Translations under genes and position numbers: made by a program | Shown here: one piece after another, positions 1-52,158 of the stretch | Layout of the letters: each line of letters begins with the position of its first letter | Position numbering within the stretch: the stretch's first letter is position 1 | Notes under the pieces: model-generated | What the model saw: only the letters and a program-made list of their open reading frames with translations | Told to the model about the DNA's origin: nothing | Database searches by the model: none | Assembly (NCBI GenBank): GCA_903921785.1 | Contig: CAIXRH010000221.1 | Span: 1 to 52,158 of the forward strand | Origin: an uncultured Pseudomonadota bacterium | Lineage (GTDB): Bacteria; Myxococcota_A; UBA796; SXON01 | Direction of reading: 5' to 3' | DNA: 52,158 bases

Positions 1-290
1 CGGAGGGAGAAGGGGAGAAAGGCCCGCCCCACATCAACCTTGTGTTGAGACGAAGGGGCGCCGGCGGAAGGTCCCTCCCCTCCGGCCCGCCCCACGGCCT
101 GCAGCCAACGGCTCCGCCCCCGCCGCACCGCGGCAGGGATGCGGAGCGGGTGGCCGCGCAGCGGCCAGTCGGCGCTCCGCGCCGACCGAGGCGCTCCGCG
201 CCGAGCCCCGCAGCAGCCCGGCGACCGGCCTCCGGCCGGGCGGCCGCCGCCCTCGGCCTCCCTAAGGCCTAAAACCCAACGCCCCCCGCC
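1..290. repeat. Intergenic region downstream of ETF-QO with tri-loop palindromes
   Basis: No gene is seen here. The first 12 bases match, in reverse complement, the CTTCTCCCTCCG motif at about 3734-3745, so the window appears to open inside a copy of a dispersed repeat. Short perfect hairpins with 3-nt loops follow: TGGCCGC/GCGGCCA (151-167, loop GCA), GGCGC/GCGCC with loop TCC twice in tandem (171-183 and 190-202, 19-bp period), and CCGGCC/GGCCGG with loop TCC (225-239). They lie past the stop of the minus-strand ETF-QO gene, so they may act in 3' end formation or be REP-like elements. Confidence 0.6.
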
Positions 291-1964
291 TCAAAGAATC
301 CCATACTCCGGCCCCTGCCCGCCCTCCGGCGGCACCCAGGTGATGATCTGGTACGGGTCGCGGATGTCGCAGGTCTTGCAGTGGACGCAGTTGCTGAAGT
401 CGACGTGCATCTCCATGCGCCCGGTCTTGTCGTCGTGGTGCATGTTGTACACCTGGGCCGGACAGAAGCGGGTGCAGGGGTTGCCGTACTCTTCGGCGCA
501 CTGGGTGGCGCAGATGTTCTTGTCGACGATGTGGAGGTGCGCCGGCTGCTTCTCTTCGTGCTTGGTGCCGGAGAAGTACACGTCGGTGAGCTTGTCGACG
601 ATGTAGGTGCCGTCGTAGGTGATGTCGTCGCGGTTGGGGTACGGGTGCTGGCCGCGCACCGCCGCGTTCTTCCGCATGCCCTCGTAGTCGGCGTGGAACG
701 GCTTCTGCTCGCCGGGACCGAAGAACATCTGGAGGCCGACCGTGGCCATGCCGCCGATGACGCCCTTCTCCATCGCCGGGTGGAAGTTCTTGGTGGGCTC
801 CATCTCGGTGCGGATCCAGCTCGCGTCCACCTTCTCCTTGTAGACCTTCAGCACCTCCTCCGTGGGCTCGCCCTTCTTGAGCGCCTCGAAGGCGGCCTCG
901 GCGGCGAGCATGCCCGACTTCATCGAGAGGTGGATCCCCTTGATGCGGCCCGGGTTGAGGAAGCTCGCGCTGTCGCCCACGATCATCGCGCCGGGCGCGT
1001 AGAGCTTGGGCACCGAGCCCCAGCCGCCCACGGTGACCGCCTTGGCGCCGTACTTCACGACCTTGCCCTTGCCGAGCTTCGCGCGGATCGCCGGGTGGTC
1101 CTTGAACTTCTGCAGGAGGTAGTGGGCGTCCATCGCGGGGTCCTTCGCGTCGAGCCCCACGAGCATGCCCACGGCGTACCGATCGCCGGCCATGGAGTAG
1201 ATGAAGGTGCCGCCGAAGGTGTTCAGGTCGAGCGGGTAGCCGAAGCCGAGGATGACCTCGCCCTGCGTGACCGTGCCGGGCGGCATCTCGATGACCTCCT
1301 TCACCCCGACCTCGTAGGCCATGGGCTGGCTGTCCTTGCTCAGGTCGTAGCGGTTGATGAGCTGACGAGTGAGCGTGCCCCGAGGGCCCTCGCCGAGCAC
1401 CGTGACCTTCGCCATGATGTCGATGCCGGGCTCGAAGTTGGGCTTGGGCTGCCCGTCGGGGCCGATGCCCTTGTCGCCCGTGCGCACGCCGGTGACCACG
1501 CCGTTTTCGTAGAGGAGCTGGGTGCCGGCGAAGCCCGCGAAGAGCATCACGCCGCGCGCCTCGGCCTGCGCCGCCAGCCACTTCTGGAACTTGGCGATGG
1601 AGATGATCGGGTTGCCGTGATCTTCCATGCCCGGCGGCATCATCGGGGCGGGGATCGCCATCGTCTTGGTGAGGGTGAGGAACGTCTCCTTCTCGATGTA
1701 GCGCTCGAGGAAGGTGGGGTCCTGGCTCTTCCAGTCGGGGATCAGCTCGTCGAGCGCCGTGGGGTCGAGCACCGCGCCGGAGATGGCGTGGGCGCCGATC
1801 TCGGAGCCCTTGTCCATCAGGCCGATGGTGAGCTCGGGGAGCTTCGGCTCGGCGCCGGAGCTGTTGTGGGCGGAGATGAGGTCCATCAGGCGGATGGCGC
1901 CCGCGAGGCAGGCCGGGCCGCCCCCTACGAACAGGACGTCGACCGGCATCGTTTCGCGCTGCAT
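291..1964 (-). CDS. Electron transfer flavoprotein-ubiquinone oxidoreductase
   Basis: This 557-residue FAD and 4Fe-4S protein passes electrons from electron transfer flavoprotein to the quinone pool at the cytoplasmic membrane, as in fatty-acid and amino-acid oxidation. The N-terminus carries a dinucleotide-binding GGGPAC motif (residues 14-19). The C-terminal ferredoxin-like region has cluster cysteines C501, C526, C529 and C532, with the 25-3-3 spacing of the known family, in NPCTRFCPAQVY and NCVHCKTCDI. The C-terminal VPPEGGQGP motif is also typical. The ATG at 1964 is preceded by a GAGAGGA Shine-Dalgarno; the Met at residue 6 is a possible alternative. The gene is divergent from lspA. No ETF subunit genes are adjacent. 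Confidence 0.95.
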   Translation of the reverse strand: MQRETMPVDVLFVGGGPACLAGAIRLMDLISAHNSSGAEPKLPELTIGLMDKGSEIGAHAISGAVLDPTALDELIPDWKSQDPTFLERYIEKETFLTLTKTMAIPAPMMPPGMEDHGNPIISIAKFQKWLAAQAEARGVMLFAGFAGTQLLYENGVVTGVRTGDKGIGPDGQPKPNFEPGIDIMAKVTVLGEGPRGTLTRQLINRYDLSKDSQPMAYEVGVKEVIEMPPGTVTQGEVILGFGYPLDLNTFGGTFIYSMAGDRYAVGMLVGLDAKDPAMDAHYLLQKFKDHPAIRAKLGKGKVVKYGAKAVTVGGWGSVPKLYAPGAMIVGDSASFLNPGRIKGIHLSMKSGMLAAEAAFEALKKGEPTEEVLKVYKEKVDASWIRTEMEPTKNFHPAMEKGVIGGMATVGLQMFFGPGEQKPFHADYEGMRKNAAVRGQHPYPNRDDITYDGTYIVDKLTDVYFSGTKHEEKQPAHLHIVDKNICATQCAEEYGNPCTRFCPAQVYNMHHDDKTGRMEMHVDFSNCVHCKTCDIRDPYQIITWVPPEGGQGPEYGIL

Positions 1965-1986
1965 GAGCTTCCTCTCGGTGCCGCGC

Positions 1987-1992
1987 GGCCTA
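1987..1992 (-). promoter_or_regulatory. Putative -10 element of the ETF-QO gene
   Basis: On the minus strand this reads TAGGCC within GGGTTAGGCC, 22 nt before the ATG at 1964. It is the most AT-rich patch of the upstream region, and a GAGAGGA Shine-Dalgarno lies between it and the start. No clear -35 box is visible. Confidence 0.35.
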
Positions 1993-2185
1993 ACCCGCCC
2001 GCCGGCCGCCTGCTCCCCCCGCCGCCCCGGGCCGTTCGCCCGATGGACCGCAGGGCCGACGCCCAGGCGGGCACGGGCGGGCGTCTCGCGGCGGTCTCGC
2101 GGCGGAGGTCGTGCCGAGGCCGTCGCGCAGGGTCACACGTCGTCGCGGCGCTCGATCCGCTGTCGACGCGCCGTTGACCTCAGGC

Positions 2186-2191
2186 TATCGT
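2186..2191 (+). promoter_or_regulatory. Putative -10 element of lspA-lgt
   Basis: TATCGT lies 20 nt before the lspA ATG, with GAGGT between as a possible ribosome-binding site. The same hexamer at the same distance precedes the lipoprotein gene at 51508. TTGACC lies only 6 nt upstream of it and is too close to be its -35 box. Confidence 0.4.
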
Positions 2192-2211
2192 CGCGCCCGA
2201 GGTTGGTCCGG

Positions 2212-2781
2212 ATGTCGCCCAAGACCGTCATGTTCGCCGCCACCGCGTCCATCATGCTCGCGCTGGATCAGCTCTCCAAGATCTGGGTCCGCGCGAACCT
2301 CGCGGAGCACGAGGAGCGGTCGATCATCCCGCAGTTCCTCTCCCTGGCGCACGCCAAGAACAAGGGCGCGGCCTTCTCCGCGCTCGACAGCTTCGAGTAC
2401 CGTTACTGGGTGTTCTACGCGTTCACCGCGGTGGCCGTGGTGGTGATCGTCCAGGGGCTCCGCCAGCTCAAGTCGACCGACCGCTTCCAGTCCGCCGCCA
2501 TGGGCTTCATCTTCTCCGGCGCCATCGGCAACTTCATCGACCGGGTGATGCGCGGCGAGGTCACCGACATGGTGAAGGTGTACGCGGGCATGGAGCCGCT
2601 GAAGAGCTGGCTTCGCGCCAACGGTCCCGGCCACACCAACGTCTACCCGATCTGGAACATCGCGGACGCCGCGATCGTGATCGGCGTGAGCATGTTCGCG
2701 ATCAGCTACTGGCTGGAGAAGAAGGAGACGGTGGAGGCGCCCACGGGCAAGCCGGCCGCCGGGTCCGCGGCCGCCGAGTAA
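2212..2781 (+). CDS. lspA: Prolipoprotein signal peptidase (signal peptidase II)
   Basis: This 189-residue inner-membrane aspartyl protease cuts the signal peptide from prolipoproteins after Lgt has modified the lipobox Cys. The catalytic aspartates fit D119 (in NFIDRVMRGEVTD) and D152 (in WNIADAAIVIG). The N-terminal motif LALDQLSK is typical. About 20 extra residues between the two catalytic segments (around 123-144) are longer than usual. The open frame runs further upstream, but the family N-terminus begins at this ATG, which has a TATCGT element 20 nt before it. lgt starts 2 bp after the stop, so the two lipoprotein-maturation enzymes form an operon. That fits the many lipoproteins in the window. 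Confidence 0.95.
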   Translation: MSPKTVMFAATASIMLALDQLSKIWVRANLAEHEERSIIPQFLSLAHAKNKGAAFSALDSFEYRYWVFYAFTAVAVVVIVQGLRQLKSTDRFQSAAMGFIFSGAIGNFIDRVMRGEVTDMVKVYAGMEPLKSWLRANGPGHTNVYPIWNIADAAIVIGVSMFAISYWLEKKETVEAPTGKPAAGSAAAE

Positions 2782-2783
2782 CG

Positions 2784-3572
2784 ATGCACCCGGTGATGTT
2801 CCACGTCGGCACCTTCGCGGTGCCGACCTACGGCTTCATGCTGGCCACCGGGTTGTTCCTGGGCTTGCTCTATGGAACGGCGCAGCTCCGTCGCGACGGC
2901 CAGGACCCCGAGTGGGGCTGGGACCTCGGCATCCTCGCGATGTTCGGCGGGGTGGTCGGCGGGCGCGCCGAGTACGTCCGCACCCACTTCGAACGATTCG
3001 TGGCGAAGCCCGTCGAGATGTTCGCCCTGCGCGACGGCGGCATGGTCTTCTACGGCGGCCTCCTCCTCTCCATCGCGATGTACCTGCTGTACGCCCGCTG
3101 GCGGAAGGTCTCGTCGCTCGTCCTCTTCGACGCCATGGCGCCGTCCGTCGCCTTCGGCCACGCCATCGGCCGCTTCGGCTGCCTCGGCGCGGGGTGCTGC
3201 TACGGCCAGGCCACCGATGGGGCCTGGGCGATCACGTTCCCTTCCGGCGCGATCGCCCCGGCGGGCGTTCCCCGGATTCCCACTCAGGTGCACGAGATCC
3301 TCTTCAACGCGGCGCTCGGGCTGTTCCTGGTTTTCATGCCCCGCCGATTCGTCGGCCAGCGCTTCGTGATGCTCCTCACGCTCTACCCGATCTTCCGCTC
3401 CATCAACGAGCTCTTCCGCGGGGACGAGGAACGCGGCCGCCTCTTCGGCACGGCCATCACCAACGGCGAGGCCACCTCGGCGCTGCTGGTGCTGGTGGCG
3501 ATCGCCATCGCGGTCTACGCCTCGCGACGGTATCCGCTGTCCGTCGGCGGGGTCGCCACGCCAAAGGCCTGA
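2784..3572 (+). CDS. lgt: Phosphatidylglycerol-prolipoprotein diacylglyceryl transferase
   Basis: This 262-residue polytopic membrane enzyme transfers diacylglycerol from phosphatidylglycerol to the lipobox Cys, the first step of lipoprotein maturation. The signature GHAIGRFGCLGAGCC (residues 125-139) contains the family HxxxGRxGC core, with H126 and R130. The GGRAEYV segment near residue 60 and the GGMVFYGG segment near 86-92 match other conserved loops. In the last one, E. coli Lgt has His where Tyr stands here (Y90), so the second half of that motif deviates. The start lies 2 bp behind lspA, so the pair is almost certainly co-transcribed. No terminator is obvious before the repeat array. 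Confidence 0.95.
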   Translation: MHPVMFHVGTFAVPTYGFMLATGLFLGLLYGTAQLRRDGQDPEWGWDLGILAMFGGVVGGRAEYVRTHFERFVAKPVEMFALRDGGMVFYGGLLLSIAMYLLYARWRKVSSLVLFDAMAPSVAFGHAIGRFGCLGAGCCYGQATDGAWAITFPSGAIAPAGVPRIPTQVHEILFNAALGLFLVFMPRRFVGQRFVMLLTLYPIFRSINELFRGDEERGRLFGTAITNGEATSALLVLVAIAIAVYASRRYPLSVGGVATPKA

Positions 3573-3832
3573 GGTCGATCCCCGATCTGGGCGATGCGCT
3601 GGGCCCGGTCCGCGAGGTCGCGTAGGGTCCGGCGCGCATCGCGGCGCCGCGGGGGCGATCCATCTGTGACGGGGAGCGGCGGCCGCGGCGTCTTCGTCGT
3701 CATCAAACCTCGACATGAGTGCGAACTTCCTACCCTTCTCCCTCCGGGAGAAGGTGGCGCGCAGCGCCGGATGAGGGGACTTACAGCGACCCGAGCCCGG
3801 TGGCGCCGCTCCGGCGCCCACCGCCGCCCCCC
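3573..3832. other. Intergenic region with a dispersed hairpin element
   Basis: No gene is supported. Around 3731-3775 the sequence holds CCTTCTCCCTCC and GGGAGAAGG, which form a stem, followed by GGCGCGCAGCGCCGGATGAGGGG. Elements of this look (apparent peptides reading LRATFSRREK on the other strand) are common intergenic palindromic repeats in Proteobacteria. The same 12-mer is at the very start of the window. The remainder is GC-rich linker leading into the tandem array. Confidence 0.5.
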
Positions 3833-4375
3833 GCCGAGCAGAAGTCGCCGAGGTCGGGGCAAACGTCGCCACTTGTGCACCCTTCGCGGCCTCCGGGCGC
3901 TCACAACTGCCCGAGGTTCACGAACCTCCGCGCGTTGCGCACGGCCGCGGAGGCGATCGCGGCGCCCCGGAGGCCGCAGACGCCTCCGCCGCGCCCACCG
4001 CCGCCCCTCGCCGAGCAGAAGTCGCCGAGGTCGGGGCAATCGTCGCCACTTGTGAGCGGTTCGCCGCCTCCAAGCGTGCACAACTGCCCGAGGCCCACCA
4101 ACCTCCGCGCGTTGTGCACGGCCGCGGAGGCGATCGCGGCGCCCCGGAGGCCGCAGACGCCTCCGCCGCGCCCACCGCCGCCCCCCCCGCCGAGCAGAAG
4201 TCGCCGAGGTCGGGGCAACCGTCGCCACTTGTGCACCCTTCGCGGCCTCCGGGCGCTCACAACTGCCCGAGGTTCACGAACCTCCGCGCGTTGTGCACGG
4301 CCGCGGAGGCCGGTGGCGCCGCTGCGGCGGCGGCCGGCGCCCGCCGCCGAGCAGAAGTCGCCGAGGTCGGGGCAA
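3833..4375. repeat. Tandem array of about 178-bp units with nested hairpins
   Basis: Units begin with the same 30-base anchor (starting GCCGAGCAGAAGTCGCC) at 3833, 4010, 4189 and 4346, spacing 177, 179 and 157 bp. The fourth copy is only about 30 bp. Each complete unit carries a nested inverted repeat: outer arms CACAAC and GTTGTG, inner arms GAGGTT and AACCTC around a 4-nt loop (3902-3939, 4079-4116, 4258-4295). In unit 2 the outer arms extend to 9 bp. Substitutions between units (GTTGCG in unit 1, GAGGCC in unit 2) break pairing on the plus strand but leave G-U pairs in a minus-strand RNA. No convincing protein is encoded. Confidence 0.8.
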
Positions 4376-4625
4376 CCGCCGCCCCCTCAGTGCCGCGTAG
4401 GCTGCGCGCCACCTCGGCTGCCGCGCCATCGCCCGCGTCGTCGCCGACCCTCCCGCGGCGAGATCCACGACCACTCACGACGCCTTCCTTGCGGGGAACC
4501 CGGCGGCGACGTGCTTTGGTGAGCGCCGCGCCGCCCCTCCGGAGCTCCCCGGAGGCGGTCCCCACGGTGGCCGCCGCCGTCCACGCCCGGAAGCGCTCGG
4601 GTACCCTCCCTGGCGAGAGGACCCC
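4376..4625. other. GC-rich spacer and 5' region of the membrane-protein gene
   Basis: No gene is seen. The only recognisable signals are TACCCT at 4602-4607, a putative -10 element 18 nt before the ATG at 4626, and GAGAGGA at about 4615-4621, a good Shine-Dalgarno. Confidence 0.4.
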
Positions 4626-5906
4626 ATGCTCCACACGCTCCCCCTGCTCCTGCCGCTGCTCACCTCGGCTTTGGCCCAGGACGAACAGCCCGTCGAGCCG
4701 TCCACCACCTCCGCCGAAGTGGGGAGCCCCGAAGCGGCCGCGCCGTCGGCTGACGCGCCCGTAGCGCCCGCCGCTCCCGCCGCCGCTCCCGCCGCCGAAG
4801 ACACCAGGGTGCGCACGACCAAGGTCGACATCATCGCCAAGCGTTCGTCGGCCTACCTCTACGACATGGTCCAGCTCCACGTCGACCACCTTCAGGGCGC
4901 CATCGAAGAGGCCAACGGCGCCACCTGCGACGGGCTGGTGCTGTTCATCGACGGGTACCCGATCACCCAGAACCCCCCGAAGAGCTGCGATCCCGACACC
5001 GGGATCATCAGCTTCGTCCTCGACCGCAACAACGAGAATGACCACAACTGGAACCTCATCCTCGGCGAGCCCAAGGGCTTCACCAAGGACGTCGCGGTCA
5101 CCATCGGCAGCTCCGACACCCGGTTCTACGCGTCGGCCGCGAAGATGAACCTCACGGTGCTCCCGAAGGGCTGGTTCTACACCTGGGTGGTCATCGCCTT
5201 CGTCACGATCGCCCTGGTGAACTACCTCGCGCTGAAGACGCCGCTGCTCCGCGAGCCCACGCGCGGCGGCAGGGTGCCCGCGACCGAGATGCCGTTCAGC
5301 CTCGCCCGCACCCAGCAGGCGTTCTGGCTGGTGCTCTCGGGCCTCGCCTACCTCTTCGTCTTCCTCATGACCTGGGACGTCGACACCTTCTCCCCCTCCG
5401 TGCTCGCGCTCGTGCTCGTCAGCAGCGGCACGGTGGTCGGCGCGGAGATGATCGACCAGAAGAAAGAACGCGGCCTCCACCAGCAGCACCGGGAGCTCGA
5501 GGACGCCGCCGCCCGCTCGCCCGCCAGCGAACGGGTGAAGCGCGCCAGGGAGCGGGTGGCCCGGGCCATCGCTCGCCAGCCGTCGAAGGGCTTCTTCTTT
5601 GACCTGCTCTCCGACGGCAACGCCGTGAGCCTCCAGCGCGCCCAGGTGGCCGGGTGGACCATCATCCTCGGCTGGGTCTTCGTCCGCTCGGTCTACGCCG
5701 ACCTCACCATGCCCGAGTTCAGCGAGACCATGCTCGCGCTCATGGGCGTCTCCTCGGGCACCTACCTCGCGGGCAAAAGTGCGGAGGGCAAGCTCCCCGA
5801 GTCCGGCACCACCGCGGCCGGCGACGCCCCGCCGCCCGTCGACCCGGGCCCGGCTACCGAGGGACCGGCCGGCGACGTCGACGCTTCGAGCGGCACCACG
5901 AGCTGA
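4626..5906 (+). CDS. Membrane protein with duplicated SSGT motif, function unknown
   Basis: This 426-residue envelope protein has a signal peptide (cleavage near residue 17, ALA|Q), an Ala/Pro/Glu-rich linker, a soluble domain at about 58-180, then several membrane segments. The membrane part looks internally duplicated. One half has SLARTQQAFWLVLSGLAYLF followed by LVSSGTVVGAE; the other has SLQRAQVAGWTIILGWVFV followed by LMGVSSGTYLAGK. I recognise this Q-W then SSGT pattern as a recurring bacterial membrane family without a known function. A charged, probably helical stretch (about 275-320) separates the halves, and the C-terminal 40 residues are Gly/Pro/Thr-rich. The gene has its own Shine-Dalgarno (GAGAGGA). 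Confidence 0.75.
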   Translation: MLHTLPLLLPLLTSALAQDEQPVEPSTTSAEVGSPEAAAPSADAPVAPAAPAAAPAAEDTRVRTTKVDIIAKRSSAYLYDMVQLHVDHLQGAIEEANGATCDGLVLFIDGYPITQNPPKSCDPDTGIISFVLDRNNENDHNWNLILGEPKGFTKDVAVTIGSSDTRFYASAAKMNLTVLPKGWFYTWVVIAFVTIALVNYLALKTPLLREPTRGGRVPATEMPFSLARTQQAFWLVLSGLAYLFVFLMTWDVDTFSPSVLALVLVSSGTVVGAEMIDQKKERGLHQQHRELEDAAARSPASERVKRARERVARAIARQPSKGFFFDLLSDGNAVSLQRAQVAGWTIILGWVFVRSVYADLTMPEFSETMLALMGVSSGTYLAGKSAEGKLPESGTTAAGDAPPPVDPGPATEGPAGDVDASSGTTS

Positions 5907-6103
5907 CGGCGCGGCGCCCGTGGCGGAGCGCGCGTCGTAGCCGCGGCCGCCCCGCCGGTCCGACCGCCCCGCCGCGCCATTCTCGCCCCGGCGGCTCCTC
6001 GACCGCGGCGCGCCCAGTCGGCAGGCCGGTGGGGCACCACCCGCCCCTCGACAGGCCGGCAGGCAGGCCCGCCCGCCCCCTCCCCCCGCGTTAGCCGCCC
6101 GCC
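5907..6103. other. Intergenic region before recQ
   Basis: This is a 197-bp, very GC-rich stretch with short CGGCAGGC-type direct repeats and no gene. The only AT-rich patch is GCGTTAGCCG just before recQ; TAGCCG (6092-6097) ends 6 nt before the ATG. I see no Shine-Dalgarno, so recQ may be translated from a leaderless transcript. Confidence 0.4.
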
Positions 6104-8317
6104 ATGCAGGACGTCCTCACCCGGTACTGGGGGTTCGACACCCTCCGCCCCCTCCAGTCGGAGGCGGTGGCGGCGGCGCGTGCGGGGCGCGACTCGCTGG
6201 TTGTGCTGCCCACCGGCGGCGGGAAGTCCCTGTGCTACCAGCTCCCGCCGCTCCTCCGCGGGGCCGACGAGCCGTCCCTCACCGTGGTGGTGTCGCCGCT
6301 CATCGCCCTGATGAAGGACCAGGTCGACGGGCTGGTGCTCGGCGGGTACCCGGCGGCGGCCCTCCACGGGGCGGTTCCGGCCAACGAGGCGGCCGAGGCG
6401 CGGCGTGGCGTCGAACGTGGCACGATCAAGCTGCTCTACGTCTCTCCGGAGCGCCTGCTGAGCGAGGGCTTCCTCGGCTGGTTGTCGCGTCAGCGCGTGG
6501 CCGCCCTGGCGATCGACGAAGCGCACTGCATCAGCCAGTGGGGCCACGACTTCCGCCCGGAGTACCGTCGCCTCGCCGAAGTGCGCGAGGCGCTCCCGGA
6601 CATCCCGGTGCACGCCTTCACCGCCACCGCCACGCCGCGGGTGCGGGAGGACATCGCCGCGCAGCTCCAGATGCGCGACCCGGCGATGCTCGTCGGCACC
6701 TTCGACAGGCCGAACCTCACCTACCGGGTGCTCCCGCGGGTGGGCAACGGAGAGGCGCAGGTGGAGGCGGTGCTCCGTCGCCACGCCGGGGAAGCCGCCA
6801 TCGTCTACTGCATCTCCCGTAAGCAGACCGAGTCGCTCGCCGACCACCTCTCTGCACGTGGCTTCTCGGCCGCGGCCTACCACGCCGGCCTCGACGTCGG
6901 CCGTCGCTCCCAGGTGCAGGAAGACTTCCTGGACGAACGCCTCGACGTGGTCGTCGCCACCGTGGCGTTCGGCATGGGCATCGATCGGGGGGACGTCCGC
7001 GCGGTGGTGCACGCGTCGATGCCGAAGTCGGTCGAGGCCTACCAGCAGGAGACCGGCCGCGCCGGCCGCGACGGCCTCCCGGCCGAGTGTGTGCTCCTCT
7101 ACTCCTCGGCCGACGCCGTGAAGTGGTCCCAGCTCATGGAGCGCTCCGCCGCCGAGGCCGACGTCCCCGTCGCCGTCGTCCGCGCCCAACGCGACCTGCT
7201 CTTCCAGATGCAGCGCTTCGCCGCCAGCGCCCGCTGCCGTCACCAGTCGCTCTCCGCCTACTTCGGGCAAGAGCTCCAGGGCGATTGCGGCGGCTGCGAC
7301 GTCTGCAACCAGGAGCTCGAGGAGTTCCCCGACTCGACCACCGTCGCCCGCAAGATCCTCTCCTGCGTGGCCCGCCTCCGCGATCCCTACGGCGCCGCCT
7401 ACATCGCCGACGTGCTCCGCGGCTCAAACCAGGCCAAGGTCATCCAGCGCAGCCACCACCTGCTCTCCACCTACGGCCTCCTCCGCGACGTCGACAAGGA
7501 CACCCTGGTCTCCCTCATCGACCAGCTCGTGGACCTCGGCGCCCTCCTCCGCGACGAAGGCGACTACCCCACGATCCGCCTCACCCACACCGCCACGCCC
7601 ATCCTCCGCGGGGATGTGCCGGTGCGGCTCGTCCGGGTGCGCCCGCCCGAGGAGCTCGTCGCCACCGACCAGCGGCGGAAGAAGGCCCAGGGCGCGGCGC
7701 TCGGCCCGGAGGAGCAGGCAGTTTTCGACGATCTCCGGGCGCTCCGCCGCCAGCTCGCGTCGGAGCGCGGGGTGCCGCCGTACGTCATCTTCGGGGACGC
7801 GCCGCTCATGGAGATGGCGCGTCGGCGGCCGAGCTCCCTCGCCGGCTTCGCCGCGATCAAGGGCGTCGGCGCCGCGAAGCTCGACCAGCTCGGCGAGCGC
7901 TTCCTCGCCGCCATCGAGACCTCCGCCGCCGCGCGCGGCCTCGCCCTCGACCCGGGCGCCTCCCCTCGCCTGAGCGCTCCGCTCGGCGCGCCCGCGAAGG
8001 CGCCCGAGCCCCGCGGCCCCACCGGCGCCCGTGCCGCGGCCTCCGTCCTCTTCGCGCGCGGCGTCGCCATCGCCGACGTGGCCACCACCCTCGACCGCGC
8101 CCCCGGCACCGTCGTGCAGTACCTCGTGGAGTGGATCGAGCAGGAACAGCCCGTCACCGTCTCCGCCTGGGTGGACGACGCCACGCTCGCCCGCGTGCGC
8201 GAAGCGGCCGCCGGAATGGACAGCGATCGAGTGCGGCCCGTCTTCGAGTCCCTCGGCGGCACGGTCGACTACGACCAGCTCCGGGTGGCGATGGCGTGGT
8301 TGCGGACGGGGGCCTAG
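6104..8317 (+). CDS. recQ: ATP-dependent DNA helicase RecQ
   Basis: This 737-residue superfamily 2, 3'-5' DNA helicase acts in recombination and replication-fork repair. Walker A PTGGGKS is at residues 36-42 and the DEAH box at 138-141, followed by the aromatic-rich CISQWGHDFRPEY loop. Motif VI reads QETGRAGRDG. Zinc-binding cysteines lie at about 377-402 (CRH then CGGCDVC), followed by the RQC winged helix. An HRDC domain spans about 530-607, and a C-terminal helix-turn-helix-like domain about 630-737. The length exceeds the E. coli enzyme (about 610) because of this last domain, as in many longer RecQs. The gene converges on the small membrane protein gene with only 7 bp between. Confidence 0.95.
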   Translation: MQDVLTRYWGFDTLRPLQSEAVAAARAGRDSLVVLPTGGGKSLCYQLPPLLRGADEPSLTVVVSPLIALMKDQVDGLVLGGYPAAALHGAVPANEAAEARRGVERGTIKLLYVSPERLLSEGFLGWLSRQRVAALAIDEAHCISQWGHDFRPEYRRLAEVREALPDIPVHAFTATATPRVREDIAAQLQMRDPAMLVGTFDRPNLTYRVLPRVGNGEAQVEAVLRRHAGEAAIVYCISRKQTESLADHLSARGFSAAAYHAGLDVGRRSQVQEDFLDERLDVVVATVAFGMGIDRGDVRAVVHASMPKSVEAYQQETGRAGRDGLPAECVLLYSSADAVKWSQLMERSAAEADVPVAVVRAQRDLLFQMQRFAASARCRHQSLSAYFGQELQGDCGGCDVCNQELEEFPDSTTVARKILSCVARLRDPYGAAYIADVLRGSNQAKVIQRSHHLLSTYGLLRDVDKDTLVSLIDQLVDLGALLRDEGDYPTIRLTHTATPILRGDVPVRLVRVRPPEELVATDQRRKKAQGAALGPEEQAVFDDLRALRRQLASERGVPPYVIFGDAPLMEMARRRPSSLAGFAAIKGVGAAKLDQLGERFLAAIETSAAARGLALDPGASPRLSAPLGAPAKAPEPRGPTGARAAASVLFARGVAIADVATTLDRAPGTVVQYLVEWIEQEQPVTVSAWVDDATLARVREAAAGMDSDRVRPVFESLGGTVDYDQLRVAMAWLRTGA

Positions 8318-8324
8318 GCGAGCC

Positions 8325-8813
8325 TCAGATCACCCCCGCCGCCGCCAGGGCCAGCCCGAGCACCTCGGCGAGCGCGTAGATCGCGAAGGCGCCGAGCGAG
8401 ATCGCGATCCGCAGGCCGCTGGCGCGGCCGACGAGCAGGTTCACCAGCCCCCCGACCCAGCACATCATCATCACCGGCGTGCAGAAGTCGCCGGTGGAGA
8501 CGGCCAGGCCACCCATGAGGAGCAGCCCGAGCACCGCGCGGACGATCGCCCAGGTCCGCCACCGCAGGCTCCCGTTGAGGAGGGAGCCGCCGATCACCAG
8601 GTCGAAGAGGATGGGCAAGGGGGAGGTGCCGATCGGCCCGTTCGACTTGATCAGCACCCCCTCGGCGATCACCAGCAGCGTGTTCACCAACATCAGCAGC
8701 CCGGCGATCTTGTAGGGGTGGCGCCAGAACGGCAGATCGTCGAGCGGCTCCTCCTCCACCGGGGCGGGGAGTGGGCTCGAAGGGAGGGGCGTCCAACCGG
8801 GAACGTCAGCCAT
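8325..8813 (-). CDS. Small polytopic membrane protein, unknown
   Basis: This 162-residue protein has an acidic, Pro-rich N-terminus (residues 1-30, including EEEPLDDLPFWRHP) and about four hydrophobic segments near 35-55, 67-82, 91-108 and 116-158. I do not recognise the family. The ATG at 8813 has TATCCT 6 nt upstream on the minus strand, placing a predicted transcription start at or near the start codon. The stop is 7 bp from the recQ stop, so the genes are convergent without room for a terminator. Confidence 0.7.
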   Translation of the reverse strand: MADVPGWTPLPSSPLPAPVEEEPLDDLPFWRHPYKIAGLLMLVNTLLVIAEGVLIKSNGPIGTSPLPILFDLVIGGSLLNGSLRWRTWAIVRAVLGLLLMGGLAVSTGDFCTPVMMMCWVGGLVNLLVGRASGLRIAISLGAFAIYALAEVLGLALAAAGVI

Positions 8814-8819
8814 CCACGG

Positions 8820-8825
8820 AGGATA
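8820..8825 (-). promoter_or_regulatory. Putative -10 element of the small membrane-protein gene
   Basis: The minus strand reads TATCCT in GCGGTATCCTCCG, ending 6 nt before the ATG. The spacing predicts a leaderless or nearly leaderless mRNA. Confidence 0.4.
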
Positions 8826-8928
8826 CCGCGAGGGGGCGTCGGCTGTCGATGGGGCGCGGCGCCCGATCGCGACGCGCGAGGCGGACCGGAGGGCGGCGGC
8901 GGCCCGGCCGGCGCGCGGCGGTCCGGAG

Positions 8929-9028
8929 GTTCAAGCCGCCGCCGGTCGCGGCGCGCGCAGCGCCGCGACCGAGGCCATCGGCCGAGCCCGCAGGGAGGCC
9001 GACGGCGACCGGAGGGAGCCGGCGCGCC
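8929..9028 (-). repeat. Dispersed repeat B, copy 1, directly after the aspS stop
   Basis: Read on the minus strand, the 100 bp after the aspS stop match the 100 bp downstream of the last gene in the window (52042-52140) at nearly 90 percent by eye. Both start GGCGYGCCGGCTCCC and contain GTCGCCGTCGGCCTCCCTGCG. Near the far end is a strong hairpin at 8945-8969 with 10-bp arms GTCGCGGCGC and GCGCCGCGAC and a 5-nt loop. There is no U-tract. Position and orientation suggest a 3'-end or REP-like element. Confidence 0.8.
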
Positions 9029-10792
9029 CTACCCTTCGTTCGTGTTGCGCACGTACAGCTCCTTGAGCTGCCCCGCGTCCACCGGGCTGGGGGCGCCGGA
9101 CATGAGGTCCTGGGCGCTGGTGGTCTTCGGGAAGGCAATCACGTCGCGGATATTGTCCGTGCCGCAGAGCAGCATGATGATGCGATCGAAGCCGAAGGCG
9201 AGGCCGCCGTGCGGGGGCGCGCCGTGGCGGAGCGCGTCGAGGAGGAAGCCGAACTTCATCTTCGCTTCTTCGTCGGTGAGGCCGATGGTGGAGAACACCT
9301 TGGCCTGCACGTCCGGGTCGTGGATGCGGATGCTGCCGCCGCCGATCTCGTAGCCGTTGCAGACGATGTCGTACGCGTCGGCGAACATCTCGCCTTCGCG
9401 GCCGGTACCGAGGAGCGGGATCGCCTCGGGGCGGGGGCTGGTGAACGGGTGGTGCACCGCCATCCAGCGGCCGCTCTCTTCGTCCTTCTCGAAGCTCGGG
9501 AAGTCCACGACCCACACGAAGCTGTACCCGGGGGGCACGACGCCGAGCTCCTTCGCGACGGCGGGGCGGAGCTTGCCGAGGCCGGCGTTGACCGCGTTGG
9601 GGTTGCCGGCGCCGAGGAGCACGAGGTCGCCCTCGACCGCGCCAGTGGCGGCCGCGATCGCCGACAGTTCGGCTTCGGAGAGCTTGGAGAGCGGGCCCGT
9701 CCACGGGGCGCCGACCTTGCCGTACATCAGCCCGCCGAGCTTGTAGGACTTCACAAAACCGGTCCAGGCGTCGAGCTGCTTGCGGGACACGCTCGCGCCG
9801 CCGCCCTTCACCACGAAGGCCTTGGCGATACCGCCCGCGTCGAGCAGGCCGCGGATCACGGAGAACTCGGTGTTCCGGAGCAGCTCGGTGACGACGGTGT
9901 GCTCCATGCCGAAGCGGGTGTCCGGCGCGTCCACGCCGAAGCGGGTGATCGCCTCGGTGTAGGAGATCACCGGGATTTCCGGCACGGTGTGGCCACCGAT
10001 CTCGTTCCAGAGCGTCTTGACCACGTTGGTGGCCAGCTCCATCACCATCTCCCGGGTGGCGAAGCTCATCTCGATGTCGATCTGGGTGAACTCCGGCTGA
10101 CGGTCGGCGCGGAGGTCTTCGTCGCGGAAACACTTCACGATCTGGAAGTACCGGTCCATCCCGGCGACCATGAGGATCTGCTTGAAGAGCTGCGGGCTCT
10201 GGGGAAGCGCGTACCACTGGCCGGCGTGCACGCGGCTGGGGACCAGGTAGTCGCGCGCGCCCTCGGGCGTGGCCTTGGTGAGGACCGGGGTTTCCACCTC
10301 CACAAAGCCCTCGGCATCCATGTACTTGCGCACGGCGATGGCGGCGCGGTGGCGGGCGACGAGGTTCTTCTGCACTTCGGGCCGGCGCAGGTCGAGGTAG
10401 CGGTACTGCAGCCGCAGGTCCTCGTTGGCGGAGATGTGGCCCTCGATGGAGAAGGGCAGCGGCGGGGTACGCGAGAGGATCTTCACGCTCGAGGCTACGA
10501 TCTCGATCATCCCGGTGGGGAGCTTGGGGTTCGGGCTCGCCCGGAGCTGCACCACCCCCTCCACCTCGACCACGTACTCGAGGTGCACACCGGCCGCAGC
10601 CTGCCGCACCGCCTCGGGCGAACGTTCGTCGGCCACGACCTGCACGAGGCCGTTGCGGTCCCGCAGGTTCACGAAGACCACGCCGCCCATGTCGCGCGCG
10701 TTCTGGGCCCAGCCCTGCACAACCACGGTCTGACCGGCGTGATCGGGGCGAAGCTCTCCACAGGTGTGGGTACGACGGGCGTTCTTGAGCAT
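9029..10792 (-). CDS. aspS: Aspartyl-tRNA synthetase, bacterial type
   Basis: This 587-residue class II synthetase charges tRNA-Asp. Domains in order are an N-terminal OB-fold anticodon-binding domain (HTCGELRPDHAGQTVVVQGW), the catalytic core with FRDEDLRADRQPEFTQIDIE (motif 2), the bacteria-specific GAD insertion in the middle, and motif 3 GLAFGFDRI near the C-terminus. The frame is open further upstream, but homologous sequence begins at this ATG, which has a GAGGA Shine-Dalgarno. TAGTCG on the minus strand lies 21 nt upstream. I cannot tell from sequence alone whether it is discriminating. Repeat B follows the stop immediately. Confidence 0.95.
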   Translation of the reverse strand: MLKNARRTHTCGELRPDHAGQTVVVQGWAQNARDMGGVVFVNLRDRNGLVQVVADERSPEAVRQAAAGVHLEYVVEVEGVVQLRASPNPKLPTGMIEIVASSVKILSRTPPLPFSIEGHISANEDLRLQYRYLDLRRPEVQKNLVARHRAAIAVRKYMDAEGFVEVETPVLTKATPEGARDYLVPSRVHAGQWYALPQSPQLFKQILMVAGMDRYFQIVKCFRDEDLRADRQPEFTQIDIEMSFATREMVMELATNVVKTLWNEIGGHTVPEIPVISYTEAITRFGVDAPDTRFGMEHTVVTELLRNTEFSVIRGLLDAGGIAKAFVVKGGGASVSRKQLDAWTGFVKSYKLGGLMYGKVGAPWTGPLSKLSEAELSAIAAATGAVEGDLVLLGAGNPNAVNAGLGKLRPAVAKELGVVPPGYSFVWVVDFPSFEKDEESGRWMAVHHPFTSPRPEAIPLLGTGREGEMFADAYDIVCNGYEIGGGSIRIHDPDVQAKVFSTIGLTDEEAKMKFGFLLDALRHGAPPHGGLAFGFDRIIMLLCGTDNIRDVIAFPKTTSAQDLMSGAPSPVDAGQLKELYVRNTNEG

Positions 10793-10813
10793 GGGCGTGT
10801 CCTCGGTCGCGGC

Positions 10814-10819
10814 GACTAA
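10814..10819 (-). promoter_or_regulatory. Putative -10 element of aspS
   Basis: The minus strand reads TAGTCG within CGGATTAGTCGCC, 21 nt before the ATG, with the GAGGA Shine-Dalgarno between them. Confidence 0.35.
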
Positions 10820-10838
10820 TCCGAAACAGCGGCGGCCG

Positions 10839-10989
10839 CCCGGCGGAGCCGGGCGCCGGGCTTTCACTGCGGCCCCTGCGGGGCCTCCGTTCAATCCCTG
10901 CCGCGGCTCCGTCGGGGCGCTGACGAGGGGAGGGGCGATCTGGCCGCGGTCGCCGCCCTTGGGCTCCGCTCTCCCGCGCTCCGCGCGGG
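10839..10989. repeat. Three tri-loop hairpins between aspS and the repeat lipoprotein gene
   Basis: Perfect small palindromes occur at 10839-10855 (GCCCGGC/GCCGGGC, loop GGA), 10871-10885 (GGCCCC/GGGGCC, loop TGC) and 10973-10989 (CCCGCGC/GCGCGGG, loop TCC). They lie downstream of the minus-strand 1421-residue gene and upstream of aspS. They resemble the hairpins at 151-239. None has a T-run, so intrinsic termination is uncertain. Confidence 0.6.
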
Positions 10990-11018
10990 ACGCGTCGCCA
11001 ACGGGCGGCTCGCCCTGC

Positions 11019-15280
<4,262 letters not shown>

Positions 15281-15284
<4 letters not shown>

Positions 15285-16330
15285 GGGAGGGTCACCACCA
15301 CGTCGCCCACCGGCGCGGGTTCAGGTTCGTTCGCGACGACGACGACCGCCGCCGCGGTGCCAGCGGCGACGGCCCCGCCGCCGACCGCCGCCCAGAAGCC
15401 CCACTGGCTGGTGAGCGGCTTCTGCTCCACCACTGCGGCGCCGCTGCGCCGGGCGGTGAGCGTTCCGGAGCCGGGCACGTCCACCTTGCCGGTGGCCACG
15501 ACCTCTTCCCCGGACTCCACGGTGATCTCGATGCGGCCCTTGGCGACGCCGGCCACCTTCACGGTGCTGCCGCGGCCGACCTCGAAGCCGTTGAACTTCA
15601 CCACGGCGTCGTCCTTGCCGGTGTTGACCACCACGTCGGCCATCGCCTTGGTGAGACCCACGTCGGCGCTGCCGCGGCCGCCCTTGCGGGTGTCGATCTG
15701 CCGGTAGGCCGTGCCGTATCCTTCGAGGGAGACGGCGACGCCGTGGAGTCCCGCCGCCTGACCCTTGGCCTTCGCAGGGGCGGCGCCGAGGTCCTGCCCG
15801 TCGAGCGCGACCCGCGCGCCGGACGGCTTCGCGGTGACCTCGATGACGCCCTCGCTGCTCTCCAACTGCAGGTCGATCAGGTAGTTCCGTCCCTTCACCA
15901 GCTGCAGGGTGGACTCGAAGGTCTCGAAGCCGGGCGCCTGCGCGTGCCAGGTGACCGCGCCGGCGCCAGGGGACGGCACCCGAACGGGCACGGAGTACGT
16001 CTGCCCGCCGAACGACACGCTGGAGCCAGACGGCCCCGTGAACTCGACGCTGCCCGGCCCGGGCGTGAGGGTGGCCGCGAGGTCGACCGTGCGGCCGGCC
16101 TGGATCTCCACCTGCCGCACGAACGGCTCGAAGTTGTCCGCCACGACCCGCAGCTTGTGCGGCCCGGTGGACAGGTACTTGGTGACCGGGGCGTTGCCGA
16201 TCATCGCCCCGTCCACGTAGACCTCGGCGCCGGGGGCCGACGCGGTGAGGCGCAGGACTCCGGTGGGGTCGGCGGCGGACGCAGGGAAGAACAGCCCCAC
16301 CAGGAGGAGCCAGAGCGCGACGATCGGCAT
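15281..16330 (-). CDS. PEGA-domain envelope protein with C-terminal anchor
   Basis: This 349-residue protein has a signal peptide (cleavage near 19, ASA|A) and two PEGA-type beta domains, at about 24-88 (APGAEVYVDGAMIGNAPVTK) and about 155-220 (PSGARVALDGQDLGAAP). Two further beta-rich segments follow, then a hydrophobic stretch at about 312-337 (Gly/Ala/Val-rich). PEGA domains are usually surface beta modules, so it probably sits in the envelope with most of its length outside the cytoplasm. The frame is open upstream, but this ATG has TACCCT 9 nt before it and begins a proper signal peptide. Its TGA overlaps the ATG of the 1421-residue lipoprotein, so the two are coupled and may act together. 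Confidence 0.85.
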
Positions 16331-16339
16331 GCGTAGGGG

Positions 16340-16345
16340 AGGGTA
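16340..16345 (-). promoter_or_regulatory. Putative -10 element of the PEGA/repeat-lipoprotein operon
   Basis: The minus strand reads TACCCT, ending 9 nt before the ATG. No Shine-Dalgarno lies between, which suggests a leaderless transcript. Confidence 0.4.
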
Positions 16346-16413
16346 CCACGAAGCCACGGGGGCCACCGCGGCAAAGTCCGGGGGCCCGGCGATCCGCCCG
16401 GCGGGACCGGCCG

Positions 16414-16419
16414 TACCCC
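16414..16419 (+). promoter_or_regulatory. Putative -10 element of the amidohydrolase gene
   Basis: TACCCC ends 4 nt before the ATG at 16424, with no Shine-Dalgarno. It lies about 70 bp from the divergent PEGA promoter. Confidence 0.35.
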
Positions 16420-16423
16420 GTGC

Positions 16424-17482
16424 ATGCTCCCCTTCCTCCTCGCTTGCGCGCACCTGGAGTCCACGCCGTCCGACGGGGCGCCGGCCGGCGGGGGAGCGGC
16501 GGAGTCGGCGCCCACCGGGGACGTGGTGCTCACCGGCGCGACCGTCGTGGGGCGCGGGAGGGTGGACCTCGGCTTCGTGGACGGCCGGGTCGGGGACACC
16601 ACGGGGACGCCGGTCGACGAGTCCGGCCGCTGGATCGTCCCGGCGTTCATCGACAGCCACGTGCACCTGGCCTACCTCCCCGAGCCGGAGGCGATGGCCG
16701 CGGGGGGCGTGGCGGGCGTCGTCGACCTCGCCGCGCCCGTCGGGTTCCTGGCCCAATCCCACGGACCGCTGCGCTTCCTGGGCGCCGGTCCGATGATCAC
16801 GGCGCCGGCCGGGTATCCGCTGAATTCCTGGGGGGCGGCCGGCTACGGCCTCGGCGTCGTCGACGCGCCCGAGGCCGCCGCCGCGGTGGATGCGCTCGTG
16901 GACGCCGGGGCCGGGCTCATCAAGGTCCCGTTGGCCGGCGGGCCGGAGCTGGACGACGCCGCGTTCGCGGCCGTGGTGGCGCAGGCGCACGCTCGGGGCG
17001 TGAAGGTGGCGGTGCACGCGCTCGACGCGGACAGCGCGGCGCGGGCGGCGGGCCTGGGCGCAGACGTGCTCGCCCACACCCCGGTGGACCCGGCGTTGGA
17101 CGCGTCGGCCTGGAAGGGGCGGGCGGTGATCTCCACCCTGGGCGCGTTCGGCGGCAGCACGACGACCCGCGCCAACCTCGCCGCCCTCCGCGACGCCGGC
17201 GCCACCGTCCTCTACGGCACCGACTTCGGGAACACCCGCACCCCCGGCGTGGACCCGGACGAGATCGCGCTCCTGATGGAGGCCGGCTTCAGCGGCGCGG
17301 AGATTCTCGCGGCGGGGACCAGCACCCCGGCGACCTTCTGGGGCTTCACCGACCTCGGCGACCTGACCCCGGGGAAGGCGGCGAGCGCCCTCGTCCTGGA
17401 CGCCGATCCGCTGGTGGACCCGACCACGCTGGGCAGGCCGGTCGAGGTTTGGATCGACGGACAACGGGTCGCGGCGCGGTGA
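16424..17482 (+). CDS. Amidohydrolase-family lipoprotein
   Basis: This 352-residue metal-dependent hydrolase is predicted to be exported as a lipoprotein: the first eight residues MLPFLLAC form a minimal lipobox with Cys8. The family metal ligands look complete: HxH at H79 and H81 (DSHVHL), Lys167 (LIKVPL, possibly carboxylated), H198 (AVHAL), H218 (LAHTP) and D267 (GTDFG). This fits an active binuclear amidohydrolase of the prolidase or imidazolonepropionase-like group. The substrate cannot be read from sequence; a periplasmic cyclic amide or dipeptide is possible. The C-terminal beta strands (DLTPGKAASALVLDADP) are typical. It is followed by repeat A and a D-aminopeptidase gene in the same direction. 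Confidence 0.85.
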   Translation: MLPFLLACAHLESTPSDGAPAGGGAAESAPTGDVVLTGATVVGRGRVDLGFVDGRVGDTTGTPVDESGRWIVPAFIDSHVHLAYLPEPEAMAAGGVAGVVDLAAPVGFLAQSHGPLRFLGAGPMITAPAGYPLNSWGAAGYGLGVVDAPEAAAAVDALVDAGAGLIKVPLAGGPELDDAAFAAVVAQAHARGVKVAVHALDADSAARAAGLGADVLAHTPVDPALDASAWKGRAVISTLGAFGGSTTTRANLAALRDAGATVLYGTDFGNTRTPGVDPDEIALLMEAGFSGAEILAAGTSTPATFWGFTDLGDLTPGKAASALVLDADPLVDPTTLGRPVEVWIDGQRVAAR

Positions 17483-17490
17483 GGGCGGCG

Positions 17491-17558
17491 GAGGCCGGCG
17501 CCGACGCGGGTCCTGGCTCGCGAGGGTGGAGAGGGGCCGGGAGGGCAGGGCACCCTCG
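17491..17558 (+). repeat. Dispersed repeat A, copy 1
   Basis: The core GCCGACGCGGGTCCTGGCTC then GCGAGGGTGG and GGGCCGGGAGGG is shared with 46718-46785 (+) and 40861-40920 (-). Here the right half closes a stem: CGAGGGTG (17521-17528) pairs with CACCCTCG (17551-17558). It begins 8 bp after the amidohydrolase stop. Confidence 0.7.
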
Positions 17559-17607
17559 TTCCGAGCGCCGTCGGCTGCGAGTTGGCTCCGCGGGTCCCAT
17601 CGCCGGA

Positions 17608-17613
17608 TAGACC
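17608..17613 (+). promoter_or_regulatory. Putative -10 element of the M55 peptidase gene
   Basis: TAGACC within CCGGATAGACCGG ends 7 nt before the ATG at 17621. No Shine-Dalgarno is seen. Confidence 0.35.
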
Positions 17614-17620
17614 GGCGCGC

Positions 17621-18481
17621 ATGAAGCTGTTCATCGTGGCGGACATGGAAGGGGCGACGGGGATCGTTCACCGGGACCAGCTGGTCCCCGAGGGCGGCGA
17701 GGCGTACCGCTCGGGCTGCCGGCTCCTCACTGGGGACATCAACGCGGTGGTCGCGGGGGCCGTGGCGGAGGGGGTGAAGGAGGTGGTGGTCAGCGAAGGA
17801 CATGCGCATATGCGCAATGTCCTGCTGGAGCACCTGCACCCGGCGGCGCGGCTGGTGTGCGGCCCCGCGCGTTGGGATCAGAAGCCGCTGGTGCAGGTCC
17901 AGGGGCTCGACGAGAGCTTCGACCTCGCCTTCTTCGTCGGCTTCCACAGCCGCGCCGGCACCCCGAACGGCCTGCTCTCCCACACCTGGGTCGGCGCGTG
18001 CGTGCACGAGCTGCGCCTGGACGGCAAGGTCGTTGGGGAGACCGCGCTCAACGCCGCGATCTGCGGCGCCTGGAACGTCCCGGTGGGCCTCGTTGCGGGC
18101 GCGGACGACCTCGCCCGCGAAGCCACCGCCGACCTCGGCGACGCCGTGGAGGCGGTCGCCCTCAAGCGGGCCTTCGGCTTCAACCTCGCCGAGTGCTGGG
18201 GTCCGAAGGCCACCGGCGCCATGCTCCACGACGCGGCCGGCCGCGCTGTCCGTCAAGCGCGCGCGGGCAAGCTCCCGGTGTGGCGCGCAGCGAAGCCCTG
18301 CGTCGCCGAGCTCGACACCCACCGCCGCGAGATGTGCGACCGCATGCACCGCGTGGACGGGCTGGAGCGGATCGGGGAGCGGACCGTCCGCGCCACCGGC
18401 GACGACGTCCGCGACGTGCTCGGGCGGATCTGGGCGGGGCTCAACGCCGCGCTCACCGATGAGCCGGGGTGGTTGAAGTAG
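17621..18481 (+). CDS. M55-family D-aminopeptidase (DppA-like)
   Basis: This 286-residue zinc peptidase of family M55 removes D-amino acids such as D-Ala from short peptides in known members. The metal-site residues align as D8 and E10 (IVADMEG), H61 (in SEGHAHMRN), H109 (FFVGFHSRAG) and E140 (GKVVGETALNA), with H121 in LLSHTW matching a conserved active-site His. The start was placed at this ATG because the family N-terminus MKLFIVADMEG begins there; the frame is open about 40 bp further upstream. There is no signal peptide, so it is probably cytoplasmic. With the preceding exported amidohydrolase it could serve peptide or peptidoglycan-fragment catabolism, which is inference. Confidence 0.9.
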   Translation: MKLFIVADMEGATGIVHRDQLVPEGGEAYRSGCRLLTGDINAVVAGAVAEGVKEVVVSEGHAHMRNVLLEHLHPAARLVCGPARWDQKPLVQVQGLDESFDLAFFVGFHSRAGTPNGLLSHTWVGACVHELRLDGKVVGETALNAAICGAWNVPVGLVAGADDLAREATADLGDAVEAVALKRAFGFNLAECWGPKATGAMLHDAAGRAVRQARAGKLPVWRAAKPCVAELDTHRREMCDRMHRVDGLERIGERTVRATGDDVRDVLGRIWAGLNAALTDEPGWLK

Positions 18482-18483
18482 GC

Positions 18484-18501
18484 CCACCTCGACGAAGGTG
18501 G
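18484..18501. terminator. Possible bidirectional terminator hairpin
   Basis: CCACCT and AGGTGG form a 6-bp stem with a 6-nt loop, placed between the stops of the convergent M55 and PAS genes (18481 and 18506). There is no T-run on either side. Confidence 0.4.
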
Positions 18502-18505
18502 CGAT

Positions 18506-19153
18506 TCACGAGGCGGGACTACGATCGAGGCCGGGGATCGTGGACCGGCCCTGGCTGTCGAACGACGAGGCCGCGCGCGGGTGGTAATGCCGGAAACACG
18601 GCGGGCAAAGGCCGTGGCTCACGTCGGGTAGCGAACGATCCAGGTAGGCGGGCACCCAGTCCCACGTGGCGCTGTGGGTGGCGCGGCGGGTGCGGCGGCA
18701 GTGGCAGCACTGGGTGATGACGCCCCGATGATCGCGGTACCGAAAGTCGGCCGGCGAGGATGCTTCTACGTCGTGCGGGCGCTCCACGCGGAGGTGGTGC
18801 AAGAGCAGCAGGGCGCGCTCCGGGAGCGGGACCACCCGGAGACGGAAGCTGCGGAAGGTGGTCGGGCTCGAACACTCGTAGTCGTGGTCCTCGGGGCGCC
18901 CGGACTCCTGCACCCGCCGGAAGAGCTCGGTGTAGTAGTCGACCACGGCGCCCGCGAAGACGGTGGTGATCGGTCGCCCGTTCCACTTCGCGAGCTCGGG
19001 TGCGTCGTTATCGGCCGCGAAGCGGGACCACGCGCTGTTGCGGTAGCCCACCGAGTAGTCCGGCCGCAGCCCCATCACGGTGTGCGCCGACGCCTCCAGT
19101 TCGACGACGGAGCGGCCGGTGAGCACGGGAGCGAAGTCAGGCGCGAGGTGCAC
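18506..19153 (-). CDS. PAS-like protein with C-terminal Cys cluster
   Basis: This 215-residue, probably cytoplasmic protein has an N-terminal region (about 12-125) that reads like a PAS domain: VVELEASAHTVMGLRPDYSV then YRNSAWSRF, the usual core entry. The C-terminus has C149-C150-x-C152, then TWDWVPAYLDRSLPDVSHGLC and PPC (C183, C186). That is the CxxC ... W..V..Y ... SHGICPxC module found at the end of many PAS or receiver proteins, probably a metal or redox site. The start is GTG at 19153 with no strong Shine-Dalgarno. It follows the FIST gene by 89 bp on the same strand, so a shared signalling role is likely. There is no kinase domain. Confidence 0.7.
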   Translation of the reverse strand: MHLAPDFAPVLTGRSVVELEASAHTVMGLRPDYSVGYRNSAWSRFAADNDAPELAKWNGRPITTVFAGAVVDYYTELFRRVQESGRPEDHDYECSSPTTFRSFRLRVVPLPERALLLLHHLRVERPHDVEASSPADFRYRDHRGVITQCCHCRRTRRATHSATWDWVPAYLDRSLPDVSHGLCPPCFRHYHPRAASSFDSQGRSTIPGLDRSPAS

Positions 19154-19242
19154 AATCCATCGTTACCCGAATGCACGCGCACCCGCAGCAGGGGGGATGT
19201 CGACGTCTCATCAACGACCGAAGGACCGCGCGTGAACGGAGC

Positions 19243-20376
19243 TCAGCCTACGCAGAGCACCCCTGCGTTGTGGAACCGGGGGTGCCCAAGTTCGGGGTGC
19301 GTGTCCACCTCCCCGAGCGACAACGCCCCGAGCACCGGCCGGGAGAGCCGCTCGGAGAGCATCCGCACCTCGTCTACCGCCGCGGCCCCAAAGTGGGCCC
19401 GCCGGCCCGCGCAGTAGAAGGTCATCAGCGGGTCGCCCCGCCGTGCGTCGCCAAAAGCACGGGCCAGGGTCTCGACCGTGTGGGGCTCTCCGGGCTTCGG
19501 CGCACGGAGCACCCGGAGCGCCGAATTCGGCGGAACCTCGCCGATGAACGACAAGGATCCGTCGGCCTGCAGCGCCACCGGGATGCGCACCAGCACGTCG
19601 ACCGCGGTCACCAGGCCGAAGGGGTGGTGCACCCCCTCCGTGTACAGGTTCTCCGCCGTGAGCTCGACCCCCGCCTCCGCGCGGACCATGTCCCGATACG
19701 CTTCGAAGGCCGGGCGCCCGTCGATGTGATCGATCCGGTTGGAGTCCGTGCCGGTGGCACGCCCCAGGCTGCGCGTGGTCGGGTAGCCGTGAGCCAGCGC
19801 GGCCTGAACGGCCCCGGGGACGAGCAACACGGCCACGCCGTGGCCGACGAGCCGCTCCGCGTCGAACAGGCAGGGCATCGGCTGGAACGTCTCGCTGCCC
19901 ACGCTCACCCCGGCGTAGCGCACCCTTCCGCGCAGCTCCCCGTGGATGGCCGCGAGGAGGCTCGAGAGGTTGGGGACCATCGCGTCGAACAGCAGGAGCA
20001 GGGTCGGGCGCGCCGACGCGTCCTCCATCGGCTCGGGCAGCCGCAAGGCGGCGGCCGCCATGGCGACCGTGCGGCCCGCCGCCTCGGCGTCGTCCGGGAG
20101 GTCGCCGAGCAGGACGTGCGGTGAACTGCGGAGGGTGGGGAGCAACCAGGCGCCCTCCGAGGAGATCTCCGATTCGGAGAGCAAGCCTGGGAAGACGGCG
20201 CCGACAAGGGTCACGCCCCGGGCCCGGCATTCCGCTTGGATCATCGGCACAAGCGCCCGATCACGCTCCGCGACGAGCGCGAAGAGGCCGGCTCCGGGGA
20301 CCTCCCCCGCCCAGCCATCCAACCACCGCGCCAGCATGGCGCTATCTTGCGCCAAGAGCCGCAAGGGTGACCGCAT
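19243..20376 (-). CDS. FIST-domain sensory protein
   Basis: This 377-residue protein has FIST_N (about 1-200) and FIST_C (about 215-370) domains, predicted small-ligand sensors often linked to signalling proteins. Recognisable stretches are GVTLVGAVFPGLLSESEIS, RVRYAGVSVGSETF, AALAHGYPTTRSLG and, in the C-terminal part, the FYCAGR motif followed by LGALSLGEVDTHP and FHNAGVLCVG. It lacks transmembrane segments. ATG 20376 is used; a second Met at residue 14 is possible. The gene sits 51 bp behind the acyl-CoA synthetase gene and ahead of the PAS gene, so ligand sensing could be tied to acyl-CoA metabolism. The ligand is unknown. Confidence 0.85.
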   Translation of the reverse strand: MRSPLRLLAQDSAMLARWLDGWAGEVPGAGLFALVAERDRALVPMIQAECRARGVTLVGAVFPGLLSESEISSEGAWLLPTLRSSPHVLLGDLPDDAEAAGRTVAMAAAALRLPEPMEDASARPTLLLLFDAMVPNLSSLLAAIHGELRGRVRYAGVSVGSETFQPMPCLFDAERLVGHGVAVLLVPGAVQAALAHGYPTTRSLGRATGTDSNRIDHIDGRPAFEAYRDMVRAEAGVELTAENLYTEGVHHPFGLVTAVDVLVRIPVALQADGSLSFIGEVPPNSALRVLRAPKPGEPHTVETLARAFGDARRGDPLMTFYCAGRRAHFGAAAVDEVRMLSERLSRPVLGALSLGEVDTHPELGHPRFHNAGVLCVG

Positions 20377-20427
20377 CGGTCGTCTCGACCGGCCCGTTAT
20401 CGGCTGGGAGGGCGGCCGGCGAACCGG

Positions 20428-22602
20428 TCAGTTGACGGATGCCACCCGGATTCTCGCGTCCAACGCCACGCACCCCTCCCCCGCCGCCATCGCCCGCACC
20501 GGGTTGAGGTCGCACTCGAGGAGCTCGGGGCAGGCGTCGGCGAGCGCGCTCACCCGGAGGAGCAGGTCCTCCACGGCGGCCACGTCGGCGACCGGGGCGC
20601 CCCGCCAGCCGGTGAGCAGCGGGAAGCCCCGGACGCTCCGTACCAACTCGGCGGCGGAGCGATCGGAGAGGGGCGCGAGCCGGAAGCCGACGTCGCGGAG
20701 CAGCTCCACCGAGACCCCGCCCAGCCCGAACATGACCAGCGGACCGTAGGCCGGGTCCCGGGTGACGCCCACGATGGTCTCTACGCCCCCTTCCACCATC
20801 CGCTGCACGAGCACGCCGCGCATCGCGTCGCCCACGCCGTGCTTCACCGCGCTGGCCGCGATGGCCTCCCACGCTTCGAAGACGTCGGTCTCGTTGCGGA
20901 GCCCGACCCGCACGCCGCCGAGGTCGGACTTGTGGACCACACCCTCGGCCACGAGCTTCACCACCACGGGGAAGCCCATGCGCCGCGCGCAGCTCGCCGC
21001 CTCGCCGGCGCTGGTCGCCACCACCGCCTCGGGGAGCCGTACGCCCACCGCCGAGAGCACCGCCGACACGTCGTCCGGGAGCAACCACCCGGCTTCGGCG
21101 CGGGTGATTCCGACCGCGAGCGCCGCGCGGGCCGCCGCGAGGTCCACGCCCGGGGGGACGATCCGCCGGCCGACCGGGCGGGCGCGCCACTCGCCGTACC
21201 GCACCGCCCGGGCGAGCACCCGCACCGCGCTCTCCGGGAAGGCGTAGCTGGGGATGTTCGCCGCCTGGAGCTGGCTCAGCGCCGCGGGCACGCCGTGGCG
21301 GCCCATGAAGCAGGAGATCACCGGCTTGTCGATGCCGGCCGCCCCTTCGGCGATGGCGCGACCGACCTCTTCCGAGTTGGTGGTGATCGGCGGCACGAAG
21401 AGCACGATGAGCGCGTCGATCGCGTCGGACGCCAGCATCGCTCGGGTGGCGTGGCGGAAGTTCTCGGGGGTGGCCGAGGCGATCATGTCCACCGGGTTCT
21501 TCACGCTCGCGGCCGGCGGGAGGAAGCTCCGCAGCTCGTCGGCGAGGACGACGGGCAGATCGGCGACGACGAGGCCGTGGGCGTCGCAGGCGTCGGTGGC
21601 GAGGATGCCGGGGCCGCCCGCGTTGGTGAGGATGCCGATGCGGCGGCCCCGGGGGATCGGCTGATGGGCGAGGAACGCCGCCATGTCGAAGAGCTCGTCC
21701 ACGGTGTCGACGCGGACGAGGCCGGTGTCGTCGACCAGGGCCTGCACCGCCGCGTCGGCCCCGGCCAGGGAGCCGGTGTGGCTGGACGCGGCGAGGAGCC
21801 CGCGGGCGCTGCGCCCACTCTTCACGGCCACGATCGGCTTCTTCTGGCTCACCTCCCGGGCCAACTCCGCGAAGCGCTTGGGGTTGCCGAAGCTCTCCAG
21901 GTACAGGAGGATCACCCGGGTCTCGGGGTCGTCGGCCCAGAAGGAGATGAGGTCGTTGCCGGAGACGTCGGCCTTGTTGCCGATGCTCACGAAGTCGCGG
22001 ATGCCGATGTTGAGCTCGCGAGCGTCGTCGAGCATGGCCACGCCGAGGGCGCCAGACTGGCTCGCCACCGAGACGGTGCCGGCCGGCGGAAATGTAGGTG
22101 CAAACGTCGCATCCAGCCGCGTTTCAGCGTCTGTGGTCACGATGCCGAGGCAGTTCGGCCCCACCAGCCGCGCGCCCGCAGCGCGGACCTTCGCCACGAT
22201 CCGCCGCTCCAGTACGGCGCCTTCTTCCCCGGTCTCCTTGAAGCCGGCAGTGATCACCAACAGCCCCTTGATCCCCTTCTCCAGGCACGCCTCGACCACC
22301 CCTTCCACATGGTCCCTCGGCACGACGATGACCGCGAGGTCCACCGGATCGGGGATCGCGCGCACGTCCGGCCAGGCGCGGATCGACTGCACCGCGATGG
22401 CGCTGGGATGCACGGGGTACACCGGGCCGTTGAAGCCCGCCGCGATGAGGTTGTGGAGGATCTCCGCGCCGATGGTGCCACGGCGCTGGCTGGCACCGAT
22501 GACCGCCACCGAGCGGGGGCGGAGCAGCGCGCGGACGTCGCCGATGGTGGCTTCGGGGGGCGAGGCGGGGATGGTCATGGCGGCTCCAGCGGGGGCCGGC
22601 AT
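20428..22602 (-). CDS. NDP-forming acyl-CoA synthetase (ADP-forming acetyl-CoA synthetase type)
   Basis: This 724-residue single-chain enzyme has a CoA-binding domain (about 23-160, with GASQRRGTIG), succinyl-CoA-synthetase-like ligase domains (about 170-470) and a C-terminal ATP-grasp domain (about 495-724, with GFPVVVKLVAEGVVHKSDLG). The predicted phosphohistidine is H275 in SSHTGSLAG. Family members interconvert acyl-CoA plus ADP and phosphate with acid plus ATP; the acyl substrate is not predictable. A second Met at residue 9 could be the true start, since the first residues are Ala/Pro filler. The stop of the upstream gene directly precedes this ATG (TAGATG), so the two are coupled. Confidence 0.9.
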   Translation of the reverse strand: MPAPAGAAMTIPASPPEATIGDVRALLRPRSVAVIGASQRRGTIGAEILHNLIAAGFNGPVYPVHPSAIAVQSIRAWPDVRAIPDPVDLAVIVVPRDHVEGVVEACLEKGIKGLLVITAGFKETGEEGAVLERRIVAKVRAAGARLVGPNCLGIVTTDAETRLDATFAPTFPPAGTVSVASQSGALGVAMLDDARELNIGIRDFVSIGNKADVSGNDLISFWADDPETRVILLYLESFGNPKRFAELAREVSQKKPIVAVKSGRSARGLLAASSHTGSLAGADAAVQALVDDTGLVRVDTVDELFDMAAFLAHQPIPRGRRIGILTNAGGPGILATDACDAHGLVVADLPVVLADELRSFLPPAASVKNPVDMIASATPENFRHATRAMLASDAIDALIVLFVPPITTNSEEVGRAIAEGAAGIDKPVISCFMGRHGVPAALSQLQAANIPSYAFPESAVRVLARAVRYGEWRARPVGRRIVPPGVDLAAARAALAVGITRAEAGWLLPDDVSAVLSAVGVRLPEAVVATSAGEAASCARRMGFPVVVKLVAEGVVHKSDLGGVRVGLRNETDVFEAWEAIAASAVKHGVGDAMRGVLVQRMVEGGVETIVGVTRDPAYGPLVMFGLGGVSVELLRDVGFRLAPLSDRSAAELVRSVRGFPLLTGWRGAPVADVAAVEDLLLRVSALADACPELLECDLNPVRAMAAGEGCVALDARIRVASVN

Positions 22603-23976
22603 CTATCCCGGAGCGGCGCTGTCCAACGCGATCCGCGCGGCCAGCGCGCGGTTGTGTTCCGCCACGGCCGGCGGGAGCGCGGCCCAGTCCCAGGCGTGCG
22701 CGCCGTCCACCCAGGCCGAAGGATCGAGCTCGCGGGTGCAGAACGGGGGGAACCGCTCGTTGTTCCACCCGGGCACGTCCACCCAGAAGCCCGAGAAGAC
22801 CAGCGCCGTGGTGTCCGGGTCGTACAGCGGCCCGGCCGGCAGGGGCTCGGAGCGCAAGAGGTCGAGCCGGAGCGGCACCAGGCGGTAGCTCGCGAACCGC
22901 GCCGAGGTGAGGTCCGGCGGGAGGAGAACCTGATGGTCGGCGAACGACTCGCGCTCCGGCGCGTCGAGGCCCAGCATGGCGCACAAGGAGCCGAGCAGGT
23001 GCCCGGCCAGCTCGGTGAGCCCGGGGAGGTGGTAGAGCCCGGCGGCCGGGTAGAGCGCGTGGGAGCCGTCGGCCACCGGGATGAGCGGGTGGTCGCCGAG
23101 GCCGGCCACCGCCGCGTCGGGGAAGCGCATCCGCACGCGCCCTTCGTTCCAGAGCTTCAGGCTGTCGAAGAAGAGGATGCGCTGCCGCTCCAGGTGCCCG
23201 GAGACCACCAGCGCCTCGGGCTGGCCCGCGGCGTCGAAGGCCACGGTGAGGCTCTCCCGATCGAAGACGTGGGGGCCGATGCCGAGGAGCTTCGCGATGC
23301 CCGCCTTCGGATCAAAGGCGTAGAACATGTGGAAGTTGAGGAAGGCGCGCCCAGAGGCTTCGTCCTCCATCCACGAATAATAGACCGTCGCGTCCTTCGG
23401 GCTCCCGCGCACCTCGTCGAACACCCGTTCGCCGTCGAACGCCGACTGGTCGAGCAGGTACTCGCTGTTCCCGTTGTACCGCAGGAACTCGCTCAAGCGC
23501 GCCAGCGGCACCGCCAGCTCGCCGAGCACCGTCTCCACCTCGATGGTGTCCTGCGACGCGCGGATCGCCGGCGCACCGAGGAGCGTGCCGAGCGAAACCG
23601 GGAAGTACTCCTCGGTGGGGCTGAAGAGCAGGACTGGAGCGAACTTTCGGGCGAGGGCGTGCACCGCCTCTGGGCGCTTGGAGAGCTTGGGCTGCGCCCA
23701 GATGAGCTGCGCCCAGATCGTCTCCGCGCCGGCGGAGAGCGTGAGGCGGAACGCGCCCCCAGGCTGTCCTTCGAGCGACGCGTCCAGGCGCACTTCCGCG
23801 CCCAGCACGCCCTCGGCCACCCGGACCTCGCCCCGCTCGACGACCCAGCGCACCGCTTCAGGGGCGACGCCGAAGCGCTCGGCGAACGCGGCAGGTTCCG
23901 CCGCCGCCCAGGGGAGATCGACCACCAGGCGGGCTCCTGCCTCGACCACACGTAGGAAGCGGACGAGCTGACTCAC
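22603..23976 (-). CDS. Protein of unknown function, weakly Vps62-like
   Basis: This 457-residue protein is predicted cytoplasmic, since there is no signal peptide. I do not firmly recognise it. A stretch near 110-130 (KFAPVLLFSPTEEYFPVSL) resembles the opening of Vps62/DUF946-type proteins, and YYSWMEDEASGRAFLNFHMF near 190-215 resembles their YY..Y....H core, but the His/Asp pattern is not clear. The frame is open far upstream without good codons. GTG at 23976 was chosen because TACGGC lies 6 nt before it on the minus strand and the divergent O-antigen-ligase-like gene starts 60 bp away. It abuts the acyl-CoA synthetase gene and probably leads that operon. Confidence 0.6.
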   Translation of the reverse strand: MSQLVRFLRVVEAGARLVVDLPWAAAEPAAFAERFGVAPEAVRWVVERGEVRVAEGVLGAEVRLDASLEGQPGGAFRLTLSAGAETIWAQLIWAQPKLSKRPEAVHALARKFAPVLLFSPTEEYFPVSLGTLLGAPAIRASQDTIEVETVLGELAVPLARLSEFLRYNGNSEYLLDQSAFDGERVFDEVRGSPKDATVYYSWMEDEASGRAFLNFHMFYAFDPKAGIAKLLGIGPHVFDRESLTVAFDAAGQPEALVVSGHLERQRILFFDSLKLWNEGRVRMRFPDAAVAGLGDHPLIPVADGSHALYPAAGLYHLPGLTELAGHLLGSLCAMLGLDAPERESFADHQVLLPPDLTSARFASYRLVPLRLDLLRSEPLPAGPLYDPDTTALVFSGFWVDVPGWNNERFPPFCTRELDPSAWVDGAHAWDWAALPPAVAEHNRALAARIALDSAAPG

Positions 23977-23982
23977 CGGCTG

Positions 23983-24029
23983 GCCGTATCTCGCGCGAGA
24001 GCCCGGCCGCCATCGGGACCCGTTAGGGC
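23983..24029. promoter_or_regulatory. Divergent promoter region with two -10-like hexamers
   Basis: On the minus strand TACGGC (23983-23988) ends 6 nt before GTG 23976. On the plus strand TAGGGC (24024-24029) ends 7 nt before ATG 24037. Neither start has a Shine-Dalgarno. Both spacings predict leaderless transcripts from back-to-back promoters 60 bp apart. Confidence 0.4.
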
Positions 24030-24036
24030 GCCGCCC

Positions 24037-25293
24037 ATGGCCGTCGACCCTGCGGCACCCCCGCCCGCCTGGGCCCCGCTCCCCGATCCTCCGCCGCCGG
24101 ACGCACCGCCCGCGCAGGGCGAGGGTGCGCCGCTCGGCTGGCCCGCCACGCTCCTGATGGTCGCGGCCACGATCCTGCTCCTCGCCTGGCCCTACATCGA
24201 CCTCGAGGTCGCGATCCCCCTCGGTCGTTGGCAGGCCGACGCGCCGGTCGCCGATCTCGCCGCCTGCTTCTTCCTGCCGATCGCCGCCGTCGCCCTCTTC
24301 CGCGCCCGGCTCCCGCCCGGCGCGCTCGGCTACGCCGTCCTCCTCGGCGCCGGCCTCGCCGCTGCCGTCTCGAGCCCCGACCGGGGCGCGGCCCTCCACG
24401 AGCTCCTCCGCAAGCCGCTGTTCTCCGGGCTCGCCTACGGCCTGGGCCTCACGGCGTTCATCGGTACGGTCGGCCGCGTCGAGCCGCTTCGCCGGGCGCT
24501 CCTCGCCGCGGTCGCGCTCTGCGCCACGATCTCGCTCACGACCAGCGTCGGGCGCATCGTCGCGGGGGACACGCTCTGGTTCCAAGCGATCGAGGGCCTC
24601 ACCAACAACCACAAGACCCTCGCCGTCGCCCTTGCGCCCGCCCTCCCGCTGCTCTGGGGCTGGTCCGGGCGCGCGCCCGACCGGCTCACCCGGGGGATCG
24701 TGCTCTTCGGCGCCGTCGCGCTCCTCGCCAGCGTCTCCCGCACCGCCTGGATCAGCGTGGCCGTGGCCGCGACGTTCTTCGTGACCTGGGCGGGTCGCCC
24801 GCTGAGCGAGCGTAAGGGGCTGCTCCCGGTCGTGCTCGCGCTCGGCCTCCTCGGCGCCACCTACGGCCCGATCCTCACGGGCTCCCTCACCCAGCTCGAC
24901 GCCCTGCGCTCCCGCCACAGCCTCGACAAACGGAGCTGGCGGCTCTTCGTGGAGTCGCCGCTGGTCGGGGCGGGGCCGGGCGCGTCGGTGCGGGTGGAGA
25001 GCGCCACCTTCCCCGACTACCGGGTCAACGGCGTGGACGCGCACGGGGTGATCCAGAAGGTGGGCGCGGAGTACGGCTTGCTCGGCCTCGTGGGCTACGG
25101 CGCCTTCGTCCTCGCCAATGCGCGACGGCTGCGCGCGAACCATCGCGAGGGGGACGGCCGCTGGCCCACCTTCGTGGCCCTGCACACCAACCTCCTGCTC
25201 TCCACCGAGGCGTTCACCTGCACCCACTGGGCGATCTTCGCGGTGACCGTCGGACTCGCGCTGCGCGAAGAGACGCCCCCGGAGCTCCAGTGA
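24037..25293 (+). CDS. O-antigen ligase/polymerase-like membrane protein
   Basis: This 418-residue integral membrane protein has a Pro-rich N-terminal tail (residues 1-35) and about ten hydrophobic segments. A large loop near 285-345 contains RSWRLFVESPLVGAGPGASV and NGVDAHGVIQKVGAEYGLLG. The W..F...P..G.G.G motif followed by HN/H..Q..AE.G..G is the hallmark of the Wzy_C/WaaL superfamily, which joins or polymerises surface polysaccharides on the periplasmic side. Whether it is ligase or polymerase cannot be decided. The next gene, a glycosyltransferase, overlaps by 4 bp (GTGA), supporting a role in surface glycan assembly. Confidence 0.8.
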   Translation: MAVDPAAPPPAWAPLPDPPPPDAPPAQGEGAPLGWPATLLMVAATILLLAWPYIDLEVAIPLGRWQADAPVADLAACFFLPIAAVALFRARLPPGALGYAVLLGAGLAAAVSSPDRGAALHELLRKPLFSGLAYGLGLTAFIGTVGRVEPLRRALLAAVALCATISLTTSVGRIVAGDTLWFQAIEGLTNNHKTLAVALAPALPLLWGWSGRAPDRLTRGIVLFGAVALLASVSRTAWISVAVAATFFVTWAGRPLSERKGLLPVVLALGLLGATYGPILTGSLTQLDALRSRHSLDKRSWRLFVESPLVGAGPGASVRVESATFPDYRVNGVDAHGVIQKVGAEYGLLGLVGYGAFVLANARRLRANHREGDGRWPTFVALHTNLLLSTEAFTCTHWAIFAVTVGLALREETPPELQ

Positions 25294-26477
25294 CGCTGCT
25301 GCTCGTCAACAGCTTCTGGCACCCGCGCGGCGGCGACACGACGCTGGTGTTCGCCGAAGAAGCCGGGTGGAACGCCCGGGGGGTGCGGGTCGTCCCGTTC
25401 GCGATGCGCCACCCCGAGAACCAGTCGTCGCCGTGGGAGGTGCGCTTTCCGCCGTGGACGTCGCCCCGGCGCGCGGGCTCCGGGCTGGAGCGGGCCAGCG
25501 CGCTGCTCCGCGCGATCTGGAGCCGGGAGGCCGCGGCGGCGCTCGACTCGCTCTGCCGGGACGTGCGCCCCACGGCCGCCCACGTCCATCACCTTCATCG
25601 CCACCTCACCCCGTCGATCTTCCCGGTCCTCCGTCGCCACGGGGTGCGCACGGTGTGGACGCTGCACGATCACGAGCTGGTCTGCCCGAACGGCCTCCGC
25701 TACGTGGAAGGCGCCCCGTGTTTCCGCTGCGCCGGCGGGCGGTACGGTGAGGCGGTCCGGCATCGATGCAAGGATGGGAGCCGCCTGGCGAGCCTCGGCG
25801 TGGCCGTCGAGAAGGCTGCGCATCGTGCCCTGCGCGGTCACGCGCGCCCGGACGTGTACGTCTGCCCGTCCCGGGCGCTCGCCGACGGCCTCGCGGACGA
25901 CGGGGTCAACGGCCCCGTGGAGGTGGTGCCCAACCTCGTCACGCTCGCGGCGGAGCCCGGCCCCCCCGGCACGGACGTCGTCTATGCAGGCCGGCTCACC
26001 GCCGAGAAGGGAATCGCGGAGCTCGTGGCGTTGGCCCGGGCGTTGCCGGAGGTCCGCCTCCACGTCTACGGCGACGGTCCGGAGCGGTCGAAGCTCGAAG
26101 GGCTCCCCAACGTCGTGGTGCACGGCGCACGGCCACGCGAGGAGGTGCACGGTGCGCTCGCCCGCGCCGGGGTGGTGGTCGTGCCGTCACGCTGGCCCGA
26201 GAATCAGCCGTACGCGGTGCTGGAGGCGCAGGGGCTCGGTCGGCCGGTCGTGGCGGCGGCGGTCGGCGGGGTGCCCGAGCTGGTGGACGACGGGGTGGAC
26301 GGGCGGCTCGTGCCCCCAGGCTCCGCGCCAGCGCTGATCGAAGCGGTCCGCGCCCTGCTGGCATCGCCAGATACCGCTGCGGCGATGGGCATCGAGGCCC
26401 GGCGGCGCGTCCTCGCCAACCACGGCCCTGAAGCCTGGTTCTCCCGGATGGGCGTGCTCCTGGGGCTCCCCCAATGA
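25290..26477 (+). CDS. Glycosyltransferase family 4 protein
   Basis: This 395-residue GT-B fold glycosyltransferase has an N-terminal acceptor domain (HPRGGDTTLVFAEEAGW, and VRTVWTLHDHELVCPNGLR near 110-135) with a small Cys-containing stretch (CFRCAGG). The C-terminal donor domain has VVYAGRLTAEKGIAELVALA near 230-250 and the signature E-x7-E region PENQPYAVLEAQGLGRPVVA near 305-325. This is the GT4 pattern for nucleotide-sugar donors, typical of exopolysaccharide or LPS assembly. The start is GTG 25290, whose bases overlap the upstream TGA. The downstream EamA gene overlaps by ATGA. Confidence 0.9.
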   Translation: MTLLLVNSFWHPRGGDTTLVFAEEAGWNARGVRVVPFAMRHPENQSSPWEVRFPPWTSPRRAGSGLERASALLRAIWSREAAAALDSLCRDVRPTAAHVHHLHRHLTPSIFPVLRRHGVRTVWTLHDHELVCPNGLRYVEGAPCFRCAGGRYGEAVRHRCKDGSRLASLGVAVEKAAHRALRGHARPDVYVCPSRALADGLADDGVNGPVEVVPNLVTLAAEPGPPGTDVVYAGRLTAEKGIAELVALARALPEVRLHVYGDGPERSKLEGLPNVVVHGARPREEVHGALARAGVVVVPSRWPENQPYAVLEAQGLGRPVVAAAVGGVPELVDDGVDGRLVPPGSAPALIEAVRALLASPDTAAAMGIEARRRVLANHGPEAWFSRMGVLLGLPQ

Positions 26478-27340
26478 CGCAGCCGCCCCCCGGTCGCGTC
26501 GCCCTGGTCCTCGCCGTCGCCATCGCCGCGGTGAGCACCGCCGGGACGCTGGTTCGCCTCGCCCCGGACGTACCCCCGCTCACGCTCGCGTTCTGGCGCG
26601 TCACCCTGGTGGCCATCCTCCTCGCGCCGGGCGCGCGTCGGGTGAGCCGGCGGGACCTGCTCCTCACCGCCCTCGGCGGACTCTTCCTGGCGCTGCACTT
26701 CTGGTCCTGGTTCTTGTCTTTGGGGATGACCAGCGTCATGCGCAGCACGCTGCTGGTGTGCCTCACCCCGGTGTGGTGCGCGGTGTTCGAGGCGATCTTC
26801 TTCGGCACCCGCCCGAGCCCGCGCTTCTGGATCGGCATCGCGGTGGCGCTCGCGGGCGTGGGCTGGATGGTCGCGGGGGGCAGCGGTCCGGGCGGCGGCT
26901 CCCTGCGCGGGGACGTGCTGGCGGTGCTCGGTGGCATCCTCGGCGCTGCGTACTTCACGGTAGGTCGAGGCGTGCGCACCCGGGTCCCGATCACCAGCTA
27001 CGGGCCGATCTCCTGTGCGGTCACGGCCGGATGGCTCGCCCTCCTGGCGCTGCTCTCCCACAGCCCACTCACCGGCTTCCCGCAAGGGAGCTGGACCATC
27101 ATCGCCTGCCTGGCGCTCGGCCCCCAGCTCCTCGGCCACGTCGGCTTCAACTACGCGGTCGGACGGATGTCGGCGGCGATCGTCGCGGCGCTGATCCTCC
27201 TGGAGCCGGTGGGCGCGTCCATCGTCGCCGCGGTCGTGCTGCGCGAGCTCCCTCACGCCACGGACATTGCGGGCGGGCTGGTCACGCTCATCGGGGTGGC
27301 GGTCGCGGTGGTGCCGGCCAGGGTGCGCGCGGCGGGCTGA
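26474..27340 (+). CDS. EamA/DMT-superfamily transporter
   Basis: This 288-residue inner-membrane protein has ten predicted transmembrane helices arranged as two EamA repeats. The first half has LVRLAPDVPPLTLAFWRV and the HFWSWFLSLGMTSVM turn; the second half has FNYAVGRMSAAIVAALILLEPV, the typical P-at-end EamA signature. The family exports or imports metabolites such as amino acids, nucleotides or sugars, and the substrate is unknown here. It overlaps the glycosyltransferase gene by 4 bp (ATGA) and closes this operon. A structured intergenic region follows. Confidence 0.9.
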   Translation: MTQPPPGRVALVLAVAIAAVSTAGTLVRLAPDVPPLTLAFWRVTLVAILLAPGARRVSRRDLLLTALGGLFLALHFWSWFLSLGMTSVMRSTLLVCLTPVWCAVFEAIFFGTRPSPRFWIGIAVALAGVGWMVAGGSGPGGGSLRGDVLAVLGGILGAAYFTVGRGVRTRVPITSYGPISCAVTAGWLALLALLSHSPLTGFPQGSWTIIACLALGPQLLGHVGFNYAVGRMSAAIVAALILLEPVGASIVAAVVLRELPHATDIAGGLVTLIGVAVAVVPARVRAAG

Positions 27341-27470
27341 AGTCGGCCTCTCCCCTGCATCGGGATGGGGCGCATCGCGACCCTCACCGCTTCGAGCGAC
27401 CGACCACGAGCGCACGGTCGCGCTTCGACCGACCCTCGGCGCTCCTTCGGCTTCACGCCTCCGCCAGGGG
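27341..27470. other. Intergenic spacer between convergent genes
   Basis: No gene is found. The stretch holds several CGACCGACC/GCGACC direct repeats, then leads into the two hairpins at 27471-27624. Confidence 0.4.
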
Positions 27471-27624
27471 GGGCCAGCCCGGGCGCTGCGCAAACAGGCG
27501 TCACCCAAGTGGCTGGAATCGTTCACCGCAAGCCGGGCTGGCCCACCCCGCGTCGCCGGTTGTACGGCTGACCGAGGGTGCGGGTTACCAACCCACCCCC
27601 GACCGAAGCCGAACTACAACCGGC
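27471..27624. repeat. Two consecutive long hairpins between convergent genes
   Basis: The first hairpin has 12-bp perfect arms GGGCCAGCCCGG (27471-27482) and CCGGGCTGGCCC (27533-27544) around a 50-nt loop. The second has 10-bp perfect arms GCCGGTTGTA (27555-27564) and TACAACCGGC (27615-27624). Inside it, CGGCT pairs with AGCCG and a central GGGTT/AACCC stem closes a 3-nt loop, so most of its 70 bases can fold. It lies between the EamA stop (27340) and the hemerythrin-like stop (27689). Confidence 0.65.
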
Positions 27625-27688
27625 AGAAAAGTGAGCCGATCCGAGCGCGAGCTTCAGCGTAGCGCTCGCATTGGCGGGCCGGACGGGA

Positions 27689-28186
27689 TCAGCGTATTCC
27701 GGCCCGGAGCAGGTCCGCGCGGTTGATCCGCGTCGTCGGCTCGTCGGGCATGGCCTCCCGGAACGAGCCGACGCCGCACAGCGCGTCCACCAGCGGGAAG
27801 AGCTTCCGCTCCTCGCCGTGGATCCACAACGCCAGCTTCACCACGAGGTGCTCCACCTCGGCGCGGAAGCCGTCGAGGTCCGAGGAGATCGTCACGGCGG
27901 ACCCCCAGGAGGTCGCCAACGAGACGATCGCGGCGGTGAGATCGCGTCCGGTGCGCACCTGGGCCTGAAGCACCTCGGCCGCCGGGCTCTCGGGCCGCTC
28001 GTCGAGGAACTGGCCGAGCTCGCTGTGGGCGCGACGAACGATGTCGGGGAACTGCCGCGCCAGCTCGATCGACCGCATCCTCGCCGTGCTGGGATCTCGG
28101 CGCACCGCCGCGAGACGCAGCTCCCCGCCGAGCCGCTCCAGGGCTCGGTGCTCGCGGACCATACGTTCGAGGTCGGGGTGCGCCAC
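27689..28186 (-). CDS. Hemerythrin-like (HHE) domain protein
   Basis: This 165-residue soluble protein is predicted to be a four-helix bundle of the hemerythrin HHE class, which binds a di-iron centre and senses or handles oxygen, NO or iron. Candidate ligands are His3 and His13 (EHRALERLG), a mid-protein His in RRAHSELGQFLDE, and the C-terminal VVKLALWIHGEERKLFPLVD with His and adjacent Glu. The pattern is looser than in canonical hemerythrins, so the metal content is uncertain. The start is GTG at 28186; a GGGAGG lies too close to it to be an ideal Shine-Dalgarno. The gene follows truA by 100 bp on the same strand. Confidence 0.7.
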   Translation of the reverse strand: MAHPDLERMVREHRALERLGGELRLAAVRRDPSTARMRSIELARQFPDIVRRAHSELGQFLDERPESPAAEVLQAQVRTGRDLTAAIVSLATSWGSAVTISSDLDGFRAEVEHLVVKLALWIHGEERKLFPLVDALCGVGSFREAMPDEPTTRINRADLLRAGIR

Positions 28187-28286
28187 CCTCCCAAGGTCGG
28201 ATCGATCGCCGGGCGCCTTGATGATGATCGGGAAGGATCCGAGTCGTCACGTCGTCCAGGCGGCCCGGGACGGACCCTGCCGCCCA

Positions 28287-29123
28287 TCAGTCGAGCAGGT
28301 CAGCCTCGGGAGCGCTGGCGGGGTCCAGCTCGGGGCCGCCGGGTCCCGGAGGGGCCTCGGTTGCGGACAGCGCCGCGTCCGGCGGGTAGTCCACGCTCAC
28401 CAGGTAGAGCCCGTGCGGGCGGGCGGTCCGCCCGGCCTGCGAAGGGTCGCGGGCGGCGAGCGCGGCGGCGAGCGCCTCCGGGGGCCGACGGCCATCCCCG
28501 ATCTCGAGGAGGGTGCCCACCATCCGACGAACCTGGTAGCGCAGGAAGCCGTTGCCATGGAAGACGAGGTGGTGCTCACCCCCGCCGAGGTCGATGTGCT
28601 CGGCCCGATCGATGGTCCGGATCGGGGAGCGCGCGGTGCACCCCGCCCCCCGAAACGTGCTGAAGTCGTGGGTGCCCACGAGCGCCGGCAGCGCCGCCTC
28701 GATCGCCCGCCAGCTCATCGGGCGCTTGAGGTGTAGCGCATACCCGTGCGAGAACGGGCTTCGATCTCTCCGTTCCAGCATCCGGTACCGGTAGGTCTTT
28801 CCCAACGCCGAGAACCGAGCGTGGAACCGATCCGGCACGACCCGCGCGTCGATCACCGAGATCTCGGGCGGCAACGCCGTGTTCAGGCCCATCCGGAGCT
28901 TGTTCGGGTCTCGCGGCTCGTCTGCCCGGAAGGTGATCACCTGCCCGAGCGCGTGCACCCCGGCGTCCGTGCGCCCGCTGCCGTTGACGATCACCCGCTC
29001 CACGTGGAAGTGGTGCGACAGGGCCGCCTCCAGGGTGGCTTGCACCGTCGGCGCGTTCGGCTGGGTCTGGAACCCGGAGAACGCACGGCCATCGTACTCG
29101 ATCGTCAACCGCCAGGTCGCCAC
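28287..29123 (-). CDS. truA: tRNA pseudouridine(38-40) synthase
   Basis: This 278-residue TruA enzyme isomerises uridines 38-40 in the anticodon arm of many tRNAs. The catalytic Asp is D53 in the GRTDAGVHALGQV motif. The N-terminal IEYDGRAFSGFQTQP and the C-terminal FLRYQVRRMVGTLLEIGDG are family signatures. The last 30 residues (Pro/Gly/Glu-rich) extend past the fold. It starts 10 bp after the stop of the 818-residue outer-membrane protein gene, so it is probably the last gene of the operon that starts with the USG-1-like gene. Confidence 0.95.
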   Translation of the reverse strand: MATWRLTIEYDGRAFSGFQTQPNAPTVQATLEAALSHHFHVERVIVNGSGRTDAGVHALGQVITFRADEPRDPNKLRMGLNTALPPEISVIDARVVPDRFHARFSALGKTYRYRMLERRDRSPFSHGYALHLKRPMSWRAIEAALPALVGTHDFSTFRGAGCTARSPIRTIDRAEHIDLGGGEHHLVFHGNGFLRYQVRRMVGTLLEIGDGRRPPEALAAALAARDPSQAGRTARPHGLYLVSVDYPPDAALSATEAPPGPGGPELDPASAPEADLLD

Positions 29124-29133
29124 CGCGGCGCGC

Positions 29134-31590
29134 TCAGTAGTCGAACTTGAGGCCGAACGTCACCTCGGTGGAGGTGAAGTCGAGCTTCTTGTCGCCCAGG
29201 CTGTAGGTCTGCTGGTACTCGGCCACGAGGTAGGTGTCGTTGATGCCGGCCGTGGTCTCCAGGCGGCTCGCGGAGCCCTCGTCGATGCCGTCGAGGAGGA
29301 GGAAGAGCCCGGCGCCCCAGTGCCAGCCGAAGGTGCCGGCGGTGGTGTCCCCGCCGCCGGAGGCGTCGTTCGAGGAGCTCCAGGTCTCATTCCAGATCCA
29401 GGCGTCGCCGCCGAGGCGCGCGAACGGGACCACCGGCTGCTCCTTCCAGAAGTCCAGCCGCAAGGTGCCCTCCAGCGACAGCGGGAACGCGGTGAGCTTG
29501 TCGGAGTCCGAGGAGGTGGTTCCGTCCGTGGTCGACTGGCCGCCGGTGTCGCTGTACAGACCGAAGCCCAGGTCCACCTGGAAGAGGTTCTTGGTGTAGC
29601 CGATGTTGCCGCGCAAGAGCCGGTTGTCCGTGCTGCCGAACGCGTCGGTCAGCACCGCCGAGTCCTGGGTGAGGAACGGGCCGTAGCGCAGCTCGAAGTC
29701 CCAATTCCGCGGGGTGAGATCGTCCTCGTGGGGCGCAGCGTGGGCCACCGCCGGCGCGCCGAGCGCCACCAGCACCGCCGCCGCCCCGACGACCCGACCG
29801 GCCGCCCGCGAGGCGCCCCCCGAACCGCGACGGCGCCGAACCACCGCGAACGCCGCCGCCACCGAGCCGAGCCAACCCGCGCTCTCCAGGGGCAGGCCGC
29901 ACCAACTCTCGATGCCAAGGCGCTCGGAGACCGAGAAGGTCTCCTCGGGGGTGACCGCGTAGACGTCGGACATGGGGCTCTTCTCCTCGGTGCCGTCTTC
30001 GGCGACGTCGACCGCCTGGGCGGCGACGTAGTAGGTGGTTCCGTTGGTGACGCCGTCGATCACGCAATCGACGACTCCGTTTTCTGGGAAGGCAACCAGC
30101 CCGTCGACCGGCCAGTCGTCGGGGCCTACGTAGTCCGGCCCGTCCACGGGGTATTCGTCGGCGGTCCAGGGCTCGGTGCTCACCCAGATCGGGTAGGACT
30201 GGGCGGACGTCGCGTCGAACGCATCGAAGAGGATGCGGATGCGCTGGTCGCCAAAAGAAACGGTCGTCCCGTCGATCGTCGGCGTGGGGGCCGGCGAGTT
30301 CACGTAGATGTAGGTGCCGTCCCGCCCGTACATCGCCCCGCCGTTGGTCGGGGTGACCCGAACCTCGACGAGGTAGCGGGCGTCGGCGTTGTCCACGGCG
30401 GGGAGTGAGACCTCGGCGGTGGCGCTCTCCCCCGCGGCGATGGCGCCGCTCGCCCCGTCGACCGCCGTCGGCTCCAGCCCGCTCGCGGCGACCTGCTGGT
30501 ACACCTGCCACGTGCCCTCGGCATCGGCGGTGAAGCTGAGGGTGAAAACCTCGTCGGGCGACACGGACGTCGCCGAGGCCTGGGTGATCTCCACCCACGG
30601 GCGGTCGGTGACCACCTGCACGCCGCTCGCCGTGGCGAGGAAGCCGTACCCGTTGATCGTCGCGACGTCGACCGTGCCGGCGCCCTCGGGAATCTCGGCG
30701 AGCTGGTCCCCGATCGTGGTGCCCGAGTAGGCGTAGACGTTGAGCCCGCTCGAGGTGGCGAGGCCCAGCCAACCGTCGAGCATGCTGCCGCCGATGCCGG
30801 TGGTGGGCCCGAGATCGGGGCTGCTCGGGGAGGTGATGTCGAGGTCGGCGCCGTCGCTGGCCTGGTAACCATACGAGGTGCTGGAGCCGCCGTTGGCGAA
30901 CCAGGTGGCGGAGCCGGACTGATCCACCCAGACGTCATTGATGTCGAACGATCCCTCGTTCTCGCTGTCACGCGTGGCGGTGGCCGAATCGGTCCCCAGC
31001 GCGATGCGGGTGAGCTGGGCGCCGCCGTGCGCCACGTACATGAAGCTCGCCGAGACAGCACCGGTGTCACTGGAGGTGAACCGGGCGTCCATCGCCTGGA
31101 AACCGTCCTGCGGCAGGTCGGTGACGGTGGTGTACCTGGCGGTGTAATTCCCGCTGGTGATGTCGTAGGCCTGGAGCGACGGCCCGTTGGCGACGTCTTC
31201 GTAGAGCACGTAGAGCGACGAGGAGTCCGCCACGACGGCGAGCGGATCGCCCGGCACGGAGAACCGACCGTTGAAGGCAGGGTTGCTCCCCGCCACCAGG
31301 GTCCACACGCCCACCTCGTTCGACGAGAGCCCGGCGTACATCATCGGCGTCGCGCCGCTCCCGCCGAAGGTCACGCCGCCGGACACGGTGGCGCCGTCCA
31401 CCGTCACGTCCTGGGCGGTCCACGTGCTGGTGTCCACCAGTCCGAGCTGCCCGCCGGCGGTGACCAGCCCGACCCACGAACCATCCGGCGACGAGGCCAC
31501 CTGCGTGACCGCCGTCGTCGTCTCGGCGCTCCACGCCGCGTGATCCGGCGCCGCGAACGCCGCAGACGCCGTCAGGTACAACCCGATCAT
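29134..31590 (-). CDS. Fused surface beta-propeller, MYXO-CTERM-like segment and outer-membrane barrel
   Basis: This is an 818-residue protein. A short signal peptide (residues 1-14) is followed by a beta-propeller-like part (about 15-330), two beta-sandwich or Fn3-like segments (about 330-555), then Cys564, a hydrophobic stretch 571-584 and R585-R588, the layout of a MYXO-CTERM-type sorting tail. In the same frame comes a second signal-peptide-like stretch (V600-A618, VAHA|AP) and about 195 residues of alternating beta strands ending in FDY, as in outer-membrane barrels. No stop separates the halves. Internal GTG codons (V577, V583) could start a separate barrel protein with RRRR as its n-region. 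The ATG overlaps the upstream stop (ATGA). Confidence 0.75.
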   Translation of the reverse strand: MIGLYLTASAAFAAPDHAAWSAETTTAVTQVASSPDGSWVGLVTAGGQLGLVDTSTWTAQDVTVDGATVSGGVTFGGSGATPMMYAGLSSNEVGVWTLVAGSNPAFNGRFSVPGDPLAVVADSSSLYVLYEDVANGPSLQAYDITSGNYTARYTTVTDLPQDGFQAMDARFTSSDTGAVSASFMYVAHGGAQLTRIALGTDSATATRDSENEGSFDINDVWVDQSGSATWFANGGSSTSYGYQASDGADLDITSPSSPDLGPTTGIGGSMLDGWLGLATSSGLNVYAYSGTTIGDQLAEIPEGAGTVDVATINGYGFLATASGVQVVTDRPWVEITQASATSVSPDEVFTLSFTADAEGTWQVYQQVAASGLEPTAVDGASGAIAAGESATAEVSLPAVDNADARYLVEVRVTPTNGGAMYGRDGTYIYVNSPAPTPTIDGTTVSFGDQRIRILFDAFDATSAQSYPIWVSTEPWTADEYPVDGPDYVGPDDWPVDGLVAFPENGVVDCVIDGVTNGTTYYVAAQAVDVAEDGTEEKSPMSDVYAVTPEETFSVSERLGIESWCGLPLESAGWLGSVAAAFAVVRRRRGSGGASRAAGRVVGAAAVLVALGAPAVAHAAPHEDDLTPRNWDFELRYGPFLTQDSAVLTDAFGSTDNRLLRGNIGYTKNLFQVDLGFGLYSDTGGQSTTDGTTSSDSDKLTAFPLSLEGTLRLDFWKEQPVVPFARLGGDAWIWNETWSSSNDASGGGDTTAGTFGWHWGAGLFLLLDGIDEGSASRLETTAGINDTYLVAEYQQTYSLGDKKLDFTSTEVTFGLKFDY

Positions 31591-32594
31591 GCTTCCCCCT
31601 CCGCGGTGAGCCCCGCGCCGAAGAGCGCCTCCGCCAGCGCGATGGGCACCGCGGCCCCCGCCCCGGCCACGTTGTCCGCCGCCAGCCAGAGATGCACCCC
31701 GTCGCCGCCCGGATCCGGCCGTACGCCGCCCCAGTACACCGCGCCGCGCCCCATCACCTTGCGCGGCCGGAGGGTACGCAGCCGCGCCGCCGTGGCGAGC
31801 CCGGCCCCCTCGCGGAGGGCGGCCTCCACTGCGTCGATGTTCTCGACGCCGCGGAGGTGCAACGCCGCGGTCATCCCCGAGAAGACCGGCTGGGTGCAGC
31901 ACATCACCGCCACCCGCTTCGGGTTCACCCCGAGGAGCTCGGAGACCTCGCTCGAGAGCGCCAGCTCCCGCGTGCTCCACTCGCCGGGGTCCGCATCTTC
32001 GGGCAGCGTGTCGAAGGCCAGGCCCTCCGGAAAGCGCCGCCGCGGCGGGTCCTTGAGGTTGAACGACGCCACCACCTGCTCAGACAGCTCCTCCGTGGCA
32101 TCACGCCCGTAGGCGTTGGCCGGGAGGTTGATGAGCCCGGTGACGGTGTGCACGCCGAGCGGCAGGAGTGGAGCGAGCAGCGTGGTGACCAGCCAGCCGG
32201 GCGCGCTGGGGGTGCGGGCGCCGCCAGCGCGGGCGATCTCGACCTCGGGCAGCGTACGCACCCCCGGGAGCACCAGCGGCCCCGCGAAGATGCCGGCGGT
32301 GTTGTTCCCGATGTCGATGGTGATCGCGCCGCGCGCCGCGAACGACGGCACCAGCTTCTGGGCGACGGCGGGCGGCAGGGCGGAGAGCACCATCTGGGCG
32401 CCGGAGTCCGCCGCCTCAGCGACCGGCCGGACCGTGAGGCTCCGTCCGCGGTACTCCACGACCTCGCGGCGGGTGGCGCGCGACGCGTACACCGACAGCT
32501 CAGCGTGGGCGAGGGCGCTCTCGGGCAACCGGGCGAGCAGGGCTTCGCCCACCGCTCCAGTGGCCCCGAGGATGGCGAGGGCAGGTCCGTTCAT
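31587..32594 (-). CDS. USG-1-like paralogue of aspartate-semialdehyde dehydrogenase, active site lost
   Basis: This 335-residue protein has the ASADH fold: N-terminal NADP motif ILGATGAVG (8-16), the SALPPAVAQKLVPSF segment, and the dimerisation-domain stretch AYGRDATEELSEQVVASFN. The catalytic region reads TPSAPGWLVTTLLAPL where true ASADH has NPNCST, so the nucleophile Cys is Ala131 by alignment. The catalytic His of GHS is also replaced (PVFSGMT, Met241). It therefore looks like the non-catalytic USG-1 group known in enterics and pseudomonads, with unknown role. TAGAGC ends 7 nt before the ATG, so it probably opens the operon with the 818-residue protein and truA. Confidence 0.85.
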   Translation of the reverse strand: MNGPALAILGATGAVGEALLARLPESALAHAELSVYASRATRREVVEYRGRSLTVRPVAEAADSGAQMVLSALPPAVAQKLVPSFAARGAITIDIGNNTAGIFAGPLVLPGVRTLPEVEIARAGGARTPSAPGWLVTTLLAPLLPLGVHTVTGLINLPANAYGRDATEELSEQVVASFNLKDPPRRRFPEGLAFDTLPEDADPGEWSTRELALSSEVSELLGVNPKRVAVMCCTQPVFSGMTAALHLRGVENIDAVEAALREGAGLATAARLRTLRPRKVMGRGAVYWGGVRPDPGGDGVHLWLAADNVAGAGAAVPIALAEALFGAGLTAEGEA

Positions 32595-32601
32595 CGCCGG
32601 G

Positions 32602-32607
32602 GCTCTA
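32602..32607 (-). promoter_or_regulatory. Putative -10 element of the USG-1-like operon
   Basis: The minus strand reads TAGAGC within CGGTTAGAGCC, ending 7 nt before the ATG. There is no Shine-Dalgarno. Confidence 0.35.
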
Positions 32608-32697
32608 ACCGGCGCGGACGACCGCGGGCGTAGCCGCCGGTCGGAACTTGTCGACCACGAGGGACAGCCTCGCGTGACGAATTGTCCGGCAGCGGCC

Positions 32698-32922
32698 TCA
32701 GATGTTGCGGTGCGCTTCGAGGATGGCGGTGATCCGCTCCTTGCCGCGGAGCTTCAAGCGCTTGATCTTCCCGATCTGGCGACGCTCGGCCTCGGAGGGG
32801 TACCGGATCACGGTGAGCCGGTTGAGGTCCTTCTCGTAGTCCAGGTGCTGACTCCAGAGGTACCGGAGCTCATCGTGTTTCGGCGCGAGGGTCTCGATGA
32901 GCGCGAGCTCTTGGGGCTCCAT
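32698..32922 (-). CDS. DUF465 (YdcH-like) small protein
   Basis: This 74-residue highly charged, all-helical protein resembles the DUF465/YdcH family: an early HDELRYLWSQHLDYEKDLNRL stretch, split by a short acidic turn, then IGKIKRLKLRGKERI, matching the usual LKKxKLxLKDEI end. The function is unknown; family members are short coiled-coil proteins. A strong Shine-Dalgarno (AGGAG, 7 nt before the ATG) is present. The gene starts 14 bp after the tsaB stop, so it likely belongs to the pyrH-to-tsaB operon. Confidence 0.8.
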   Translation of the reverse strand: MEPQELALIETLAPKHDELRYLWSQHLDYEKDLNRLTVIRYPSEAERRQIGKIKRLKLRGKERITAILEAHRNI

Positions 32923-32936
32923 TCGTACTCCTGAGG

Positions 32937-33623
32937 TCAGGCGATCATAACCGGCAGTCCGCGCGGCGGCTGCGCATCGGGCTCGCGGAGATACTCGGGC
33001 ACGACCGCCGCGGCGTCGCGGGGCGGGATCGTACGGAGGAGCGCACCTGCGGCGCGCAGGGCCGCGTCTTCGGCGACCCCAGGGACGTGCACGCCCAAGG
33101 ACGCGAGCTCCCGAGCCACCACCCCGACGCCCTCCCCCACGGCCGACACCTCGGGGAACCGCTCACTCGGCACGCCGGAGGCCGCCAGCATGGCCTCCAG
33201 GTCCCCCGGGGGCACGTCCCCGGGGGGGCCGAGCGGCACCGGCACGGCGCCGCGAGTGTCGAAGAGCTGCGCGTAGAGTCGTCCCTTCCGCGCATCGAGG
33301 ATCGCCAGGGTGTAGGCGGATCCCGGGAGAGCGGCGGCCCGCAGCGGCAACGTGGGCACCGGGATGACCGGGACGCCGCGGGCGAGGGCGAGCCCCAGCG
33401 CGTGCGCGAGGCCGACCCGCAGGCCGGTGAAGGTGCCCGGACCGGTCACGACCGCCACCGCGTCGAGGCCGTCCAGGTGGGTGAGGGCTTCGGCCAGCGT
33501 CGGCGCGAGCCAGCCTTCGGCGCCCGCGGAGAGCCGCGTCGTCCACGCGCCCCGGCAGTCGTCGCCGTCCCAAGCCGCCACGCCGATCACTGGCGAGGCG
33601 GTGTCGACCAGCACTACTCGCAC
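32937..33623 (-). CDS. tsaB: tRNA t6A biosynthesis protein TsaB
   Basis: This 228-residue ASKHA-fold protein partners TsaD and TsaE in making N6-threonylcarbamoyladenosine at tRNA position 37. The N-terminal VVLVDTASPVIGVAAW and the signature GPGTFTGLRVGLAHALGLAL (about residues 59-78) are diagnostic. The frame is open much further upstream, but that part belongs to a shadow of rseP. GTG 33623 gives the family N-terminus and overlaps the rseP stop by 10 bp, implying coupling. Length is normal for the family. Confidence 0.9.
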   Translation of the reverse strand: MRVVLVDTASPVIGVAAWDGDDCRGAWTTRLSAGAEGWLAPTLAEALTHLDGLDAVAVVTGPGTFTGLRVGLAHALGLALARGVPVIPVPTLPLRAAALPGSAYTLAILDARKGRLYAQLFDTRGAVPVPLGPPGDVPPGDLEAMLAASGVPSERFPEVSAVGEGVGVVARELASLGVHVPGVAEDAALRAAGALLRTIPPRDAAAVVPEYLREPDAQPPRGLPVMIA

Positions 33624-35380
33624 TTGGGCACGATCTCCGTCACCGGCGGGGTGGGGCGCACGTCCCAGAAGGTGACCAGCAGCATCAAGCCCACGATGAA
33701 CAGGAGTCCGGCCTGCTGGAGGCGCTCCCGCATCCGGTACGGGAGCGGCCGCCCGCGGATCCACTCGGCGGCGTACGTGAGGATCTGCCCGCCGTCGAGC
33801 ACCGGGATCGGCACGAGATTGATCACCCCAAGGCTCAGGCTCATCGCCGCGAACCGCCGCGCCGCCACGAACATCCCCTCGCGAGCGGCATCGTACATGG
33901 TGTTCATCACCTTCACGGGGCCGCCGAGGTTCTGGCTGACCGGGGCGTCCCCGGTGACCATCTCCCCGACGCGCTCCACGAGGAAGGCCGCCGTGCCCCA
34001 GGTCTCCCGCACCGCGATGTCCGCCGCGCGGAGGAAGGGGTACGGGCGCAGCACCGACTCCGGCATGGCGAACCCGCCCACCGGGCCGAAGCCGATCAGC
34101 GGGCGGAAGCGGTAGCTGCCATCGCCACCGACCGTCCGGGTCACCAGAGGGGTCACCCGGAGGGTGAGCACCTTGCCGTCGCGGCGCACCACCACGTCGA
34201 TGGGGCGGGTCGGCCCGGCGGTGCTCGGCTTCTCGTCCGCGGTGGCGGCGACCGCGCGCTCCACGTCGAACCACACGCGCACGTCGCGGTTGTCGAGCTT
34301 CAAGAGACGATCCCCGCGAGCGAGGCCGGAGCAGGCCACCGGCATCTGCACCCCATCCTCGGAGGCGTGGATCGTGCCGATCCCCAAGGTGCCGGAGGCG
34401 AGGCCCCAGCGCGCCCAGGTGTCATCGTCCGCCGGGAGGCGCTCGGGGAGCCACGTCGGGTCCGCCCCGAGGGTGAGCGTGCGGGTCTCCGTGGACATGC
34501 CGGTGGGGTTGGCATCGTCGGCGACCACCCGGCGGATCACCTCGACCGAGGCGCCCTCCCGTGCGCCGAGGGCCCGCTGCACATCGAGCCACGAAGCGAC
34601 CTCCGCGCCGTCCACCTTCGTGATCAGGTCCCCGGTGAGGATCCCGGCTTTGCCCGCGGGGGAAGCGGGGTCATCGACCAGGGCCGTCGCGTCGGCGTAG
34701 GAGTCCCCGAGGCCCGTCTTCGACACGGCGAGCGGCCCGCCGTCCTCCCCGGTGAGGGTGACCGGGATGCGCTGGCCGTCCCGCTCCACCACGAGCGCGA
34801 TGTGGTCGCCCTGGTGCCGGTCGAGGGACTCGTACACGTCGAGCCAGGTGAGCATCGGCTCCCCGTCCAGCTCCACGATGCGGTCCCCCGGGACGACGCC
34901 GGCGCGCGCCGAAGCGGAGCCTGGGTCCACCCAGCCCACCTCGGAGGCGGGCTGCGGATCGCCGGCCATGTAGAGCCCGGTGAATACGAAGATCGGGAGG
35001 ATCAGGTTGGTGATCGGCCCGGCCGCCACCACCAGGAGCCGCTGCCAGGCGGGCTTGTGGATGAAGGACCCCTTCGCGTCTACCCAGTCGAGCTCGTCGT
35101 CGGAGCCGCTGTCGGAGAACGGATCGGCGCCGAGCCAGCGCACGTAGCCGCCGATGGGGATCGCCGAGAAGCGGTAGTCGGTCTTGCCGCGCTTGATCCC
35201 GAAGAGACGAGGGCCGAAGCCGATGCTGAAGACCTTCACGGTGACGCCGAAGGCGCGCGCCACCAGGAAGTGCCCGCCCTCGTGGATGAGCACGAGGCCG
35301 CCCACGAGGAGGATCATCAGCAAGAGGGCCTGCAGGGTGAGCAGGTCGAACCCGAAGGTCGCGGCGAAGGGCAGGGTCAC
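33614..35380 (-). CDS. rseP: Site-2 protease RseP with three PDZ-like domains
   Basis: This 588-residue intramembrane zinc metalloprotease cuts anti-sigma factors or signal-peptide remnants within the membrane. The zinc site is HEGGH (H33, E34, H37) in the first helix, and the second signature NLVPIPVLDGG is near residue 525. Three PDZ-like modules can be seen: about 150-205 (AGVVPGDRIVELDGEPMLTW), 240-285 (AGILTGDLITKVDGAEVASW) and 335-385 (SGLARGDRLLKLDNRDVRVW). Usual RseP has two and about 450 residues, so the third module plus a linker explains the extra length. An acidic insert (PFSDSGSDDELDW) follows the GGYV segment. It lies between cdsA and tsaB. Confidence 0.95.
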   Translation of the reverse strand: MTLPFAATFGFDLLTLQALLLMILLVGGLVLIHEGGHFLVARAFGVTVKVFSIGFGPRLFGIKRGKTDYRFSAIPIGGYVRWLGADPFSDSGSDDELDWVDAKGSFIHKPAWQRLLVVAAGPITNLILPIFVFTGLYMAGDPQPASEVGWVDPGSASARAGVVPGDRIVELDGEPMLTWLDVYESLDRHQGDHIALVVERDGQRIPVTLTGEDGGPLAVSKTGLGDSYADATALVDDPASPAGKAGILTGDLITKVDGAEVASWLDVQRALGAREGASVEVIRRVVADDANPTGMSTETRTLTLGADPTWLPERLPADDDTWARWGLASGTLGIGTIHASEDGVQMPVACSGLARGDRLLKLDNRDVRVWFDVERAVAATADEKPSTAGPTRPIDVVVRRDGKVLTLRVTPLVTRTVGGDGSYRFRPLIGFGPVGGFAMPESVLRPYPFLRAADIAVRETWGTAAFLVERVGEMVTGDAPVSQNLGGPVKVMNTMYDAAREGMFVAARRFAAMSLSLGVINLVPIPVLDGGQILTYAAEWIRGRPLPYRMRERLQQAGLLFIVGLMLLVTFWDVRPTPPVTEIVPKCE

Positions 35381-35434
35381 GCGCTCCCCCTTTCACACCG
35401 CGGAGCGACGGCGTCGCGCTTTTTGGTCACGCGG

Positions 35435-36232
35435 TCACCGGAGCTGCAGCCAGAGCCACAGACACGGCGCGGTGAACAGGAGCGAGTCGATCCGGTCGAG
35501 GATGCCGCCGTGGCCCGGCATGATCCAGCCGGAGTCCTTGATGTCCCAGGTGCGCTTGATGAGCGACTCCGTGAGATCGCCGACGATCCCGGCCACATCG
35601 AGGAGCATGGTGAGCACCACACACTCCACCACGCCGAACGGGAGGTGGCCGACCTTGGCGAAGACGAACCCGCCGATCGCCGACGCCACGAGCCCGCCCA
35701 CGGCACCCTCCACCGTCTTCTTCGGGGAGATGCGAGGGAAAAGCTTGGTCTTTCCGAAGAACTTGCCCGCGAAGAACGCGCCGGTGTCCCCCAGCCAGGT
35801 GGCGGCGAGGAGGTAGAGGATCATGAACATCCCGTCCTCGCGCGCCCGCAGCGGCACCAGCGGGAGGATCATCAAGGGCGCGTAGACCAGCCCCGCCATC
35901 GCCCGCATCGCTTCGGTGCCGGCCTTGGGCACGTCGGGCTCGGCGAACATCGGGACGAGGAGGGCGACCATGACCGCGACTCCGATCGCGGTGAGCCGCA
36001 CCGGTTCCGGACCATATTGGGCGACGAGGTGGAGCCCCAGGCCGGTGGGGATGAGGTAGGTCCGCGCCCGGGTACGCGCGCCGGGCAGGTCCTTGGTCAT
36101 CATGATCGCCCATTCGTCCATCGCCACGGCGACGACGAAGGCGATGAGCACCCCCACGAGCCAGCCGCCCGTGTAGAGGATCGGGAGCACCATCGCGAGC
36201 CCGATGAGCCCGGACGCGACTCGCGGTCCCAC
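35435..36232 (-). CDS. cdsA: Phosphatidate cytidylyltransferase
   Basis: This 265-residue polytopic membrane enzyme makes CDP-diacylglycerol from phosphatidic acid and CTP, the branch point of phospholipid synthesis. The signature TWLGDTGAFFAGKFFGKTK followed by ISPKKTVEGAVGG (about residues 130-165), and the C-terminal KDSGWIMPGHGGILDRIDSL, are diagnostic. Its ATG at 36232 directly follows the uppS stop (36233-36235), so they are co-transcribed. rseP starts 54 bp further on. Confidence 0.95.
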   Translation of the reverse strand: MGPRVASGLIGLAMVLPILYTGGWLVGVLIAFVVAVAMDEWAIMMTKDLPGARTRARTYLIPTGLGLHLVAQYGPEPVRLTAIGVAVMVALLVPMFAEPDVPKAGTEAMRAMAGLVYAPLMILPLVPLRAREDGMFMILYLLAATWLGDTGAFFAGKFFGKTKLFPRISPKKTVEGAVGGLVASAIGGFVFAKVGHLPFGVVECVVLTMLLDVAGIVGDLTESLIKRTWDIKDSGWIMPGHGGILDRIDSLLFTAPCLWLWLQLR

Positions 36233-36955
36233 TTATGGACCCTTCCGGACCTGCGCGCCCGTGGCGCCGAAGCGGCGCTCCCGCTTCCCGAAGACCTCGA
36301 AGGCCTCCGCGAGCTGCGGGCGGCGGAAATCGGGCCAGAGGGTGTCGGTGACGTAGAGCTCGGCGTAGGCGAGCTGCCAGAGCATGAAGTTGCTCAGCCG
36401 GAGCTCTCCGCTGGTGCGGATGAGCAGGTCCGGATCGGGCAGGCCCGCCGTCTGGAGCTCCGCGGCGAACGCCGCTTCGTCGATCTGGTCGGGGCGCAGC
36501 CGCCCCGACGCCGCCTTCTTCGCCAAGGCCTTCGCGGCCTCCACGATCTCGCTGCGCGAGCCGTACGAGAGCGCGAGGGTGAGCACCATCCCCTTGTTGT
36601 CCCGGCTCGCGTGCATCAGCTCCTTGAGCGCCGCACGCACCGCGAGCGGGAGGCGCTCGAGCTGGCCGATGGCGTTGAGCCGCACGCCGTTGTCGAGGAT
36701 TTCCCGACGCTCCTGCACGAGGTAGCGGGCGAGCAGCCCCATCAGGGCCCCCACCTCATCCTCCGGGCGCTTCCAGTTCTCCGTGGAGAAGCTGTACAGG
36801 GTGAGCGCCTTCACGCCCGCCTCGCGGCACGCCCGGGTGATCTCCCGGACGCTCTCCGCGCCCTCCTCATGCCCCCGGACACGCGGCCAGCCGCGGCCTT
36901 CGGCCCAGCGGCCGTTGCCGTCCATGACGATCGCGACGTGTTGAGGGACCTTCAT
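36233..36955 (-). CDS. uppS: Undecaprenyl diphosphate synthase
   Basis: This 240-residue cis-prenyltransferase extends farnesyl diphosphate with isopentenyl diphosphate to the C55 carrier used for peptidoglycan and O-antigen. The N-terminal HVAIVMDGNGRWA carries the catalytic Asp12, LYSFSTENWKRP is at about 73-84, and the C-terminal DLLIRTSGELRLSNFMLWQ is the substrate-binding signature. It begins 12 bp after the frr stop. dxr, often found in this cluster, is absent. Confidence 0.95.
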   Translation of the reverse strand: MKVPQHVAIVMDGNGRWAEGRGWPRVRGHEEGAESVREITRACREAGVKALTLYSFSTENWKRPEDEVGALMGLLARYLVQERREILDNGVRLNAIGQLERLPLAVRAALKELMHASRDNKGMVLTLALSYGSRSEIVEAAKALAKKAASGRLRPDQIDEAAFAAELQTAGLPDPDLLIRTSGELRLSNFMLWQLAYAELYVTDTLWPDFRRPQLAEAFEVFGKRERRFGATGAQVRKGP

Positions 36956-36967
36956 GCGTACTCCCGA

Positions 36968-37531
36968 CTAGATGTCGAGGATCTCCTTCTCCTTGTGGGC
37001 GCCCATCTCGTCCACCTTCTTCACGAACTCGTCGGTGGCCTTCTGCACCTTCTCGAGGGAGCGGGTGAGCTGGTCCTCGGTGAGCTCCTTGTCGTCGCAG
37101 GCGGTCTTGAGCAGCTCGTTGTAGTCGCGGCGCACGGCGCGCACGCGCACCTTGGCCTCTTCCACGTGCTGGCTCACCACCTTCACCAGCTGCTTGCGGC
37201 GCTCGCCGGTGAGGGCGGGGATGGGGATGCGGACGATCTGCCCGTCGCTCTGCGGGTTGAAGCCGAGGCCCGAGGTGGCGATGGCCCGCTCGATGTCCTT
37301 GATGGTGCCCTTGTCCCACGGGTTGACCACCAAGAGGCGAGGATCGGGGGCCGTGATGCCGCCGAGCTCCTTCATGTGCATGGTGCTGCCGTACGACGCG
37401 ACCTCGACGGGGAGGTGCTCGATCAGCGCGGGCGTGGCCCGCCCGGTGCGCACGCCGATGAGCTCACGCTTGAGCTGATCGAGGCACTTGTTCATGTCTT
37501 CCTGGGCGCCCTTGAGGTAATCTTCGCTCAT
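36968..37531 (-). CDS. frr: Ribosome recycling factor
   Basis: This 187-residue protein splits post-termination ribosomes together with EF-G. Family signatures are [21 protein letters not shown] (about 28-48, starting in the first helix), the hinge region [20 protein letters not shown], and the C-terminal helices with [15 protein letters not shown]. The length is standard. The frame is open upstream, but [10 protein letters not shown] is the family start. Its ATG overlaps the pyrH TGA by 4 bp, so the two are coupled, as in many bacteria. Confidence 0.95.
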
Positions 37532-38271
37532 ACGTTTGCTCCAGCTGGTTTCGGCGTCGTGACCAGGGTGCCCACGGCCTCGCCGAGGACCACCCGCTTG
37601 ATGTTCCCGCGTACCCCGAGATCGAAGACGATCATCGGCGTGTCGTTCTCCATGGCCAGCGCGATGGCGGTGGCATCCGCCACCTTGAGGCCGCGCTTGA
37701 AGGCATCCATCGGGGCGATCTGCTCGTACCGCACCGCATCGGCGTGCTTCTTCGGGTCCTTGTCGTAGACCCCGTCGACCTTCGTCGCCTTGAGGATCAC
37801 CTCGGCGCCGATCTCCGCCGCCCGCAGCGCCGCCGCGGAGTCGGTGGAGAAGTACGGGTTTCCCGTACCCGCCGCAAAGATCACCATCCGGCCCTTCGCG
37901 AGGTGCGCCAGGGCGCGGCGACGGATGTAGGGCTCGCACACCGACTCGATGCGGAGCGCGCTCATCACGCGCGTGTAGCAGCCGCGGCGCTCCAGCGCGT
38001 CCTGCATCGCCAGGGCGTTGATGACCGTGGCGAGCATGCCCATGTAGTCGGCGTGGGCGCGCTCCATGCCCTTCTCGCTGCCGGCGATGCCGCGGAAGAT
38101 GTTCCCACCGCCGATGACGAGCCCCAGCTGCACGCCGAGGTCCCGCACTTCGATGAGCTCTTCGGCGAGGCTGCCGAGCACGGTCGGATTGAGGCCGAAG
38201 TCCTGGTCGCCGGCCAGCATCTCGCCGGAGATCTTGAGGAGGATGCGCTTGTAGAGCGGGGTGGAAGGCAC
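37528..38271 (-). CDS. pyrH: Uridylate kinase
   Basis: This 247-residue hexameric UMP kinase of the amino-acid kinase fold makes UDP. Signatures are [19 protein letters not shown] (8-26), [12 protein letters not shown] (about 51-62), and the later [21 protein letters not shown] stretch. The start is GTG at 38271. TAAGCC on the minus strand ends 6 nt upstream with no Shine-Dalgarno, so the operon pyrH-frr-uppS-cdsA-rseP-tsaB probably begins with a leaderless message. rpsB and tsf, the usual upstream neighbours, are not here; a penicillin-acylase gene lies 47 bp upstream on the same strand instead. Confidence 0.95.
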
Positions 38272-38277
38272 GGCTGC

Positions 38278-38283
38278 GGCTTA
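38278..38283 (-). promoter_or_regulatory. Putative -10 element of the pyrH operon
   Basis: The minus strand reads TAAGCC within GCGATAAGCCG, ending 6 nt before the GTG start. Confidence 0.4.
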
Positions 38284-38318
38284 TCGCACCGCGCGGGCCG
38301 GCGCATGGTGCCGCGTGG

Positions 38319-40799
38319 CTACGGCGCGACGGTCCAGGTCTTCACCGTGGCGGCCTCCACCTCTTCGGGGCGGAAGTTCAAGCGCCGGTACTCGAAGTCG
38401 TGCCAGTCATCGGGCTGCCCGTACCCCCCGAAGCCCACGTGGAACCACATCTGCGGCTCGTCATCGTCGCCGAAGTCCACCAGGGCCCGGTAGATGCTCC
38501 CCTCGTGGGAGGCGCAGGGCTGGTTGAGGTTGGAGCCGTCCCAGGCCGGGCAGTCGGCGACCATGATCGTGGACTCGTCACCGGAGAAGCTCATCTCCGG
38601 ATCGTCGAGCCAGGTGGCGCCGAAGCGGGCGGTGTGGATGTCGCCCCAGGTGACCTTGTCCAGGCCCTCGGCGGCCTTCACGTCCTCGATCCACTTCACG
38701 GCGTCCTGAAGGGCGTCCAGCGGGTCGGTGACCTCGTGGCCGTCGAGGATCGAGGAGATCCCGTCCCGGTAGGCGAGCACGTTGAGCTTGGCGGTGGTGG
38801 CCGGGGTGGCGGCGGCGACGGAGTCGAAGAGCACGCCCATGTCCCCGCCGAGCGTGCGCCGCCCGAGCATCGCCTGCCAGGTGTGGAACAGCGCGGCCGC
38901 CTCGCTGTCCTCCTCCATCCGCATGTCCCAGGCGCGCAGCTCGGCGATCGCGGCTACGAGGGCCGGATCGTCCTTGTACGCGGCGAGCTCCGAGTCGGTC
39001 TCCAGCTTGTCGGCGGAGGCGAACAGCACCGGGAGCAGGTCCTCCGCGAGGGTGGAGCCTACGTCCTTCTGCATAGGGATCATGTCGTCCACGGTGACGC
39101 CGCCCCGGGCCACGAGGGCGTCCGCGAGGGTGTGGATGCGATCGGCGCGCCAGCCGGGATCGAAGAAGCTCCCGTAGTAGAAGGCGTCGTTCGTGGGGTC
39201 GTTGTCGAGGATGTGGTCGAACGGCGAGTTGTTGGCCGTCGCGATGTAGTCCTGGGTGCCGTCGAGCGTCGGGTAGAGCGACTCGTCGAGGAACTCGCCG
39301 GTCCAGAGGTTGCCGGCGTCGCTCGCGGCCTGGATCCGCCGCGGATCGCCGCCACGCACGGGGATGTGCCCGTGGGCCTGGTAGCCGATGCCGCCGGCGT
39401 CCGCGAAGACCCAGTTCTGCTGCCCGATCATCTCCAGGTGGACGGCGGTGCGGAGGTCGTCGCGCGAGGCGGACCGGTCGAAGTCCAGGTACTGGAACAT
39501 CTCCCGCGTCTCCGGGTCGAAGCCGGCCCACGCCACCATCACCTCGCCCTCGGCGAAGATGGTCTTGTCGATCGGCAAGATCTCGTCGGGGATGATCACC
39601 CCGTACCCCGGGACTTCCCGGATGGTGTGCACCTCGTCCACCAGGGAGCCGTCCGCCTGCTTCACCCGGATGGTCTCCTCCCGCTCGCGGATCGCCACCT
39701 GCTTGCCGCCCAGGTCGGCGTTGCCGTCGGCGTCCACCGAGACGTCGAAGAGGTCCATCACGTCGGCGAAGTTGGTGGTGGCCGCCCAGTTCACCTTGCG
39801 GTTGTGGCCCATGTGCACGCCGGGAACGCCCGGGAAGCTGAAGCCGGCCACGTCGAAGCTGCCGCCCGCGTCCGCCGAGTTGAGGTGCCAGGCGATGACC
39901 ATGGACGGCTCGGAGAGCGACGCGTGGGGGTCGTTGGCCATCACCGGCTTGCCGTTCGCGGTGTGGCTCCCCGAGAAGACCCAGTTGTTGCTGGCGTGAC
40001 CGACGCCCTGAGCCACGCTGAGCTGGTGGAGCTTCTCGCCGAGGTCGGTCGGGAGGTCCAGGGCAGCCGGGTCAAGCGGGGCGGGGTGCGGCGGCGCCGA
40101 GTAGTCGGCCTTGGCCGAAGCGTCTCCCGTACCATCCACGATGAACTGCGCCCGCGCGGGCTCCCACACCGGGACGTTGTCGAAGTCGTTGACCAGCTTG
40201 TCGCTGATGCTCACCAGGAGGTCGTACTCGAGCTGGTTGGAATAACCGAGGTTGATCCGCTTCCCCATCGCCGCGACGTCCACCACGGTGAACGGCTCCG
40301 GGATGTAGGTGAGGGTGTCCTGGCCGAACGCGGTCGGCGCCTCGGCCTTGCCGGCGGCCATGTCTTCCAGGTAGCGGTTGAGGCCGGCGGTGAACGCCAC
40401 GGCGAGCGCGAAGTCCTCCGGACGATCGGCGGCCTGGAACTTCACGGTGCGGCAGCCCAGGTCCTCGAAATTGAAGGTGCGCGCGATGAGGTCCGTGGTG
40501 ATCGCGGACTCGCCGTCGAGCTCAGAGAGGGTGCCGCGGGTGGAGAGCCGGGCGCGGTCGATCTGGTAGAGGCGCTGGCGGCCCTGCTCGTAGCCGGCGG
40601 CGAAGAACAGGTCGGCGTCGTTCTGGGCGTAGAGGTGGACGACACCCTGATCATCGAGCTTCGTGGTGGTCTCTGCGGTCGGCGTGTAGGTGAGCGGGAA
40701 GCTCACGTCGTCGGTCGTGCAGGGCGTCCACACGTCGCCGGCGAGGGGTCGGTTCGGCGTGGGGTCGTCGGACGAGCAGGCCAGGAGCAGGATGAGCAT
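38319..40799 (-). CDS. Penicillin-acylase-family (Ntn hydrolase) lipoprotein
   Basis: This 826-residue protein is exported as a lipoprotein by a minimal signal (MLILLLAC, Cys8). It is expected to be cut autocatalytically into alpha and beta chains; the N-terminal nucleophile is Ser270 in GHASNNWVFSG, the classic SNNW motif. Other family marks are AAGYEQGRQRLYQIDRARL early in the alpha chain, and MANDPHASLSEPSMVIAWHL, VPGVHMGHNRKVNWA and TANNSPFD in the beta chain. Family members hydrolyse amide bonds of penicillin side chains, acyl-homoserine lactones or other N-acyl compounds; the substrate is unknown. Start ATG 40799 has AAGGA as Shine-Dalgarno. The long frame upstream of it is not coding. 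Confidence 0.9.
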   Translation of the reverse strand: MLILLLACSSDDPTPNRPLAGDVWTPCTTDDVSFPLTYTPTAETTTKLDDQGVVHLYAQNDADLFFAAGYEQGRQRLYQIDRARLSTRGTLSELDGESAITTDLIARTFNFEDLGCRTVKFQAADRPEDFALAVAFTAGLNRYLEDMAAGKAEAPTAFGQDTLTYIPEPFTVVDVAAMGKRINLGYSNQLEYDLLVSISDKLVNDFDNVPVWEPARAQFIVDGTGDASAKADYSAPPHPAPLDPAALDLPTDLGEKLHQLSVAQGVGHASNNWVFSGSHTANGKPVMANDPHASLSEPSMVIAWHLNSADAGGSFDVAGFSFPGVPGVHMGHNRKVNWAATTNFADVMDLFDVSVDADGNADLGGKQVAIREREETIRVKQADGSLVDEVHTIREVPGYGVIIPDEILPIDKTIFAEGEVMVAWAGFDPETREMFQYLDFDRSASRDDLRTAVHLEMIGQQNWVFADAGGIGYQAHGHIPVRGGDPRRIQAASDAGNLWTGEFLDESLYPTLDGTQDYIATANNSPFDHILDNDPTNDAFYYGSFFDPGWRADRIHTLADALVARGGVTVDDMIPMQKDVGSTLAEDLLPVLFASADKLETDSELAAYKDDPALVAAIAELRAWDMRMEEDSEAAALFHTWQAMLGRRTLGGDMGVLFDSVAAATPATTAKLNVLAYRDGISSILDGHEVTDPLDALQDAVKWIEDVKAAEGLDKVTWGDIHTARFGATWLDDPEMSFSGDESTIMVADCPAWDGSNLNQPCASHEGSIYRALVDFGDDDEPQMWFHVGFGGYGQPDDWHDFEYRRLNFRPEEVEAATVKTWTVAP

Positions 40800-40815
40800 G
40801 GGAGTCCTTGCGCCC

Positions 40816-40821
40816 GGATTA
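40816..40821 (-). promoter_or_regulatory. Putative -10 element of the penicillin-acylase-like gene
   Basis: The minus strand reads TAATCC within GTGCTAATCCGG, 16 nt before the ATG, with an AAGGA Shine-Dalgarno between. Confidence 0.4.
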
Positions 40822-40860
40822 GCACGCGGTCCGCGCGGTCGCTGGTGATCGTGAGGGGCA

Positions 40861-40920
40861 GGTGGGTTCACCTCCCAGCCCGGCCCCACCCTCGCGAGCC
40901 ACGACCCACGTCGGCGCCGG
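40861..40920 (-). repeat. Dispersed repeat A, copy 3
   Basis: On the minus strand the sequence GGCGCCGACGTGGGTCGTGG, then CTCGCGAGGGTGGGGCCGGG, matches the copies at 17491 and 46718. An inverted repeat GGTGGG (40861-40866) and CCCACC (40885-40890) closes one end. This copy lies between two divergent genes rather than after a stop codon. Confidence 0.65.
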
Positions 40921-40955
40921 CCGCCGGGGCGCTCGCCGGGAGCGCGGGCGCCGGC

Positions 40956-40961
40956 TACCCT
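40956..40961 (+). promoter_or_regulatory. Putative -10 element of the CotH-like gene
   Basis: TACCCT ends 6 nt before the GTG at 40968. No Shine-Dalgarno is seen, so a leaderless message is predicted. Confidence 0.4.
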
Positions 40962-40967
40962 GCCCCG

Positions 40968-42224
40968 GTGACCGTGCTCTTCCTCCTCGCTTGTACACCT
41001 TCGTCGTCGATCCAGCTCGGCGGCGGGGAGGACTCCGCCGTATCCGAGGGGCCGGCCACCCTCGTCGGCGACAGCGCCGACGAGCGCATCCCCGGCGACT
41101 CCGCGCCCGACACCGGGGATCCCCCGGAGCCCGACGGCCCCTACCTCTACGCGCCCGACACGATCTGGCAGTTCACCCTCGACATCGGTGACGACGCCTG
41201 GCGCGAGCTGAGCCGAGACGGGGGCAGCTACGCCGAGGCCACCCTCGGCTGGGACGGCCGGGAGTGGCCGGTGATGATCCACATCAAAGGGAGCTCCTCC
41301 TGGCAGGACATCAGCCAGAAGCCGAGCCTCGTGGTGGACGTGAACCGCGTCGACCCCGAGCAGGAGTTCATGGGGGTCAAGAAGTTCTACCTCCACAACG
41401 ACTGCTACGACCCGAGCCAGATGTCGGAGACGCTCAGCTACCGCTACTACCGGGAAGCCGGGTACCCGGCCGCCGAGACCAGCTTCGCCCACCTCGAGGT
41501 GAACGGCCGGAACTACGGGTTGTACACGGTGGCCGAGCCCCACAACGACGACTTCCTGGAGAAGTGGTTCACCGACCCCAACGGCAACCTCTACGAGAAC
41601 CGCGACGCCTACTGCGACGTGACCGACCTCGGCTGCATGGAGAAGGAGGAGGTCGACGAGGGCAACGACGACGCGTTCCTGGCGCTCGGGCAGGCGGCGA
41701 AGGAGCGGGGCGCGGCGTGGCGCCCGGCCGTGGAGCCGCTCCTCGACTGGGAGCGGTTCATCGCCTATCTGGCGCTCGAGATCGCCGTCGTCCACTGGGA
41801 CAGCTACAGCTACGACCAGTCGAATTACAGCTTCTACCATGATCCCACGGCCGGCACGTGGGCGATGCTCACCCAGTCGATGGACCTCGACTATGGCTTC
41901 CGCCCGTGGAGCTACCCCACCTGCGGGCAGTACGGGATGGACATCGACAAGTACGACATGGGGATGCTCGCCGCTTCCTGCATGGGCGACGCGTCCTGCA
42001 AGGCCGAGCTGGTCGCGAAGCTCTCGGAGTACGCCGACTTCCTCGAGGCCTCCGACGGGGCGGCGCGCGTCCGCGAGCTCGACGCCCTCATCGGCGACGA
42101 GGTGAAGGCCGACCCCAAGCGCTACTACGACGACAACGACTACGACACGCACGTGGCCTGCCTCCAGACGTTCCTCGACGCGCGACCGGCGCAGATCCGG
42201 GAGTGGGTGCAGGCGAATCAGTAG
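40968..42224 (+). CDS. CotH-kinase-family lipoprotein
   Basis: This 418-residue lipoprotein has Cys9 in MTVLFLLAC, then an acidic Gly/Asp/Ser/Pro-rich tether (about 15-55, with GDSADERIPGDSAPDTGDPP) and a CotH-type domain. Recognisable parts are HIKGSSSWQDISQKPSLVVD, GVKKFYLHNDCYDPSQMSE, the FAHLEVNGRNYGLYTVAEP segment, GNLYENRDA, and QSMDLDYGF, the usual D-x-D-GF near the C-terminus. CotH proteins are atypical protein kinases of spore coat or secreted proteins; many bacterial ones are surface proteins of unknown target. GTG 40968 is taken as the start because nothing upstream is a credible signal peptide. Its end overlaps the nadD stop by 7 bp, convergent. Confidence 0.85.
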   Translation: MTVLFLLACTPSSSIQLGGGEDSAVSEGPATLVGDSADERIPGDSAPDTGDPPEPDGPYLYAPDTIWQFTLDIGDDAWRELSRDGGSYAEATLGWDGREWPVMIHIKGSSSWQDISQKPSLVVDVNRVDPEQEFMGVKKFYLHNDCYDPSQMSETLSYRYYREAGYPAAETSFAHLEVNGRNYGLYTVAEPHNDDFLEKWFTDPNGNLYENRDAYCDVTDLGCMEKEEVDEGNDDAFLALGQAAKERGAAWRPAVEPLLDWERFIAYLALEIAVVHWDSYSYDQSNYSFYHDPTAGTWAMLTQSMDLDYGFRPWSYPTCGQYGMDIDKYDMGMLAASCMGDASCKAELVAKLSEYADFLEASDGAARVRELDALIGDEVKADPKRYYDDNDYDTHVACLQTFLDARPAQIREWVQANQ

Positions 42225-42775
42225 GCGCCGCGCCACGCCTCCAGCACCGCGCGGGGCACGAACGCGTCCACCGGCTCGCCCGCGGCGAGGCGACGCCGCA
42301 CCTCGGTGCTCGACACGTCCGGGAAGCTCGGGGCGCCCTCCACCGTGAGCTCGCCTCGCCCGACCACGATCGGGGCGAACTCGGCGGCGATGCGGTCCCA
42401 GGCGCGCCACTTGGCGAAGGAGCCGAGGTTGTCCGCGCCGACGACGAAGTGGAAGCGGTGCTCCGAGTGGCGCGCCGCGAGCGCCTCCAGGGTGTTGATC
42501 GTGAACGACGGGGTCGGGAGCTCGGCCTCGATGGGGCTCACCTTCACCCGCGGCCCGACCGCGGCCGCGAGCGCTTCGCACGCGGCGAGGCGGCGTTCAA
42601 ACGGGGCCAGCGCCTTCTCGAAGGCGTGGCTCAGCGTGGGCACGAGCCACACCTCGTCCACCCGATCGGTCCACGTGAGCCAGCCCGCCACCATCGCGTG
42701 GCCCACGTGAGGGGGGTTGAAGCTGCCTCCGAACACGGCGACCCGCAAACCGACCTCCAAGGGACCCGAGCACAC
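42218..42775 (-). CDS. nadD: Nicotinate-nucleotide adenylyltransferase
   Basis: This enzyme of up to 185 residues adenylates nicotinate mononucleotide in NAD synthesis. The nucleotidyltransferase motif VAVFGGSFNPPHVGH (12-26) and the C-terminal SSTEVRRRLAAGE (the ISSTxIR site) are clear, and VVGADNLGSFAKW is the middle signature. The start is uncertain: GTG 42775 gives nine extra residues before LRVAVFGG, and TTG at residue 10 is an alternative. TATCAC on the minus strand ends 9 nt before GTG 42775, favouring the longer form. It is divergent from ftsE. Confidence 0.9.
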   Translation of the reverse strand: MCSGPLEVGLRVAVFGGSFNPPHVGHAMVAGWLTWTDRVDEVWLVPTLSHAFEKALAPFERRLAACEALAAAVGPRVKVSPIEAELPTPSFTINTLEALAARHSEHRFHFVVGADNLGSFAKWRAWDRIAAEFAPIVVGRGELTVEGAPSFPDVSSTEVRRRLAAGEPVDAFVPRAVLEAWRGAY

Positions 42776-42784
42776 CCGGCCCCC

Positions 42785-42794
42785 GTGATAACGT
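42785..42794. promoter_or_regulatory. Bidirectional -10-like patch between nadD and ftsE
   Basis: GTGATAACGT is the only AT-rich patch in the 28 bp between the two starts. On the plus strand TAACGT (42789-42794) is 9 nt before ftsE GTG; on the minus strand TATCAC (42785-42790) is 9 nt before nadD GTG. The two putative boxes share two bases, so the promoters should compete. Confidence 0.45.
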
Positions 42795-42803
42795 GAGGTC
42801 CCC

Positions 42804-43481
42804 GTGATCCGGCTCTACCACATCGTCAAGAGCTACGGCGACCGAGACGCGCTGCGCGACGTGTCGCTGCACGTCGAAAAGGGGGAGATGATCTACGTCA
42901 CCGGGCCTTCCGGCGCCGGAAAGTCCACGATGCTCAAGCTGTTGTACGGGGCCGAGCGCCCCACCAGCGGCAAGATGCTCATCGGCGGCGCCGACGTGAG
43001 CAAGATGGACAACCGCCAGCTCCCCTCGCTGCGGCGGAACATGGGCGTCGTCTTCCAGGACTTCAAGCTCCTCCCCCACCGCACCGTCGGGGAGAACGTG
43101 GCGATGGCGCTCGAGGTCATCGGCGCCCCCACCGACTCGATCCGGCGCCGGGTTCCAGCCGTGCTCAACATCGTGGGGCTCCGTGGCCGCGAAGAGGACA
43201 AGGCGGGCGTGCTCTCCGGCGGCGAGAAGCAGCGCGTCGCCATCGCGCGCGCCATCGTCAACGACCCCGCCATCCTCCTGGCGGATGAGCCCACCGGCAA
43301 CCTCGACGGCGCCATGGCCGTGGAGGTGATGGAGATCCTCCAGGCGATCAACCTTCGCGGCACGACCGTGGTCATCGCCACCCACGACGTGGGCCTGATG
43401 GACCGCTTCCCCTACCGGCGCCTCCGCTTCGTCGATGGCAAGCTGGTGGTCGGCGGCATCCAGCCGCGGAGCAAGGCATGA
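42804..43481 (+). CDS. ftsE: Cell-division ABC ATPase FtsE
   Basis: This 225-residue ABC ATPase acts with FtsX at the division septum to activate murein hydrolysis through EnvC. Walker A is [10 protein letters not shown] (33-42), the ABC signature [14 protein letters not shown] is at about 138-151, Walker B is [13 protein letters not shown], and the switch His is in [12 protein letters not shown]. The start is GTG, with a purine stretch GTGAGG upstream. The last bases overlap ftsX (ATGA), opening the operon ftsE-ftsX-envC-ctpA. Confidence 0.95.
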
Positions 43482-44368
43482 ACGGGGCCCTCGGCCGCGC
43501 GCTCCGCGGCCTCCGTGAGCACGCCTACCTGGCCGCCGTCTCCGCCGGGGTGATCGCGGCCGCGCTCGTGCTCCTCGGCGTCTACGGCCTCGTGGTCCTC
43601 AACCTCGAGGCCGTGGTGAGCGGCTGGCAGCAGGACGTTCACGTCTCCGCCTACTTCGTCGCCACCGCCACCGCGGAGGAGACCGCCGCCGCGCGCTCCG
43701 AGCTCGCCGGGCGCCCCGAGGTGCTGAAGGTCGAGCTGGTCACCGCCGAGCAGGCGGCGGCGTGGATGAAAGAGCGCATGCCGGAGGTCGAACCGATGCT
43801 CGCCGAGCTCGGGCCCACCGCGCTCCCCGCGTCGCTGGAGATCACCCTGAAGGACGGCTACACCAGCCCCGCCGCGATGGACGCCTTCGCCGCCTCCCTC
43901 CAGGCGAGCGGCCGCTTCGGCGAGATCGACTACGGCCGGGAGTGGGTGGAGCGGGCCTCCGGTTTCCTACGTACACTCAAGCTCCTCGGCGCCGTGCTCG
44001 GAACGATCCTGGTGCTCGCCGCCCTGTTCCTCGTCGGCAACACCATCCACCTTGTCGTGTACGCCCGCCGGGACGAGCTGGAGATCCTCCGCCTCGTCGG
44101 CGCCACCGACGGCTACATCCTCGCCCCCTTCGTGGTCGAGGGCGCGCTCGAAGGGCTGGTCGCTTCGGCGTTCGCCCTGGTCATCCTCGAGGTCGTCCAC
44201 CGGGGAGTGCTCTCGCGGCTCCACGACGCGGTGCCCGTCACGTTCGATGAGGGAGGGCTGCAATTCCTCCCCGCCGGCCCGCTGGTCGCGCTGGTGCTGG
44301 TCGGAGTGATGATCGGCGTCCTGGCGTCGTGGGTCGCCGTCCAGCGGTTCTTGGCGAGGCTGGCGTGA
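43478..44368 (+). CDS. ftsX: Cell-division membrane protein FtsX
   Basis: This 296-residue permease-like partner of FtsE has a transmembrane helix near 20-45, a periplasmic domain (about 46-165), and three further helices near 166-190, 212-235 and 265-290, the standard FtsX layout. Conserved parts are the LNLEAVVSGWQQDVHVSAYF entry to the periplasmic domain and the VYARRDELEILRLVGATDGYI cytoplasmic segment that couples to the ATPase. The ATG overlaps the ftsE stop; the envC GTG overlaps the ftsX stop. Confidence 0.95.
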   Translation: MNGALGRALRGLREHAYLAAVSAGVIAAALVLLGVYGLVVLNLEAVVSGWQQDVHVSAYFVATATAEETAAARSELAGRPEVLKVELVTAEQAAAWMKERMPEVEPMLAELGPTALPASLEITLKDGYTSPAAMDAFAASLQASGRFGEIDYGREWVERASGFLRTLKLLGAVLGTILVLAALFLVGNTIHLVVYARRDELEILRLVGATDGYILAPFVVEGALEGLVASAFALVILEVVHRGVLSRLHDAVPVTFDEGGLQFLPAGPLVALVLVGVMIGVLASWVAVQRFLARLA

Positions 44369-45435
44369 AGGGGGCGCGGTGGGCCGCGCTCTTCCTGGTG
44401 CTCGGGCTCCCCGCGCGGGCGCAGGACCCCGCCAGCGTCCCCGGCCTGCTCGGCGAGATCGAGGCGTACGACACCCAGATCGGCCAGCTCGACGCCCAGA
44501 TCGCCACGCTGGAGGCCACCCTCGCCTCCGCCGAGGCCGACCAGGGCAAACGAGAGGCCGAGGCCAAGGCGGCGGAGGCGAGCGTCGGCACACGCACCGA
44601 GGGCGCCCGCTCACTGGTCACCAACCTCTACCGCATCCGCCGCTTCGGCATGTTGCGGCTGCTCTTTGGCGCAGAGGACCCGGTCGAGCTGCGCCGCCGC
44701 GTGACCTACCTCCGCGCCGCGCTCAGCGCCGACGAAGCGCGCACCACCGAGTTCGCCACGCTCGCGGCGGAGAAGCGCACGTCGGCCGCCGCCGCAGAAG
44801 CCGCCAACGCGAGCACCCGGCAGCTCCGCGATCAGCTCGCCGCCCAGCGGGAAGGGCTGGAGACCGAGCGCGGAAAGCGAACCTCCCTCCTTCGTGATCT
44901 GCGGTCCCGGCCGTCGCTCGCCGGGCAGTACGTCACCGAGACCTCGCGCGCCCGCGAAGCGTTCGACGCCACGATCCACGTGGTGGACGCGCCCACGCCC
45001 GCCGCCGCGCCGCCCGGTACCACCGCCGACTTCCGCACGTTGCGCGGCAAGCTCCCCCGCCCGGTCTCCGGGCGGCTGCTCCACGGGTACGGCGGCGTGG
45101 TGGACCCGGTCAGCGGCGCGCGCTCGATGAACAACGGCCTCGACTGGGCCGCCGAGGCCGGCGCGCCGTTCCGCTCGGTGGCGGCCGGCACCGTGATCCG
45201 CGCCGGCTACGTGCGCGGCTTCGGGCAGATGGTGATGGTGCAGCACGGCACCTTCTCCACCTTGTACGCCCATGCCAGCTCGCTTCGCGTGACGGTGGAC
45301 CAGGCCGTGAAGGCCGGCGACACCTTGGGCACCGTCGGCACCACCGGCCTCGCCGACGACAGCTCGCCGGTGCTCCACTTCGAGCTTCGATACAACGGAA
45401 CACCGCAGGACCCGACGGACTGGCTGGCCCCATGA
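44365..45435 (+). CDS. envC: EnvC-type murein hydrolase activator with degenerate LytM domain
   Basis: This 356-residue periplasmic protein has a signal peptide cut near residue 19 (ARA|Q), two coiled-coil regions (about 30-115 and 130-195), a linker, and a C-terminal M23/LytM domain (about 235-356). The zinc site is broken: HxxxD is N256-NGL-D260 and HxH is V336-L-H338, while H303 (LYAH) is kept. Such domains do not cut peptidoglycan but activate amidases, as E. coli EnvC does under FtsEX control. GTG 44365 is used because it overlaps the ftsX TGA (GTGA) and opens a proper signal peptide. No amidase gene is in view. Confidence 0.9.
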   Translation: MKGARWAALFLVLGLPARAQDPASVPGLLGEIEAYDTQIGQLDAQIATLEATLASAEADQGKREAEAKAAEASVGTRTEGARSLVTNLYRIRRFGMLRLLFGAEDPVELRRRVTYLRAALSADEARTTEFATLAAEKRTSAAAAEAANASTRQLRDQLAAQREGLETERGKRTSLLRDLRSRPSLAGQYVTETSRAREAFDATIHVVDAPTPAAAPPGTTADFRTLRGKLPRPVSGRLLHGYGGVVDPVSGARSMNNGLDWAAEAGAPFRSVAAGTVIRAGYVRGFGQMVMVQHGTFSTLYAHASSLRVTVDQAVKAGDTLGTVGTTGLADDSSPVLHFELRYNGTPQDPTDWLAP

Positions 45436-46652
45436 TTCGGTTCGGCCGTGATCACCGCTCGCCCGGCGAGGACGCTGCGCCCGGGGGGCGGGATTCACGA
45501 CGTCGCCAACGGGTTGTTTGCGGCCTCCCCGCCCTCGCCCTGGCCTTCGTCGCGGGCGCCGGCACCACCCTGCTCCTCGGCGCCGCCGATCCCTACGCCG
45601 GGCTCGACCTGTTCGCGCGAGTCGTCTCCGACGTGGACCAGAGCTACGAACGCCCGATCGACCTGCTCACCCTCGTCCGCGCGGCCATCCGCGGGATCCC
45701 GGCGGTGCTCGACGAACACTCCCAGTACTTCAGCCCCGAGGAATGGGCGGCGATCCGCAAACAGGACGCGGGGTTGGCCCTGGGGATCGGCGCTGCCGTC
45801 CGCCCGGACGACTGCGGCCTGCGGGTCGAATCGGTGGAGCCGTGGGGGCCCGCGGAGGGCCAGGGGATCGTCCCCGGAGACTGCGTGACGGCCGTCGACG
45901 GCGCCGCCCTCACCCCGCCGGTGCCCGCCGACCGGCTCGACGGCCTCCGGGGAACCGCGCTGCGCATCAAGGTCCGGCACGACGCGGCCGAGCGGGAGGT
46001 GGCGATCCTGCGGGCGTTCGCGCACGAGCCTGCGGTGCGGGTGGAGAGCCTCCCAAGGGGCGTGGCGTACGCACGGATCAGCGCCTTCGCCGACCCCGTG
46101 GCCGTGCCTCTCGCACGCGCCCTCGCGCCGCTCGCGCCGAAGGCCCTGATCCTCGATCTTCGTGGAAACCCCGGCGGACGCATCGAGGAGGCCGGCGCGC
46201 TCCTCGACCTCTTCGTCTCCTCCGGGACCCTGTTCAGCACCCGCACCCGCGTCATCGGCGACACCACGCTCGCCGCAACCGCCGCGCGTACGGACTCGAG
46301 CATCCCCATCGCCGTGCTCGTCGACGGCGAGACCGCCAGCGCCGCCGAGATCGTCGCCGGCGCGCTCCAGGACCTGGGGCGCGCGCAGCTCGTCGGTACA
46401 ACCACGTACGGCAAGGGGTCCGTGCAGCGGGTCTTCCAGTACGACGATGGCTCCGCGCTCAAGCTCACGGTCGGCCGGTACTACCTACCGAGTGGTCGCC
46501 CCATCCCCGACCACCAGGGCCTCACCCCGGACGTCACGGTGCCGTTGCCCGCGGGCGTTTCGTTCGACGTGCGCAGCCCTCTCGCCGATCGCCTCCGCGC
46601 CGATCCGCAGCTCGCCGCCGCGGTGGCGCTCGTGGAGCCGAAGAAGAAGTAG
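45432..46652 (+). CDS. ctpA: C-terminal processing peptidase (S41 family)
   Basis: This 406-residue serine protease is anchored by a hydrophobic segment at about 30-50 after a strongly basic N-terminus, so the domain lies in the periplasm. An N-terminal helical part (DEHSQYFSPEEW) leads to a PDZ domain (about 108-180, with GIVPGDCVTAVDG) and the protease core. The catalytic pair is Ser303 (GETASAAEI) and Lys328 (TYGKGSVQ), 25 residues apart as in Prc/CtpA. ILDLRGNPGG is the family signature. Genes pairing CtpA with EnvC are common and link proteolysis to cell-wall hydrolase control. The ATG overlaps the envC stop by 4 bp. Confidence 0.95.
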   Translation: MIRFGRDHRSPGEDAAPGGRDSRRRQRVVCGLPALALAFVAGAGTTLLLGAADPYAGLDLFARVVSDVDQSYERPIDLLTLVRAAIRGIPAVLDEHSQYFSPEEWAAIRKQDAGLALGIGAAVRPDDCGLRVESVEPWGPAEGQGIVPGDCVTAVDGAALTPPVPADRLDGLRGTALRIKVRHDAAEREVAILRAFAHEPAVRVESLPRGVAYARISAFADPVAVPLARALAPLAPKALILDLRGNPGGRIEEAGALLDLFVSSGTLFSTRTRVIGDTTLAATAARTDSSIPIAVLVDGETASAAEIVAGALQDLGRAQLVGTTTYGKGSVQRVFQYDDGSALKLTVGRYYLPSGRPIPDHQGLTPDVTVPLPAGVSFDVRSPLADRLRADPQLAAAVALVEPKKK

Positions 46653-46717
46653 GCCGCGTCGTGCCCTGATGCTCGGGTCCGCGAGGCCCCGACGCGACGC
46701 CCCCACCCCGACCGCGC

Positions 46718-46785
46718 CCGCCGACGCGGGTCATGGCTCGCGACGTTGGAGAAGGGCCGGGAGGGGGAACCCAAATTGTCCCTTC
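46718..46785 (+). repeat. Dispersed repeat A, copy 2, after the ctpA operon
   Basis: The core CCCGCCGACGCGGGTCATGG, then CTCGCGA and GGGCCGGGAGGG, matches copies at 17491 and 40861. GAAGGG (46751-46756) can pair with CCCTTC (46780-46785). It lies in the 143 bp between the convergent ctpA and bioF stops and could serve as a terminator, though there is no T-run. Confidence 0.7.
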
Positions 46786-46795
46786 CATCCACGCG

Positions 46796-47884
46796 CTACC
46801 CGCGAATCGCCGCCGCTACCGCCTCCGCGCACCGGTCGAGCTGCTCCGCCGAATGTTCGCTGCTCACCGTGAGGCGGAGCCGCTCCTGGCCCCTCGCCAC
46901 CGTGGGGTAGCGGATGCCCGGCGCGTAGATCCCAGCCGCGAACAAGCGTTCGGCCGCCTCCATCGTCCGGTCCCCGGCGGGCACGGGGACGATGTGGGTG
47001 CTGCCGAGCGTGGGCACGCCCAGCATCGCGAGCGCACCACGCAGCCGGGCGGTGTTCGCGGCGAGGCGTTCCCGGCGTTCGTCCGTGGCGCGGCGGAGGC
47101 CTTCCAGCGCCGCCCACGCCACCGGCTCCGGCATCCCGGTGGTGTAGACGAAGCTGCGGGCGCCGCTGACCAGGAGCGGGCGCAGCTCCGGCGGGCCGAT
47201 GACGAAGGCCCCGGCGGCGCCATAGGCCTTGCCGAGCGTGCCCACCACGAAGTCGGGGGTGATCCCCTGGATCGGAGCGATACCCCGGCCCCCGGGGCCC
47301 ATCGCCCCCACCGCATGCGCTTCGTCCACCGCGAGCCAATGCGCGCCGGTCCACGCCGGCAGGTCGGCGACGTCGCCGTCCATCGAGAAGACACTCTCGG
47401 TCACCGCGAGGTGCAGCGACGCGGGGAGCAGGTCCGGGCGCCCGTGGGGGACCACGTGGCGGTCGGCGCGGCTCAACCGGAGCCCGTCGATGATCGAGGC
47501 GTGGTTGAGCGCGTCGCTGGCCACGACATCGCGGGCGGCGGCGATGGTGGTGAGCAGCCCGAGGTTCGCCTGGAAGCCGGTGGGGAACAGCGTCGCCGGC
47601 CGACCGAAGCGCTCACTGAGCGCCTCCTCCAGCGCGTCGTGAGCCGGACGGTTCCCGCTCACCAGCCGGGCGGCGCCAGCTCCGCCACCCCGGGCGAACG
47701 CGGCGCGGACGTCGGGATCCCAGGCGAGGCCGAGGTAGTCGTTGCTGCAGAAAACGACGCGGTCTTCGCCGTCCACCCGGGCGGTGGTGGCGGAGGTGGG
47801 CTCCACCCGGCGGAGGCGCCGGCGCAGGCCGGCTTCGTCGAGGGCGCGCACCCGCGCCGCGAGGCGGGCGTAGCGCTCGGACAC
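46796..47884 (-). CDS. bioF: 8-amino-7-oxononanoate synthase
   Basis: This 362-residue PLP enzyme condenses pimeloyl-thioester with alanine in biotin synthesis. Family marks are FCSNDYLGLAWDP, RLVSGNRPAHDALEEAL, DEAHAVGAMGPGGRG near 185-200, and the PLP lysine K219 in GTLGKAYGAAG. The frame is open upstream across the end of bioB; GTG 47884, 2 bp after the bioB stop, gives the family N-terminus. Related aminoketone synthases differ mainly in substrate; the neighbouring bioB makes BioF the best call. The sequence is somewhat shorter than E. coli BioF (384). Confidence 0.9.
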   Translation of the reverse strand: MSERYARLAARVRALDEAGLRRRLRRVEPTSATTARVDGEDRVVFCSNDYLGLAWDPDVRAAFARGGGAGAARLVSGNRPAHDALEEALSERFGRPATLFPTGFQANLGLLTTIAAARDVVASDALNHASIIDGLRLSRADRHVVPHGRPDLLPASLHLAVTESVFSMDGDVADLPAWTGAHWLAVDEAHAVGAMGPGGRGIAPIQGITPDFVVGTLGKAYGAAGAFVIGPPELRPLLVSGARSFVYTTGMPEPVAWAALEGLRRATDERRERLAANTARLRGALAMLGVPTLGSTHIVPVPAGDRTMEAAERLFAAGIYAPGIRYPTVARGQERLRLTVSSEHSAEQLDRCAEAVAAAIRG

Positions 47885-47886
47885 GC

Positions 47887-48942
47887 TCAGGCGAGGCCGG
47901 TGGAGTCCGTGCCCTCGGCGCGAACGCTGGGGCGGAGGCTCGCCGAGTGGGGCTTGTGAGGAGGCGGGCGGATGACCAGCCCCTCCTTCTCCAACATGTC
48001 GAGGTCGAGGTCGGCCGCCCGACCGGCGGTGGTGAGGTAGTTCCCCATCATCACGCCGTTGGCGCCCACGCGGAAGATCTCGTCCTGACGCTCGCCGAGG
48101 TTCACCGCGCGGCCGCCGCAGACGATCAGGTCCTTCGTGGGGAGGATCAGGCGGAAGACGGCGATGATCTTGAGGCAATCCTCGGCGCTGAGGTCCTTGC
48201 GGTCCTCGAGCGGGGTGCCGGGGCGGGGGTTGAGGAAGTTGAGGGGGACGCTGTCCACGTCCAACGCGCGGAGCTCCAACGCCAGCTCCACCCGCTGCGC
48301 CCAGCTCTCGCCCATGCCGAAGATCCCGCCGCAGCAGGTGTAGAGCCCGAGCTTCTTGGCGGCCCGCACCGTGTCCACCTCTTCGTCGTAGGTGTGGGTG
48401 CTCACGATGTTGCCGTGGAACGACCGGGCGGTCTCCAGGTTGTGGTGCACCGCCTGGAGCCCCGCATCCTTGAGCTCGGACAACGCCGCTTCGGGCATGA
48501 GCCCGAGGCTGGCGCAGGTCTGCATGCCGGTCTCGGCGCGGATCCGGCCGACCGCGTCCTTCACCACGGCCAGCTCGGCGGGGTTGGTCATCGCGCGGCC
48601 GCTCGCCACCAGCGAGAACTCCCTGACCCCGCAGGCGTGGGCCTCATGGGCCTCGGCCACCATCGAGTCGGCGGACTTCAACGTGTACTTCGGCGCGTCG
48701 GTGTTGAAGTGGGCGCTCTGGGAGCAGAAGCTGCACGCCTCCGCGCACCGGCCCGACTTGGCGTTGGAGATGCCGCAGGTGTTGACGAAGTTCCCCTTGA
48801 TCTCGCGGCGAACGGCGCCGGCGGTCGCAAAGACGGGCGCGAGCGCCTCGCCGGTGAGGGCGGTCATCGCCAGGGCTTCCGCCTCGGTCACCCCTTCGCC
48901 GGCCTCGGCACGGCGGCGGATGTCGGTCCAGTCCAGGTTCAC
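47887..48942 (-). CDS. bioB: Biotin synthase
   Basis: This 351-residue radical-SAM enzyme inserts sulfur into dethiobiotin. The SAM cluster is C66-x3-C70-x2-C73 (CAEACSFCSQS). Other marks are GNFVNTCGISNAKSGRCAEA, the HHNLETARSFH segment, CCGGIFGMGESW, and NFLNPRPGTPLE; C-terminal TKDLIVCGGR holds the conserved Arg of the second cluster. The start is a choice between GTG 48960 and GTG 48942. I prefer 48942, since GGAG lies 5 nt before it and TAGCTC (48963-48968) would otherwise sit only 2 nt from the start. bioF follows after 2 bp. bioA and bioD are not in view. Confidence 0.93.
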   Translation of the reverse strand: MNLDWTDIRRRAEAGEGVTEAEALAMTALTGEALAPVFATAGAVRREIKGNFVNTCGISNAKSGRCAEACSFCSQSAHFNTDAPKYTLKSADSMVAEAHEAHACGVREFSLVASGRAMTNPAELAVVKDAVGRIRAETGMQTCASLGLMPEAALSELKDAGLQAVHHNLETARSFHGNIVSTHTYDEEVDTVRAAKKLGLYTCCGGIFGMGESWAQRVELALELRALDVDSVPLNFLNPRPGTPLEDRKDLSAEDCLKIIAVFRLILPTKDLIVCGGRAVNLGERQDEIFRVGANGVMMGNYLTTAGRAADLDLDMLEKEGLVIRPPPHKPHSASLRPSVRAEGTDSTGLA

Positions 48943-48962
48943 ACGTGCTCCACGGGCCACCC

Positions 48963-48968
48963 GAGCTA
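48963..48968 (-). promoter_or_regulatory. Putative -10 element of bioB-bioF
   Basis: The minus strand reads TAGCTC in CCGGATAGCTCGG, 20 nt before GTG 48942. I see no BirA-like operator palindrome beside it. Confidence 0.35.
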
Positions 48969-49062
48969 TCCGGACCGGGGCGCGGCGGCGAATCTCGGGC
49001 GCGGGGAGCGTGGAGGGCGGTAGTGGGGGCGACCGGGGTGAGCGGCGACCCCCGCGCCGACC

Positions 49063-49461
49063 TCAGCTCGCCTGCAGGTGCGTCTCGAACTCGCGGAGTA
49101 TCTGCGCCGCCGGACCGGTGCGATGCGCGCACAAAAGGCGCTTGTACGAGCGCCAGAGCTCCCCGAGGTACGGGTCGGTCGAGAGCCGGTGTTCGTCAGG
49201 ATCCGGGTCCACGGTGGGGAGCGTGGCGGCGGCGAGCCCCCGGCGGCGGTGCAGCGTGCGCAGGCCGGCGACGAAGTTGCCCGTTGCCTGGGGATCGCCG
49301 CGGCGGCGCAGCTCGTGGAACACCTTCCAGCAGACGCTCTCGGGGAGGCGGTCCGTCGTCTCCGGAGGGGCACGGAGCAGGCGGTTGAGGTGCGGCGTGG
49401 GCGCGGTGAGGTCGACTTCGCTCAACAACGGGAGTACCTCCGAGGCGGGCAACGGTAGCAC
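49063..49461 (-). CDS. Small hypothetical protein, unknown
   Basis: This 132-residue predicted soluble protein is read from GTG 49461. The third codon positions are almost all G or C, the pattern of the real genes here, which supports coding. It has a Leu/Pro-rich start, a central basic helix (WKVFHELRRRGDP), and a C-terminal stretch LGELWRSYKRLLCAHRTGP. I recognise no family. It is divergent from the M16-like gene and shares its promoter patch (TATCTG on the minus strand, 14 nt before GTG). It runs towards bioB with 102 bp between. Confidence 0.55.
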   Translation of the reverse strand: MLPLPASEVLPLLSEVDLTAPTPHLNRLLRAPPETTDRLPESVCWKVFHELRRRGDPQATGNFVAGLRTLHRRRGLAAATLPTVDPDPDEHRLSTDPYLGELWRSYKRLLCAHRTGPAAQILREFETHLQAS

Positions 49462-49475
49462 AAGCGGGCCGCGGG

Positions 49476-49485
49476 CAGATACGGG
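49476..49485. promoter_or_regulatory. Bidirectional -10-like patch for two divergent genes
   Basis: CAGATACGGG is the only AT-rich patch in the 33-bp gap. On the plus strand TACGGG (49480-49485) is 9 nt before ATG 49495; on the minus strand TATCTG (49476-49481) is 14 nt before GTG 49461. This repeats the arrangement seen between nadD and ftsE. Confidence 0.4.
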
Positions 49486-49494
49486 GGCCGGGCG

Positions 49495-50610
49495 ATGTTT
49501 GCGCGTTCCTTGCTGCTGTCGGCGCTCGCCTCCGGGTACTCCGGCTGCGCACCGTACCGCCCGCCGCCCGAGCCCCCGCGCCTGGTGCAGGCGCAGGCGC
49601 CCGCGCGGGTGGTGGAGGCCGAGGGGCCGCCGGCCGTTTCGGTGGTGATCCGGGCGGGGAGCGCCTACGATCCGCCCTCTCGCGAGGGGCTGGCGTTCGT
49701 GTCCGCGCAGGAGCTGGCGGGGCGTGCGGGGGTGGCGGTCGAGGTCGGGCCCGAGCTGGTGCGGTTCACCGCGAGCACCCCCGATCAGGTGGCTGCGCTC
49801 GCCCGGGTTTTTTCGGCGCCCGGTGCGGTCGAGGCGATCGAGCAGGCGCGCGCGCAGGCGTTCGCGGCGCTCGATGGGGGCGACTGCGAGCCCACCGTCG
49901 CCGCCGCGGCCGCCACCTGGGCCCACGTCGGCCACCCCTACGGGCACGCCGTCGCCGGCCGCCGCAGCGTCCTGCCCACCCTCACGCTCGCTGAGATCGA
50001 GGGGTTCCGCGCCCGCCGTTACGTGCGGGACGCGCTGGTCCTCGTCCGCTCCGGTGGCCTCGATCCCGCGCCGCTCTCGCTGGTGGCCGCGCCGGTGATG
50101 TCGCCGCTGGTCACCCCGACGGTGCGCTCCGGCGTTCCCCGCGGCGATCTCCAAGTCAGCGCCCCCGTGGCGACCGGCTGCGAGGCCACCGCGCCGCGCA
50201 AGCCCGCCGCGTGGACGGCGCTCGATGAAGCGAGCTTCCGCGTCGCCGCGCAGCTCGCCGGCGCGTCCCCGCCGCCGCCGTTGGTCGACGCGTTGCCCGT
50301 GCTCATCCACACCTCCCGCCCAACGGGCGACTTCGCCAGCGCCGTCGCCGCGGTGCGGGCCGAGGCCACCCGCCCCCTTCGCCTCGCGGCCGACGTGCTG
50401 CTCGCGCCCGTCCGATCCGCCGCTTCGCCCGCCAGCAAGGCGGTGCTCGCCGCGCTCGACACGCTCACCGAGCCCGGCCTCGTGGCGTGGACGCTCGCCA
50501 CCTTCGGTCCCGACGCCGTGCACGTGCGCGTCGTCCCCGCTGAATCTCCGGGAGGCGGCGCCGTATCAGCCGCCCCCTCTCCCCTTCCCTTCGCGGAGCT
50601 CACCCGATGA
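49495..50610 (+). CDS. Degenerate M16 peptidase-like lipoprotein
   Basis: This 371-residue probable lipoprotein (YSGC, Cys18) resembles the M16 (insulinase/PqqL) family: VSVVIRAGSAYDPPSREGLA at about 49-67 is the usual opening. The stretch HVGHPYGHAVAGRRSVLPTL, then LTLAEIEGFRARRYVRDALVL, matches the HPYG ... L..F....Y.....L middle part. The inverted zinc motif HxxEH is missing: GLAFVSAQEL stands where GLAHxxEH should be (F68, A71, Q72). It is therefore probably inactive as a protease, perhaps a structural or partner subunit; active M16 members often pair with an inactive one. The stop overlaps the LEA-2 gene (ATGA). Confidence 0.75.
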   Translation: MFARSLLLSALASGYSGCAPYRPPPEPPRLVQAQAPARVVEAEGPPAVSVVIRAGSAYDPPSREGLAFVSAQELAGRAGVAVEVGPELVRFTASTPDQVAALARVFSAPGAVEAIEQARAQAFAALDGGDCEPTVAAAAATWAHVGHPYGHAVAGRRSVLPTLTLAEIEGFRARRYVRDALVLVRSGGLDPAPLSLVAAPVMSPLVTPTVRSGVPRGDLQVSAPVATGCEATAPRKPAAWTALDEASFRVAAQLAGASPPPPLVDALPVLIHTSRPTGDFASAVAAVRAEATRPLRLAADVLLAPVRSAASPASKAVLAALDTLTEPGLVAWTLATFGPDAVHVRVVPAESPGGGAVSAAPSPLPFAELTR

Positions 50611-51425
50611 CCCTCCTCCTCCTCCTCACCGGCTGCGGCGTCGGCGGCAGCTCGATCTCCGAGTTCGTCCCCACCGTGAAGTTCAACCGCCTCGAGCTCA
50701 CGGACATCAACTTCGAGGACCTCTCGGTCGACTTCGTGTTCGACGTGCACAACCCCAACCCGGTGGACCTGCCGCTGCAGCGCTTCAGCTACGGCCTCGC
50801 GTTGGCGGACGTGGACATCCTCGACGGCGACAACCCCGATGGAGTGGAGCTGCGCGAGTCGGCCACCAGCGAGATGGTGCTCCCCGTGAGCCTCAACTTC
50901 GCGAACCTCTACGAGCTGGTCACCGCCGAGCGGGGCACGGACGACCTGCCGTTCCGCTTCCAGGGCGGCTTCGGGTGGGACACCGACATCGGCCCGGTGG
51001 ACGTGAACTACGACGAAGAGGGAGACTTCCCTGCGTTGCGGATGCCGAAGATCCAGGTGGGCGACCTCGGGCTCACCAGCGTCGACGGCACCAAGGCCGG
51101 CTTCGCCCTCAACGTGGACATCGACAACGACCACGCCAGCACGCTCGACTTCGCGAACCTGGACTTCAAGGTGAAGTTCGCGGGGGTCTCCGTCGGCGCC
51201 GGCACGCAGGAAGAATTCGGGGCGGTGGAAGGCGCCACCACCAAGACGCTCACCCTCCCCTTCTCGGTCGACTACGTGGACGCGATCGCCGCCGTCTCCG
51301 CCATCGCCTCCGGGGAAAAGCTGAAGGTCGACCTCAAGGCCACCTCCGACGTGACCACCCCCTTCGGCGTCGTGCCCCTCTCGATGGACGAGAACGGCAA
51401 CGTCGACGTGGTGGACAAGCAATAG
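50607..51425 (+). CDS. LEA type 2 (WHy-domain) lipoprotein
   Basis: This 272-residue lipoprotein has its lipobox at LTGC, Cys10, with no basic residue before it. The mature part contains two LEA-2 immunoglobulin-like repeats: about 25-120 (LSVDFVFDVHNPNPVDLPL, the NPN motif) and about 150-245 (GFALNVDIDNDHASTLDF). WHy/LEA-2 domains in bacteria occur in envelope proteins linked to desiccation or stress tolerance, but the role here is unknown. The ATG overlaps the stop of the M16-like gene, so the two envelope proteins are made together. An acidic tail (ENGNVDVVDKQ) ends the protein. Confidence 0.85.
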   Translation: MTLLLLLTGCGVGGSSISEFVPTVKFNRLELTDINFEDLSVDFVFDVHNPNPVDLPLQRFSYGLALADVDILDGDNPDGVELRESATSEMVLPVSLNFANLYELVTAERGTDDLPFRFQGGFGWDTDIGPVDVNYDEEGDFPALRMPKIQVGDLGLTSVDGTKAGFALNVDIDNDHASTLDFANLDFKVKFAGVSVGAGTQEEFGAVEGATTKTLTLPFSVDYVDAIAAVSAIASGEKLKVDLKATSDVTTPFGVVPLSMDENGNVDVVDKQ

Positions 51426-51481
51426 CGGCCGTTCACTCGCGCTTGACGCGCCCGCCTCTTCCGACTCCCGCACGCCGGTGC

Positions 51482-51487
51482 TATCGT
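51482..51487 (+). promoter_or_regulatory. Putative -10 element of the last lipoprotein gene
   Basis: TATCGT lies 20 nt before ATG 51508, with GAGGT as a Shine-Dalgarno between. It is identical in sequence and spacing to the lspA element. Confidence 0.4.
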
Positions 51488-51507
51488 GCGTCGGACCGAG
51501 GTACCCG

Positions 51508-52029
51508 ATGTCGTTGACCCTGCTCCTTGCCCTGGCCTGCGCCCCCACCACGAACGTGATCGGCGGCGATGAAGGCGCCGATACCGCGAACACCGGCGAC
51601 ACCCAGGACACCGGCGCCAACATCGGCGACACCGACACCGGCGACACCCAGGACACCTCCCCCCCGAAGGACGTGAGCGAGGGCGAGTACGTCGGCACCA
51701 TGACCGGCACCCAGGCCAGCGACTGGCAGACGCTGGACTGTTCCGGGGACGCGACCGTGTCCGTCGACGCGGACGGCGCCATCACCGGCACCCTCTCCTG
51801 CGCGTTCGACACCGGCGGTTGGGGCGGTTGGTCCTACGACGGCGACGTGGCCGGCGCCGAGATGGATGGCGACGTCACCGCGAGCTGGACGGTCGACCTG
51901 GGCTACGGCAACCCCTACGTCGCCGAGGGCGTGGGCACCTACGCCGATGGCGCCATGACGATCGACTTCGAGTACGACATGGGCAACTACGGCATGTTCA
52001 CCGGCACGGTCGAGCTCGAGCGCCAGTAG
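51508..52029 (+). CDS. Short acidic lipoprotein, unknown
   Basis: This 173-residue protein has a short signal with lipobox LALAC (Cys11) and no positive charge before it. Residues 19-50 are a low-complexity Asp/Gly/Thr tether built from GDTxDTG units. The mature domain (about 55-173) is beta-rich and Gly/Asp-rich with repeated G-x-M-x-G/D-x strands (GEYVGTMTGTQ, ITGTLSCAFDTG, AGAEMDGDVTASW, YADGAMTIDFEYDMG), which suggests an antiparallel beta sheet or small barrel. Two Cys (in LDCSG and LSCAF) could form a disulfide. I do not recognise the family. Repeat B begins 12 bp after the stop. Confidence 0.75.
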   Translation: MSLTLLLALACAPTTNVIGGDEGADTANTGDTQDTGANIGDTDTGDTQDTSPPKDVSEGEYVGTMTGTQASDWQTLDCSGDATVSVDADGAITGTLSCAFDTGGWGGWSYDGDVAGAEMDGDVTASWTVDLGYGNPYVAEGVGTYADGAMTIDFEYDMGNYGMFTGTVELERQ

Positions 52030-52041
52030 GCAGCCCCCGAG

Positions 52042-52140
52042 GGCGTGCCGGCTCCCGTCGGTCGCCGTCGGCCTCCCTGCGCGGTCAGGCCGGAGGCCTT
52101 CCGTCGCGGCGCTTCGCGCGCCGCGACCGGTGGCGGCCTG
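52042..52140 (+). repeat. Dispersed repeat B, copy 2
   Basis: This is the same element as 8929-9028, in the same orientation relative to the gene before it. The hairpin at 52103-52127 has 10-bp arms GTCGCGGCGC and GCGCCGCGAC identical to those of copy 1, while the 5-nt loop differs (TTCGC against TGCGC). A smaller palindrome AGGCC/GGCCT with loop GGA is at 52087-52099. Confidence 0.8.
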
Positions 52141-52158
52141 CACGCCGACCCCCGCCCG

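Follow-up and report, generated by a model that had tools for sequence, protein, structure and literature searches.

A single reading frame joins a MYXO-CTERM-like propeller protein to a predicted outer-membrane barrel across an order of uncultured myxobacteria

In the window, that is, the whole 52,158-nucleotide stretch of myxobacterial DNA analysed here, one open reading frame of 818 codons joins a beta-propeller protein with a MYXO-CTERM-like tail to a predicted outer-membrane barrel that is preceded by its own signal peptide (Table 1). The host belongs to an order of uncultured freshwater myxobacteria, and the protein is present in 60 of 63 genomes of that order, including all 27 of the good ones. 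Nearly all carriers keep one frame, with the junction open in every family, and orthologues are roughly 40-57% identical within the window's genus and, at the level of the order, about 30%. As judged from these sequences, conservation of the fused frame across an order is more than chance. We propose that the product is probably one precursor, a bacterial polyprotein, that would form a hairpin across the inner membrane and be cut on each side of it.

An initial annotation of this DNA had offered three explanations for the open frame: a long polypeptide cut at the membrane, an internal GTG serving as a second start, and a stop codon missing through sequence error. The last could draw on the fragmentation of the source assembly (362 contigs) but is excluded, because orthologous genes with the fused frame appear in dozens of independent genome assemblies. 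The first is the best supported of the three, with cleavage itself a prediction. Two public MAG records with the fused gene (L195 and L204) are titled Klebsiella pneumoniae, a label that looks wrong.

Table 1 Features of the fused gene and its neighbours (window coordinates)
Feature	Coordinates	Strand	Basis or remark
Fused ORF, 818 aa	29134..31590	-	Frame reading and orthologues
First signal peptide, MIGLYLTASAAFA	31552..31590	-	Very short, without positive charge
Beta-propeller, residues 17-330	30601..31542	-	AlphaFold2 model, PDB propellers
Ig-like (333-430) and fn3 (~440-548)	29947..30594	-	AlphaFold2; fn3 part matches NF045522
Cys564, invariant; predicted lipidation and myxosortase site	29899..29901	-	Orthologue alignment
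TM1 of MYXO-CTERM-like tail, residues 565-584	29839..29898	-	Sequence, orthologues, AlphaFold2
RRRR585-588, tail end and presumed n-region of second signal	29827..29838	-	
In-frame GTGs V577 (29860-29862) and V583 (29842-29844)	29842..29862	-	Proposed internal starts
Second signal core, residues 600-618, with predicted signal peptidase I site AxA (616-618)	29737..29793	-	
Predicted eight-stranded outer-membrane barrel, residues 619-818	29137..29736	-	NF040596 homology, OmpA/OmpW-like fold
Upstream neighbour, presumably asd	31587..32594	-	Synteny conserved
Downstream neighbour, presumably truA	28287..29123	-	Synteny conserved

The fused frame and its two halves

The frame runs from an ATG at 31590 to a TGA at 29134 with no internal stop, and the propeller and barrel that the initial annotation had read from it both appear in an AlphaFold2 model. 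The elements listed for the junction are likewise all present: Cys564, a hydrophobic stretch, RRRR585-588, a signal-like segment at 600-618 that reads ...APAVAHA, and a C-terminal FDY, together with GTG codons at V577 and V583. The ATG overlaps the stop codon of the upstream gene (31587-31590), which we take to encode aspartate-semialdehyde dehydrogenase (asd); the downstream gene is presumably the tRNA pseudouridine synthase gene truA. This order of asd, fused gene and truA (28287-32594) is kept across the whole order of bacteria, and truA adjoins the barrel gene in many families throughout the phylum. The first signal peptide has only about 13 residues, and many orthologues start in a similar way (MLLLLALANA, MILLLLPAFA).

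The model of the 818-residue protein, built with 44 orthologues, has a pLDDT of 87.6. It places a propeller at about residues 17-330, an Ig-like domain at 333-430, an fn3 domain at 440-548 and a helix at 572-586, followed by a low-confidence region (586-624) over the second signal and eight barrel strands at 630-817. Modelled alone, the barrel has a pLDDT of 86.9, and its best structural matches include a Legionella porin, OprF, OmpA, NspA and OmpW (Z 14-17), while the propeller matches many solved PDB propellers. Sequence searches of PDB with the barrel and of Pfam with the whole protein returned no matches.

Both halves can be placed in known families, MXAN_2561 (NF045522), whose members are MYXO-CTERM-anchored proteins, and MXAN_2562 (NF040596), whose members are outer-membrane barrels. 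The barrel matches NF040596 over its whole length with 90.3 bits (E 1.3e-25), just under the curated cut-off of 100, and is homologous to that family. The fn3 part matches NF045522 weakly, at about 20 bits against a cut-off of 150, although 42 of 45 orthologue N-halves match the same model at E<=1. A literature search on MXAN_2561, MXAN_2562 and Bd0486 found nothing on any of them.

The junction and its predicted processing

The 45 fused orthologues share one junction layout: a Cys, a hydrophobic stretch of about 20 residues, an Arg cluster, a second hydrophobic stretch of 15-28 residues, an AxA motif and a mature start. The Cys, the Arg cluster and the AxA are each found in 45/45, with 19-27 residues from Cys to Arg and 15-28 from Arg to the cut, the cut being set by a rule that favours AxA. 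An independent alignment of 44 orthologues shows C564 and A616 to be invariant and R586 and A618 to be at least 90% conserved; these are the residues on which a myxosortase and signal peptidase I would depend.

The invariant Cys, transmembrane helix and Arg-rich cluster that define MYXO-CTERM are present in all 45 orthologues, the window protein included. Their usual position at the extreme C terminus is not, as 230 residues follow the RRRR. The window protein gave no match to TIGR03901 even at E<=10. At E<=1, TIGR03901 is matched by 12 of 45 orthologue N-halves and TIGR03382 by 3, and a fused outgroup protein (L159) scores 24.9 against TIGR03901, with a cut-off of 20. One divergent MrtX-like CPBP protein is encoded in the genome (108 bits, curated cut-off 180). 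The second signal has an internal signal peptidase I pattern in 45/45 orthologues (positive n-region, hydrophobic core, AxA, polar mature start) and is thus a predicted substrate. Because nothing lies between them in most orthologues, the Arg cluster serves there both as the end of the first tail and as the second signal's n-region; its position between two hydrophobic stretches suggests that both halves are placed in the periplasm.

Under the proposed mechanism, the first signal peptide would route the propeller-Ig-fn3 part through Sec, TM1 would act as a stop-transfer segment, leaving the Arg cluster in the cytoplasm, and TM2 would serve as an internal cleavable signal that takes the barrel across into the periplasm. 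Cleavage after AxA618 by signal peptidase I would then free the barrel to fold into the outer membrane, and a myxosortase-like protease would cut at Cys564, probably after lipidation, releasing the propeller part to the outer membrane or the cell surface. After both cuts, about 55 residues would be left as a hairpin, and the surface lipoprotein-like partner and its outer-membrane barrel would be synthesised in equal amounts. We infer both cuts, the lipidation, the final locations and the pairing of the products from these sequence signals. The first cut is the less sure, because the window tail falls under TIGR03901 detection and the MrtX-like protein is divergent.

Those same two observations, with the MrtX-like protein below its cut-off, would fit a single cut, in which signal peptidase frees the barrel and the propeller half keeps a degenerate MYXO-CTERM tail, remaining in the inner membrane or being shed in some other way. 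We regard this as improbable given that the Cys is invariant in 45/45 orthologues, 12 of which have tails that match TIGR03901. It is very improbable that the fused chain escapes cleavage and functions as a single hairpin-tethered protein. Beyond the open frame itself, the support for this reading is a proposal, in a study of M. xanthus, that uncleaved MYXO-CTERM proteins are partly at the surface in an mrtX mutant (PMC11980579). Against it, the AxA is kept in all orthologues and the gene has split naturally into two. In the AlphaFold2 model, moreover, only about 11 residues separate AxA618 from the first barrel strand; such a linker is too short to span the periplasm, and we infer that the barrel can arrive in the outer membrane only after release.

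Internal initiation would give a different product: the barrel would be made separately from an in-frame GTG, ATG or TTG in the tail, the two genes being nested and their products not fused. Composition alone puts start codons in most junctions, V577 and V583 included; separate gene pairs elsewhere often overlap by 4 or 1 nt, as with translational coupling; and short uncharged signal peptides occur in the order. However, neither GTG has a Shine-Dalgarno match of at least 4 nt, and no conserved internal start position or Shine-Dalgarno sequence was found among the 45 fused orthologues. Eligible internal starts occur in 37 of 45 orthologues, compared with 34 (s.d. 2) after synonymous shuffling, so they are not enriched. 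Shine-Dalgarno matches of at least 4 nt stand before eligible internal starts in 5/45 orthologues, compared with 25/45 for the assigned gene start.

A strict test, requiring a positive n-region and at least 13 residues, left 8 of 45 orthologues without an internal start. Because a signal peptide in this order may be very short and lack charge, a start after the RRRR has to be reckoned with in most orthologues, and a relaxed test that allows for such peptides sought ATG, GTG or TTG, as opposed to non-standard starts such as CTG, from the Cys to nine residues before the cut. By this test, a start codon is missing from one of 45 fused genes in the order (L019), from L122 and L129 outside the order, and from 5 of 24 genes of the second, TraAB-like family described below (L239, L240, L241, L250 and L261). 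L159 is left out of this count, the cut having been misplaced for L159 and L128. With eight fused genes lacking any canonical start in the needed stretch, internal initiation cannot be general. For those eight genes the sequence all but compels a single polypeptide, which would also be the simplest reading of the remaining ones. Truly split genes, by contrast, show a stop plus a start of their own. We therefore consider it unlikely that V577 or V583, or another codon of the tail, acts as a second start, and retain the single precursor as the preferred reading.

Fusion and fission across the phylum

Whether orthologues are separate or fused, a check that the initial annotation had put forward, has a twofold answer: this order and several further families have the halves fused, and elsewhere they are separate and often overlapping. 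Throughout the phylum, the MXAN_2561 and MXAN_2562 families occur as adjacent genes or as one frame. Among the 32 separate pairs with a recognised MYXO-like tail, 23 show an overlap of 4 or 1 nt, with start codons picked by rule. A tree of 140 barrels contains at least 16 changes between fused and separate states, at least 11 of which are forced by well-supported branches; the fused arrangement, on this tree, arose many times. The order forms one group in the barrel tree, with a support of only 68, beside sister orders of the same class in which the two genes are separate, and this placement makes it likely that the fusion dates to the stem of the order.

Within the order, the reverse change is seen in only one genus, nested in the window's family, in which the tail ends in an Arg-rich stretch and a stop before the barrel. 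In most genomes of this genus, no more than about 12 nt separate the stop from a new ATG, which opens a frame with a signal of its own. The separated genes of this genus are, from their nested position, a secondary fission. At two loci (L166 and L167), no barrel match was found.

Four families outside the order have fused proteins in which CFI-box-CTERM (NF041770; 68-99 bits, cut-off 40) takes over the position of MYXO-CTERM before the same barrel. The corresponding loci are L116, L118, L154 and L156. This replacement hints that CFI-box-CTERM, too, serves as a tag for sorting or anchoring in the envelope.

Known systems and a second fused gene

FbcH of Bradyrhizobium, the cytochrome b/c1 precursor, is a polyprotein with an internal signal at which signal peptidase cleaves it. 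It differs from the protein described here in that its products are inner-membrane respiratory subunits, it is cut once and it has no sorting tag. A literature search on FbcH and on bacterial polyproteins with internal signals found nothing useful. To our knowledge, bacterial polyproteins with two outer-membrane fates are hardly known.

The closest likeness in homology is to the MXAN_2561/MXAN_2562 pair, which has homologous halves in the same order beside truA and often asd. That pair is often two separate overlapping genes, whereas here there is one frame with a beta-propeller in its N-half. TraA and TraB, encoded by overlapping genes, are a MYXO-CTERM surface protein and an outer-membrane barrel protein that act in outer-membrane exchange (PMC11980579). 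The fused protein likewise pairs a MYXO-CTERM-type protein with a barrel, but its domains are unrelated and it bears no sign of kin recognition.

The nearest likeness in layout is MXAN_5598 of Myxococcus xanthus, a protein with an internal MYXO-CTERM that Guo, Haft and Wall (2025; PMC11980579) described as atypical and perhaps a fusion; they proposed that its N-terminal part undergoes processing and becomes anchored to the cell surface. Like the window protein, it has a single frame with an N-terminal surface region, an internal MYXO-CTERM and then an outer-membrane barrel; it belongs to other protein families, has an OmpA domain and stands as one atypical case. The description of the frame as unusual was thus partly right: the same layout was already in the literature, and an internal MYXO-CTERM joined to a barrel is known from the one published mention that we found. 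In its passages on MXAN_5598, that paper does not discuss a second signal and cut site, recurrence or order-wide conservation, and our literature search found no paper on the fused propeller-barrel pair. Order-wide conservation, repeated fusion and fission, the shared Arg cluster and the dual sites are therefore new relative to the published case.

The same genome holds a second example. It encodes more than 50 MYXO-CTERM tails above cut-off, and 54 of the 55 other tails that could be placed end within 37 residues of a stop codon. The sole exception (L232:225-3854, on contig C326 of genome G000) is a protein of 1209 aa with TSP3 repeats, an internal MYXO-CTERM, a second signal ending PAHA, a barrel-like region and an OmpA domain. 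It has similarity to TraB and the layout described for MXAN_5598, is TraAB/MXAN_5598-like and is unrelated to the propeller-barrel protein; its gene is fused in relatives as well. The genome also has a related TraA-like/TraB-like pair (L268, G000:C337:54000-60500) that consists of two separate genes, and its TraB-like protein begins MLLLLAAAASA.

We suggest, tentatively, that dual-cut polyproteins might be a general and repeatedly invented device of Myxococcota that supplies a surface protein and its barrel partner one to one. Loss of the stop in an overlapping pair would turn tail and signal into a hairpin sharing the Arg cluster; a single genome would use the device in at least two unrelated families, and CFI-box-CTERM, where it substitutes for MYXO-CTERM, would be a second sorting tag. 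The fused gene links two families, MXAN_2561 and MXAN_2562, for which our literature search came up empty, and its natural fused and split versions offer a direct test of how an internal sorting tag and an internal signal peptide are processed. The same pair would allow the handling of a non-terminal tag by myxosortase to be tested, as well as the role of the barrel as partner or exporter of the surface protein.
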